Translations under genes and position numbers: made by a program | Notes under the pieces: generated by a model | Seen by the model: the letters and a program-made list of their open reading frames with translations, nothing else | What the model was told of the DNA's origin: nothing | Databases searched by the model: none | Shown: piece after piece, positions 1 through 50,261 of the stretch | How positions within the stretch are numbered: the stretch's first letter is position 1 | Layout: each line of letters starts with the position of its first letter | Source of the DNA: Sulfurimonas sp. | GTDB lineage: Bacteria; Campylobacterota; Campylobacteria; Campylobacterales; Sulfurimonadaceae | Assembly: GCF_026988655.1 (NCBI RefSeq) | Contig: NZ_JALSKT010000043.1 | Coordinates: forward strand, 1 to 50,261 | Length of the DNA stretch: 50,261 nucleotides | Direction: 5' to 3'

Positions 1-117
1 TTCTGCAGGATTAGAAGTTACATCTCTACCATGAAAAAGAATAATATTGCTGTTCTACAGGGACTTAAAAGTGCTTTAGATGGAAAAGCTTACACTCCTG
101 TTGGGGTTGGGTGCTGA
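1..117 (+). mobile_element. C-terminal tail of an IS66-like transposase (partial, cut by the window edge)
   Basis: An open frame enters from the left edge and ends at a TGA at 115-117. It reads about 38 residues, including RIRSYISTMKKNN and ending TPVGVGC. The RIRSYIST(M/L)(K/R)K pattern recalls the end of IS66-type DDE transposases; this family call is from memory and only moderately sure. The repeated unit stops at 125 with GGTTAC, so the element would begin GTAACC on the other strand, which fits the 5'-GTAA ends typical of IS66 elements. An identical inverted copy lies at the right edge. Confidence 0.6.
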
Positions 118-125
118 ATGGTTAC
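4..125 (+). repeat. 122-bp terminal inverted repeat, left copy (pairs with 50140-50261)
   Basis: Positions 4-125 are the exact reverse complement of 50140-50261 by eye. Identity ends sharply at GGTTAC; the next bases differ (GTTTTATT here, AAAAAATT in the other copy read in the same sense). This is the expected picture of two copies of one insertion sequence at two sites, with both 3' ends facing the interior. The repeat probably explains why the assembled contig stops at these points. Confidence 0.9.
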
Positions 126-189
126 GTTTTATTTTAATATTTGCTTGAAGTATAAAAAAGTAATGTAGAATAAACAAATGTTGTTTTAG

Positions 190-273
190 TGGTACCAGAG
201 AGGGGATTTGAACCCCTAAGCCGTGAGGCGGCGGATTTTGAATCCGCTATGTATACCGTTCCATCACTCTGGC
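190..273 (-). tRNA. tRNA-Leu, anticodon CAA
   Basis: The minus strand folds as a class II tRNA with acceptor GCCAGAG pairing CTCTGGT, discriminator A and an encoded CCA. The anticodon stem is GCGGA/TCCGC with loop TTCAAAA, giving anticodon CAA, which reads the leucine codon TTG. The long variable arm (around CCTCACGG) is typical of leucine tRNAs. It lies between the IS tail and the flgL promoter and is transcribed away from flgL. Confidence 0.95.
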
Positions 274-350
274 GTATTTGTGTCTTGTGAGTGAAATAAT
301 AGTGACATGTTGCTTAAAAGTAAATAACATTCTGTCGATTTAGAGTTAAA

Positions 351-366
351 TGGAACTTTTATTGCT
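351..366 (+). promoter_or_regulatory. Sigma-54 (RpoN) promoter of flgL
   Basis: TGGAACTTTTATTGCT matches the sigma-54 consensus TGGCAC-N5-TTGCW with the exact spacing between the GG (352-353) and GC (364-365) pairs. It sits 48 bases before the flgL ATG. Middle flagellar hook genes in Campylobacter and Helicobacter are commonly RpoN-dependent, so the placement makes biological sense. Confidence 0.8.
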
Positions 367-413
367 ATACTTTTAATTATAGCTTGTGATTTTTTTACAA
401 ATGGAGAAATATT

Positions 414-2543
414 ATGCGTGTAACATCAAGTATGTACTACCAGAGTTTATATGGTACAAATAACCTTAAAATAAATAATGAGCTTTTTGATGTAAATAAG
501 CAAATAGCATCTGGACTAAAAATCCAATATGCGAGTGATGATGTTACGACTTTCACTAAGACAATGCAACTTGATAATGAAATGACGACTATTGGACAGA
601 TTAAAAAAAGTACAGAAAGTGGTTATAAAGTATCTAATCAGACTGACGTAGTGTTAAATGAATTTGAAACTGCGATGGATAGGACTAGAACACTTTTGTT
701 AAACGCAGCAAATGGTACCCATAGTGTCGATTCTTTAGATGCTATTGCTAATGAACTTCGAGGTTTAGAAAAACATTTCAAAAATCTTGCAAATACCTCT
801 ATAAATGGACAGTTTCTTTTCTCTGGTACAGCAGTTGATACAAAACCGATTGCTGATGATGGTACATATAAGGGCAATGACAAAACAATGAATGCTTTTT
901 TAGGTTCAAACAATCAACAACAGTATAATCTCTCTGGAGCAGATCTGTTTTTGGGTGAAGATAGCCTTGTTAAAAGAAATATCACTAGTAATGTTATCTT
1001 AGAAAATTTGAGTAAAAAAAGTTTTGATGCCTCAAATACAGATAGCGCAAACTCCATAACTATTACGACAAGTGACACTATTAGAGACTTAATGGGAGAT
1101 ACTGACAACACCAGCGATGCAGCAAATAAGCATCACTTTTATGTTAGAGGTGTCAAAAGTGACGGGACTGCGTTTAATGCGCAAATAGATAAAGCTGATG
1201 ATGATTCTGTAGAATCCCTCCTAAAAGACATCGGGAAATTGTATGGTAATACAGCAAATGTAGAAGTTGTTAACGTGGGATTGAATCCTTATGGACAGAT
1301 AACCATAGAGGACAAGATGAAAGGCTCAAGTAAGCTTGATTTTCATATGGTTGGTGCAGTTGATTTTAATCAGGCGGATGGCAATGATGAGGCTGATATA
1401 AATGATGCTGTTTATGCGGGTACACTTGGACAGATTAGTAACTTGGATGGTGGTGAAACAAATTTTGTGGAGATTATAAATCCAACTCCTCCCGCTGTTG
1501 CTAATGATTTGTATGTAAAAGAGTTTGTTAAATCACCTTATGCTTCTGGTACATCAGATATAAGTAATATTGATGGCTTGTTATATGACAGAACACAGTT
1601 TGCTCAAGATGGAGCGCAACTTAGCTCAAGTGTCGCTCAAATACTCAAAGGTTCAAATGAGTTTGCTACGCCTTCTACAAAGATTTCTGAAGTTGCAGAT
1701 CTCTCTCAAGGTACAGCAGGTACGCTTGATGGAACGCAGTTACTTCTTAGTGGAAATAAAATTGATGGAAGCGCTTTTACTCCACCTGTTCAAATAGACT
1801 TCAAAACAAGTGGTTCTACTTTTTCTTTAGATGGTGGGGCAACAAATTTTGACATCTATGATATGGATTCAAATGGACGTAAGGCAGTTCCAGCAGACGA
1901 GATGACATATCAACAACTTATGGATGTAATCAATATGTCTATGACAAACAGTTTGCCAGCTGCTAATACAGCAACAGACTATGATAATGCGGTTACTTCA
2001 TCCAACACCTCGGCAAATACTTATTTGACATATGATGGAAAAATTGCTTTTACAGATTTGTTGGCAAATACGACCCAAGCTACTATCTCTTTATATGATG
2101 CAAATAGTGGCGACTTTAATGCTTCAGCATCTGCTCTTTCTTTTAATGCAAATAATGCGTTAACAATTGTTGATCCAAAAACAGATTTTTTTAAAAACCT
2201 AAACGATGCAATTACTGCAGTAGAAGATCATAAACTTTACCCAGACACTTCTAGTGGTGATTTGCGAAATACAGGGATAGAAAATGCACTTACAATGTTG
2301 GATAAATTACAGTCACATATCTCAAGAGAGCATGCAAAAGTCGGTGCGCAATCAAATACATTGACAAACTCTTTAGAGAGAACAAGCTTGCTAGAAATCA
2401 GTACTATGACTTTGCGTTCTGATGTTGTAGATACAGATTTAGCTGAAGCTTCATTAAAGTTGAACCAACTGACACTTAATTATCAGGCTATGCTCTCAAC
2501 TGTAGGAAAAGTGTCAAAATTGAGTTTAGTTAACTACCTATAA
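414..2543 (+). CDS. flgL: Flagellar hook-associated protein 3 (FlgL, hook-filament junction)
   Basis: FlgL forms the second junction ring between the flagellar hook and the filament and is exported by the flagellar type III system. The N-terminus (MRVTSSMYYQSLYG, then coiled-coil-like helices to about residue 140 with QIASGLKIQYASDD) and the C-terminus (about 625-709, with LNQLTLNYQAMLSTVGKVSKLSLVNYL) are flagellin-type D0/D1 helices. The roughly 480-residue Ser/Thr/Asn/Asp-rich middle is a surface-exposed variable region. At 709 residues it is far longer than enteric FlgL (about 317) but in the range of Campylobacter FlgL. GGAGAA lies just before the ATG. A well-spaced sigma-54 promoter stands upstream and the gene appears monocistronic. 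Confidence 0.9.
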   Translation: MRVTSSMYYQSLYGTNNLKINNELFDVNKQIASGLKIQYASDDVTTFTKTMQLDNEMTTIGQIKKSTESGYKVSNQTDVVLNEFETAMDRTRTLLLNAANGTHSVDSLDAIANELRGLEKHFKNLANTSINGQFLFSGTAVDTKPIADDGTYKGNDKTMNAFLGSNNQQQYNLSGADLFLGEDSLVKRNITSNVILENLSKKSFDASNTDSANSITITTSDTIRDLMGDTDNTSDAANKHHFYVRGVKSDGTAFNAQIDKADDDSVESLLKDIGKLYGNTANVEVVNVGLNPYGQITIEDKMKGSSKLDFHMVGAVDFNQADGNDEADINDAVYAGTLGQISNLDGGETNFVEIINPTPPAVANDLYVKEFVKSPYASGTSDISNIDGLLYDRTQFAQDGAQLSSSVAQILKGSNEFATPSTKISEVADLSQGTAGTLDGTQLLLSGNKIDGSAFTPPVQIDFKTSGSTFSLDGGATNFDIYDMDSNGRKAVPADEMTYQQLMDVINMSMTNSLPAANTATDYDNAVTSSNTSANTYLTYDGKIAFTDLLANTTQATISLYDANSGDFNASASALSFNANNALTIVDPKTDFFKNLNDAITAVEDHKLYPDTSSGDLRNTGIENALTMLDKLQSHISREHAKVGAQSNTLTNSLERTSLLEISTMTLRSDVVDTDLAEASLKLNQLTLNYQAMLSTVGKVSKLSLVNYL

Positions 2544-2601
2544 ATATTTTTAGCTATACTTCTTTTTTTATATATTACTTACATTTGAAAGGTTTACACT
2601 C

Positions 2602-4803
2602 TTGAAAGATACGTTCTTTATTATATTTTTTGGTCTTTTAATCTACTTTGGTTTTTCTACAATTTTTGGCGACACTGGTCTTATGGGTAGTTTTGGTTCA
2701 ACTTTTGCAACGTATAACAAACTTTATTTTGGTTATGTTGCTTTTGTTTGGCTCTTTATTCTCCTTGTGCCTTTATATTTTTTATATAAAAAAAGTTCAT
2801 TTTCTTTTCGTTCTTCTGAACTTCTAGTTGCATCATTTTTAATATTTTACTCCTTTTTACTTGCGCAGGCACTTTTAGTCCATAATGACTTGCGCGGTAA
2901 ATTTGGTGCTGATTTTGTTGATTTTCTTTCTCCTTATATTGGGCTATTTGGACTTTGGGTTTTTTGGTTTATTATTACGGCAGTTTCTATCGTTATTGTA
3001 GCTGATAAAAATAGTTCTGAAATAGTTGCGTATTTTATAGGATTAATAAAAGATAAAACACCCACAGTTTCACTTCCTAAAAAAGAGAAGTCAAACGCAG
3101 TAACTGAAATGAAACAAACTAAAAAAGAGAGAAAAAAGAAGCTTTCTAAAGAAGTAGAGAAAGTAACTCCAGAACTTATTGATGAAGAGGAGATAGATAA
3201 ACCTACTTATCTTAGAAAACAAGAAACAGAGCAAGAAGAAGTTCATATAGTAGAAGAAGAACAAGAAGAAAGGAAAGAACAAAAAAATCTACTTGATATT
3301 GCTTCAGAAGTAAAAGAACATAAAAATGCAATCATCGTAGAAGAGCTAGAAGAAAATGCAAAATTACTTGCTACAATAGACAAAGGTAAGGTAGAAAAAC
3401 CAAAAAATTTCAAACTTCCTTCTGTTGACTTTTTACAAAAACCTACAAAAGGTAAAAAAAATATTGATGAAAGTGAAATTGATGCAAAAATTCAGCATCT
3501 TATAGAAAAACTTGCTCACTTTAAAATCAATGGTGATGTTGTGCGAACATATGCAGGTCCTGTTGTCTCTACTTTTGAGTTTAAACCTGCTGCAAACGTA
3601 AAAGTTAGTAAGATTTTAAATCTTCAAGATGACCTAGCTATGGCACTCTCAGCTGAAACTATCCGTATTCAAGCACCTATTCCAGGCAAAGATGTAGTAG
3701 GTATTGAAATACCTAACGAGACTGTAGATACTATCTATTTACGCGAAATTTTAGACGATAAACTTTTTAAAGATTCTTCTTCTCCTCTAACTATGGCACT
3801 GGGTAAAGATATTGTTGGAAAACCTTTTGTTACAGACCTTAAAAAATTGCCACACTTACTTATAGCTGGTACAACGGGAAGTGGAAAAAGTGTAGGTATC
3901 AATGCAATGATTTTGTCATTGCTTTATAAAAATTCACCCGATCAATTGCGTTTACTTATGATAGATCCAAAAATGCTTGAATTTTCAACATACAATGACA
4001 TTCCACATCTTTTGACACCTGTCATCACAAAACCAAAGCAAGCTATTGCAGCACTCAATAATATGGTAGCCGAGATGGAACGTCGTTATGAATTAATGGC
4101 AGAGACAAGAACGAAAAACATTGAAAACTATAATGAAAAGATAAAAAAAGAAAATGGAGAACATTTTCCTTATATTGTCGTCATTATAGATGAACTTGCT
4201 GACTTGATGATGACAAGTGGGAAAGATGTGGAAGTCTCCATTGCACGGCTTGCGCAAAAGTCTCGTGCCTGTGGTATCCATCTTATCGTTGCAACACAGC
4301 GTCCTTCTGTTGATGTAGTTACAGGACTCATTAAGGCTAATCTACCATCTCGAATATCCTACAGAGTTGGACAAAAAGTTGACTCAAAAATCATCCTCGA
4401 TCAAATGGGGGCAGAGTCACTTTTAGGACGTGGGGATATGCTTTTTACTCCTCCAGGTTCAACAGGACTTGTACGTTTACATGCTCCATGGGCAACCGAA
4501 GAAGAGATAGAAAAGATAGTCGAATTCATAAAAGCACAACGTGAACCTAATTATGATAAAAGCTTTTTAGTAGAAGAAAGTGAAAGTAGTTCAAAAACAG
4601 GCAACAGTGAAAGTTATGAAGAACTTGATGAACTCTATGAAGATGCTAAAAATGTTGTCTTAACAGATAGAAAAACTTCTATATCTTACTTACAAAGAAA
4701 ACTTCAAATAGGATATAACCGTTCAGCAAGAGTTGTTGAACAACTTGAACAAGAGGGTATACTTTCTGCACCAAATGCAAAGGGTATAAGAGAGATTCTC
4801 TAA
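2602..4803 (+). CDS. ftsK: DNA translocase FtsK
   Basis: FtsK pumps chromosome dimers and termini through the division septum. The N-terminal 140 residues hold about four membrane segments. A Lys/Glu-rich linker (roughly 150-290) follows, then the RecA-like motor with Walker A GTTGSGKS (about 423-431) and Walker B VVIIDELADLM (about 524-535). A C-terminal winged-helix gamma domain (about 674-733, SISYLQRKLQIGYNRSARVVEQLE) reads the KOPS guide sequences. At 733 residues it is a short-linker FtsK. The start is TTG with AAGG about ten bases upstream and a likely TATACT -10 at 2555-2560. The next gene overlaps its stop by one base. Confidence 0.95.
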   Translation: MKDTFFIIFFGLLIYFGFSTIFGDTGLMGSFGSTFATYNKLYFGYVAFVWLFILLVPLYFLYKKSSFSFRSSELLVASFLIFYSFLLAQALLVHNDLRGKFGADFVDFLSPYIGLFGLWVFWFIITAVSIVIVADKNSSEIVAYFIGLIKDKTPTVSLPKKEKSNAVTEMKQTKKERKKKLSKEVEKVTPELIDEEEIDKPTYLRKQETEQEEVHIVEEEQEERKEQKNLLDIASEVKEHKNAIIVEELEENAKLLATIDKGKVEKPKNFKLPSVDFLQKPTKGKKNIDESEIDAKIQHLIEKLAHFKINGDVVRTYAGPVVSTFEFKPAANVKVSKILNLQDDLAMALSAETIRIQAPIPGKDVVGIEIPNETVDTIYLREILDDKLFKDSSSPLTMALGKDIVGKPFVTDLKKLPHLLIAGTTGSGKSVGINAMILSLLYKNSPDQLRLLMIDPKMLEFSTYNDIPHLLTPVITKPKQAIAALNNMVAEMERRYELMAETRTKNIENYNEKIKKENGEHFPYIVVIIDELADLMMTSGKDVEVSIARLAQKSRACGIHLIVATQRPSVDVVTGLIKANLPSRISYRVGQKVDSKIILDQMGAESLLGRGDMLFTPPGSTGLVRLHAPWATEEEIEKIVEFIKAQREPNYDKSFLVEESESSSKTGNSESYEELDELYEDAKNVVLTDRKTSISYLQRKLQIGYNRSARVVEQLEQEGILSAPNAKGIREIL

Positions 4804-5195
4804 TGCCAAAACCTCTTTTTGTTTTCACACAGTATAAGAACTCTTTTAGTGTACATATTCCTAATTTGGAAGAACTTTCAGTAGAACAAATTAAACAAAG
4901 TCAAGATTTTGTTCAGCAGAGGCATGGATATTTTGACTTTAGTACTTACTCGTTTAGCATTCAAAAAAAAATCAATTTTGAAGAATTTAGTAAGATTGTG
5001 CTGTTGAGTGAGTTAAATGCAATAATGCAAGAAAATAAAACAATAGTAAAAAGTATGCAAAAAATCTCTTTTGGTAAATATAAAGGCTTACTCTACAGTG
5101 AGTTGCCTGACTCATACTTAAAATGGCTCAAAACAAACTACATGGGTAGAGAAAGAGAGGAAATAGCTCTTGAAATTCAAAGTCGTGGGTTGTGA
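4803..5195 (+). CDS. Small protein with C-terminal DUF3820-like segment
   Basis: I do not recognise a named gene. The last 45 residues, starting SFGKYKGLLYSELPDSYLKW, match the pattern of DUF3820 (FGKYKG...LP..YL.W), a short domain of unknown function that also occurs next to nuclease domains. The first 85 residues are unassigned, with no signal peptide or membrane segment. Its ATG overlaps the ftsK stop (TAATG), so it is translationally coupled to ftsK. A DNA-related role is possible from that coupling, but this is inference only. Confidence 0.65.
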   Translation: MPKPLFVFTQYKNSFSVHIPNLEELSVEQIKQSQDFVQQRHGYFDFSTYSFSIQKKINFEEFSKIVLLSELNAIMQENKTIVKSMQKISFGKYKGLLYSELPDSYLKWLKTNYMGREREEIALEIQSRGL

Positions 5196-5284
5196 TCTGT
5201 TACAAATCAACACACAATCAAAATAAATTTAACTATAGGTGTTTATATAAGTAACACTATAAAAAAGCTAGCTCTACTTTAGGA

Positions 5285-5290
5285 TATAAT
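5285..5290 (+). promoter_or_regulatory. Likely -10 box of acnB
   Basis: A perfect TATAAT, preceded by GGA and AT-rich DNA without an evident -35 box, as is usual for Campylobacterota housekeeping promoters. It lies 34 bases before the acnB ATG. Confidence 0.55.
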
Positions 5291-5323
5291 ACTAGCAAAA
5301 TAAATTTAAAACTAGGAATTGCA

Positions 5324-7909
5324 ATGGCATTTTTAAAAGACTATCAAGCACACGTAAAAGAAAGAGAGGCACTAGGTGTTCCTCCTTTACCACTTTCTGC
5401 TGAACAAACAGCAGAGTTAATAGAACTTATTAAGGCAGACTGTACGGATGAGCTATTAGATTTATTAAAAAATCGTGTGGCACCAGGTGTTGATGATGCA
5501 GCGCAAGTAAAAGCAGCATTTTTAAATGATATTGTAACTGAGAAGATTAGCGTTTCTTGTATCTCTCCTGTTGAAGCAGTTGAAATTCTAGGTATGATGC
5601 TAGGTGGCTTTAATGTACTTCCATTGGTACACGCGTTAACTTCTTCAAACCAAGAAGTTGTTGATGCTGCAGTCAAAGCTTTAAGTAAAACACTTTTAGT
5701 TTATGATGCATTTAATGATGTTGAGAAACTTCATAAAGAAGGGAATACGCACGCTACTAAAGTGTTGACTTCATGGGCAAATGCAGAATGGTTTACTTCT
5801 AAAGAGCCAATCCCTGAAGAGATGACAGTAACTGTTTATAAAGTTCCAGGTGAAACAAATACTGATGATTTATCTCCAGCATCTGAAGCATTTACTCGTT
5901 CAGATATTCCTTTACACGCAAACTCATTACTTATTAACAGAATGGAAAAACCATTAGAGACTCTTGCTGAGTTAAAGAAAAAAGGTCATCCAATCGCTTA
6001 TGTTGGTGATGTTGTTGGTACTGGTTCTTCTCGTAAATCAGGTGTTAACTCTGTTCAATGGCATATTGGTGTAGATATTCCAGGCGTGCCAAATAAACGT
6101 ACTGGTGGTGTTGTTATTGGTTCTACTATTGCTCCAATTTTCTTTGCTACTTGTGAAGATTCAGGTGCACTTCCACTAGAGATGGATGTTTCTTCTATGG
6201 AAACTGGTGATGTTTTAACTCTTTATCCATATAAAGGTGAAGCTAAAATTAATGGTAAAACAGTTGCTACATTTAAGTTAAATCCTAACACTATCACAGA
6301 TGAAGTACAAGCTGGTGGGCGTGTACCATTAATCGTTGGTCGTGGTCTTACTTCTAAAGCTCGTTCAGTTCTTGGCATGGGACCAACTGATATATTCTTA
6401 ACTGCAGATCAACCAGCTGATACAGGAAAAGGGTATACTCTTGCTCAAAAAATGGTTGGGAAAGCTTCAGGTTTAGACGGTGTTCGTCCAGGTATGTATG
6501 TAGAGCCTGAGATGACTACAGTTGGTTCTCAAGATACAACTGGTCCTATGACTCGTGATGAGATTAAAGAGCTCGCAGCATTAGGTTTTAATGCTGATTT
6601 AGTACTTCAAACTTTTTGTCATACAGCAGCATACCCAAAACCATCAGATGTAGTAATGCAACATACATTACCTGACTTTATCTCAAAACGTTCAGGTGTT
6701 GCTTTACGTCCAGGTGATGGTGTTATCCACTCTTGGTTAAATAGAATGGCTCTTCCGGACACTGTAGGAACTGGTGCTGATAGTCATACACGTTTTCCTA
6801 TAGGTATCTCTTTTCCAGCTGGATCTGGTGCTGTTGCATTTGCTGCAGTTACTGGTTCTATGCCATTAACTATGCCTGAGTCAGTTCTCGTACGTTTTAA
6901 AGGTGAAATGCAACCTGGTATCACTTTACGTGACCTTGTAAATGCTATTCCTTATCAAGCGATTAAAGATGGTCTTTTAACTGTTCCAAAAGCTGGAAAA
7001 ATCAATATTTTTGCTGGTCGTATTTTAGAAATTGAAGGTTTACCAGATCTTAAAGCAGAGCAAGCATTTGAGCTATCTGATGCATCTGCTGAGCGTTCAG
7101 CTGCTGCTTGTACTGTTTTATTAAATGAAGAGCCAGTTATTGAATACCTTAAATCAAATGTAGCACTATTAGAAGCTATGGTTGAAGATGGATATCAAGA
7201 TAAAACTACACTTGAACGTCGTATTGGTAAGATGAAAGATTGGTTGGCTAAACCTTCACTCATGAAACCTGATGCTGATGCTGAATATGCAGCAGTAATC
7301 GAAATCGACCTTAACACAATTACTGAACCTATTTTAGCGTGTCCAAATGATCCAGATAATGTTAAATTATTATCTGAAGTTGCTGGCACGAAAATTGATG
7401 AAGTATTTTTAGGTTCTTGTATGACCAACATCGGTCACTATCGTGCAGCCGGTGAAGTTATGCGTGGAGAGACTGGACATAATGTTGAAAAATTCTGGAT
7501 TGTTCCACCAACTCGTATGGATGAACAACAACTTATCAACGAAGGTTACTATGATGTTTATAAAGGTATTAAAGCACAAACAGAAGTTCCTGGTTGTTCT
7601 TTATGTATGGGGAATCAAGCATCAGCTCGTGAAGGTTCTACAGTATTTTCAACATCAACTCGTAACTTTGATAACCGTTTAGGTAAAGGAACACAAGTTT
7701 ATCTCGGCTCTGCAGAACTTGCTGCAGTATGTGCTAAATTAGGTCGTATTCCTACAGTTGAAGAGTATATGGATGTTGTTCCTGCAAAATTGGCTGGTAA
7801 AGAAGATCAAGTATATAAATACCTTAACTTTAATGAAATTAAAGATTATCACCTTCAAGATCGTGAAGTTGCAGAAAAGAAATATGGTATAACTGTTAAA
7901 CCAGTATAA
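5324..7909 (+). CDS. acnB: Aconitate hydratase B (2-methylisocitrate dehydratase)
   Basis: AcnB interconverts citrate and isocitrate through cis-aconitate using a [4Fe-4S] cluster. At 861 residues it has the AcnB architecture: an N-terminal HEAT-like domain, then the swivelling domain ([20 protein letters not shown], about 227-247) placed before the catalytic core, which is the reverse of AcnA. The three cluster cysteines are visible as FLGSC (about 699) and PGCSLCMG (about 758 and 761). AGGAATTGCA precedes the ATG. The gene stands alone but shares the window with icd, mdh, fumC, sucCD and oor. In autotrophic Campylobacterota it serves the reductive TCA cycle. Confidence 0.97.
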
Positions 7910-7919
7910 TCTACATATG

Positions 7920-7947
7920 TTTACAGATAGATTTTTCTATCTGTAAA
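7920..7947. terminator. Hairpin between convergent acnB and lolA
   Basis: A perfect 12-bp stem (TTTACAGATAGA against TCTATCTGTAAA) with a TTTT loop lies in the 43-base gap between the two convergent genes. AT-rich flanks suggest it ends transcription in both directions, although there is no long T-run. Confidence 0.6.
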
Positions 7948-7952
7948 TTAAT

Positions 7953-8468
7953 TTACTCTCTTATAATATCAAAGTCAGTAGGGATATTTGGAATAAATAA
8001 TTTTTTTTCTATAACGCTATTTTGATTTTGATTTTTAAATACTATCTCGACATTATTCTCAAATTCATCTTTGTATGAAATTCTTTCAATAATATCATTT
8101 TTTATTTCAATTGTATATTTTGTATTTCTAAAACTAGCAATATAGATACCTTTGCCTTTTTTTTCTGCATTTTTAATAAGTGTAAAAATATCAAAATTTG
8201 TACTCAATTTTTTTATGATAGCCTGTTCAAGATCTGGTTCAATGACTACTACTTTGTTTGGTAAAATAAAGACTTGTTTATTGATAGGGTTTTTATACTC
8301 CCATAAGGCGTACTGGGGTTTTGCCGCTTTTATATGCCCATTATATTTGATTACTTTATTATTGTCATCTTTAATATTTTGAATAAAATCTGCATCAAAA
8401 TATTGCAAATTTTCTATACTCGCATAGCAATTAAGTGCTAAAATTGTTGAGAGAAATAATTTTTTCAT
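7953..8468 (-). CDS. lolA: Outer-membrane lipoprotein carrier protein LolA
   Basis: LolA is the periplasmic chaperone that takes lipoproteins released by the LolCDE transporter to the outer membrane. The 171-residue product has a signal peptide (MKKLFLSTILALNCYA), the FxADFxQ opening (YFDADFIQNIKDDN), and the YNGHIKAAKPQYALWEYKNP segment typical of LolA beta strands. AAAGGAT precedes the ATG. It is divergent from secA, and a LolC/E-type permease gene follows secA, so the lipoprotein route is clustered here. Confidence 0.88.
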   Translation of the reverse strand: MKKLFLSTILALNCYASIENLQYFDADFIQNIKDDNNKVIKYNGHIKAAKPQYALWEYKNPINKQVFILPNKVVVIEPDLEQAIIKKLSTNFDIFTLIKNAEKKGKGIYIASFRNTKYTIEIKNDIIERISYKDEFENNVEIVFKNQNQNSVIEKKLFIPNIPTDFDIIRE

Positions 8469-8599
8469 TTACATCCTTTAGGCGGAAATTATAGCAAATT
8501 ATTCATTTATACTAATTATTATATTTAATGTGATAAAATAAGAACAATTTCAATGATTACTATATGCTATATTATATAGTATCAGACATAAGGTTGCAA

Positions 8600-11188
8600 A
8601 TGCTACAAGCATTCATGGGTAAGGTTTTTGGTACAGCCAATGACCGAGAATTAAAAAAATATGCAAAAAAAGTAAGAAATATAAATGCCTTAGAAAGTAA
8701 ATATGAGGCACTAAGTGATGATGAGCTCAAAGCTGCGTTTGAAGCACTAAAGTTGAGTGTTCAAAATGAAGAAAAAACTCTTGATGATGTTTTGGAGGAT
8801 TCTTTTGCCATCACAAGAGAAGCAGCGAAACGTGTACTCAATATGAGACATTTTGATGTTCAGATTATTGGTGGTATTGTTTTGCATGATGGGCGTATCG
8901 CAGAGATGAAAACCGGTGAGGGTAAAACACTTGTTGCAACGCTAGCTATCACACTCAATGCTATGCAAGGCAAGGGTGTACACCTTGTAACTGTAAATGA
9001 CTATCTTGCTTCTCGAGATGCGAAGGAAATGGGTTCCTTATATAATTTCTTAGGTTATAGTGTTGGTGTTATATTAGAAGATATGCATAACCCAGAAGAA
9101 AAAAGAGCTGCATATAATGCTGATATAACGTATGGAACAAATAATGAATTTGGTTTTGACTTTTTAAGAGATAACATGAGTTATTCAAAAGATCAAATGG
9201 TGCAGCGTGGACATAATTTTGTAATCGTAGATGAAGTGGATTCTATTTTGATTGATGAAGCGCGAACTCCACTTATTATATCTGGTCCGACGAATAGAAA
9301 TATGCAAGATTATCTTAAAGCAAATAAAATTGCTCTGCAACTAGAAAAAGATGTAGATTTTACTGTTGATGAAAAAGATAAGGTAGTTCTTATTACTGAA
9401 GAAGGAATAACTAAAGCAGAAAAACTTTTTGGTGTTGAAAATTTATACTCTCCTGAAAATGCAACACTGCCTCATGCACTTGATCAAGCACTTAAAGCAA
9501 ACCACCTTTTTGAAAAAGATGTGGACTATGTTGTCAATGATGGTGAAGTTGTTATAGTAGATGAATTTACAGGACGCCTTAGTGAGGGAAGAAGATTTTC
9601 AGAAGGCTTACACCAAGCTCTTGAGGCGAAAGAAGCTGTAGAGATAAAAGAAGAAACACAAACTTTAGCAGATATTACATTCCAAAACTATTTTAGAATG
9701 TATGATAAACTAGCTGGTATGACAGGTACAGCCGAAACAGAAGCAACAGAATTTGCTCAAATTTATAATCTTGATGTTGTGTCTATTCCTACAAATATCC
9801 CAATTGCTCGGCAAGATCTCAATGACCTTATCTATAAAACAGAAGAAGAAAAGTTTGCTGCAGTTATAGATACTATCAAAAAGCTTAGTAAGACTGGACA
9901 ACCTATTCTTATAGGTACTGCTTCGATTGAAAAATCAGAAGCACTTCACGAAGTACTGAAAGTAGAAAAAATTCCTCATACTGTTTTAAATGCTAAAAAC
10001 CATGAGCAAGAGGGTGAGATCATTAAAAATGCTGGGGCAAAGGGTGCAGTTACCATTGCTACAAATATGGCAGGGCGTGGTGTTGATATCAAAGTTAGTG
10101 ATGAAGTTAAGGCTTTGGGCGGCTTATATATTATTGGTACAGAAAGACATGAAAACCGACGTATAGACAATCAACTTCGTGGTCGTTCAGGGCGTCAAGG
10201 TGATCCAGGAACTACACAATTTTATCTTTCATTAGAAGATAATTTACTTCGTATTTTTGGAAGTGATAAAATCAAGTCAATCATGGAAAGACTAGGTGTT
10301 GAAGATGGTGAGTATATAGAATCTAAAATGGTCACACGTGCAGTTGAAAAAGCTCAGAAAAAAGTTGAAAATATGCATTATGAAGGTCGTAAGCAAATTG
10401 TTGAATATGATGATGTATCAAATGAACAAAGGAAAATTGTTTATAAATTTAGAAACCAACTTTTAAGTAGTGACTATGACGTCTCCGCTAAAATTGACGA
10501 AATTAGAGCAGAATGGTTACAAAATGTGTTTGAACTAGCTGATATTTTTGCTGGTTCTGCAAGTGAAGATTTCAATTTAACTAAACTTTCAGAACTTATT
10601 AAAGAACAAATCAACTTTGATCTTGATGTTGCAACGCTTAAAAATTTAGAGTATGAAGAACTTTTCGAAAAAGTACTCACTCTATTGAAGACATCTTATG
10701 ATGAGAAAATGAGTGTATTAGATGAAGAAACAAGACAAGATATTGAAAAAGAGTTCTATCTAAAAGAGTTGGATAATGCATGGAGAGAACACCTTTATTC
10801 GATGGATAATATGAAAACTGGTATTCGTTTACGTGCATATAACCAAAAAGACCCTTTAGTTGAATATAAAAAAGAGAGTTTTAATCTCTTTGGTGAACTT
10901 ATTAATGACATTAAATTTAATACTATACGTACACTTCATATTATACAATTTAGAGTCGAAAATGCTGAAGAAGAAGCAGCGAAACTAACAAAAAAACTTG
11001 AAGAAGAGAAAAGAGCACAAGCAGAACTTTTACGACTCAATCATCATGATAATGTAGATATAGATGCCGAGGGTGAAACTATGACAAAAAAAGTATCAAG
11101 AAATGATCCTTGCCCTTGCGGTAGTGGAAAAAAATACAAACAATGCTGTGGTAAAAGTGGACCAAAAAAAGGTGTATTTGCTTCTTGA
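8600..11188 (+). CDS. secA: Preprotein translocase ATPase SecA
   Basis: SecA drives protein export through SecYEG. I place the start at ATG 8600 (862 residues, [12 protein letters not shown]...) rather than at the in-frame ATG at 8564. SecA proteins begin here and AAGG stands just upstream, while the earlier ATG lacks a ribosome binding site. Visible parts are Walker A (GEGKT, about 106-110), the DEAD-type box ([14 protein letters not shown], about 210), the helicase C-terminal motor with [13 protein letters not shown], and the zinc-binding tail [13 protein letters not shown] (about 837-850) that contacts SecB or lipids. The stop overlaps the next gene by four bases. Confidence 0.97.
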
Positions 11189-12387
11189 AAAAGTCAATAG
11201 TTCTTTATCTTGTCAAACGTTTTTTACGATTTGACAAAGATCAGCCTTTTATATTTATATCTGCACTCCTCGCCTTTTTAGGTATTTCGCTGGGTGTAAT
11301 GGTACTTCTTATCGCGATGGCTCTTATGAATGGTTTTGATAAAGAGTTTAAGAAAAAACTCACTATTATGAATTATCCTCTTACTATTCTTCCAAAATTT
11401 TATGGCGCTGTTAATGAAAACTTGCTAATAGATTTGGAAGAAAAATTTCCAAAATTGAAGTTTAGTCCTTTTGTTCAGTCCTCTGTTATGGCTAGAAGTG
11501 GTACAGAACTTGAGGGTGGATACCTTTTTGGTGTGAATTTTCAAGATGAAAAAAATGTTAATTCTGTTTTGAAAAAAGCTATAGAAAATCATACATTTAA
11601 AAAGTTTGATGTACTTATTGGAAAAAATTTAAAAGAAGAATTTGATTTAAACCTTGATGACAAGCTAATGTATATTTTTACTAATGTTGAACCAGGTGGA
11701 TTTTCTGTTACACCAAAAATCAAACGCTTTAAAGTAAGATCATATTTTGATTCAGGTCTTTCTGCGTATGATAAGGCATATTCATATACTACCTTAGCTT
11801 CTTTACAAACCATATTACATATGTCTAGCAATGAATATAATGGTATTCATATCTACTCAAATACCCCTAGAGAAGATATCTTAAAAATTAAAAAAGAGTT
11901 GCCAATCAGCGTAACGATACGAGGATGGTGGGAAGATAATTTAAATTTCTTTGCTGCTCTTGAAATGGAAAAAACATCTCTTTTTATCGTTCTTATGTTG
12001 ATTATTCTTATTGCTGCTATAAATATCATCTCGTCACTTTTAATGACTGTGATGAATAGAAGAGGGGAAATTGCACTCCTTCTTTCACTTGGAGCTACTA
12101 CGGTCGAGATTAAGAAAGTGTTTTTATATCTTGGTGTTGTTATTGGTATTACTGGAATAGTTGCTGGAGCTGTTTTAGGTTTAAGTGGCATTTGGATTTT
12201 AGGGACTTTTGATATTGTATCTTTACCTAAGGATGTTTATCCTACATCCACATTACCACTTGACTTAAGCTTACAAGATTTTGTTTTAATCCTTAGTGGT
12301 GCTTTTGTTATTGTAGTGGCATCTTCTTATTATCCTGCAAAAAAAGCCAGTGAAGTAGATATCTTAACAGTTCTTAGAAATGAATAA
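11185..12387 (+). CDS. Lipoprotein-releasing ABC transporter permease (LolC/LolE family)
   Basis: This permease would extract lipoproteins from the inner membrane and hand them to LolA. The 400-residue protein has one N-terminal membrane segment (about 23-48), a large periplasmic domain, and three C-terminal segments (about 262-290, 307-335, 365-390). This is the MacB/FtsX fold, with the family-typical LLSLGAT and [12 protein letters not shown]. The start is TTG overlapping the secA stop, so it is co-translated with secA. No LolD ATPase is nearby. LolC and LolE cannot be told apart by eye, and a single LolF-type permease is possible. Confidence 0.85.
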
Positions 12388-12398
12388 GGTAGTGAATT

Positions 12399-15300
12399 TT
12401 ATCTACTTGTATTGATATCATTTACAGCTTTTTGTATAAGCTTGTAAGGCAAGGTTAGTGTGCGCTTAATGATATTAAGTGGTGCAACAACTATATCTTG
12501 TGCAACCTGCGTTTGAATTTTTGGATCTGTCAATTTTCCACTAACACCCAGTGTTGTTGCAATACTTTTTCCATCAAATATAATATATCCAACAAGTGGC
12601 ACTTTAGAAATATTGCTTCCTAAATCTGTTTTTAAATTCATTGTTAAATCAATTTTATCATGTTCAATGTCAGCTTTACCTTTTCCAAGAATTGTTAATT
12701 CATTAGAAGCTAAATATAAATCTGATATATTAAAAACACTATCTTTGTAATGAAACTTCATGTAGCCATTATTTATTTTAAGTCCATTTTTATTATATCC
12801 AGGTAGAGAAAAAGTTACTAGTGAAGGAATTGTATTTACAAAAGCAAGTATATTATTTAAGATTTTATAGTCTATCATTGTTGTATTTTTAATGTAGAAT
12901 ACACCATCATAATCAGAGAGCATCCCATTTATTGAAAAATCTAAACGACCACCTTTAAATTTAGAAAGTGAAGAAATATTTTGCATATATTTGTCATTAA
13001 AATTTTTTCCATAAAGATGAAAGTTGTTTTTTTCAAGTCTGAATCCTGCATCTCCTTGTTTGTAACGTAATTGTGCAGTTAAAATGTTTTTTGAATACTG
13101 AAGGTATATTTTATCAGAAATTGCCCTTCGATCTTTACTTAAGTAGATATAAGAGTTTGTGGCATTTAAAAATAGATCTTGATTTTGTTTTTCTTTGGAA
13201 TTTATAGCTTCTAAATCATTTACAAGATGAATAATTGCAGGAAGATTGATACCTATGTTTTTAGTGCTGATTTTCACTTTATCACTGATTTTTACTTTAA
13301 TTTTTTTATTTACATCAAAATAAATTTTTAAATCTTTTCTGATTTTACCTGAAGCTTTATATTGTTTCACAGGCTTATTGTTATTAAATATTAAAGCATA
13401 AGGATATATTACCTTAGCATCAAAGTATGTTTCATATTCATCACTTTTTTTATGTAGACTTACTTGACCATTTGTTAATTTTAAATTTTTTAGTAATTGT
13501 GAATCTTTTGCTATTCTCTCAAGTGAGTGTAAGTTTAGTTTCCATAATGTATCATCAGAATAGAACTCTGCATTGAGTTCATTTGATTTTATTTGAATAT
13601 GATTTTCTTTGATTTTTGCTTGGAGTAATATTTTATTGTTATTATAAAGTACTGAACTTGTTTTTGGATTTTTTAAAACAAAGTTATTTAAACTCAAATG
13701 TATATTACCAATATTGTAGTTATATTTAGCGTAAATTTTTGTACTGATAAAGTCACCAACTTCAACAACAGTATGTTTTAATTTAATACTAGAGTTGTTA
13801 ATGATAGCTTTAGCATTCTTAACTCTGTAAGGAGAACCATTCACGCTAAGATAAATATCATTAAGTGAGTCGATTGTTAAAACTTTATTGTATTTTATTT
13901 TAAAAGGCATATTTGTTTCATTTAAGACAATACCAGCATAATTAAATTCAAGTAAATCTAAATCAAATTCGGCTTTTGTAGTGTTTATATCAACAATTCC
14001 ACCAATGTATCCCTTGGCAATATCATTGAGTGTAAACATAGTTGATGGAATATTTACTAATAATGTATGTATATTAAAAGGTAAAGAGAGTGGGGCAAAG
14101 CTAATGTTTTGATCAAGATATGTCCATCTTGAAGCATCAATGTTTAGTATACTATTATTAGTATCTATATTGTAAACTACATGGAGTGGTTTAGAATTAT
14201 TTGAAAGTTTAACTCCGCTAGTATTAATGTCACTAAGCATAAAATCTATAAAACCATTATTTTGTTTTGCATCGTAAATCAAACTTGCATTTGTTTCTAA
14301 AATATTTTGATATTTGATAAACATATTGTTTGTCATTATCAGAGTGTTATTAAGATGAACTTTTGCGTCATATGCTTGTAAATGTAAACCCATAAAATCA
14401 AAAGAAGAATTATCAGTAATAAAATCACCCACAACATCAGTGTCTATAGTTTGCAAGTCAATCTTTAAGTGTAAATTTGTATCTATTTTGCCTTTCGTTT
14501 GTTTAAAAGGAAGATTGATTTTATATGCTTTTAGTATAGATAAAATAGCATCATTAAGCATACCATCTAGCATGAGGTATAAATCTAATGTTTCATGTTT
14601 GTGTGTAAAATCAATTTTTAGCCAACTCTCTTTTAGAAACGTATTGTACGAATAGGCTTCTATAGGTCTTATAAATAATGCACCGTGCTTAAACTCTAAA
14701 ATTGTTTTTTTTGATATGACAGGTTCTAAGTTAGGGTTGTATTTATAAGCTAAACTATTGGCTGTAGCAGTGAGATACATTTGCTTATAAGCATTTTTTA
14801 GATTAGTGTAATCAATCACTCCATAAAAGTTTTCTATATTTAAATTTTTTACTGCTATGGCATCATGAACCCAATACATAAGATGTTTATCAAATGGAAT
14901 TTTCTTAATTATATGTTTTATATTTTTTATGGAACTATGGCTTTTAACGCCATATCTAAGCTTTTTTGAATCAGCGACTGCAAACGCAGTAATGTTAGCA
15001 TCATTGTTTATGATGGCATTGAGTTTTATATATTGTGTATTATTTACTGCGTTTAGAATTATATCACCACTTAGTTTTACTGTATTGTTTTGGTCATGTA
15101 AATTGTTTATATGGATTAAGAGCATATCTTTTAAAATAAAGATATTGGATTGAAGGTCATAATTCTTATATTTTAGATTTAGAGAGCTGTTTTTTTTATC
15201 AGAGTAAAAAAACACTGCGTTTAGAGTTGGAGTAGATATTTTTTTTACAGATATTTCTTTGATTACGCTTTTTGTTTTAGATAAGAGTTTAATATATTTA

Positions 15301-15563
15301 TTAATATCTTCTTGATTGAAAGTACTTTTTTTCTTTTTTTTAGATGTAACAAGAAGAATTTCTTCAGATGATATGATAAGACCATTATTCCATTGAATAT
15401 ATGTTTTTTTAATGTAAATATTTGAAAAATGCAAATTATCAAGATATAATCCATTTTGAAGAACAACAAAAGTTACTATAAAAAAGAGAAATATGAAAGA
15501 GAAAAAACTGATTATTATAAAATATGTTTTTGAAATAATATTAATAATGATGTTATCAGTCAT
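12399..15563 (-). CDS. Large AsmA-like / YhdP-type envelope protein
   Basis: A 1054-residue protein with one N-terminal membrane anchor (about 12-36) and then a long beta-rich periplasmic region, full of Asn, Ile and Lys, that ends in an AsmA-like C-terminal domain (LGSNISKVPLVGYIIFDGKS...LGVSGKLTDPKIQTQ). This is the layout of YhdP/TamB/AsmA proteins, which are thought to bridge the envelope and move phospholipids to the outer membrane. The TTAGGTAAT before the ATG is a good ribosome binding site. Its first 71 bases overlap, on the opposite strand, the start of mltG, so each gene's membrane anchor is encoded opposite the other's. Family call good, individual name uncertain. Confidence 0.75.
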   Translation of the reverse strand: MTDNIIINIISKTYFIIISFFSFIFLFFIVTFVVLQNGLYLDNLHFSNIYIKKTYIQWNNGLIISSEEILLVTSKKKKKSTFNQEDINKYIKLLSKTKSVIKEISVKKISTPTLNAVFFYSDKKNSSLNLKYKNYDLQSNIFILKDMLLIHINNLHDQNNTVKLSGDIILNAVNNTQYIKLNAIINNDANITAFAVADSKKLRYGVKSHSSIKNIKHIIKKIPFDKHLMYWVHDAIAVKNLNIENFYGVIDYTNLKNAYKQMYLTATANSLAYKYNPNLEPVISKKTILEFKHGALFIRPIEAYSYNTFLKESWLKIDFTHKHETLDLYLMLDGMLNDAILSILKAYKINLPFKQTKGKIDTNLHLKIDLQTIDTDVVGDFITDNSSFDFMGLHLQAYDAKVHLNNTLIMTNNMFIKYQNILETNASLIYDAKQNNGFIDFMLSDINTSGVKLSNNSKPLHVVYNIDTNNSILNIDASRWTYLDQNISFAPLSLPFNIHTLLVNIPSTMFTLNDIAKGYIGGIVDINTTKAEFDLDLLEFNYAGIVLNETNMPFKIKYNKVLTIDSLNDIYLSVNGSPYRVKNAKAIINNSSIKLKHTVVEVGDFISTKIYAKYNYNIGNIHLSLNNFVLKNPKTSSVLYNNNKILLQAKIKENHIQIKSNELNAEFYSDDTLWKLNLHSLERIAKDSQLLKNLKLTNGQVSLHKKSDEYETYFDAKVIYPYALIFNNNKPVKQYKASGKIRKDLKIYFDVNKKIKVKISDKVKISTKNIGINLPAIIHLVNDLEAINSKEKQNQDLFLNATNSYIYLSKDRRAISDKIYLQYSKNILTAQLRYKQGDAGFRLEKNNFHLYGKNFNDKYMQNISSLSKFKGGRLDFSINGMLSDYDGVFYIKNTTMIDYKILNNILAFVNTIPSLVTFSLPGYNKNGLKINNGYMKFHYKDSVFNISDLYLASNELTILGKGKADIEHDKIDLTMNLKTDLGSNISKVPLVGYIIFDGKSIATTLGVSGKLTDPKIQTQVAQDIVVAPLNIIKRTLTLPYKLIQKAVNDINTSR
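15445..15450 (+). promoter_or_regulatory. Possible -10 box of mltG inside the divergent gene
   Basis: TATAAT lies 43 bases before the mltG ATG, within the 5' part of the AsmA-like coding region on the other strand. It is the only good -10 match close to mltG. Confidence 0.35.
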
Positions 15564-16437
15564 GTATTACCTAAATAAGCCTATTGTAACCCCCCAAGTC
15601 ATATATATACCAAAAGGTTCGATAAACAAAATTATAGCACAATTGCAAAAAAATAACTTAAATGTGTGTAAATTAGATGCAATACTTTTACGTTTCATCG
15701 GTTCTCCGCAAAGTGGTTGGATAGACTTAAAATCTACACACAGTACTAAGGCAGATTTTTTGTATAATCTTACTACTTCTAAAGCTGCTCTACAAAATGT
15801 AACACTTATACCAGGAGAGACAACTTATGTGTTTTTATCAGAACTAGCAAAAGAGCTTGGACTTGATGCAGAAAAACTAAGGCAAGAGTTCAAAAATCTC
15901 TCTCCCATCCCAGAGGGCGCCCTTGTTCCCAATACATATAAATTACCAAAAGGTCTAAGTGAACAAAAAGTGATACAAATCCTTCTCAAGATATCCGATA
16001 GGAAAATGCGAGAAATTTCCAAAAAAATATTTGGTACATATAATCAAAAAAAATGGTTTCAATATGTAGCAATTGCTTCAATTATTCAAAAAGAATCTGC
16101 AAATAATGAAGAAATGCCTATTGTTAGTTCTGTAATCTATAATCGAATTAGAAAGAAAATGAAGCTTCAGATGGATGGAACACTTAATTATGGAAAATAT
16201 TCACATGTAAAGGTTACTCCTAAGCGTATAAGGGAGGATAAGAGCATTTACAATACATATAAAATGAGTGGAATACCACCTGTTCCAGTCTGTAATGTTA
16301 GTATAGAGGCTATACAATCAGCTATATTTCCTAAAAAAACAAATTATTTATATTTTATGAAATCAAAAAAAGGGACACATGATTTCACATGTAACTATTC
16401 TACACATTTACGCAATATAAAGCATGCTACAAAATGA
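15493..16437 (+). CDS. mltG: Endolytic murein transglycosylase MltG
   Basis: MltG cuts nascent glycan strands and so ends peptidoglycan chain growth at the inner membrane. The 314-residue protein has an N-terminal anchor (about 7-27), then the YceG-like domain with IPEGALVPNTYKLPKG, the catalytic-region motif ASIIQKES, and MKLQMDGTLNYG plus KMSGIPPVPVCN, all family hallmarks. The Glu of the QKES segment is the likely catalytic acid. Only a weak AGAGAA precedes the ATG, but a later start would remove the anchor. It overlaps the divergent AsmA-like gene by 71 bases. Confidence 0.9.
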   Translation: MKEKKLIIIKYVFEIILIMMLSVMYYLNKPIVTPQVIYIPKGSINKIIAQLQKNNLNVCKLDAILLRFIGSPQSGWIDLKSTHSTKADFLYNLTTSKAALQNVTLIPGETTYVFLSELAKELGLDAEKLRQEFKNLSPIPEGALVPNTYKLPKGLSEQKVIQILLKISDRKMREISKKIFGTYNQKKWFQYVAIASIIQKESANNEEMPIVSSVIYNRIRKKMKLQMDGTLNYGKYSHVKVTPKRIREDKSIYNTYKMSGIPPVPVCNVSIEAIQSAIFPKKTNYLYFMKSKKGTHDFTCNYSTHLRNIKHATK

Positions 16438-16560
16438 AACATATCCTAAATAAGCGAGAATGTTTTTGCAAGCTAAGCAAATATTGCCTATCTTAATGCT
16501 AGTATTTTAGTTGTAAAATCCAATTAAGCTTTGGATGCAAACTAATCACAAGGACAATAT

Positions 16561-18735
16561 ATGTCAAAAATCATTTGGTCAAAAATTGATGAAGCTCCGG
16601 CTTTAGCAACTTATTCATTATTACCAATAGTACAAAAATTTTGTACTGCTGGTGGCGTAGAAGTAGAAGAGAAAGATATCTCTTTAGCAGGGAGAGTTCT
16701 TGCAACAATGGGTCTTGCAGAAGACGAACTTGCTAAACTTGGTGAGCTTGTACTTAAGCCTGAGGCAAATATTATCAAGCTTCCTAACATATCAGCTTCT
16801 GTGGGACAACTCAAAGAGTGTATCGCAGAACTTCAAAGTCAAGGTTTTGATATTCCTGATTATCCTGAAAATCCAGCAAATGACGATGAAAAAGCTACAC
16901 AAGCTAAATATAGTACATGTTTAGGTTCTGCGGTTAATCCTGTCCTTCGTGAAGGTAACTCTGATAGACGTGCTGCAAAAGCTGTTAAAAAGTTTGCTCA
17001 AAAACATCCACATAAACTAAAACCATTTCCAGAAAATCCTAAATCATATGTAGCGCATATGAATGGTGATGGAGATTTTTATGGTAATGAGAAATCAGTT
17101 ACTATGGATAAAGCTCAAAAAGTAACAATTGCTTTAAATGGTAAAGAATTAAAAACAATTGATGCACTTGATAAAGAAGTTCTTGATGGTACGTTTATGT
17201 CGGTTGCTAAATTAAAATCATTTATCGCTAAAAGTATAGAAAACGCTAAGAAAAATGGTGTTTTATGGTCTATCCACTTGAAAGCAACTATGATGAAAAT
17301 CTCTGACCCTATTATGTTTGGTCATGCATTTACAGTGTTTTTTCAAGAAGTCTTTGACAAATACGCAGATGTTTTTGCAGAACTTAATGTTAACCCTAAT
17401 CAAGGTATGTCTGACTTAGAGAAAAAAATAGCTGGTCATCCAAAAGAAGCTGAAATAAAAGCTGCTTTCCAAGCTGTTGTTGATTCTGATAACCCAGAAA
17501 TAGCAATGGTTGATTCTGATAAAGGAACAACGAACTTCAATGCATCAAATGATGTAATTATTGATGCTTCTATGCCTGTTGTTGTACGTGAAGGTGGGAA
17601 ACAGTGGAACCGTAAAGGTGATGCTGTAGAGTGTGTTGCTGTTATCCCTGATAGTACATATGCAATGTTTCATGCTGAAATGGTAGCTGACTGTGTTAAA
17701 AATGGTCAATATGATGTTAGCACAATGGGTTCAATGGCTAATGTTGGTCTTATGGCTCAAAAAGCTGAAGAGTATGGTTCTCATCCTACAACATTTGAAT
17801 TAGCAGAAGCTGGAAAAGTTACTGTAACAGCTGAAGATGGCACTGAACTTATGGCATTTGATTGTGAAGCAGGTGATATATGGAGAATGTCTCGTGCAAA
17901 AGATATTCCAATCAAAGACTGGGTTCGTTTAGCAGTTGAGCGTGGTCAAATCGAAAAAGTACCTGTAATATTTTGGTTAGATGAAAATAGAGCTCATGAT
18001 GCAGAGATGATTAAAAAAGTAAATACTTATTTGGCTGATCACGATACAACTGGATTAGATATCCAAATAATGGATGTAACTAGTGCAACTCGTTTTACAA
18101 ATGAGCGCATTCGTAAAGGTGAAAACACTATTGCAGTTACAGGAAATGTTTTACGTGACCACTTAACAGATATGTACCCAATCTTAGAGCTTGGAACATC
18201 TGCGAAAATGCTTTCTATCGTTCCTTTATTAGCTGGTGGTGGTTTATATGAAACTGGTGCTGGTGGATCTGCTCCAAAACATGTTGATCAGTTCTTAAAA
18301 GAGGGTCATCTTCGTTGGGACTCTTTAGGTGAATTTTTAGCGCTAGCTGAGTCATTACGTTTCTTAGGTCGCAAACATTCTGATGCAAAATTGACTGCTC
18401 TTACTGCTGCACTTGATGCTGCAAATGAAGGATACCTTGATAACTCTAAAGAACCAGGTAGAAAAGTTGGACAACCAGACAACAAAGCTTCTCATTTTTA
18501 TGTAGCTCAGTATTGGGCAAAAGCACTTGCAGAGGGTGATAATGCAGAATTAGCTGCTAAATTTGCTCCTGTTGCTGCTGCTTTAGTAGAAAATGAAGAT
18601 AAAATTATAGAAGAATTACTTTCAGTAGAAGGTAATCCTCAAGATATTGGTGGGTATTACCATCCAGATGATGCAAAAGCAGAAAAAGCTATGCGTCCTT
18701 CTGCAACATTAAACGCAATTATTGACGCTATATAA
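16561..18735 (+). CDS. icd: NADP-dependent isocitrate dehydrogenase, monomeric type
   Basis: This enzyme interconverts isocitrate and 2-oxoglutarate plus CO2. In the reductive TCA cycle it works in the carboxylating direction. At 724 residues it is the large monomeric class (IDH-II), not the dimeric 400-residue Icd of enterics. Family hallmarks include YSTCLGSAVNPVLREGNSDRRA (about 117-138), SIHLKATMMKISDPIMFGHA and the C-terminal DIGGYYHPDDAKAEKAMRPS. ACAAGGACA is a clear ribosome binding site. It leads a run of central-carbon genes on the same strand, separated from mdh by 145 bases with hairpins. Confidence 0.96.
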   Translation: MSKIIWSKIDEAPALATYSLLPIVQKFCTAGGVEVEEKDISLAGRVLATMGLAEDELAKLGELVLKPEANIIKLPNISASVGQLKECIAELQSQGFDIPDYPENPANDDEKATQAKYSTCLGSAVNPVLREGNSDRRAAKAVKKFAQKHPHKLKPFPENPKSYVAHMNGDGDFYGNEKSVTMDKAQKVTIALNGKELKTIDALDKEVLDGTFMSVAKLKSFIAKSIENAKKNGVLWSIHLKATMMKISDPIMFGHAFTVFFQEVFDKYADVFAELNVNPNQGMSDLEKKIAGHPKEAEIKAAFQAVVDSDNPEIAMVDSDKGTTNFNASNDVIIDASMPVVVREGGKQWNRKGDAVECVAVIPDSTYAMFHAEMVADCVKNGQYDVSTMGSMANVGLMAQKAEEYGSHPTTFELAEAGKVTVTAEDGTELMAFDCEAGDIWRMSRAKDIPIKDWVRLAVERGQIEKVPVIFWLDENRAHDAEMIKKVNTYLADHDTTGLDIQIMDVTSATRFTNERIRKGENTIAVTGNVLRDHLTDMYPILELGTSAKMLSIVPLLAGGGLYETGAGGSAPKHVDQFLKEGHLRWDSLGEFLALAESLRFLGRKHSDAKLTALTAALDAANEGYLDNSKEPGRKVGQPDNKASHFYVAQYWAKALAEGDNAELAAKFAPVAAALVENEDKIIEELLSVEGNPQDIGGYYHPDDAKAEKAMRPSATLNAIIDAI

Positions 18736-18750
18736 TCAATAGTTCTGTTG

Positions 18751-18778
18751 TACTATATGCGAATTGTCGCATGTAGTA
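18751..18778 (+). terminator. Hairpin downstream of icd
   Basis: TACTATATGCGA pairs with TCGCATGTAGTA (12 bp, one G-T pair) around an ATTG loop, followed by TTGTTAATTT. It probably separates icd from mdh. A second imperfect hairpin (CTTAA 18802-18806 with TTAAG 18831-18835, inner TATGTG/CACATA) follows and could belong to the mdh leader. Confidence 0.5.
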
Positions 18779-18880
18779 TTGTTAATTTGGCATTGAGTAT
18801 ACTTAAGTGTTATGTGTTAGCACATATTGTTTAAGTGTATTTCATATAAATGCCATAGTATTTAATATTAAGGAGCATAA

Positions 18881-19837
18881 ATGAGTCAAGGAAAAAGAGT
18901 AGGAATTATTGGTGCTGGTAATGTTGGTGCAACTGTAGCATATTCATTAGCAATGTTAGGTTCTTGTCATGAGATAATTCTTCGTGACAATAAAATAGAT
19001 GTAGCAAAAGGTAAGGCTCTAGATATGTCTCAAGCAGCTTCAGCTGTAAGAAGTCATACAGTTGTAAGTGTTGCAGAAGATATGTCAGATTTAGTTGATT
19101 GTGATGTTGTTGTTATAACTGCGGGAAGTCCTAGATTACCTGGAATGAGTCGTGATGATTTATTGATGATTAATGCAAATATTACCAAAGAAGTAGTACA
19201 GGGCGTTGCTAAGTATTCTCCTCAAGCAATTATTATTATGGTTTCTAATCCACTAGATGCTATGACATATGTAGCACTTAAAGAGAGTGGATTTGATAGA
19301 AGTAGAGTTATCGGGATGGCAGGTATACTTGATAGTTCTCGTATGGCTGCGTTTATTCAGGAAAAACTTGGCTATGGTGGTGGTCAAATCCGTGCTTCAG
19401 TTATGGGTGGACATGGAGACGATATGGTTCCATTACCGAGATACTCAACTGTTGCTGGTGTACCATTAAATGATGTATTAACTCAAGATGAGATTGATGA
19501 AATTGTTGATCGTACTCGTCATGGTGGTGCTGAGATTGTAGGTTATTTAAAAACTGGTTCAGCGTACTATGCTCCAGCAAAATCTGCTGCTATTATGGTA
19601 GATGCTATATTGAAAGACACGAAACAAATTCACCCATGTGCGGTATTCTTAGAAGGTGAGTATGGTTACGAAGATGTAGTATCTGGAGTTCCTGTTATGC
19701 TAGGTGCAAAAGGTGCAGAAAAAATCATTGAAGTAACACTAAATGAAAAAGAAGAGGCTATGTTTAAAAAATCATGTGACTCTGTTGGTGACTTGATTCA
19801 AACACTTAATGAAAATAAATTTTTTGAAGGAAACTAA
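18881..19837 (+). CDS. mdh: Malate dehydrogenase (NAD, LDH-like class)
   Basis: The enzyme interconverts malate and oxaloacetate. The 318-residue protein opens with a Rossmann GAGNVGA motif (about 11-17). Further on it has the substrate loop RLPGMSRDD, whose Arg favours malate over lactate, the [10 protein letters not shown] segment, and the catalytic His in [18 protein letters not shown] precedes the ATG. fumC begins four bases after its stop, so the two form an operon for consecutive steps from oxaloacetate to fumarate in the reductive direction. Confidence 0.95.
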
Positions 19838-19840
19838 AAT

Positions 19841-21232
19841 ATGGCTACTCGTATAGAAAAAGATACAATGGGTGAGATAGAAGTACCTGTTGATGCATAT
19901 TGGGCTGCACAAACGCAACGTTCAATTCAGAACTTTAAGATTGGCGAAGAAAAGATGCCATATGAGATAACTCGTGCCTTTTCATACCTAAAAAAAGCAG
20001 TTGCTTTAGTAAATAAAGACCTTGGTAAATTAGATGCTAAAAAAGCTGATGCTATTGCAGCTGCAGCTGATGATATGCTAGCAGGAAAACTTGATGGCAA
20101 CTATCCCCTAGTAGTATGGCAGACTGGTTCAGGCACACAGTCGAATATGAACAATAATGAGGTCCTTGCAAATCGTGCAACTGAAATATTGGGTGGTGAT
20201 TTTAGAGTTGAAAAACTTGTTCACCCTAATGATGATGTAAATAAATCACAAAGTTCAAATGATACTTACCCTACAGCGCTTCATGTTGCTTCTGTTATAG
20301 CAGTTGAAGAATCTTTATTACCTGCAATTGCAAAGTTAAAAGCAACATTACAAGCAAAAAGTGAAGCTTTTAGCGATATTGTTAAAATCGGTCGTACCCA
20401 TCTTCAAGATGCTACTCCCTTAACACTAGGTCAAGAGATTAGTGGTTGGGTAGAAATGCTTAATAAGTGTGAAAAAATGGCAAAAGATTCACTTGAAGCA
20501 GTTCGTGAATTAGCTCTTGGTGGAACTGCTGTTGGTACTGGACTTAATGCACATCCTGAACTAGGTGAAAGAGTAGCTAAAAAACTTAGCGAACTCACCG
20601 GTCATGATTTTATTACAGCTCCTAATAAATTTCACGCATTAACATCTCACGATGCACTTGTTTTTGCGCATGGAGCGCTTAAAGCACTTGCAGCAGATAT
20701 GATGAAAATTGCTAATGACGTTAGATGGTTGGCTTCGGGTCCGCGTTGTGGTCTTGGAGAAATTGAAATTCCAGCAAATGAACCAGGAAGTTCAATTATG
20801 CCAGGTAAAGTTAATCCTACTCAAAGTGAAGCTGTCACAATGGTTGCATGCCAAGTTATGGGTAATGATGCCACCATAGGTTTTGCAGCTAGTCAAGGTA
20901 ACTTTGAACTCAATGTATTTAAACCAGTCATAGCATATAATTTTTTACAATCTGTTCGTCTTCTAAGTGATTCTATCATATCATTTAATGATAATGCAGC
21001 GGTAGGAATTACACCTGTAAATGCTAGAATAGATCACTTTTTACATGATTCATTGATGCTAGTAACTGCACTTAATCCATATATTGGTTATGAAAATGCA
21101 GCTAAAATTGCTAAAACAGCACATGCAAATAATTCTACACTTAAAGAGACTGCTATAGAACTTGGTCTTTTAACAGCGGAACAATTTGATGAATATGTTA
21201 AACCAGAAGAGATGATAGCACCTAAGGCCTAA
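19841..21232 (+). CDS. fumC: Fumarate hydratase class II
   Basis: FumC interconverts malate and fumarate without an iron-sulfur cluster. The 463-residue protein carries the superfamily signature [13 protein letters not shown], the earlier [14 protein letters not shown], and [17 protein letters not shown] with the conserved TH. The length is normal for FumC. It is directly downstream of mdh. No terminator is evident before sucC, but sucC has its own TATAAT. Confidence 0.96.
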
Positions 21233-21284
21233 GTTAAAAGCTGATAGGATACATAAACTAAACTATACGCTATTAAAGCGTAAT

Positions 21285-21290
21285 TATAAT
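21285..21290 (+). promoter_or_regulatory. Likely -10 box of sucCD
   Basis: TATAAT 24 bases before the sucC ATG. A small inverted repeat (TACGCT/AGCGTA) just upstream could be a protein-binding site, but it is short. Confidence 0.45.
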
Positions 21291-21313
21291 TTAATTTAAA
21301 ACAAGGAGAATAA

Positions 21314-22486
21314 ATGAATGTACATGAATATCAAGCAAAACAAATTTTTGCTAAATATGGTGTTCCAACACCAAAAGGTATAATGGTTGAAAGCGTTGCA
21401 GATGCTGTTAAAGCGGCAGAGGAGTTAGGTGGTCCAGTATGGGTTGTTAAAGCTCAAATTCATGCAGGTGGACGTGGACTTGGTGGTGGTGTAAAACTGG
21501 CTAAAAGTCTTGAGGAAGTTGAACAGCTTGCTAATGAAATTCTTGGTATGACTTTAGTTACTCATCAAACGACTGCTGAAGGTAAACTAGTTCAAAAACT
21601 TTACATAGAAGAGGGAGCAGATATTCAATCAGAACTTTATCTTTCAGTTGTTCTTGACAGAAAGTTAGAAATGCCTCTTATTATGGCATCAACTGAAGGT
21701 GGTATGAATATTGAGGATGTTGCTGCAAACACTCCTGAAAAAATCATTACAGTTCCTGTTGATCCAACTATTGGTTTTCAAGGTTTTCATGGTAGAGAAT
21801 TAGCTTTTGGTTTAGGACTTACAGACAAAGATGAACAAAAAAATATTATAAACTTTGCAAAAAAACTTTATACTCTTTACATGGATAATGATGCTGAAAT
21901 GATTGAAATCAATCCTTTAGTAAAAACAGGCAAGGGTGAATTTATTGCACTTGATGGGAAAATGGGATTTGATAATTCTGCTTTAGGACGTCATCCAGAA
22001 ATTGCTGCGATGAGAGATTTGTCTGAAGAAGATCCTGACGAAGTAGAAGCTGCTAAATATGGTCTTTCTTATGTTGCTTTAGATGGTGAAATTGGTTGTA
22101 TGGTTAACGGTGCTGGTCTTGCAATGGGAACAATGGACACGATTAACTACATGGGTGGAACACCGGCAAACTTCTTAGATGTTGGTGGTAGTGCAAATGC
22201 AGAAACTGTTGCTAAAGGTTTTGAGATTATTCTTAAAAATCCTAAAGTTAAAGCAATTTTTGTAAATATTTTCGGTGGAATTGTACGTTGTGATCGTATA
22301 GCTAATGGTATTTTAGAAGCTACTAAAATTACTGATGTTAATGTACCAGTTATTGTTCGTCTTGATGGTACAAATGCACCAGAAGCTGCTGAAATTCTTA
22401 AAAATGCAAACATTAAAAATATTATAGTTGGTAACGACTTAGGTGACGGTGCTGCAAAAGCAGTAGCTGCAGCGAAAGGAGAATAA
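21314..22486 (+). CDS. sucC: Succinyl-CoA synthetase beta subunit (ADP-forming)
   Basis: SucC is the nucleotide- and succinate-binding subunit of succinyl-CoA synthetase. The 390-residue protein begins MNVHEYQAKQIFAKYGVP, has an ATP-grasp fold (VVKAQIHAGGRGLGGGVKL, about 45-63), and ends with the ligase domain (NIFGGIVRCDRIANGI). AAGGAG precedes the ATG. sucD follows after three bases. The pair supplies succinyl-CoA for the oor complex in the reductive cycle or consumes it in the oxidative one. Confidence 0.97.
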   Translation: MNVHEYQAKQIFAKYGVPTPKGIMVESVADAVKAAEELGGPVWVVKAQIHAGGRGLGGGVKLAKSLEEVEQLANEILGMTLVTHQTTAEGKLVQKLYIEEGADIQSELYLSVVLDRKLEMPLIMASTEGGMNIEDVAANTPEKIITVPVDPTIGFQGFHGRELAFGLGLTDKDEQKNIINFAKKLYTLYMDNDAEMIEINPLVKTGKGEFIALDGKMGFDNSALGRHPEIAAMRDLSEEDPDEVEAAKYGLSYVALDGEIGCMVNGAGLAMGTMDTINYMGGTPANFLDVGGSANAETVAKGFEIILKNPKVKAIFVNIFGGIVRCDRIANGILEATKITDVNVPVIVRLDGTNAPEAAEILKNANIKNIIVGNDLGDGAAKAVAAAKGE

Positions 22487-22489
22487 TTA

Positions 22490-23365
22490 ATGTCAATTTT
22501 AGTTAATAAAGATACAAAAGTAATCGTTCAAGGTTTTACAGGTAAAGAGGGTTCTTTCCATGCTGAGCAATGTCTTGCTTATGGTACTAATATCGTTGGT
22601 GGTGTTACTCCAAATAAAGGTGGACAAACACATTTAGATAAGCCGGTATTTAATACAGTTGCTGATGCTGTAAAAACGACAGGCGCTACAGTTTCTATGA
22701 TTTTTGTTCCACCTGCTTTTGTTGGTGACGCTGTAATGGAGGCTGCTGAGGCTGGTATTGAACTTGCTGTAATTATTACAGAAGGTGCACCAGTTAAAGA
22801 TATGCAAATGGCAAAAGCTTACGCTACTAAACACAATATGAAAACAATTGGACCAAACTGTCCGGGTGTTATTACAGCTGAAGAGTGTAAGATAGGTATT
22901 ATGCCTGGAATGATTTTCAAAAAAGGTAATGTAGGTCTTATTTCTAAGTCAGGAACACTTACATATGAAGGTGCAAACCAAGTTTGTAATGAAGGTTATG
23001 GAATTTCTACAGCAGTTGGTATTGGAGGGGATCCAATTATTGGTCTTTCATACAATCAAATATTACCTATGTTTGAAGCAGATCCTGAAACTGAAGCAAT
23101 CGTTATGATTGGTGAAATTGGTGGAGATCTTGAAATTCAAGCAGCTAAACTAATCAAAGAACAGATTACAAAACCTGTTGTTGCATTTATTGCAGGACAA
23201 ACTGCACCTAAAGGTAAAACTATGGGGCATGCTGGTGCGATTGTTTCTGGCTCTGCTGGTACAGCAAAAGAAAAAATGGAAGCTCTTGAAGCGGCTGGAG
23301 TAAAAGTTGTTATTTCACCTGCTGAAATTGGAAAAGCTATAGCTGAAGTATTGGCAAATAAGTAA
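22490..23365 (+). CDS. sucD: Succinyl-CoA synthetase alpha subunit
   Basis: SucD binds CoA and carries the phosphohistidine. The 291-residue protein shows the CoA-binding Rossmann region ([15 protein letters not shown]), the IGPNCPGVI motif, and the active-site His in [16 protein letters not shown] (about 245-255). AAAGGAG before the ATG overlaps the end of sucC. A strong terminator lies about 50 bases after its stop. Confidence 0.97.
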
Positions 23366-23416
23366 TCTTTTTTTCTAACTAAACTCACCTACTAAGATAC
23401 TATTTTAGTATATTAA

Positions 23417-23452
23417 GTATTCCTCAATTATTGGGGAATACTTCTTTTTTTA
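23417..23452 (+). terminator. Rho-independent terminator after sucCD
   Basis: An 11-bp stem (GTATTCCTCAA against TTGGGGAATAC, one G-T pair) with a TTA loop, followed by TTCTTTTTTT. A classic intrinsic terminator. Confidence 0.85.
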
Positions 23453-23651
23453 ATTTTATATTTTTTCCTCACAATACCCTATATTAAAGCTCTTTTTAGA
23501 TTTTTATATTAAATTTTATTATTATTGTTTGATTTTTAAATGTCATTTTTTTTTAAAATAAATTTTTTATATTACTTTGAAGATGTAACCATCAATATAA
23601 AAAAAATTACTATCCATATCAAGTTTAATAATAAAATAAATCAAAATTAGA

Positions 23652-23657
23652 TATAAT
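23652..23657 (+). promoter_or_regulatory. Likely -10 box of oorDABC
   Basis: TATAAT within TTAGATATAATATTT, 55 bases before the oorD ATG and downstream of T-rich tracts. It implies a leader of about 50 bases. Confidence 0.5.
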
Positions 23658-23712
23658 ATTTAATGCAAACTAATTAACACGATTAATTTGTATCTCAAGA
23701 ATAGGAGAATAA

Positions 23713-24063
23713 ATGGGAACGTTTAAAACTGAAAACCCAGGTAATCAGCCAGTATGGATAAATACAAATAATTGTAAAGCATGTGACATATGTGTATCTG
23801 TTTGTCCTACAGGTGTATTAGGAATGGTATATGATCCGACATCAACACTGGGAGCGATGATTTCAATCGACTATCCAGAAGCTTGTATAGGATGTAACGA
23901 ATGTGAACTCACATGTCCGGATTTTGCTATCTACGTAGCAGACAGAAAAGAACTCAAAGCCGCTGGGCTAAGTTTTGCTAAGTTAACTGACGAAGCTAAA
24001 AAAAGACAAGAAGAGATTGTTGCTAACAACTTTATGTCTATAAAACAAAAAGGAGCTAAATAA
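23713..24063 (+). CDS. oorD: 2-oxoglutarate:ferredoxin oxidoreductase, ferredoxin-like delta subunit
   Basis: This small subunit relays electrons between the catalytic subunits and ferredoxin or flavodoxin. The 116-residue protein has two 4Fe-4S motifs: CKACDICVSVCP (about 21-32) and CIGCNECELTCP (about 59-70). AGGAGA precedes the ATG. It is first of four tightly packed genes and overlaps oorA by one base. The D-A-B-C order is that of the Helicobacter and Campylobacter oor operon. Confidence 0.93.
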   Translation: MGTFKTENPGNQPVWINTNNCKACDICVSVCPTGVLGMVYDPTSTLGAMISIDYPEACIGCNECELTCPDFAIYVADRKELKAAGLSFAKLTDEAKKRQEEIVANNFMSIKQKGAK

Positions 24064-25214
24064 TGAGAGAAGTTATCTCGACTGGTAATGAATTAGCTGC
24101 AAAAGCTTCAGTAGATGCTGGTGCAAGATTCTTTGGTGGGTATCCTATTACTCCATCATCAGAAGTAATGCATTCTGTTTCAGACCTTTTACCAAAAGTT
24201 GGTGGGACTGCTATTCAAATGGAAGATGAAATTGCTGGTATTTCAGCTGCACTAGGTGCTTCAATGGCTGGTACTAAATCGTTTACAGCAACTTCAGGTC
24301 CTGGAATTTCTCTAAAAGCTGAACAAATCGGTCTTGCATTTATTGCTGAAATTCCATTGGTAATTGTAAATGTTATGCGTGGTGGTCCATCAACTGGTCT
24401 TCCAACTCGTGTTTCTCAAGCAGATATTGGACAAGCACAGTATCCTACACATGGTGACTATGCTTCAATTACATTATGTGCTGGTTCTCTTACTGAGTGT
24501 TATACACAAACAGTTCGTGCATTTAATTTAGCCGAAAAATATATGACTCCTGTTTTCATGCTTTTAGATGAGACTATTGGTCACATGCATGGTAAAGCAG
24601 ATCTCCCAGATATTGAAGAGATAGAAGCAAGCAATGTAAATCGTGAAAAATTCCATGGTGATCCAGCTGATTATAAACCATATAAAGCTGAGATGAATAA
24701 ACCTGCAGTACTAAACCCAATGTTTGAAGGCTATAAGTATCACATTACTGGTCTTCACCATGGTGACGAAGGTTTTCCAACTGAAGATGCACAACAATGT
24801 GAATTTAATATCGAACGTCTTGTTGGGAAAATTAACACTGTTCATTTAGAAAACAATGGTCTTGATGATTTACCAGATTATGAAGAAGTTGATTTAGAAG
24901 ATGCAGATATCTGTATTATCGCTTATGGATCAATTGCTCTTGGTGCATATGAAGCTGTAAAAAAACTTCGTTCAGAAGGTATTAAAGCAGGACTTTTTAG
25001 ACCAATTATGTTATGGCCAAGTCCAATAAATCGTTTAGAAGAAATTGGTAAAAAATTCGAGAATAGAATTATGGTTACTGAACTTAATATGGGTCAATAT
25101 TCCAAAGAAATTGAACGTGTAATTAAACGTAATGATTTCACAACACTACTAAAAGCGAATGGTCGTCCAATCGCACCTGCTGAAATGGTAGCAAAAGTTA
25201 AGGAGATGATTTAA
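24063..25214 (+). CDS. oorA: 2-oxoglutarate:ferredoxin oxidoreductase alpha subunit
   Basis: OorA holds the pyrimidine-binding domain of the thiamine-diphosphate enzyme that joins succinyl-CoA and CO2 into 2-oxoglutarate, or the reverse. The 383-residue protein starts with GNELAAKASVDAGARFFGGYPITPSSE, the domain-typical YPITPS motif. It continues with TATSGPGISLKAE and the RGGPSTGLPTR segment that helps recognise the 2-oxoacid. Start and stop overlap oorD and oorB by one base each, so the subunits are coupled. Confidence 0.95.
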   Translation: MREVISTGNELAAKASVDAGARFFGGYPITPSSEVMHSVSDLLPKVGGTAIQMEDEIAGISAALGASMAGTKSFTATSGPGISLKAEQIGLAFIAEIPLVIVNVMRGGPSTGLPTRVSQADIGQAQYPTHGDYASITLCAGSLTECYTQTVRAFNLAEKYMTPVFMLLDETIGHMHGKADLPDIEEIEASNVNREKFHGDPADYKPYKAEMNKPAVLNPMFEGYKYHITGLHHGDEGFPTEDAQQCEFNIERLVGKINTVHLENNGLDDLPDYEEVDLEDADICIIAYGSIALGAYEAVKKLRSEGIKAGLFRPIMLWPSPINRLEEIGKKFENRIMVTELNMGQYSKEIERVIKRNDFTTLLKANGRPIAPAEMVAKVKEMI

Positions 25215-26068
25215 TGGCATTTAATTATGATAAATATTTACGTGTAAACAAAATGCCAACACTTTGGTGTTGGGGTTGTGGTGATGGTGTTATTTTAAAA
25301 GCAACAATTCGTGCAATTGAAAAAATGGGTTGGGATATGAATGAAGTTTGTATCGTTTCTGGAATAGGATGTTCTGGTCGTTTTTCTTCATATATTGATT
25401 GTAATACTGTTCACACAACACATGGTCGTACAGTTGCGTATGCTACTGGTATAAAACTTGCTAAGCCTCATGCACATGTTATTGTTGTTGCTGGTGATGG
25501 TGATGGACTTGCTATTGGTGGTAATCATACTATTCATGGCTGTAGAAGAAATATTGATTTGAATTTTATTTTGATTAACAACTTTATTTATGGTCTTACT
25601 AACTCACAAACATCTCCAACAACTCCTCGTGGTATGTGGACTGTTTCTCAAAAGAATGGTAACATTGACCCAACTTTTGATGCTTGTAAGTTAGCTATTG
25701 GTTCAGGAGCTTCTTTTGTTGCTCGTGAGTCTATGACAGACCCTAAAAAGCTTGAAAAAATTCTTGTAAAAGGTTTTTCTCATAAAGGTTTTTCATTTTT
25801 AGATATCTTCTCTAACTGTCATATTAATCTTGGACGTAAAAACAAAATGGTTTCAGCTATGGATAACCTTAAATGGATTGACGATATTACTCTTCCTCTT
25901 AAAAAGTGGGAAGCACTTTCTGAAGAAGAACAACTTAATATTTTCCCGACAGGTGTATTAAGAGAAGTTGAACAAGAAGAGTATTGCGATATGTACAAAG
26001 AAATTCAAAAAGCTGCACAGGGTCAACGTCCTAAAATCACTCAAGATGACTTTGAGAAAAAAATATAA
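25214..26068 (+). CDS. oorB: 2-oxoglutarate:ferredoxin oxidoreductase beta subunit
   Basis: OorB binds thiamine diphosphate through its metal-binding motif GDGDGLAIGGNHTIHGCRRN (about 96-115), followed by NLNFILINN-like residues. CWGCGDG (about 16-22) and CSGR supply cluster cysteines. At 284 residues it has the usual length. It is the catalytic partner of oorA, translated from an ATG that overlaps the oorA stop. Confidence 0.95.
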   Translation: MAFNYDKYLRVNKMPTLWCWGCGDGVILKATIRAIEKMGWDMNEVCIVSGIGCSGRFSSYIDCNTVHTTHGRTVAYATGIKLAKPHAHVIVVAGDGDGLAIGGNHTIHGCRRNIDLNFILINNFIYGLTNSQTSPTTPRGMWTVSQKNGNIDPTFDACKLAIGSGASFVARESMTDPKKLEKILVKGFSHKGFSFLDIFSNCHINLGRKNKMVSAMDNLKWIDDITLPLKKWEALSEEEQLNIFPTGVLREVEQEEYCDMYKEIQKAAQGQRPKITQDDFEKKI

Positions 26069-26078
26069 GGAGCAATAG

Positions 26079-26636
26079 ATGAGACATACTTTAAGATTTA
26101 CTGGTGTAGGAGGACAAGGTGTTCTTCTCGCTGGTGAGATTATGGCTGCTTGTAAAATCAAAAATGGTGGATTTGGGCTAAAAACTGCTACTTATACTTC
26201 ACAAGTTCGTGGTGGTGCGACGGTTGTTGATATCACTCTTGATGACAATGAAATCCGTTATCCATATGCGAATGAAGGTGAGATTGATTTCATGCTTTCT
26301 GTTGCAGACGTTTCATATCACCAATTTAAAAGTGGTGTGAGACCTGGTAATAAAATAGTAGTTGATCCAAATCTTGTTCACCCAACAGATGAAGATAGAA
26401 AGACATGGGAAATCATTGAGATTCCTATTATTACTATTGCAAAAGAAGAGGTTGGTAATGTTATTACTCAATCTGTTGTTGCTTTAGCGATAACAAATAC
26501 AATGACTGATGTTTTACCAGAAGAGTCACTCATAGAAACTATGCTTTCTAAAGTACCTACAAAAGTTCATGAAGCTAATAAAAAAGCGTATGCGCTTGGT
26601 AAAGCATATGCTTTAGATGCAATGGGAACTAAATAG
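26079..26636 (+). CDS. oorC: 2-oxoglutarate:ferredoxin oxidoreductase gamma subunit
   Basis: OorC is the 185-residue gamma subunit of the complex. It opens with LRFTGVGGQGVLLAGEIMA, the GxGGQG motif of the family, and has the YTSQVRGG segment near residue 45. AAGGAG stands before the ATG. It ends the operon and is followed by a strong terminator. Confidence 0.94.
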   Translation: MRHTLRFTGVGGQGVLLAGEIMAACKIKNGGFGLKTATYTSQVRGGATVVDITLDDNEIRYPYANEGEIDFMLSVADVSYHQFKSGVRPGNKIVVDPNLVHPTDEDRKTWEIIEIPIITIAKEEVGNVITQSVVALAITNTMTDVLPEESLIETMLSKVPTKVHEANKKAYALGKAYALDAMGTK

Positions 26637-26656
26637 TTATTTAATTCTTAGATAGT

Positions 26657-26688
26657 AAAGCAGTTCTTTTAAAGAACTGCTTTTTTTT
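26657..26688 (+). terminator. Rho-independent terminator after oorDABC
   Basis: AAAGCAGTTCTTT pairs with AAGAACTGCTTT, followed by a run of eight T. A strong intrinsic terminator ending the oor operon. Confidence 0.88.
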
Positions 26689-26732
26689 AAATTCTTTTAT
26701 TAATATTATTTAGTATCTAATACTTATTAATA

Positions 26733-27350
26733 TTATATTTTTATACTTTCCCAAAAAAAATCTACATGTTTTTCAAACTGAGTTGATAAAGCATTTGTAG
26801 AATATTCATCAAAACGCAATAAGGTGACCTGTAAACGAATGTAGAAGAGGGTGCTTATAAACTCATATGCAACTAACATTGGATCTCCTGAAGCAATGAG
26901 AGAGTTTTGCATCATTACAAAAAAACCTTCTGATAATTGTTTAATATTTTTATCGTGAAATTCACTCATAAATTGCTCTCTAATATTTTGATTTTGCATG
27001 AGTTCTATCATAAGTAATCTAAACATGTTTTCATTACTTTTGTCAAAAGTAAGCATCTTATATTGGGTAGTAAACTTTTGTAAAAATGGTTTTCCTCGTG
27101 ATGCCAATTCTTTTATTTCATCTTCTTTCATACTAAAAGGGGAAGCAAATATATTTTTTGCAACTTCGAGAAATATTTCTTCTTTATTTGTGTAATGATT
27201 ATAAATGGCACTCTCTCTAATACCTACTGCTGCTGCAATTTTTCTCACACTAGCTCCCTTATAGCCATACTGTGAAAAGAGGGTAGTCGCCACTTTTAAT
27301 ATTTTATCTTTAGTTCCATTTTTTACTCGAGTATCCCTATTTTGTGGCAT
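26733..27350 (-). CDS. TetR/AcrR-family transcriptional regulator
   Basis: A 205-residue one-component repressor. I use the ATG at 27350 (MPQNRDTR...), with GGAGCTTGAA directly upstream; the frame runs open further, but the likely promoter and operators lie there. The N-terminal helix-turn-helix is clear: KDKILKVATTLFSQYGYKGASVRKIAAAVGIRESAIYNHYTNKEEIF (described here from about residue 12 to 58). The C-terminal ligand-binding half is not assignable. Four evenly spaced palindromic operators upstream suggest autorepression. No efflux pump or enzyme gene is adjacent to indicate the ligand. Confidence 0.88.
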   Translation of the reverse strand: MPQNRDTRVKNGTKDKILKVATTLFSQYGYKGASVRKIAAAVGIRESAIYNHYTNKEEIFLEVAKNIFASPFSMKEDEIKELASRGKPFLQKFTTQYKMLTFDKSNENMFRLLMIELMQNQNIREQFMSEFHDKNIKQLSEGFFVMMQNSLIASGDPMLVAYEFISTLFYIRLQVTLLRFDEYSTNALSTQFEKHVDFFWESIKI

Positions 27351-27374
27351 TTCAAGCTCCTTTTTGTCTTTAAG

Positions 27375-27484
27375 TGAACATTTGTTAATATGATTGTAAT
27401 TATAGATGAACAATCGTTAATATAAGCTTATATTTAGATGAACACTTGTTCATCTAAAGGCTTAGATATATGAACACTTGTTTA
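27375..27484. promoter_or_regulatory. Array of four TetR-type operators with 32-bp period
   Basis: Four copies of a 14-bp motif lie at 27375-27388 (TGAACATTTGTTAA), 27407-27420 (TGAACAATCGTTAA), 27439-27452 (TGAACACTTGTTCA) and 27471-27484 (TGAACACTTGTTTA). Starts are exactly 32 bp apart, about three helical turns, so all face the same side. The third has 10-bp arms (TAGATGAACA/TGTTCATCTA). The likely tetR -10 falls between copies 1 and 2, and copy 4 abuts the rnpB promoter region. Binding by the adjacent TetR protein is inference. Confidence 0.7.
27399..27404 (-). promoter_or_regulatory. Likely -10 box of the tetR gene
   Basis: On the minus strand this reads TATAAT. Transcription would begin near 27392, leaving a leader of about 40 bases before ATG 27350. 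It lies between operator copies 1 and 2, as expected for a repressed promoter. Confidence 0.5.
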
Positions 27485-27509
27485 TTAGTTATTATTCAAG
27501 TATTTTCTG

Positions 27510-27515
27510 TATAAT
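27510..27515 (+). promoter_or_regulatory. -10 box of rnpB
   Basis: A perfect TATAAT, six bases before the predicted 5' end of the RNase P RNA at 27521-27522. Confidence 0.7.
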
Positions 27516-27520
27516 TTCAC

Positions 27521-27942
27521 AGGTGTAAGAGATAGTGCTTGTATTTTGAGATACAAGAGGAAAGTCCGAGCTGCTGTAAGACAGTGTTCCATTTAACTAA
27601 TGGCCGTAGTAATGCGAGGGAAAGTGCAACAGAGATTAAACTGCTATTATTAGCCGATATTTGAGCATAAGCCCAAATATCTTTCGCTAGCCGCTAAGGC
27701 ACTAAAGCATAAAAATGCTATCGGCATTTTTCTAACTTTTAGCGAACTAAAAATAGTAAAGGTGAAAAGGTGTGTGTAAGAGACCACCAGTCTTTATGGT
27801 AACATAGAGAGCTTGTAAACCCAACATGGCAGCAAGAAACAAATGGTTAGCGTCTTACATTGCTATTGTTTCGCTGGAGGTACGTCGTAAGATGTGCAGT
27901 AGATTAATACTATCACTACAAAACTCGGCTTATCTTACACCT
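27521..27942 (+). ncRNA. rnpB: RNase P RNA (catalytic RNA, bacterial type A-like)
   Basis: The RNA cleaves the 5' leaders of tRNA precursors. The conserved GAGGAAAGTCCGAGCTGC core (around 27549-27566) and GCGAGGGAAAGTGCAACAGA are hallmark elements. The distal conserved region appears near ACAAAACTCGGCTTAT. The ends pair as P1: AGGTGTAAGA (27521-27530) with TCTTACACCT (27933-27942). A length of about 420 nt is usual. It lies just downstream of the operator array. Confidence 0.95.
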
Positions 27943-28061
27943 ACTATTTTTCAATAGAATTTACATTATGTTAACCAATACGTATATTTCCCCTAGTGTA
28001 TATATTATTTAATATAAATATCACATCAACTTCTAGATTATTAAAGAAAGGAATAAAATAA

Positions 28062-28265
28062 ATGACTCGTAAAGCACAACTTATTAAAGATATTCAAAAC
28101 CTTTTAAATAGCTATGAGGGTATTCATAAGACTTCTATAAATCCTGAACTACTAGAGTTTATGGATGAAAACACATTAAAAGAGATTATTGGTAACCTTC
28201 TAGATCAAAAAGAAACTATTAAAGAGCCGGACATAGAATGGCTGGATAAATTTAAAACAAAATAA
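28062..28265 (+). CDS. Small conserved-looking protein of unknown function
   Basis: I do not recognise this 67-residue protein. It is soluble, helical and charged (MTRKAQLIKDIQNLLNSYEG...), without signal peptide or cysteines. AAAGGAAT lies well placed before the ATG and codon use fits the neighbours, so it is probably real. It lies between rnpB and the receiver/ribbon-helix-helix gene, 78 bases from the latter, and may be co-regulated with neither. Confidence 0.6.
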   Translation: MTRKAQLIKDIQNLLNSYEGIHKTSINPELLEFMDENTLKEIIGNLLDQKETIKEPDIEWLDKFKTK

Positions 28266-28343
28266 CATATTGTTGCATATTGTTAATGTTATTTACTATT
28301 TTTATGATATACTTTCATTATCAATTTATACAAGGGAAATATA

Positions 28344-28895
28344 ATGAGTAGCAATTTAGATTTAATTCAATTAACAGAACAAACAAAAAAACTCACTGCA
28401 ATGGTAGTAGAAGATGAAAAAGTAACAAATGAACTTTTGAGTTCAACTTTTAAAAACTTTTTTGCCGAAGTAGATTCATGTTTTGATGGCGATTCAGCTT
28501 TAAAAATATATAAACAAAAACAACCTGATGTTGTATTTGTAGATATTATCATGTCAGGTATGGACGGTATTGAACTTTCACGTAAAATACGTGAAATTAA
28601 TCCTTCACAAATTATCATCGTTATCTCTGCAAGCAATGATATGGAAAAAATATCTGAATCAATTGAAGTTGGTGTAAATAGCTTCATACAAAAACCAATT
28701 GATACGAAAAAAATCATTGAGCTTCTTGGAAGTGTTGTATCTATGGTGGCTAAAAAGAAAAAAATTGAAACAAAAACATTTTCAATTTCTCTTCCTTTAG
28801 ATCTATATGAAACAGTTAATGATAATGCAAAAGCAGAAAGCATCTCTAAAAATGCCGTAATTATTAGAGCATTGCGTAGTTTTTACGATCAATAA
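28344..28895 (+). CDS. Response regulator receiver fused to a ribbon-helix-helix DNA-binding tail
   Basis: The 183-residue protein has a receiver domain (about 17-130) with acidic pocket VVEDE (22-25), phosphoacceptor Asp67 in VVFVDIIMSGMDG, the conserved Ser in VISASND and Lys in FIQKP. The tail (about 146-183, SISLPLDLYETVNDNAKAES then SKNAVIIRALRSF) looks like an Arc/CopG/MetJ ribbon-helix-helix domain. Such a pairing is uncommon, since most receivers carry winged-helix or LuxR tails. The domain would dimerise and bind DNA through a beta ribbon. No histidine kinase is adjacent, so it is an orphan. AAGGGAAAT precedes the ATG. Confidence 0.8.
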   Translation: MSSNLDLIQLTEQTKKLTAMVVEDEKVTNELLSSTFKNFFAEVDSCFDGDSALKIYKQKQPDVVFVDIIMSGMDGIELSRKIREINPSQIIIVISASNDMEKISESIEVGVNSFIQKPIDTKKIIELLGSVVSMVAKKKKIETKTFSISLPLDLYETVNDNAKAESISKNAVIIRALRSFYDQ

Positions 28896-28915
28896 TTTTT
28901 AATTTGATTTTACAT

Positions 28916-28944
28916 GAAATTAATCTTTTTTTAAGATTAATTTC
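28916..28944 (+). terminator. Hairpin after the receiver/RHH gene
   Basis: A perfect 12-bp stem (GAAATTAATCTT against AAGATTAATTTC) with a TTTTT loop. It separates the regulator gene from the tRNA-Glu promoter, whose TATAAT follows within three bases. Confidence 0.55.
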
Positions 28945-28946
28945 TA

Positions 28947-28952
28947 TATAAT
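28947..28952 (+). promoter_or_regulatory. -10 box of tRNA-Glu
   Basis: TATAAT followed by TTCGGCTC, about 37 bases before the mature tRNA. No clear -35 box. Confidence 0.55.
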
Positions 28953-28989
28953 TTCGGCTCAACAAATAAGTTGATACACTTTCTTCAAT

Positions 28990-29064
28990 GGCCCCGTCGT
29001 CTAGCGGTTAGGATCCATGGTTTTCATCCATGTTACAGGAGTTCAATTCTCCTCGGGGTCACCA
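28990..29064 (+). tRNA. tRNA-Glu, anticodon TTC
   Basis: A 75-nt cloverleaf with acceptor GGCCCCG pairing CGGGGTC, an anticodon stem around CATGG/CCATG with loop TTTTCAT (anticodon TTC), a T arm ending GTTCAATTC and an encoded CCA. In organisms that make Gln-tRNA by transamidation the GluRS pair is central. The neighbouring gene is a degenerate GluRS paralogue 84 bases downstream. Confidence 0.96.
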
Positions 29065-29148
29065 TTTACTTACTTAAAAAATCAAACTTTAAATCATAAA
29101 TTAATCTAAACTTTGCTAAAATCACGAAAAATATTTTTAGGAATTTTA

Positions 29149-30429
29149 ATGTTAAGATTTGCACAAAGTCCTACTACTGATATGTCTATAGAAGACTTAA
29201 GAATCGTCCTACTCAATTATATTGTAGCTAAACAAAAAAAAGAAGATTTAATTGTTCGTATTGAAGATACTGATAAGCACAAAAACATTGAAGGAAAAGA
29301 TCAAGAAATTTTAGATATTTTAGGTCTATTTGGAATTACACATTCTCAAGTTATTTACCAAAGTCAAAATTTTAAATTTCATTCGGCTATGGCGTTACAG
29401 CTTTTACATGAGAAAAAAGCATTTGCATGTTTTTGTTCTGTAGCTTGGCTCCAAAATAAACGTCAAGAAGCAAAAGCTGCTAATAAGACATATAACTATG
29501 ATGATGCTTGTAGAAACCTTCCAGCAGAACTCGTCATAGATAATACAAATCCATTTACTATTCGTATCAATAGACCAGATGAGCCTATTGTTATAGATGA
29601 TCGTATAAAAGGTAAAGTTACATTTAGCCCAGATAAAGTAGATAGTTTTGTAATCATGCATCAAGACAAAACACCTACATATAATTTTGCTTGTGCAGTA
29701 GACGATATGCTTAGTGATATTTCCATTATTATTTGCAGTGAAGAGCAGATAAATAACTCCCCTAAACAAGAGCATGTTAGAAATACTCTTGGGTATAATA
29801 AAAAGATTGAATACGCTCATCTTCCTTCCTTTTCTAAAAAGGAAAGTAGTGACCTCTTAAGTGTTAAACGCTTACTCGAAGAAGGATATTTGCCAGAAGC
29901 AATATCAAATTATCTAATATCAACTTGCTATGAAGCACCAAAAGAGCTCTTTACCTTAGAAGAAGTAGTAGAGTGGTTCACTCTTGATAGAGTATCAAAG
30001 AACCCTACCCATTTTGATATTGACAGATTGAAGCATATAAATAAAGAATACTTAAAAGCGATGCAAGCTAAAGAGCTTTCTCGTTATGTGGGTTTTGCTG
30101 ATGCTGAGATAGGAGAACTCGCTCGTCTTTATCTTGATGAAGTAAATACTACGCTTGAGTTAAAATCTAAAATAATGCCTATCTTTGAAAAAAGAAATAT
30201 TCCTAAGAAGTTTGAAGAGCAAGCTGTTCTTATCTCAAAAACAATTAAAACAGCACCCTACTTTGAAGAATATGATGACTTTAAAGATTATCTTATCAAA
30301 GAAACAGGAGTGAAAGAAAAATATCTTGTAAACCTATTGTATCTACTTTTAACAAATGCGGAACATGGACCAGATATTTCTAAAGTTTATAAATATCTAA
30401 AAAATTATCTTATGGAGATTATTAAATGA
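29149..30429 (+). CDS. Glutamyl-tRNA synthetase paralogue lacking catalytic signatures
   Basis: This 426-residue protein follows the full-length GluRS layout of the second GluRS (GltX2) of Helicobacter and Campylobacter, with an intact RIEDTD segment (about 44), TPTYNFACAVDD and a helical anticodon-binding half. I start it at ATG 29149, with TAGGAATTTT upstream. Three ATP-binding signatures are altered. The HIGH position reads SIED (13-16, in SPTTDMSIEDLR). The RGEDH-type motif reads CSEEQ (about 196-200). The KMSKR loop is shortened to SKKESSDLLSVKR (about 229-241). The frame is otherwise intact and unbroken. It probably cannot activate glutamate. A tRNA-binding or regulatory role, or early decay, is possible. 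It is not the short YadB type, because the anticodon domain is present. Confidence 0.8.
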   Translation: MLRFAQSPTTDMSIEDLRIVLLNYIVAKQKKEDLIVRIEDTDKHKNIEGKDQEILDILGLFGITHSQVIYQSQNFKFHSAMALQLLHEKKAFACFCSVAWLQNKRQEAKAANKTYNYDDACRNLPAELVIDNTNPFTIRINRPDEPIVIDDRIKGKVTFSPDKVDSFVIMHQDKTPTYNFACAVDDMLSDISIIICSEEQINNSPKQEHVRNTLGYNKKIEYAHLPSFSKKESSDLLSVKRLLEEGYLPEAISNYLISTCYEAPKELFTLEEVVEWFTLDRVSKNPTHFDIDRLKHINKEYLKAMQAKELSRYVGFADAEIGELARLYLDEVNTTLELKSKIMPIFEKRNIPKKFEEQAVLISKTIKTAPYFEEYDDFKDYLIKETGVKEKYLVNLLYLLLTNAEHGPDISKVYKYLKNYLMEIIK

Positions 30430-30710
30430 ATGCACTAATAGAAATTATACAAGGACTCGGCGGAATATTTATTTCACTTATTAATGTTTATATATGGGTT
30501 ATCATTATTGGAGCTCTTTTAAGTTTTGTAAACCCAGACCCTTACAATCCAATTGTACAATTTTTATATAAAGTTACAAACCCAGCATATAGCTTCGTAA
30601 GACGATTTATGAGAACGGATATAAATGGTCTTGACTTTGCTCCTTTAATCATCATAGTCGTTTTACAGGTGCTTATAGTTGTATTGAGTTCTCTTCTTTA
30701 CAATTTGTAA
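30426..30710 (+). CDS. YggT family membrane protein
   Basis: A 94-residue inner-membrane protein with two hydrophobic segments (about 12-32 and 67-92), joined by the family-typical NPDPYNPIVQFLYKVTNPAYSFVRR. YggT proteins are linked to cell shape and osmotic tolerance, but the activity is unknown. The ATG overlaps the stop of the GluRS-like gene (ATTAAATGA), so the two are co-translated. Confidence 0.85.
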   Translation: MNALIEIIQGLGGIFISLINVYIWVIIIGALLSFVNPDPYNPIVQFLYKVTNPAYSFVRRFMRTDINGLDFAPLIIIVVLQVLIVVLSSLLYNL

Positions 30711-30715
30711 GCTCA

Positions 30716-30750
30716 ATAAATATTTTGTCGAAAAAAGACAAAATATTTAT
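30716..30750. terminator. Bidirectional terminator between yggT and the lipoprotein gene
   Basis: A 14-bp perfect stem (ATAAATATTTTGTC against GACAAAATATTTAT) with a 7-base GAAAAAA loop fills the gap between two convergent genes. It would serve both strands. Confidence 0.75.
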
Positions 30751-30751
30751 A

Positions 30752-31213
30752 CTACTCTTCTTTTTTAAAAATCATTTTCCCAGAACTACCTTCTTTACTT
30801 TTGACTTCTAAACGCAGTAAGTTACTCTCTTTAGGAAATACAAGCTTATAATACCTGAGCCATTGTGCTTTGGATGATGTTAGTGAAATAAATTCATTTT
30901 TTGCATTAAGCTTTTCAACTTTTATAGGTTTTTTATTATTCAGTAAAAAATTAACATCTTGTGAATATTCTTTTTTAATGTATAAAGAAATGTAAAAAAA
31001 TTCATTATCTTTGTATTTTTTTGCTCTAACTTTATTGAGATATATTGCAGAAACGATTCCTATAACTTTATCTTCTGTTTGAATTTTTGAGCTTTGTATG
31101 ACATCTTCACTTAATGCTTGCTCTTTCGTAATGTTAAAATCTTCGAAGGCACTTTTATGTGCACAAGCACTGAATATAACGGTTAATGCAAAAAATATAA
31201 AAAAAGTTCTCAT
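30752..31213 (-). CDS. Putative lipoprotein of unknown function
   Basis: A 153-residue protein with a lipoprotein signal (MRTFFIFFALTVIFSAC, acylated Cys17). The rest is a mixed alpha/beta domain without a family I recognise (EDKVIGIVSAIYLNKVRAKKY, then FFYISLYIKKEY). It is likely anchored in the outer membrane by the Lol system. It is monocistronic, divergent from mobB and convergent with yggT. Confidence 0.6.
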   Translation of the reverse strand: MRTFFIFFALTVIFSACAHKSAFEDFNITKEQALSEDVIQSSKIQTEDKVIGIVSAIYLNKVRAKKYKDNEFFYISLYIKKEYSQDVNFLLNNKKPIKVEKLNAKNEFISLTSSKAQWLRYYKLVFPKESNLLRLEVKSKEGSSGKMIFKKEE

Positions 31214-31296
31214 TTTAGGCCTTATTTTTTTGAGAATTATATCTTATTAAACTCTTCTTTTGTATAATTGATTAAAATTTAAATTAAAGTCTGACA

Positions 31297-31800
31297 TTGA
31301 AAAAAAGATTAGCCGTTGCATTTACAGGACCTTCAAACAGTGGAAAAACTACCTTAATCCTAAAAGTAGCTCGCAAGTTCATTCATGAACATAAACTTGA
31401 AGTTGCCATTGTCAAACATGATCCAAAAGATAAAGCCCGTTTTGATGTGGAGGGAAAAGATAGTTACAAGTTTAGTGATACCGGTGCTGAAGTTATTGTG
31501 ACTTCACCAAATCGAACGACTTACTTTTCCAACCGACATTCAGAACTTGAAGATATGGTAAGACTTTTTGATCAATTTGATATTTTATTGGTTGAAGGCT
31601 TAAAAAATCTTCCATTACCACGAATAAGTGTCTTTAGAGATACTATAGATAAGGATTATTTTCCATATATGAATGCTTTAGCAATAGATAATACAATTGA
31701 CATAAAGCAATACAACATTCCAAACGCAGTAGATGTTTTAAATCTAAACGAAGTAGATGAAGTGATATCTTGGATATTACAAAATGCAAAACAAATTTAA
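31297..31800 (+). CDS. mobB: Molybdopterin-guanine dinucleotide biosynthesis protein MobB
   Basis: MobB is a GTP-binding adaptor for molybdenum cofactor maturation. The 167-residue protein has Walker A GPSNSGKTT (11-19), the KHDP segment (about 47-50), DTGAE, and LLVEGLKNLPLPRI, which match the family. The start is TTG and only AAAG precedes it, a weak site. fbp follows after 13 bases, a genomic pairing rather than a pathway. Confidence 0.85.
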   Translation: MKKRLAVAFTGPSNSGKTTLILKVARKFIHEHKLEVAIVKHDPKDKARFDVEGKDSYKFSDTGAEVIVTSPNRTTYFSNRHSELEDMVRLFDQFDILLVEGLKNLPLPRISVFRDTIDKDYFPYMNALAIDNTIDIKQYNIPNAVDVLNLNEVDEVISWILQNAKQI

Positions 31801-31813
31801 CAAAGGATAGAGA

Positions 31814-32656
31814 ATGAGAGATATATTTGACGCGATACAAACAAGTGCTAAAAGAATTAAAGATGCAATTGATGTAAAAGATATTGGGTATTCCCAGCAA
31901 GAAAATTCTTCTGGTGAAACGCAGCTAGAGCTTGATATCAAATGTGATATGATTATTGAAGAGGAATTTTCAAAGGTTGCTTCTATTCATACAATAGCAA
32001 GTGAAGAGAAACAGCATGCAGAACTTTTACATGAAGATGGAAAATACTTCATCGCTTATGATCCTCTTGATGGTTCATCACTTGTGGATGTGAACTTAAG
32101 TGTTGGTTCAATTTTTGGAATATATGAAAATGATTTTGGTACAAAAAATATGGTGGCAGCTTGTTATGTGGTTTATGGTCCCCGTGTTGAAATGGTTTTT
32201 GCCCAAAATAAAGCTAAACTCTATCTTTTACAAGCTGGCGACTTTGAATTTGTTAAAGAGATTAGACTTACAGAAAAAGGTAAGTTGATGGCTCCAGGTG
32301 GAACACAACAAAATTGGGAAAAGTATCATAAAGAGATGATTGATGGTTTTTTTGCTGAGGGTTATCGTCTTCGTTATTCTGGTGGAATGGTTCCAGATCT
32401 TCACCAAATTTTACTTAAAGGTGGTGGACTTTTTAGTTACCCAGCTACAAGTGATAAACCAGAAGGTAAGTTGCGTCGTCTTTTTGAAGTTTTCCCATTT
32501 GCTTTTATCTATAAAATAGCAGGCGGTGAAGCTATCAACGGTTCGGATGATTTGATGACTTTAGGTCATGGACATATTCATGATACTTCTCCTTGTTTTT
32601 TCGGCTCAAAATATGAAGTAAAAAGAGTAAAAGAAGTTTATGCAAAAAATGCATGA
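31814..32656 (+). CDS. fbp: Fructose-1,6-bisphosphatase class I
   Basis: Fbp removes the 1-phosphate from fructose 1,6-bisphosphate in gluconeogenesis, needed when carbon enters through the reductive TCA cycle. The 280-residue protein has the metal-site signature IASEEKQ (about 75-81) and [20 protein letters not shown] (about 87-106), plus [19 protein letters not shown] and [12 protein letters not shown]. This is the metal-dependent phosphatase fold and is somewhat shorter than the E. coli enzyme. AAAGGATAG precedes the ATG. Confidence 0.94.
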
Positions 32657-32846
32657 GAAGCCTAAGGATAAGTTTGAACTTTATCTTGATGAGATGATCA
32701 TCAAAATTCAAGCTTGTCAAGAAGAAAAAGCTCATAAAAGTTGTAGTGCTTGTGAGCATTACTTCGGTTGTGAATTACGAGACGAGTATGTTAAGGCCGT
32801 TTACAACAGTATGTCAAAAGGTGAAACAGGCGGATTTGAGTTTTAG
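32640..32846 (+). CDS. Small cysteine-containing protein, function unknown
   Basis: A 68-residue protein (or 65 from a second ATG at 32649) overlapping the end of fbp by 17 bases. Four cysteines are spaced C-x9-C-x2-C-x5-C within [19 protein letters not shown] and GCEL, which could bind a metal. I recall similar short proteins beside metG or fbp in Sulfurimonas but cannot name the family. It lies between fbp and metG on the same strand. Confidence 0.6.
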
Positions 32847-32907
32847 CCTATTGGCAAGACAAAACATTTTAGATAAAATACATTAAATATTTATACAGGA
32901 CAAAAAA

Positions 32908-34842
32908 TTGAGCAAATATATTACAACACCTATATACTATGTGAATGGAGAGGCTCATATTGGGCATGCTTACACAACTTTCATTGCAGACACTGTGGCA
33001 CGCTACGAAAGATTAAAAGGTGAAGATACTTTCTTTTTAACAGGAACAGATGAACATGGTCAAAAGATAGAAGAGTCAGCAGAAAAAGCTGGTAAACCTA
33101 CACAGCAATTTGCAGATGAAATCAGTGCTACTTTTAAAAACCTTTGGGATGAATTTGAGATAAGTTATGATAAATTTATCCGCACAACAGACGAAGAGCA
33201 TATGCGTGGTGTACAAAAAGCTTTTGAAGTTATGTATGCCAAAGGTGATATCTATAAGGACTTTTATGAAGGTCATTACTGCGTTAGTTGTGAGACATTT
33301 TTTCCTGAAACGCAGCTTGTAGATGGTGAATTTTGTCCAGACTGTGGTAGAACTACCAGTGTTGTAAAAGAAGAGAGTTACTTTTTCAAACTTTCAAAAT
33401 ATGAGGATAAACTTCTAAAGCATTATGAAGAAAATCCTGAGTTTATTATGCCTCGTTCTCGTGCAAATGAAGTGGTAAATTTTGTAAAAGGTGGTTTACG
33501 AGATCTTTCTGTTACACGTACCTCTTTTAGTTGGGGTGTGAAAATGCCAAAAAGTATCGGGGATGACAAACATGTTATGTATGTTTGGCTTGATGCACTT
33601 TTAAACTATATTACAGCACTTGGATATGGCAGTGATGAAGAAAAAATGAATTATTGGCCTGCAGATATTCATTTTGTAGGAAAAGATATCCTACGTTTTC
33701 ATGCTATCTATTGGCCTGCATTTTTAATGAGCTTAGATTTACCACTTCCAAAGCACATTGGTGCGCATGGATGGTGGACAAGAGATGGCGAAAAAATGAG
33801 TAAATCAAAAGGAAATGTAGTCTCTCCAAAAGAGGTTGCTGATGCTTATGGTGTTGAAAACCTTAGATACTTTATGCTCAGAGAAGTTCCTTTTGGTCAA
33901 GATGGTGATTTTTCTCAACGTGCGTTTATAGATAGAATTAATTCAGAACTGAGTAATGATCTTGGAAATCTTCTCAACCGTATTATCGGTATGAGTGGAA
34001 AATATTCTGATTTTGAAATAGATAGCGTAGATGTTGAAAAATATCATGCAAAAGAAATCTCAGATATGAATGTTATTTTAGACTCTCTTGATACATTTTT
34101 AAAAAACCTTCAAACCCATAGGTATCTTGAAGAACTGTGGAAACTTTTTTCTATTGGTAATGGTGTTATACAAGAGTATGAACCATGGGCAAAAATGAAA
34201 AATGGACAAAAAGATGAAGCACTAGCAACAGTTGCAGTTGTTGCTAACATCTTGGCTAAAGCCGCTATTATGCTTCATCCTATTATGCCAAAAACTACAA
34301 ATATTATAGCCGATGCACTCTCTTTTGAGATCAATACTGCGAGTTATAAAGAGCTTGTTGTAGATAAAAAACTATTAAAACTATTTAATATTAAAAAAGT
34401 CCCTCCTCTTTTTCCTCGTGTGGAAGAGCCATTAATGGAAGAAGCACCAAAAGCTGAGCCTCAAACTATTAAAGAAGATAACAATCCAAAAGAAAAATCT
34501 AAAAAAGAGGATGATAATCTTATTGAGATTGGACAGTTTTTTGAAACTTCACTAAAGGTAGGAACTGTTATTGAAGCTGAAGAAGTTCCAAAAAGTAAAA
34601 AACTTCTTAAACTTCAAGTTGATTTGGGTGAAGCATCTCCCCGTCAAGTTGTTGCCGGTATTAAAGAATTTTATTCTCCGCAAGATTTACTCAATACGCA
34701 AGTGTGTGTTGTAGCAAACCTAAAACCTGCGAAACTGATGGGAATGATGAGTGAAGGAATGCTTCTTGCAGCAAAAGATGAAGATGGTTTATGTCTGGTT
34801 AGACCAGAAAAACCTAAAAAAGCAGGTACACCTATTGGATGA
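32908..34842 (+). CDS. metG: Methionyl-tRNA synthetase
   Basis: MetG charges initiator and elongator tRNA-Met. The 644-residue protein has HIGHAYTTF (about 17-25), a zinc knuckle with CVSC and CPDC (about 125-145), KMSKSKGN (about 297-304) and a C-terminal tRNA-binding OB domain (about 535-644, GQFFETSLKVGTVIEAEEVP). A charged linker (about 505-530) joins it. The start is TTG with CAGGA upstream. The next gene overlaps its stop by four bases (ATGAG). Confidence 0.96.
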   Translation: MSKYITTPIYYVNGEAHIGHAYTTFIADTVARYERLKGEDTFFLTGTDEHGQKIEESAEKAGKPTQQFADEISATFKNLWDEFEISYDKFIRTTDEEHMRGVQKAFEVMYAKGDIYKDFYEGHYCVSCETFFPETQLVDGEFCPDCGRTTSVVKEESYFFKLSKYEDKLLKHYEENPEFIMPRSRANEVVNFVKGGLRDLSVTRTSFSWGVKMPKSIGDDKHVMYVWLDALLNYITALGYGSDEEKMNYWPADIHFVGKDILRFHAIYWPAFLMSLDLPLPKHIGAHGWWTRDGEKMSKSKGNVVSPKEVADAYGVENLRYFMLREVPFGQDGDFSQRAFIDRINSELSNDLGNLLNRIIGMSGKYSDFEIDSVDVEKYHAKEISDMNVILDSLDTFLKNLQTHRYLEELWKLFSIGNGVIQEYEPWAKMKNGQKDEALATVAVVANILAKAAIMLHPIMPKTTNIIADALSFEINTASYKELVVDKKLLKLFNIKKVPPLFPRVEEPLMEEAPKAEPQTIKEDNNPKEKSKKEDDNLIEIGQFFETSLKVGTVIEAEEVPKSKKLLKLQVDLGEASPRQVVAGIKEFYSPQDLLNTQVCVVANLKPAKLMGMMSEGMLLAAKDEDGLCLVRPEKPKKAGTPIG

Positions 34843-35843
34843 GACTTGAAAACACTCTAGCACTTATAAATGGGGAACTAATAAACTCTCCATTTGTAAA
34901 TAATTTCACAAATATCATATTTGAAGCTAAAGCTGTAAGACGGGGTGACCTTTTTATTGCTTTTGATGAGACTACGATTGAAGAGGCTATTTTCAATGGT
35001 GCTTATGGTGTCATTTTTGATAAACCTACCCAAATTACAGATAGTGAAATAGCTTGGATAAAAGTCAAAGATCTTGAAGATGCTCTTAAAAGACTTTTAC
35101 GTTTTGAATTAATAAATAAAGAAACTACAGTCTATGAATGCGATGAAATAATTTTAAAACTTGCACTACAGGTTGTTACAGAGCCAAATTTTGTTGTACT
35201 ACATGGCGATATAAAAGCTATATTTAAAATGCTATCTAATATAGAATCAGGTTCAATCATATTATTTAGTCCTGCCCTGACAAGTAAAGATATTTTTACA
35301 AATACAAAAAAACTTCCAAAAGCTCCAGCTAATAGTATAAATATTGTTGAACAGACACTATTTGAAACCTCTTTTATTTACGATAATACTTTTTACGAAA
35401 GGCAATTAATCTCACCATTTTTTATGCCCTACCTCGAAAAATTACTCTATTTATTTAAAAGTTTAAAGATAAACTTTAGACTCCGTAAATTTACCCCTAT
35501 AGAGCACTTTGAAGCTGTTTTTACAAATAAAAATTTTGAAATAAAAGAGTTTGGTACAAGCGACAAAGTGTTAATCTTTGAAAAAAGTTCTGCATTAATT
35601 TCTAATGAAATTTCATTCTTGCAATCACAAGCATGTTGGGCAAAAATCATTCATCTTATACCTCTCTCTTATAAAAGTAGTATAGATTCAGATAGTCAAA
35701 ATATTTTTATTTACAGGTACGAAGATGAGATAAAGAGTATACTTAAAGCCAATTCATTTCATTTTGCTTTACTTGTTGGTGTAGATAAGTCGATTCTTGA
35801 TAAACCTTTGGTGAAGCAAACACAATTAACTTTAGATTTTTAA
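34839..35843 (+). CDS. Protein with a Mur-ligase N-terminal-like domain but no ATP-binding centre
   Basis: I do not know a gene name. The first 90 residues (DSF-like NNFTNIIFEAKAVRRGDLF then IAF...EEAIFNGAYGVIFDKP) follow the substrate-binding N-domain of MurE/MurF-type ligases. The expected GTNGKTT ATP loop is absent and the remaining 240 residues do not look like the Mur core. It would bind a UDP-MurNAc-peptide-like ligand without ligating it, if the resemblance is real. It overlaps metG by four bases. The residues are Phe/Ile/Lys-rich, with no signal peptide. Family call uncertain. Confidence 0.5.
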   Translation: MRLENTLALINGELINSPFVNNFTNIIFEAKAVRRGDLFIAFDETTIEEAIFNGAYGVIFDKPTQITDSEIAWIKVKDLEDALKRLLRFELINKETTVYECDEIILKLALQVVTEPNFVVLHGDIKAIFKMLSNIESGSIILFSPALTSKDIFTNTKKLPKAPANSINIVEQTLFETSFIYDNTFYERQLISPFFMPYLEKLLYLFKSLKINFRLRKFTPIEHFEAVFTNKNFEIKEFGTSDKVLIFEKSSALISNEISFLQSQACWAKIIHLIPLSYKSSIDSDSQNIFIYRYEDEIKSILKANSFHFALLVGVDKSILDKPLVKQTQLTLDF

Positions 35844-35885
35844 AAAAAATGCTATATTAACAAGAATATTTAAAAAGGATTCTTC

Positions 35886-36416
35886 ATGAAAAAAATTCTC
35901 CTCGCTTCATTAGTATTAGCAGCTTCTTTATCTGCTTATGAAATTCAAAACTCTTCAGTAAAATTTACTGCGTTTAAAACTTATGCAAAAAAAGGTGTTA
36001 GTGGTGTTTTTGATGTTGTTAAAGTTACAACGAATAAAAATGACACTATTGTAGGTTTACTCTCAAATGCAACAGCAACGATCAATACTTCTAGCGTCAA
36101 TAGTGGTAATAAAGGTAGAGATATTAAGCTTGTTTCTAAATTCTTTGATGTTCAAAATGTAAAAAAGATTGAAGCAAAGATAATCAAGGTTGATAAAAAA
36201 ACTCTTGTTGCAAAAATTACAATGAATGAAAAATCTTTAGATATTCCGATGAGTTATACAGCAAAAAATGGAAAAATTACAGCAAAAGGTACTATCGATT
36301 TAGCTGATTTTGCTATGCTTTCTTCTCTTAAGTCAATAAATAAAGCATGCTATGCCTTACATCAGGGTAAAACTTGGCAAGATGTTGATATTGCATTTAC
36401 TTTAGACTATAAGTAA
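35886..36416 (+). CDS. YceI-family periplasmic protein
   Basis: A 176-residue protein with a signal peptide (MKKILLASLVLAASLSAYE) and the YceI lipocalin-like beta barrel (SSVKFTAFKTYAKKGVSGVFD, ending WQDVDIAFTLDYK). YceI proteins bind long isoprenoid or lipid ligands in a hydrophobic cavity; the ligand here is unknown. AAAAGGAT precedes the ATG. The next gene starts four bases after the stop, so the two form an operon. Confidence 0.85.
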   Translation: MKKILLASLVLAASLSAYEIQNSSVKFTAFKTYAKKGVSGVFDVVKVTTNKNDTIVGLLSNATATINTSSVNSGNKGRDIKLVSKFFDVQNVKKIEAKIIKVDKKTLVAKITMNEKSLDIPMSYTAKNGKITAKGTIDLADFAMLSSLKSINKACYALHQGKTWQDVDIAFTLDYK

Positions 36417-36420
36417 ATAA

Positions 36421-37551
36421 ATGAATCGTAGAGATTTTTTAAGTACTGCAACTATTGCTTCTGCTTCGCTTGCTCTTAATGCCTGCAATGAGTCCAATCA
36501 TGTTGCAATAGATTACTCAAAACATCCTAAAAAACATGATGATATTAAACATATTAATTTTAATAGAAACAAAAAAACTGTTATCAAACTCGCTACAAGT
36601 TGGCCAGCTCACTTTCCCATAATGGGAACAGGAGTTGAAAAATTTGCTCAGCGTGTCAAAGATATTAGCGGTGGCTCTTTAGAGATAAAAATCTACGCTA
36701 AAAATGTTCTTGTCCCTGCCCTTGCAGTTTTTGATGCTTGTTCTAGTGGTCAAATTGATGCTTTTCATTCTGGTCCCTACTATTGGAAAGGTAAAAACTC
36801 CTCTTTTTCCCTCTATAGCGGTATCCCTTTTGGCTTTACGGCCGAAGAGGTAAACTCATGGATGCTTTATGGTGGTGGTATGGATTTATGGCGAGAGCAA
36901 TATGCTAAATACAATCTACACCCATTTCTAGGCGGTAATACAAATATTCAGATGGGTGGATGGTTTAGAAAACCTATCAACTCTCTTGATGATATGCAAG
37001 GTTTGAAGATGCGCATCCCAGGTCTTGGAGGAGAAGTATTTTCAAGAATGGGGGTAAACCCTATTCTCCTTCCTGCAGGAGAAATTTATACTTCACTTGA
37101 ACGTGGAGTTATTGACGCAACCGAATGGGTGGGACCTGCATTGGATATCAAAATGGGATTTTATAAGGTTGCACCATATTATTATTCTGGTTGGCACGAA
37201 CCTGGTTCTGTACTTGAGTTAACTTTTAACAAACATATCTGGAATACCTTAGCCTTTGAGCATCAAGCAATGATTGAAGTTGCTTCAAGCGAACTGAATG
37301 CAAATATGGCAACAGAATTTCATTATGAAAATATTCATGCTCTTGAGAAGCTCAAAAGCCTTGATGTAAAACTTGCAAAATTTCCTGATGATGTAACACA
37401 GGCTGGTAAGAAAGCTTTGGTTGAAGTCATTGATGATTTAAGCAGTAAAAATAGTGATTTTGCTAATGTTTATGCTTCTATCAAAACACATTTAGACCTC
37501 TCAAAAGAGTGGAGTGATGCGAGTTTAGGATATTTTTTAAATATCAGATAA
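36421..37551 (+). CDS. TRAP-type solute-binding protein (DctP/TakP-like), Tat-exported
   Basis: A 376-residue periplasmic ligand-binding protein. It starts MNRRDFLSTATIASASLAL with a twin-arginine signal, and NAC at 20-22 may be a lipobox. The mature part follows the TakP line of TRAP receptors: SWPAHFPIMGTGVEKFAQ, then RIPGLGGEVFSRMG, whose Arg should bind the carboxylate, and IDATEWVGPALDIKMGFYKVAPYYY. TakP binds 2-oxo acids such as pyruvate. No TRAP membrane subunits (DctQ/DctM) are nearby, so it is an orphan receptor. It follows the YceI gene by four bases. Confidence 0.85.
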   Translation: MNRRDFLSTATIASASLALNACNESNHVAIDYSKHPKKHDDIKHINFNRNKKTVIKLATSWPAHFPIMGTGVEKFAQRVKDISGGSLEIKIYAKNVLVPALAVFDACSSGQIDAFHSGPYYWKGKNSSFSLYSGIPFGFTAEEVNSWMLYGGGMDLWREQYAKYNLHPFLGGNTNIQMGGWFRKPINSLDDMQGLKMRIPGLGGEVFSRMGVNPILLPAGEIYTSLERGVIDATEWVGPALDIKMGFYKVAPYYYSGWHEPGSVLELTFNKHIWNTLAFEHQAMIEVASSELNANMATEFHYENIHALEKLKSLDVKLAKFPDDVTQAGKKALVEVIDDLSSKNSDFANVYASIKTHLDLSKEWSDASLGYFLNIR

Positions 37552-37611
37552 ACAAACCCATTCATTAGTTTAAAAGTGGTAGAATTTCAAAAATTATTTA
37601 AAGATATATTA

Positions 37612-38835
37612 TTGAAAACATTACTACTTTTTACGCTCTTATTATCAACATCATTATTTGCTTCTTTTCATGGTGTCATACTAGACAAAAACACTTCCTT
37701 GCCAATTGCAAACGCAGCTATCAGTGACTCTTTATATACTACAAAAAGTGATGCCAATGGCTCATTTTTTATAGATTCAAAAGAGAAGATTTATCATATA
37801 AAAGCCTATGGATATAGACCTTTTAGTTTTCAAGAAGACAATAATAGTACTGTTATAAAACTTGAGCCCATCAAGGTGAAAGCACTGTATCTTACTTTTT
37901 GGGGTGCTAGTAATAATTCCGGTACACTCAAAAAAATTTTAAATCTTATCGATAAAACTCAGGCTAATGCCGTAGTTGTTGATGTGAAAAATGAGTATGG
38001 TTCAACTTCTTTTTGGACAAAATTTGAACAAGCAAACAGTTATGGAGCGCATAAAAATCGTACAAATAGAAATATAAAAAAATTTATGCAAACAATGAAA
38101 GAACATAATATCTATACAATTGCGAGAATTGTAACTTTTAAAGATGAACTACAGGCTTCAAACAATCTTGAGTATGCAATTAAAAAAGAGGAAGATGGAA
38201 GCGTTTGGAGAAATCATGACAAGATGGCTTGGGTTGATCCTTTTGACAAACGCTCACATGAGTATACTATTTCTATTGCAGAGGAAGCTGCCAAGGTAGG
38301 TTATGATGAAATAAACTTTGATTACATTCGATTTCCTGCAAAAGCAGGTCTTTGTTTTGAGGATGAAAATACACAAAAAAATCGCATTAAAGCTATTGGA
38401 GATTTTTTAGATCAGGCTCAGAAACGACTCAAAAAATATGGAGTTTTTATCTCTGTTGACACCTATGGAAATGTTTGTTGGGCAAAAGATGATAATGGCA
38501 TAGGTCAAACAGTTTCATCTTTAGCAAAACATGCAGATTATCTTTGTCCTATGCTATACCCTTCAGGGTTTTCAAGTGGTTCTTTTTATTTTAAATACCC
38601 AGCTGAACATCCTTATGATGTCGTTTTTCGTAGTATTAAAACAATTAGAGATAGAGTGGATAGTTCACGTGTAAGACCTTGGCTACAGTACTTTAAAGAT
38701 TATACAAATAAACGAAAACCATATAAAAGAAAAGAGATTCAAGCTCAAATTCAAGCAACAGAGGATGCCGGCGCAAATGGATGGATGCTTTGGTCCCCAT
38801 CAAGTCGTTACCACTTAAACTATCTAATCAAGTAA
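37612..38835 (+). CDS. Putative glycoside hydrolase (DUF4015) with N-terminal carboxypeptidase-regulatory-like domain
   Basis: I start this at TTG 37612, giving a signal peptide MKTLLLFTLLLSTSLFAS. The frame also opens at GTG 37576, but a TAGAAT -10 (37580-37585) implies transcription starts later. Residues about 20-75 form a carboxypeptidase-regulatory-like beta domain (GVILDKNTSLPIANAAI). The rest is the DUF4015/GH-like barrel: LYLTFWGASNN, AVVVDVKNEYGS, YDEINFDYIRFPA and ISVDTYGNVCW, with acidic residues at strand ends as in glycosidases. It is secreted and its target polysaccharide is unknown. The 3' end overlaps the convergent metallopeptidase gene by 12 bases. Confidence 0.75.
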   Translation: MKTLLLFTLLLSTSLFASFHGVILDKNTSLPIANAAISDSLYTTKSDANGSFFIDSKEKIYHIKAYGYRPFSFQEDNNSTVIKLEPIKVKALYLTFWGASNNSGTLKKILNLIDKTQANAVVVDVKNEYGSTSFWTKFEQANSYGAHKNRTNRNIKKFMQTMKEHNIYTIARIVTFKDELQASNNLEYAIKKEEDGSVWRNHDKMAWVDPFDKRSHEYTISIAEEAAKVGYDEINFDYIRFPAKAGLCFEDENTQKNRIKAIGDFLDQAQKRLKKYGVFISVDTYGNVCWAKDDNGIGQTVSSLAKHADYLCPMLYPSGFSSGSFYFKYPAEHPYDVVFRSIKTIRDRVDSSRVRPWLQYFKDYTNKRKPYKRKEIQAQIQATEDAGANGWMLWSPSSRYHLNYLIK

Positions 38836-39486
38836 GCGAATATCTTTGAGTTTTTTTCTTATATCTTGCGCTTTTGGTAGATAACTTGCAACTAAGGTAT
38901 GGAAATTTTTGGAGTGGTTCATATGCACCAAATGAGCAAGCTCATGAACAACAACATAGTCGATAAGCTCTTTATTAAGCTTAATCAGCTGTGTATTAAA
39001 TGTTATATCTTTTTTTGAACTGCAACTTCCCCAACGACTTTTCATTTTTCGATATTTTAAAGAGTGATATGTCAAACCCATAATCTGACTAAAATACTCT
39101 GCACGCTCTTTTAAATATATTTTAGATACAAATTTATAAAAATCATTATATGCTGCGTTTACCTTTTCTTGAGATGAGCTTGTGATTTTAGATAGTTTTT
39201 TTCGTAGATATTCTGTTTCCTTAGAATCTATACTACAAACTTCCCCAAAAAGTAAGACTGCATCTTCAAGATTTATAGGAATTTGTTTGTTTTGTTCATT
39301 TTTCTTGAGTTGTTTTCTTATCCAAGCTTCTTTTTCTTCTAAAAATGAGAGCACATATTTCTGTGACCTTGAAGGCGTTTTTACAATGATACAAGAGTCT
39401 GCATCTACTCGTAAGTAGCTATGTTTTAGCTTTGGAGCATAGAGTATCTCTACTTCAAGGTCTTTAAACGCAGTGATCTTATTCAT
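38824..39486 (-). CDS. YgjP-like metal-dependent hydrolase (M48-related)
   Basis: A 220-residue protein of the DUF45/YgjP type with the zinc motif VVHELAHLVHMNHSKNFH and the upstream RKMKSRWGSCSSKKDITFN signature. The HELAH histidines and a later His or Glu should bind zinc. I prefer ATG 39486, which overlaps the queC stop by eight bases, over 39525 deep inside queC. Substrate is unknown; the family sits near nucleotide or type I restriction loci in some bacteria. Its 3' end overlaps the convergent DUF4015 gene. Confidence 0.82.
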   Translation of the reverse strand: MNKITAFKDLEVEILYAPKLKHSYLRVDADSCIIVKTPSRSQKYVLSFLEEKEAWIRKQLKKNEQNKQIPINLEDAVLLFGEVCSIDSKETEYLRKKLSKITSSSQEKVNAAYNDFYKFVSKIYLKERAEYFSQIMGLTYHSLKYRKMKSRWGSCSSKKDITFNTQLIKLNKELIDYVVVHELAHLVHMNHSKNFHTLVASYLPKAQDIRKKLKDIRLLD

Positions 39487-40159
39487 AAGGTATCGGGTCT
39501 TTGACTCCAGCAATTTTAAAGCCATTCAAACGCAGTCGACAACTATCACAGACGCCACAGGCTTTGTCTTCATTTTTATAACAACTCCAAGTTAATTCCA
39601 AGGGTACTTGTAAATCTAGTGCTGTTTGTACTATCTCTGCTTTTTTCAAATGTACAAGAGGCATTGTAATTTCTATCTTTGTATCATCTTTTGTTCCAAG
39701 ATTTATGGCTTTTTGCATTGCCCGGATATACTCTTCACGACAATCAGGATACCCACTGCTGTCTTCTTCAACGACACCAATACTAATAACACTAGCATTT
39801 TCTTTTTCGGCAATGGCAGCTGCCATTGATAAAAAGATACCATTTCTAAATGGCACATAGGTAACAGGAACACCCTCTTGTACCCCATCAGTAGGCACGT
39901 TTATGTTTTGATCTGTCAATGCAGAAGCACCAAGTTGTTTAAAAAAATCCAAATCAAGAACATACTTTGCTTTTACATCTAAATTTTGTGCAATCTTCTC
40001 AAAGCATGATAGCTCTTTTGTCTGCGTTCTTTGGTCATAATTAAAATGTACTGCTATTATTTCGTAGCCCTCTTTTTGCATCATATAAGCACTCAGTGTA
40101 GAATCCATTCCACCGCTCATAACACAAACGGCTTTTTTAGTTAAAGTTTCATTTTTCAT
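39479..40159 (-). CDS. queC: 7-cyano-7-deazaguanine synthase QueC
   Basis: QueC converts 7-carboxy-7-deazaguanine to preQ0 with ATP and ammonia in queuosine tRNA modification. The 226-residue protein has the PP-loop SGGMDSTLSAY (15-25), the VPFRNGIFLSMAAAIAE segment, and the C-terminal zinc site CYKNEDKACGVCDSCRLR. Its end overlaps the next gene by eight bases. Other queuosine genes are not in this window. Confidence 0.94.
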   Translation of the reverse strand: MKNETLTKKAVCVMSGGMDSTLSAYMMQKEGYEIIAVHFNYDQRTQTKELSCFEKIAQNLDVKAKYVLDLDFFKQLGASALTDQNINVPTDGVQEGVPVTYVPFRNGIFLSMAAAIAEKENASVISIGVVEEDSSGYPDCREEYIRAMQKAINLGTKDDTKIEITMPLVHLKKAEIVQTALDLQVPLELTWSCYKNEDKACGVCDSCRLRLNGFKIAGVKDPIPYE

Positions 40160-40217
40160 AAAGGAATTTTAACATATATAAAATATTTTTTTAATCTTTT
40201 TTAAAACAAAAGAGTTA

Positions 40218-40223
40218 TATAAT
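40218..40223 (+). promoter_or_regulatory. Likely -10 box of the small YjfB-like gene
   Basis: TATAAT 27 bases before the ATG at 40251. A flagellar sigma-28 motif was looked for and not found. Confidence 0.4.
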
Positions 40224-40250
40224 GAGTCTAATCAACAAAAAGGAGAGATT

Positions 40251-40424
40251 ATGGAAGTATCATCTTCAACAGGATCTGCTAATATACAAGTAGACGTGAT
40301 GAAAAAAGCACAAGAAACACAAGCGCAGCAAGTATTAAAAGTGCTTGAGAGCGCACAAGAACAGTCAAAAGAAGTTACAGCACAAAAAACAGGTGTTGGT
40401 GGCAATTTAAATATTACTGGTTAA
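40251..40424 (+). CDS. Small YjfB-like putative motility protein
   Basis: A 57-residue protein reading MEVSSSTGSANIQVDVMKKA and ending VGGNLNITG, with a Gln-rich helix in the middle (AQETQAQQVLKVLESAQEQS). AAGGAGAGATT is a near-perfect ribosome binding site, and a TATAAT precedes it. The short N-terminus followed by a Gln/Ala helix resembles the YjfB family of putative motility proteins. The resemblance is from pattern memory only. It stands alone with its own terminator. Confidence 0.65.
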   Translation: MEVSSSTGSANIQVDVMKKAQETQAQQVLKVLESAQEQSKEVTAQKTGVGGNLNITG

Positions 40425-40443
40425 GGCTCTTCTCTTTGATAAG

Positions 40444-40467
40444 AATGGATGATGTTTTTCATCCATT
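40444..40467 (+). terminator. Terminator after the small YjfB-like gene
   Basis: AATGGATGA pairs with TCATCCATT around a TGTTTT loop, followed by TTATAAAA. Placed 20 bases after the stop codon. Confidence 0.65.
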
Positions 40468-40493
40468 TTATAAAATTTAATTCCTCATTTAGA

Positions 40494-40499
40494 TATAAT
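40494..40499 (+). promoter_or_regulatory. -10 box of ybeY, implying a leaderless transcript
   Basis: TATAAT ends only seven bases before the ybeY ATG (40507). Normal spacing would put the transcription start at about 40505-40507, so little or no leader would precede the start codon. No Shine-Dalgarno sequence is present. Confidence 0.45.
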
Positions 40500-40506
40500 T
40501 CCACTT

Positions 40507-40926
40507 ATGATAGATATTGACAATAGAACTTCATTAGAAGTCAATGAACCCTTTTTGCAAACCATTAGTCACTCGCTCACAGATAAAGATATAGAGCTTA
40601 TTATCACATCAAATGCTGAGATTCAAAAAATAAACAAAGAATACAGAGAGATAGATAAACCTACTGATGTTTTGAGTTTTCCTTATGATGAAATGCCAAT
40701 GGCGCCACTTGGTAGCATTGTTATTTCTCATGATATGGTAAAGCTCAAGGCACAAGAACTTGGTCACAAGGAAAGTGATGAATTTGCACTTTTGTTTATT
40801 CATGGTTTACTACATCTTCTTGACTTTGATCATGAAGTTGATGATGGTGAAATGCGAAACAAAGAAGAAGAACTTATCAAGCAGTTTGATCTGCCAATCA
40901 GTCTTATAGTAAGAACAGAAGGATAA
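40507..40926 (+). CDS. ybeY: Endoribonuclease YbeY (rRNA maturation and ribosome quality control)
   Basis: YbeY processes the 3' end of 16S rRNA. The 139-residue protein has the zinc motif HGLLHLLDFDHE (His99, His103, His109) and the preceding TDVLSFPYDE family segment. The third-His motif carries Leu-Asp-Phe in place of the more usual Gly-Tyr-Asp spacing residues, with the histidines kept. The TATAAT just before the ATG suggests a leaderless message. The exchanger gene follows after two bases. Confidence 0.92.
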   Translation: MIDIDNRTSLEVNEPFLQTISHSLTDKDIELIITSNAEIQKINKEYREIDKPTDVLSFPYDEMPMAPLGSIVISHDMVKLKAQELGHKESDEFALLFIHGLLHLLDFDHEVDDGEMRNKEEELIKQFDLPISLIVRTEG

Positions 40927-40928
40927 CG

Positions 40929-41858
40929 ATGGATTATGTAATTTTTGTACTAGCAATGGCAGCACTTGTTTATGGAGCGGATTTTATTATTAAAGAATCA
41001 GAGAGAATTGCTTTACATTTTAATATTTCTCACTTTGTAATTGGTGCTACTTTAGTTGCCTTTGGAACCTCTCTTCCTGAGATGGCTGCTTCAATGATGG
41101 CAGCAGGACAAGGAAAAAGTGATATGGCTGTTGCCAATGTCGTAGGAAGTGTTATTTTTAATATTACTCTTGTGCTTGGGATTGTATTTATGATGGCAAA
41201 ATCTATGAATCCTCAAAGAGATCTTTTTTCTAAAGATAGTGCTTGGGTTGTTATCCCTTTAGTTATATTTTTTATTATGATTCAAGATGGCGTTGTTGGC
41301 AGAGTTGATGGTGTATTGTTTTTGTTGATGATGGCTTCTTATCTTTTCTTTTTGTTCACAAGCAACAAAGAAGAGCTTGAGGGTGAGCTTGATGAAGATC
41401 TAGTAAAAGAAAAATTCAAGTGGGGCAAGAGTATCTTACTTTTAACTATAGGATTTGTATTTACAATTGGCGGTGCAAATTTTGTAGTAGAGAGTGCTAC
41501 ACATATCGCAAGAAGTTTAGAGGTAAGTGAGTGGATTATTGGTCTATTTCTTATTTCACTTGGAACTTCATTACCAGAGCTTGTTGTCTCAATCGTTGCT
41601 GTACGCAAAGGGAACGCTGAAATGAGCATCGGAAATATCATCGGCTCTAACGTTGCAAACTTTTCTATGGTTTTAGGTGGTTCAGCACTACTAAACCCAC
41701 TTAGTGTAGATTTAGCGGCTACTCAGTTTGATATGCTCATTCTAGTAGGTGCATCTCTTACACTTCTGTTTGTTTTGGCAAATAGACTTTATAACAAGGC
41801 TGGTGGTGTCTTTTTACTCACAATTTTAGCACTTTTTATCCAAAACTCTTTTGCATAA
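40929..41858 (+). CDS. Calcium/sodium antiporter (CaCA family, YrbG-like)
   Basis: An inner-membrane cation exchanger of 309 residues with about ten segments in two inverted halves. Each half has the alpha repeat of the family: GTSLPEMAASMMAAGQG (about 39-55) and GTSLPELVVSIVAVRKGN (about 211-228), and each is followed by a (I)GS(V/N)(I/V)xN motif. An acidic loop (EELEGELDEDLVKEK) joins the halves. It is translated right after ybeY, two bases on. Ion specificity cannot be read from sequence. Confidence 0.9.
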   Translation: MDYVIFVLAMAALVYGADFIIKESERIALHFNISHFVIGATLVAFGTSLPEMAASMMAAGQGKSDMAVANVVGSVIFNITLVLGIVFMMAKSMNPQRDLFSKDSAWVVIPLVIFFIMIQDGVVGRVDGVLFLLMMASYLFFLFTSNKEELEGELDEDLVKEKFKWGKSILLLTIGFVFTIGGANFVVESATHIARSLEVSEWIIGLFLISLGTSLPELVVSIVAVRKGNAEMSIGNIIGSNVANFSMVLGGSALLNPLSVDLAATQFDMLILVGASLTLLFVLANRLYNKAGGVFLLTILALFIQNSFA

Positions 41859-41874
41859 GAAGTCTGCAGTTTGG

Positions 41875-43656
41875 CTATTTGATATAGCCTAACTCTAGAA
41901 GCTTGTTGTAAATATCTGATACAATAGCTCCCGCAGCATGCCCTCCATGTCCTCCATGCTCTACAAGAACTGTTACTATGTACTGAGGATTTTTGTAGGG
42001 TCCGTAGGTCGTGAACCATGCATGAGAACGTGTATAATATGAAAGCTCATGCTCTTTCTTTCTTGTTTTAATATCTTGCTTTATCCCAATAACTTGTGCA
42101 GTACCTGTTTTACCAGCAAGAGTAACCTTGGAATGCAGATAATGCGTTGCTGTACCATGAGCAGAGTTACAAACCTGGTACATTGCTCGTCGAATGAGCG
42201 GCAGTTTTCTTAACTCTTTTGCATTTAAAACTTTTTCAAATTTCTCTTGATATGGCTTATCCCCTATCATTTTTGCAAGATGGGGTGTTGGAAGTTTTCC
42301 CGTGGCTACAAGTGCAGTTTCTCTTGCTATTTGAATTGGCGTAGTTAAAAAATCCCCTTGTCCGATGGACATATTAACTGTTTCACCGATATTCCAGTTT
42401 ACATGATACTTATTTTCTTTCCATAAACGAGATGGAACCACACCAATAAATTCATTTGGTAGGTCAATTCCTGTCTTTTTACCAAAGCCGTATCGTTTTA
42501 GTCCTGCACTCATTTTTACATTTCCCAAAACAAGACTACCTTTGTAAAAGTAATCATCACAACTCTCACGAATAGCTTTGATAATATCTGTACGACCATG
42601 ACCTTTTCTTTTCCAGCATCTATAAATTCTGTGCCCTACTTTCAAGTTTGATTTACAATTGACTGTCCAATTTTTATTTAAATCAGTAGTAATATAGAGC
42701 AAACCAAGAAGTGGTTTGATGATAGATCCAGGAGGATAAAGCCCATGAGTAAGTTTATTTGTAAAAGGGTGATCTAGACTTGAGGAGAGTGTGTTATACA
42801 TCTTGTAAGACATTCCATTAACAAAAATATTTAAATCATAGTTAGGAAAACTCCCCGCTGAAACAATAGCACCATGTGTATCCATAACAACAATCGCACC
42901 AACTTTTCCCTCAAATAATTTAGATATATATTTTTGTAGTTCCATATCGAGATTTAAGGTTAGCTTTCTGTCTTCTTGAGGACTTGTATAACTCAGCTCT
43001 TTTACTTCAAGATTATTCGCATTAACTTTAATCTTTTTTTCACCTGGAGTTCCCTGCAAATATTCGTTGTAATAGTTCTCTATTCCTGTTTTACCTGTGT
43101 ATCCAATGAGATCAAGCAGAGGGTTTTTATCTATATCTTTTTGATTTGCTCGTGAAACATAACCAATCATATGTGCAGCGATATTTTTATATGGATAAAA
43201 CCTTTTAGGAGCAGGAGCTATTTTAATATTTTTTCTCAAGTTAAGAATTGTATAAACTGGCATCATTTCAGCATAAGGAATGTAATGAACAACATCAATA
43301 TATTCATGATTATAAAAAGAGTCTTTTTTCTTGTAGTTTTTAATAATTTTTTCTTTACTCAAAGATGGTAAAAGTTTTATAAGTAAAGCAATCTCTTCGT
43401 CAAACATTTTTTTATTTTTTTTGCGAAGTAAATGCGGTGCGAGCTCTATTTTAAAACCAAGTTTATTGATAGCAATAGGTCTATTGAATCGATCAACTAT
43501 TTCACCTCGGACTGGGGCGATTTTTTCATGTTTGATTGTATTGTTGCGAGATAGTTTAGAATAGTAACTATTTGACTGCACAGAAAGAGTGAAAACTCTT
43601 ACAATCAAAGCCAACCAAATAAATACAAAAAGAAAAATAATAAATTTTATTTTCAC
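41875..43656 (-). CDS. mrdA: Penicillin-binding protein 2 (elongasome transpeptidase)
   Basis: PBP2 crosslinks peptidoglycan during side-wall growth with RodA. The 593-residue protein has an N-terminal anchor (about 3-23), the dimerisation domain (RGEIVDRFNRPIAINK), the active-site SIIK in YPPGSIIKPL (about 308), the second motif SCDDYF and the KTG motif in LAGKTGTAQV (about 513). It closes a long minus-strand run and overlaps the mreD-like gene by four bases. Confidence 0.95.
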   Translation of the reverse strand: MKIKFIIFLFVFIWLALIVRVFTLSVQSNSYYSKLSRNNTIKHEKIAPVRGEIVDRFNRPIAINKLGFKIELAPHLLRKKNKKMFDEEIALLIKLLPSLSKEKIIKNYKKKDSFYNHEYIDVVHYIPYAEMMPVYTILNLRKNIKIAPAPKRFYPYKNIAAHMIGYVSRANQKDIDKNPLLDLIGYTGKTGIENYYNEYLQGTPGEKKIKVNANNLEVKELSYTSPQEDRKLTLNLDMELQKYISKLFEGKVGAIVVMDTHGAIVSAGSFPNYDLNIFVNGMSYKMYNTLSSSLDHPFTNKLTHGLYPPGSIIKPLLGLLYITTDLNKNWTVNCKSNLKVGHRIYRCWKRKGHGRTDIIKAIRESCDDYFYKGSLVLGNVKMSAGLKRYGFGKKTGIDLPNEFIGVVPSRLWKENKYHVNWNIGETVNMSIGQGDFLTTPIQIARETALVATGKLPTPHLAKMIGDKPYQEKFEKVLNAKELRKLPLIRRAMYQVCNSAHGTATHYLHSKVTLAGKTGTAQVIGIKQDIKTRKKEHELSYYTRSHAWFTTYGPYKNPQYIVTVLVEHGGHGGHAAGAIVSDIYNKLLELGYIK

Positions 43657-44105
43657 AATAAGCTCACTAAAAAGAATTCAATTACTATATAGTAAATTAT
43701 ATAGTAATCTATATGCATTTTTGGTAATAAAAAAACACTAGAAAGAATTGTCATAAAAAGAAAATATCCTAAATAAGCAAGTAGAACATAGGAAATTTTA
43801 ATACAAAAAGGACAATTAACATTTTGTTTAATTTTAGGAAGAACAAACTTATAAACAAAATAAAAATAAAATACAGTACTAAACAATAAAAGACCATAAT
43901 TTGCTTCTAAAATGATTAAACATATTGAGATAAGAGTAACAGAGAGTAAGTCTTCGCGCTGGAGAGCTTGTGTAAAAAGTACGAAAAGTACAGCCAGCAT
44001 TGGTGGCAAAAATGGATAGATAGACCCTAAAGAGCTATATAGTGTAAATAACACTATATAGATAATAGGAACTATAGGTTTTTGATGAGAGATACTTCGT
44101 TGCAT
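43653..44105 (-). CDS. Small integral membrane protein, MreD-like by position
   Basis: A 150-residue protein with about five hydrophobic segments and little soluble part (PIVPIIYIVLFTLYSSLG, MLAVLFVLFTQAL, GLLLFSTVFYFYFVYKF, VLLAYLGYFLFMTILSSV). Size, membrane layout and its place directly before mrdA fit MreD of the rod-shape complex, though MreD diverges strongly and mreB/mreC are not in this window. Its start overlaps the argA-like gene by 34 bases, with only a poor ribosome binding site. Confidence 0.5.
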   Translation of the reverse strand: MQRSISHQKPIVPIIYIVLFTLYSSLGSIYPFLPPMLAVLFVLFTQALQREDLLSVTLISICLIILEANYGLLLFSTVFYFYFVYKFVLPKIKQNVNCPFCIKISYVLLAYLGYFLFMTILSSVFLLPKMHIDYYIIYYIVIEFFLVSLL

Positions 44106-44533
44106 ATCGGAAAGTGTTTACATTTAATACAGTCAGCCCAAATCTTATGTTCTGGTAGTGACTCTTTTGGAATTTCATGAAACTCCAATCTCTCAAAAAA
44201 AGCTTGTCTGTATGTTAAACTCAAAACTCTTTTTAAACCTAAAAATTTTCCTTCTTCCAGGGCAGACTTAACAAGTCTCTCCCCTATTTTTTGACCTCTA
44301 TAGCCATCTTTGACTATAAGGGATCGGATTTCTCCAAGTTCAACTGTATGGATATGTAAAGCAGTGAAGCCTATAAGCTCATCACCTAAATAGGCTAAAG
44401 TATATGAGCGAATGTTGGTCGCTACTTCATCTTGATTTCTTTCTAAAATGACACCACTTTCTACCTCTGGACGAACCAAATCTTGCATTTTTGGTATATC
44501 TAAAAGAGTTGCTTTTGTATACTCAATCTTCAT
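44072..44533 (-). CDS. GNAT acetyltransferase, short N-acetylglutamate synthase type
   Basis: A 153-residue GNAT protein. I start it at ATG 44533 (MKIEYTKATLLDIPKM), which overlaps the engB stop by 11 bases. The acetyl-CoA loop appears as GYRGQKIGERLVKSAL (about 88-103). The tail IWADCIKCKHFPICNE has three cysteines and matches the short ArgA-type N-acetylglutamate synthases, the first step of arginine synthesis in many deep-branching bacteria. The argA name is likely but unproven. Confidence 0.75.
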   Translation of the reverse strand: MKIEYTKATLLDIPKMQDLVRPEVESGVILERNQDEVATNIRSYTLAYLGDELIGFTALHIHTVELGEIRSLIVKDGYRGQKIGERLVKSALEEGKFLGLKRVLSLTYRQAFFERLEFHEIPKESLPEHKIWADCIKCKHFPICNEVSLIKNL

Positions 44534-45158
44534 GCACTTGCTCTTGTGTTTCTTGTGCTTCATTTAAGATATCATAGATAACTTTTACTATTTTATTCAT
44601 ACCTCTTTTTTTAGAACTTGAGACCATTAAAGCCTGAGGAAATTCACGTCTTAGCGCACTTTGTTCTTTTTGATTGAGCTTGTCAATCTTAGTAAATATT
44701 TGTATTATTTCTTGATTTTCATGTACATTTTTAAATAAAAAGTCACTTACAGCCGTGTCTATTTCTAGATGAGGGTGACGACAATCTATCAAATGAATAA
44801 AAATTTTAATCTGCTCTCTATTTGCTATATAATCTGTAAGGTTTTTTTCCCAATCACTTTTGAGAGATTTAGAAACTTTTGCATAACCAAAACCAGGTAA
44901 ATCTACAAATTTTGCTATAAGCTTTTGTGAAGTTTCTCTATTTAAAAAAGTTACATCAAAGTAATTTATTAGCTTTGTTTTTCCCGGGGTGGAAGAAACT
45001 TTTGCCAATCCTTTATGATTTGTAAGTGCATTTAAGAGTGAACTTTTCCCTACGTTTGAGCGAGCCATAAAAACAACTTCATTTTGTTCTACTGAGTCTG
45101 GAGCTGCATTTACATTTGGAGCAGAAGTTACAAATTTTGCTTCAACTATTTCTACCAT
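44523..45158 (-). CDS. engB: Ribosome-biogenesis GTPase EngB (YsxC/YihA)
   Basis: A 211-residue GTPase needed for assembly of the large ribosomal subunit. G1 is ARSNVGKSS (about 32-40), G2 includes STPGKT, G3 is DLPGFG (about 92-97), and G4 is FTKIDKL (about 155). The length is normal. It starts three bases after the lptA stop and is followed by an overlapping argA-like gene. Confidence 0.94.
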   Translation of the reverse strand: MVEIVEAKFVTSAPNVNAAPDSVEQNEVVFMARSNVGKSSLLNALTNHKGLAKVSSTPGKTKLINYFDVTFLNRETSQKLIAKFVDLPGFGYAKVSKSLKSDWEKNLTDYIANREQIKIFIHLIDCRHPHLEIDTAVSDFLFKNVHENQEIIQIFTKIDKLNQKEQSALRREFPQALMVSSSKKRGMNKIVKVIYDILNEAQETQEQVHED

Positions 45159-45160
45159 TT

Positions 45161-45628
45161 TTATTCCTTTTTATCGTCTATGTCAAATATCATAATAACG
45201 GGCTCTTTTTTCATACCCTTAGCGTATGCTTTCCCATTGTCTATACTAAGCACAACTTCATCACCAAGTATCTCTTTTCTTTTGTCAATTTGCTGTAAAT
45301 GTACATTGTCATAGAAACGGTACTCTTTAATCATAGGCATATATATGACTTTATTTGCACTACCTTTGTATTTTGAACCATCTTTTGTTTCTAAGACAAA
45401 GACTACATTACCTATGGCAACAAATTTTGTCGGTTTATTTTTTTTATTTGTATAAATAGTAACTTCAGTTGCATTTAGCTCATCATTTTGTTTTTTCATT
45501 TGAACATCGCCACGAAAGATGGAGATGCCTTTGTTTTCATCTGCACTAAATGAGTTTGCTTGTATTTTCAACTCTACTGCAGAAGAAATTATTTGTAAAA
45601 AAACTGCTATTATTAAAACATATTTCAT
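45161..45628 (-). CDS. lptA: Lipopolysaccharide transport periplasmic protein LptA
   Basis: LptA forms the periplasmic bridge that carries LPS to the outer membrane. The 155-residue protein has a signal peptide (MKYVLIIAVFLQIISSAVE) and an OstA-like beta-jellyroll (SADENKGISIFRGDVQMKKQNDELNATEV). Its ATG overlaps the lptC stop by one base, so LptC and LptA are made together, consistent with their contact in the bridge. Confidence 0.88.
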   Translation of the reverse strand: MKYVLIIAVFLQIISSAVELKIQANSFSADENKGISIFRGDVQMKKQNDELNATEVTIYTNKKNKPTKFVAIGNVVFVLETKDGSKYKGSANKVIYMPMIKEYRFYDNVHLQQIDKRKEILGDEVVLSIDNGKAYAKGMKKEPVIMIFDIDDKKE

Positions 45629-46146
45629 TATTTACTCTCTTGTAATTGATAGATTGCATTTATATTTTTTGAATAAACCTTATTCAGAAGGTTATTATAT
45701 TTTATGTATGTACCATGCACAACATTTTCACCCATTTTTGCAGTATAACCTACATCACTGATTGCTACAGAACTGTTTTTATCATAAATGATTTTCTGTG
45801 TTTGCAATATAAAACCATTTTCTCTACTATATACAACATCACCAGTTAAAATTACTTTGTCATTTTTATATATACCTTCTTTTGCACGCATATTTGCCAT
45901 ATATTTTTCGGATCTATCAGTATAATTTATATCTTCTACTATAAACCTATCATCATATTTTGTAGCACTTGAACCAACCATAAAAGTTTTTAGACCATTT
46001 TGCACAAGCTCATATAATGTAAAGTTTTTCACTTCAAGCTGTGGCACATCAATAAACTCTTGATGTTTAATATCTAAGGGTTTAAAAAAAAGGAAGATTG
46101 CAATAAGCCCGGCAAGTACGAAACTTAAAAAGATATTTATACTAAT
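45628..46146 (-). CDS. lptC: LPS export protein LptC, apparently starting at ATT
   Basis: LptC is a bitopic inner-membrane protein that passes LPS from LptBFG to LptA. From GTG 46047 the product is 139 residues and has no membrane anchor. The frame, however, stays open to a TAG at 46152-46150 and encodes a typical anchor (SINIFLSFVLAGLIAIFLFF). No ATG, GTG or TTG lies in that stretch. ATT at 46146 stands six bases after GGAG (46156-46153), an ideal spacing, and would give 172 residues. I therefore read ATT as the start; a sequence error for ATG is the alternative. The conserved C-terminal part (EVKNFTLYELVQNG and beyond) fits LptC. Confidence 0.75.
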   Translation of the reverse strand: MSINIFLSFVLAGLIAIFLFFKPLDIKHQEFIDVPQLEVKNFTLYELVQNGLKTFMVGSSATKYDDRFIVEDINYTDRSEKYMANMRAKEGIYKNDKVILTGDVVYSRENGFILQTQKIIYDKNSSVAISDVGYTAKMGENVVHGTYIKYNNLLNKVYSKNINAIYQLQESK

Positions 46147-46156
46147 AACCTACTCC

Positions 46157-46651
46157 TTAAATCCATACCGACAAAAAAAGTTCTCTTTGCTCATTTTCAT
46201 CTACTAAAATATCTATCATCTCTCTTACAGCACCCTCGCCGCCATTTTTTGAGAGTACGACATCAACTATCTCTTGTATCTCTCTGACTCCATTTTTAGG
46301 TGTGAAACTTCTTCCTGCAAGATTTAGCATATTGAAGTCATTGAGATCATCGCCTATTGCGGCAGTTTCATTCATACTGATGTCTAAGGAAACAAGAATC
46401 TCTTTTAAAACTCTATCTTTATCTTTTATGCCCTGATGAAGATGTTGTACACCGAGTTCTTTAGCTCTGCGTTTGAGTATTTCCGAGTTTCTGCCTGTGA
46501 TAATAGCAACTTGATTTCCTATTTTTATCCACGTTGAGATACCAAGACCATCTTTGACATTAAACTGTTTACTCTCAATGGCATCATTTGAATAAATCAA
46601 ACCACCATCAGTCAAACAGCCATCAACATCAAGAACAAGAAGCTTAATCAT
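46157..46651 (-). CDS. kdsC: 3-deoxy-D-manno-octulosonate 8-phosphate phosphatase KdsC
   Basis: KdsC makes Kdo for the LPS inner core. The 164-residue HAD-family enzyme has the nucleophile motif VLDVDGCLTDGG (Asp8, Asp10), ITGRNSEIL, and IGDDLNDFNML. It lacks a cap domain, like tetrameric KdsC. It overlaps hisB by four bases and lies just before lptC and lptA, so LPS making and export share the operon. Confidence 0.94.
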   Translation of the reverse strand: MIKLLVLDVDGCLTDGGLIYSNDAIESKQFNVKDGLGISTWIKIGNQVAIITGRNSEILKRRAKELGVQHLHQGIKDKDRVLKEILVSLDISMNETAAIGDDLNDFNMLNLAGRSFTPKNGVREIQEIVDVVLSKNGGEGAVREMIDILVDENEQRELFLSVWI

Positions 46652-47220
46652 AAAACATCTTTTGTACTTGGAATACCAACACGCTCATTTGTTGCAACTG
46701 CACGACGAAGAGCTACTGCAACTGATTTAAACGCAGCTTCTATAATGTGGTGTTTGTTTTTTCCACGAAGTTCAATAATGTGCATAGTAATTTTTGCATT
46801 AAGTGCAAAAGCTCTGAAAAATTCTTCAACAAGCTCAGTATCAAACTGCCCTACTTTTCCACTCACATCAAGCTCACAAAGTAAAAATGGACGGTTACTT
46901 AAATCCATATCACATGATACACAAGCCTCATCCATAACAATGTTAGCACTCCCAAAACGTTCCATATTTTTCACAGGATAAATTGCCTGTGCCAAAAGTG
47001 AACCAAGAACAATCCCAACATCTTCAACACTATGATGATCATCAATATGCGTATCCCCTTTACAAACAACATCCAAATCTATTAAAGAATGTTTTGTAAA
47101 ACTCTCAAGCATATGATCTAAAAAACCAACACCTGTATTTATATTGCTTTTGCCTGTACCATCTAACTTCAATGATATAGTGATATCTGTTTCTTTAGTA
47201 GTTCTCGTTTTTGTTATCAT
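46648..47220 (-). CDS. hisB: Imidazoleglycerol-phosphate dehydratase (monofunctional HisB)
   Basis: The sixth histidine-biosynthesis enzyme. The 190-residue protein has the two metal-binding repeats DDHHSVEDVGIVLG (about 61-74) and KHHIIEAAFKSVAVALRRA (about 156-174), plus NTGVGFLDHML near the N-terminus. It lacks the phosphatase half found in enteric HisB. It sits among envelope genes without other his genes, as in other Campylobacterota. Confidence 0.96.
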   Translation of the reverse strand: MITKTRTTKETDITISLKLDGTGKSNINTGVGFLDHMLESFTKHSLIDLDVVCKGDTHIDDHHSVEDVGIVLGSLLAQAIYPVKNMERFGSANIVMDEACVSCDMDLSNRPFLLCELDVSGKVGQFDTELVEEFFRAFALNAKITMHIIELRGKNKHHIIEAAFKSVAVALRRAVATNERVGIPSTKDVL

Positions 47221-47224
47221 ACTT

Positions 47225-48049
47225 TTAATCCTTTTTTACTATAAATGCGTGTTTAAATCTACTGTTTGCTTTGTAGTCTCTTGCTTCTTGTTCGCTTTTG
47301 AAACCCTCAAGCCAGACTTTAAAAAATCTTCCTTTATCCGTTTCAACATCTTTGATCACACTTTTATATCCATCTATATTGTTATATTTTTCTTGTGTTT
47401 TTATAGCACCTTCAATTTTAGTAAAGGATGCAATTTGTAGTGCAAAATTGTCTAAAGAAACACTTTTTGGTGATTTGGCGAGTTGGTTTTTGTTGGGAAT
47501 AGAGTGTGCTCTTTTACCTTCAAATCCAAGTATTTCTATGATTACAGGAGCAGTTCCTGTTCCTATCATATCTATCTTAGAAGCCGCTGCTTTTGAGAGG
47601 TCGATAATTCTCGTTGAAACGAAAGGACCTCTATCATTTATGCGAACAACAGTACTTTTGCCATTGCGTTTATTTGTGACTTTTACTATAGTGTTCATAG
47701 GCAAGGTTTTATGTGCTGCTGTCATCGACCACATGTTGTATCTTTCACCATTTGAAGTCAACTTTCCATGAAAATCAGGACCATACCAACTTGCATTTCC
47801 TTTAAATCTGTCTCCAACACTCACTACTGTTGGGTGGTAGCGTATTCCACGCACCACATAAGGACGCATTGTAGGATGAGAGTACTTTTTTTTATCTAAA
47901 TGAGAACGATACACACGACTGTCATCAACATACTCTTTAGGTGGTGTTTTGTCGTAATGTCTGTATGTTCCAGTGCCACGGGTACTACAACCAGCAAGAA
48001 ATACAAAAGCCAAAAGAGATAAAGAAGGTACAATGAAAAGCTTATTCAT
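47225..48049 (-). CDS. rlpA: RlpA-like septal lytic transglycosylase with SPOR domain
   Basis: RlpA cuts denuded glycan strands at the septum. The 274-residue lipoprotein has a signal ending LAGC (Cys21), then a double-psi beta barrel ([19 protein letters not shown], about 84-102, and [19 protein letters not shown]) holding the catalytic Asp. A C-terminal SPOR domain (about 197-272, FALQIASF) binds septal peptidoglycan. It overlaps mltD by eight bases and hisB follows after four. Confidence 0.92.
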
Positions 48050-49271
48050 ATAGTTTTAACCTATCGCCAACATGGATCATAGAACCTGTCATATGATTTT
48101 GTGCTTGAATATTTTTTACACTGATTTTATATTTACGAGATATAGAGTGTAAAGAATCACCTTTTTTGACCATATAATAATACTTACTGTCAAACTTATG
48201 TTTCCTACTCTTTTTAGCGATAGGAATAATTAACTTTTGTTTTAAGCGAAGATTATTACTTTTTAAGTTATTAAAATCTTTGATGACTTTATAAGAGACG
48301 CCATATTTTTTACCAAGATAAGAGAGGTTGTCTCCTCTTGTGACAACATGAATCTTGTAAATATTTTGCATAGGCTCTTTATAATATTTTTGTTTAAATT
48401 CAGAAAGTTTTATATACGGAATATAGACATCATAATTTTTTGCATATGGAGGAACAAAATCATACTTCAAGTGTCTATTGAGTTTTTTTAAATCTTTTAA
48501 AGGCATATGAATCAGTCTTGATAATCTTTTAAGAGATTCACCAGGTGCAAGTTTTACAGTCGCTATAGAGTAAGCATTGGCACGATTTAAAAGATATTCG
48601 TATTCGCTATTCATAAGATACTGCTCATCACTTCCTATAAGCGCAAGCGCAACAATCTTACGTATATAATACCTACTCTCTTTTGGAATATATCTTTTTT
48701 TCTCATCTGCTAAAACAGAAAGCTCATCTGTTCCTGCTTTTCTAATAGCACGATTGAGTGCGCCACCACCGCAGTTGTAAGCTATGGCAGCTAGATACCA
48801 CTTGCCAAATCTTTTGTGTAGAGCGGAGAGATACTTTGCTGCTGCTTCTGTTGACTTGATAAGATCGCGTCTTTCATCTACATATTCGTCAATTCTCAAA
48901 TGAAAAAGTTTTCCTGTTCTTGGCATAAACTGCCACAAGCCTGAGGCTCTTTTATTTGAGTAGGCTTTAGTTTGAAAGTTTGACTCAGCCATAGCAAGGT
49001 ACATGAACTCTTGAGGTACATTGTACTTTAAAAGCGTGTTTTTTATGGCTGGGATAAAAAGATAAGCTTCGTTCATCGCTCTAAAAAAGTGCTTGTCTTT
49101 TTTAAGTGTTTTTCTTTTCATCTCATTCATTATGGGGTCATAAAGAAAAGATGGTTCGATATCGAACGAATTAAGGAGCTCAACTTCTTTATTGTAATTT
49201 GTCTCATAAGTCAAATTGGCATAAAGAAATAACGGAAATAACAAAATAATAAATAATCTCAATGTATACAA
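48042..49271 (-). CDS. mltD: Membrane-bound lytic murein transglycosylase D with two LysM repeats
   Basis: MltD cleaves peptidoglycan glycan chains. The 409-residue protein has a signal peptide (to about 18), then the SLT family 1D domain with catalytic Glu96 in AMAESNF, then [12 protein letters not shown] and [14 protein letters not shown]. Two LysM repeats follow (about 310-355, [16 protein letters not shown], and 363-408, [16 protein letters not shown]) and bind glycan. It lacks a clear lipobox. It precedes rlpA in the same operon. Confidence 0.93.
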
Positions 49272-49337
49272 CTTTTTAGTTAAATTTATGCTATTTTATC
49301 TAAAAATCCATTAAAATAAGTTGTGTAAGCATTAATA

Positions 49338-50114
49338 CTAAGAAATATGAAACAGCTTTTGAGCATTTTTTGTGGTCAAATCTTCTACATCTTTTCTCGT
49401 CATATCTAAAAGTTCAGCTATTTTATCTGCTACAAAAGTTGTATATAAAGGCTCGTTTCTCTCGCCACGATGGGGTGTTGGTGTAAGGTATGGACCATCA
49501 GTTTCTATGATGATTTTTTCTTTTGGAATACGTGGAAGTATGTTGACAAGTTTTTTTGCATTTTTAAATGTCAAAACGCCACCGATGCCAAAGTAAAAAT
49601 TTTCATTTGCCAAACTTAAAAGCTCCTCATCTGCATTAAAGCAGTGCAATACTCCACCGACTTCACCTGCATTATGTTCTAGCATTATCATTTTAGAGTC
49701 ATGAGAAGCATTGCGAATGTGAACGATAAGCGGTTTTTTGTACTTTTTGGCAAGTTCTATTTGTGCTACAAAAATCTCTTTCTGACTGCGTTTGACAGCT
49801 TCCTTTTCTTCATCTGTGCCTTCAAGACGAAAGTAATCCATACCACATTCACCAATGGCAACACATTTGTCATGCGAAACGTATTTTTCAAAGTAAGCCA
49901 GATCAAAACCATCAAGATCATAAGGATGCACACCTACAGCGAAGTAAACATCCTCATACTTCTCTGCTATCTCTACTGCGCGCTCTAGTGTAGAAGTGTC
50001 AGCACCGGGAATGATGAACCTTTGTACCCCACCCTCTCTTGCACGATTAAGCACTGCATCCAAATCATCTCTGTACCTTTCATCATCTAAATGTATATGC
50101 GTATCAATTATCAT
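49338..50114 (-). CDS. tatD: TatD-family metal-dependent DNase
   Basis: A 258-residue TIM-barrel hydrolase with the metal site IDTHIHLD (His6, His8), GECGMDYFR (about 93-101) with the metal-bridging Glu, PLIVHIR, HCFN and the closing ETDGPYLTP. TatD proteins act as Mg2+-dependent 3'-5' exonucleases in DNA repair. It is first of the minus-strand run, 66 bases before mltD, and 24 bases downstream of the IS66-like end at 50140. Confidence 0.93.
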   Translation of the reverse strand: MIIDTHIHLDDERYRDDLDAVLNRAREGGVQRFIIPGADTSTLERAVEIAEKYEDVYFAVGVHPYDLDGFDLAYFEKYVSHDKCVAIGECGMDYFRLEGTDEEKEAVKRSQKEIFVAQIELAKKYKKPLIVHIRNASHDSKMIMLEHNAGEVGGVLHCFNADEELLSLANENFYFGIGGVLTFKNAKKLVNILPRIPKEKIIIETDGPYLTPTPHRGERNEPLYTTFVADKIAELLDMTRKDVEDLTTKNAQKLFHIS

Positions 50115-50139
50115 CTTTTTTCTCTTTTCTTAATTTTTT

Positions 50140-50261
50140 GTAACCATTCAGCACCCAACCCCAACAGGAGTGTAAGCTTTTCCATCTAAAGCACTTTTAA
50201 GTCCCTGTAGAACAGCAATATTATTCTTTTTCATGGTAGAGATGTAACTTCTAATCCTGCA
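50140..50261 (-). repeat. 122-bp terminal inverted repeat, right copy (pairs with 4-125)
   Basis: The exact reverse complement of 4-125 by eye. It begins with GTAACC, which would be the element's terminus. The flanking base pattern (AATTTTTT at 50132-50139) differs from the left copy, so the two sites are separate insertions rather than one element's two ends. Confidence 0.9.
50148..50261 (-). mobile_element. C-terminal tail of an IS66-like transposase, inverted copy (partial)
   Basis: The same reading as at 1-117, entering from the right edge on the minus strand and ending TPVGVGC at a TGA at 50150-50148. It faces tatD, with its stop about 34 bases from the tatD ATG, so read-through from the element could reach the tatD operon. 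Confidence 0.6.

What the first reader, a model, noticed from the sequence alone, without database searches (positions are those of the whole stretch)
29149..30429. A full-length GluRS paralogue that has lost all three ATP-site motifs, next to tRNA-Glu
Seen: the frame is intact over 426 residues and keeps RIEDTD, the YNFACAVDD segment and the anticodon half. The HIGH position is SIED, the RGEDH-type motif is CSEEQ and the KMSKR loop is replaced and shortened. Known: these motifs bind ATP in class I synthetases, and GltX2 of relatives keeps them as far as I recall. Inferred: a pseudo-enzyme that may bind tRNA-Glu or tRNA-Gln, regulate GluRS or the amidotransferase, or do something new. It is co-located with tRNA-Glu and co-translated with yggT. 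If GltX2 is the tRNA-Gln charger in this lineage, the loss implies the other GluRS became non-discriminating.
Basis: partly seen in the sequence, partly recalled or inferred. Interest (0 to 1): 0.78.

Follow-up and report, generated by a model that had tools for sequence, protein, structure and literature searches.

The report
A retired synthetase kept without catalysis
In many relatives of Sulfurimonas the enzyme that once loaded glutamate onto glutamine tRNA has been replaced by an imported enzyme and has lost its active site, yet natural selection still preserves two of its modules, which points to a second, non-catalytic job that has not been described as far as I could find.

Summary
Observation confirmed. 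Window 29149-30429 is an intact 426-aa GltX2-type GluRS (TIGR00464, 313 bits) whose HIGH, RGEDH and KMSKR motifs are all gone. It is not an isolated oddity. Over 160 orthologues across Campylobacterales, motif loss tracks one variable: presence of an imported GlnRS-YqeY fusion (101 GlnRS+/degenerate, 53 GlnRS-/intact, 6 discordant; 15 independent contrasts: 10 concordant, 5 uninformative, 0 contrary). Degenerate copies are not decaying pseudogenes: every degenerate copy read keeps an open frame, dN/dS is 0.12-0.36, and constraint is domain-specific. The ATP-site regions are relaxed about six-fold, whereas the zinc-binding acceptor domain (CxCx20Yx3C, kept in all 73 genus copies) and the first helical anticodon-body domain are barely relaxed. 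So GltX2 very probably had, and keeps, a non-catalytic function; the partner is unknown (GatCAB my best guess). A 2014 paper guessed the reverse, that GlnRS here is non-functional. Some GlnRS+ lineages lose GltX2 altogether or erode one module, so the function is not universally essential.

The parts
29149..30429 (+). gltX2-derived pseudo-synthetase, 426 aa
29185..29196 (+). HIGH position, here SIED (intact orthologues: HIGN)
29734..29748 (+). RGEDH position, here CSEEQ
29833..29853 (+). KMSKR loop position, replaced and 6 residues shorter
29347..29568 (+). retained module 1: acceptor-binding/zinc domain (residues 67-140) with C94-x-C96-x20-Y117-x3-C121
   Evidence: dN/dS 0.097 in degenerate vs 0.069 in intact pairs; zinc motif definition PMC4381286; kept in all 73 degenerate copies
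30049..30198 (+). retained module 2: first helical domain of anticodon body (residues 301-350, ELSRYVGFAD..IG / TT.ELK.KI)
   Evidence: dN/dS 0.126 vs 0.106
28990..29064 (+). tRNA-Glu (TTC)
30426..30710 (+). yggT, start codon overlaps gltX2 stop (ATGA)
30414..30417 (+). GGAG, probable yggT ribosome-binding site inside gltX2; last 7 codons have low synonymous divergence in the family

Best explanation
The gene is a GltX2 (the second GluRS, known in Helicobacter to charge tRNA-Gln with Glu for GatCAB) that was made redundant when an ancestor acquired GlnRS. The ATP site then decayed and the KMSKR loop was deleted, but the protein was kept because it also had a non-catalytic function that sits on two modules: the zinc-binding acceptor domain and the first helical domain of the anticodon body. 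SHOWN: motif loss tracks GlnRS in repeated independent cases; frames stay open; purifying selection continues and is concentrated on those two modules. INFERRED: the protein folds and works as a binding protein. GUESS: its partner is the GatCAB amidotransferase, kept here because there is no AsnRS, so that it would be a non-catalytic piece of the remaining tRNA-Asn route. I give the partner guess about 0.25; the confidence below is for displacement by GlnRS plus a retained non-catalytic protein function.
For: GlnRS-YqeY fusion and canonical GluRS1 in the same genome. Genus, 110 copies read: GlnRS absent -> all three motifs intact in 32 of 36; GlnRS present -> 63 of 74 lost all three, 9 lost two, 2 intact. 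Outside the genus: 21 of 21 GlnRS- intact; all GlnRS+ copies read are altered, in families f1 (genera g2, g5), f3, f5, f6, f8, f19, with active and degenerate copies side by side within genera g5, g8, g13, g43, g54, g59. 160-row tree with the motif columns left out: 15 independent contrasts on well-supported branches, 10 concordant, 0 contrary, sign test p 0.002. dN/dS 0.12-0.34 in 24 degenerate pairs vs 0.04-0.12 in 15 intact pairs, 0.15-0.36 outside the genus. Domain dN/dS: catalytic regions 0.216 vs 0.037 (relaxed 6.0x, 4.3-8.8), the two retained modules 0.109 vs 0.083 (1.3x, 0.97-1.9); repeated in 7 degenerate pairs outside the genus, modules 0.095 vs catalytic regions 0.214. No dip in synonymous rate over the modules, so the constraint is on protein, not RNA. 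Of 92 positions kept at >=97% in degenerate copies, 67 are not shared with GluRS1. AsnRS absent in 135 and in 40 genomes, GatB over cut-off in 38 of 40.
Against: At least 3 near-complete GlnRS+ genomes of the genus and several outside it lack gltX2 while keeping GatB, so the function is dispensable and not strictly tied to GatCAB. Modules erode separately: the anticodon body is missing in G169 and G269, the zinc cysteines in G184, G208, G220, which suits slow decay towards loss. The two modules were chosen after seeing the domain table; only the 7 outside pairs are an independent check. No partner is shown, and the AF2 model is only moderate (pLDDT 70, pTM 0.63).
Confidence: 0.74

Rival explanations
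1. Leader-ORF model: the protein has no function; the reading frame is kept only because yggT translation is coupled to it (ATGA overlap, yggT ribosome site inside gltX2), and the chain must merely stay non-toxic.
For: Overlap of 4 nt kept in 54 of 73 degenerate and 34 of 34 intact copies, 1 nt in 12 more. The last 7 codons are constrained at synonymous sites. G269 has lost the anticodon domain yet keeps the C-terminal end and the 4-nt overlap.
Against: Does not predict that dN/dS stays near 0.1 in two internal modules while the catalytic regions relax six-fold, nor complete conservation of a zinc motif. yggT exists without gltX2 in 9 of 14 genomes that lost gltX2.
Confidence: 0.12
2. Slow decay: a relic in transit to loss, still partly constrained only because loss was recent in each lineage.
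For: Graded intermediates (G058, G066, G252), complete loss in some lineages, eroded modules in others.
Against: In sister pairs where both copies are already degenerate, the divergence between them still has dN/dS 0.12-0.36 at dS up to 1.5; no disrupted frame in about 100 degenerate copies.
Confidence: 0.08
3. The retained partner is not GatCAB but GlnRS or GluRS1: a non-catalytic subunit or regulator, working like HisZ does on HisG.
For: glnS is close upstream (within the roughly 1.5 kb of flank read) in 44 of 74 genus copies (38 divergent) and 15 of 31 outside (12 same strand, a glnS-gltX2-yggT order in f19). HisZ is a precedent for a catalytically dead synthetase paralogue (PMC9437257).
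Against: The two modules are as constrained in genomes without GlnRS, so the function predates GlnRS; GluRS1 remains possible. Adjacency may only reflect where glnS was inserted or co-transferred.
Confidence: 0.25
4. It still binds tRNA-Gln or tRNA-Glu and acts as a tRNA chaperone or sensor without catalysis.
For: The tRNA-facing modules keep their fold residues.
Against: Lys/Arg positions invariant in active copies are the least retained class inside the kept modules (74% vs 97% for hydrophobic/Cys, 90% for Asp/Glu), median net charge falls from -10 to -17, and the second half of the anticodon body is relaxed about two-fold. The window copy itself is less extreme (net charge -8).
Confidence: 0.2

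Closest known systems
GltX2 / GluRS2 of Campylobacterota (tRNA-Gln-specific GluRS, Helicobacter pylori)
   Same: Orthologous by sequence over the whole length, same locus (tRNA-Glu, yggT)
   Different: HIGH, RGEDH and KMSKR lost; many basic residues lost; genome has GlnRS
HisZ (HisRS paralogue, regulatory subunit of HisG)
   Same: A synthetase paralogue without aminoacylation chemistry that is kept for a non-catalytic role
   Different: HisZ is class II with a known partner; here the partner is unknown and the conversion recurs many times after enzyme replacement
YadB / GluQRS
   Same: GluRS paralogue with related catalytic domain and zinc motif
   Different: YadB is catalytically active, keeps the ATP site and lacks the anticodon body; the window protein scores far below its models' cut-offs (130 vs 277 bits)
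Gln-transamidosome (GluRS-GatCAB-tRNA-Gln, Thermotoga)
   Same: GluRS as a physical partner of GatCAB
   Different: There the GluRS is active; association of the window protein with GatCAB is only proposed

Membership tests
Active bacterial GluRS / GltX2 | Full-length match to the bacterial gltX model | tested here: met
   TIGR00464 313 bits over cut-off 290
Active bacterial GluRS / GltX2 | HIGH-type motif (H-phi-G-X) | tested here: not met
   SIED
Active bacterial GluRS / GltX2 | KMSKR-type loop | tested here: not met
   replaced and shortened
Active bacterial GluRS / GltX2 | Glu-tRNA formation in vitro | not testable with these tools
   needs purified protein
GluQRS (YadB) | Match above the family's curated cut-off; no anticodon body | tested here: not met
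   130 vs 277 bits; C-terminal body present
Pseudogene | Broken frame or dN/dS near 1 | tested here: not met
Synthetase-derived pseudo-enzyme with non-catalytic role (HisZ-like kind) | Catalytic residues lost, fold under purifying selection | tested here: met
Synthetase-derived pseudo-enzyme with non-catalytic role (HisZ-like kind) | Identified partner or activity | not testable with these tools
   no interaction data

The most novel reading that the evidence does not exclude
All GltX2 proteins of Campylobacterales, including the active ones of pathogens and free-living relatives, carry a second, non-aminoacylating function on the zinc domain and the first anticodon-body domain; replacement of the enzyme by GlnRS, which happened many times, exposes that function as a free-standing pseudo-synthetase.
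Probability: 0.5. Interest if true: 0.85.

Novelty: new variant of a known kind. Interest (0 to 1): 0.72.

Why it matters
It is a natural experiment repeated many times: the catalytic job of a synthetase is removed by gene replacement, and what selection still preserves shows where a hidden second function sits. It reverses a published guess (PMC3927822, 2014) that GlnRS of epsilonproteobacteria is non-functional because GluRS2 is always present: the GluRS2 is what lost activity. It also warns annotators, since the window gene passes the gltX model cut-off although it lacks the ATP site. A 2022 review of synthetase duplications lists YadB as the only GluRS paralogue with a new role (PMC9437257).

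Tried and rejected
Plain pseudogene and read error: rejected by open frames, dN/dS and recurrence. Non-discriminating GluRS1 as compensation: unnecessary, GlnRS present. Loss of gltX2 explained by gain of AsnRS and loss of GatCAB: rejected, AsnRS absent and GatB kept in genomes that lost gltX2. RNA-level constraint on the modules: no synonymous dip. Literature searches for a catalytically dead GluRS paralogue found none; the library holds open-access papers only. Structure: AF2 on 9 sequences gave pLDDT 70, with Foldseek best hits all bacterial GluRS, adding nothing about function.

Full report
What is there. The window gene 29149-30429 is an open, 426-residue frame that passes the curated model for bacterial glutamate-tRNA ligase over nearly its whole length (TIGR00464, 313 vs 290 bits). 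All three ATP-site motifs are gone: HIGN -> SIED, RGEDH -> CSEEQ, KMSKR loop replaced and six residues shorter. A tRNA-Glu lies 84 nt upstream; yggT begins inside the stop codon (ATGA) and its GGAG site is in the gene.

What else the genome has. The same assembly (1.97 Mb, 87 contigs) has two more class Ic synthetases: a canonical GluRS1 with HIGG and LSKR on contig C71, and a GlnRS fused to a YqeY-like domain with PHIGHAKS and MSKRK on contig C58. GatA is present. So tRNA-Gln can be charged directly and GltX2 is redundant for charging. The nearest named records are Sulfurimonas MAGs.

The pattern. The gltX2 orthologue is found in most of 135 genomes of the genus, GlnRS in about 83 (81 over cut-off, two partial). 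Reading 110 copies: without GlnRS, 32 of 36 have all motifs, one has lost only KMSKR (KMSKQ), and three are degenerate in assemblies of 74-94% completeness, of which G100 shows no GluRS1 either, so GlnRS may simply be missing from them. With GlnRS, 63 of 74 have lost all three motifs, 9 two of them, and 2 are intact. Outside the genus, all 21 GlnRS-negative copies that I read are intact, and every GlnRS-positive copy is altered; G252 is nearly intact, with HIGN changed to HIGD only. Both states occur side by side within genera g5, g8, g13, g43, g54 and g59. On a tree of 160 copies with motif columns removed there are 15 independent contrasts on well-supported branches: 10 go the same way, 5 do not differ, none goes the other way (p about 0.002). 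Intermediates such as G058, G066, G009, G109 and G252 show the process under way.

Not a pseudogene. No degenerate copy read in full has a stop or frameshift. For sister pairs in which both copies are already degenerate, dN/dS is 0.12-0.34 in the genus (24 pairs) and 0.15-0.36 outside, against 0.04-0.12 for intact pairs. So selection is relaxed but clearly present. These are pairwise Nei-Gojobori estimates, some of them on overlapping pairs.

Where selection remains. By region, degenerate vs intact: Rossmann N half 0.186 vs 0.043; zinc/acceptor domain 67-140 0.097 vs 0.069; 141-175 0.231 vs 0.050; Rossmann C half 0.230 vs 0.022; 241-300 0.204 vs 0.105; 301-350 0.126 vs 0.106; 351-426 0.263 vs 0.125. 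Catalytic regions are relaxed 6.0-fold (bootstrap 4.3-8.8), the two kept modules 1.3-fold (0.97-1.9). I chose the modules after seeing this table; the seven pairs from families f5, f8 and f19 are an independent check and agree (0.095 vs 0.214; six of seven pairs). The zinc motif C94-x-C96-x20-Y117-x3-C121 equals the canonical CxCx20Yx3C (PMC4381286) and is kept in all 73 degenerate genus copies. 67 of the 92 positions kept at 97% or more are not shared with GluRS1, so what is kept is largely GltX2-specific. There is no dip of synonymous change over the modules; the only strong dip is in the last seven codons, where the yggT ribosome site lies.

What was given up. Besides ATP, basic residues go: within the kept modules Lys/Arg positions invariant in active copies are retained 74% on average against 97% for hydrophobic and Cys; median net charge falls from -10 to -17, though the window copy itself is at -8. 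R105, which by my count (T. thermophilus numbering from memory) aligns with Arg116 of T. thermophilus GluRS that touches A73 of the tRNA (PMC4381286), is kept in 59%. This speaks for a protein partner rather than a tRNA.

Limits of the function. It is not essential everywhere: G045, G127 and G091 in the genus, and genomes in f5, f6, f9 and f19, have GlnRS and no gltX2. In the three genus cases yggT is gone too, which one deletion would explain. Some lineages keep only one module: G169 and G269 lack the anticodon body, G184, G208 and G220 lack the zinc cysteines. GatB persists in 38 of 40 genomes tested and AsnRS is absent from all, so GatCAB is still needed for tRNA-Asn; this makes GatCAB a plausible partner but loss of gltX2 does not follow loss of GatCAB.

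Known background. A 2014 survey noted that six of ten epsilonproteobacteria hold both GluRS2 and GlnRS and suggested that their GlnRS may be non-functional (PMC3927822). The data here say the opposite. A 2022 review lists only YadB as a GluRS paralogue with a new role and HisZ as a dead synthetase with a regulatory one (PMC9437257). That GltX2 of H. pylori is tRNA-Gln specific is established knowledge, quoted in PMC3927822.

Verdict. A real, recurrent, order-wide conversion of GltX2 into a catalytically dead but selected protein. The displacement by GlnRS is well supported, the retained non-catalytic function likely, the partner open.

Noticed in passing
G189, G201, G316 (f13 g41), G149, G167 (f16), G153 (f20): These near-complete genomes show neither GltX2 nor GlnRS but keep GatB, so their single GluRS may be non-discriminating, contrary to the 2014 statement that epsilonproteobacteria have none.
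   Followed up: no
G127:C31:57166-58592; G220; G254:C1:77304-78728: gatB appears out of frame after about codon 336 in G127, was not found over the cut-off in G220, and has one TAG in G254; AsnRS is absent in all three. May be assembly error.
   Followed up: no
L217 (G269) and L193 (G169): GltX2 reduced to 278 and 313 aa with the anticodon body gone; in G269 the C-terminal end and 4-nt overlap with yggT are kept.
   Followed up: partly
window 30408-30429 and orthologues: The last seven codons of gltX2 have low synonymous divergence in both classes, matching the yggT ribosome-binding site inside the gene.
   Followed up: yes
L225, L229, genomes G250 and G296: In genomes that lost gltX2, yggT stands alone or directly behind glnS, so yggT does not need gltX2 upstream.
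   Followed up: partly
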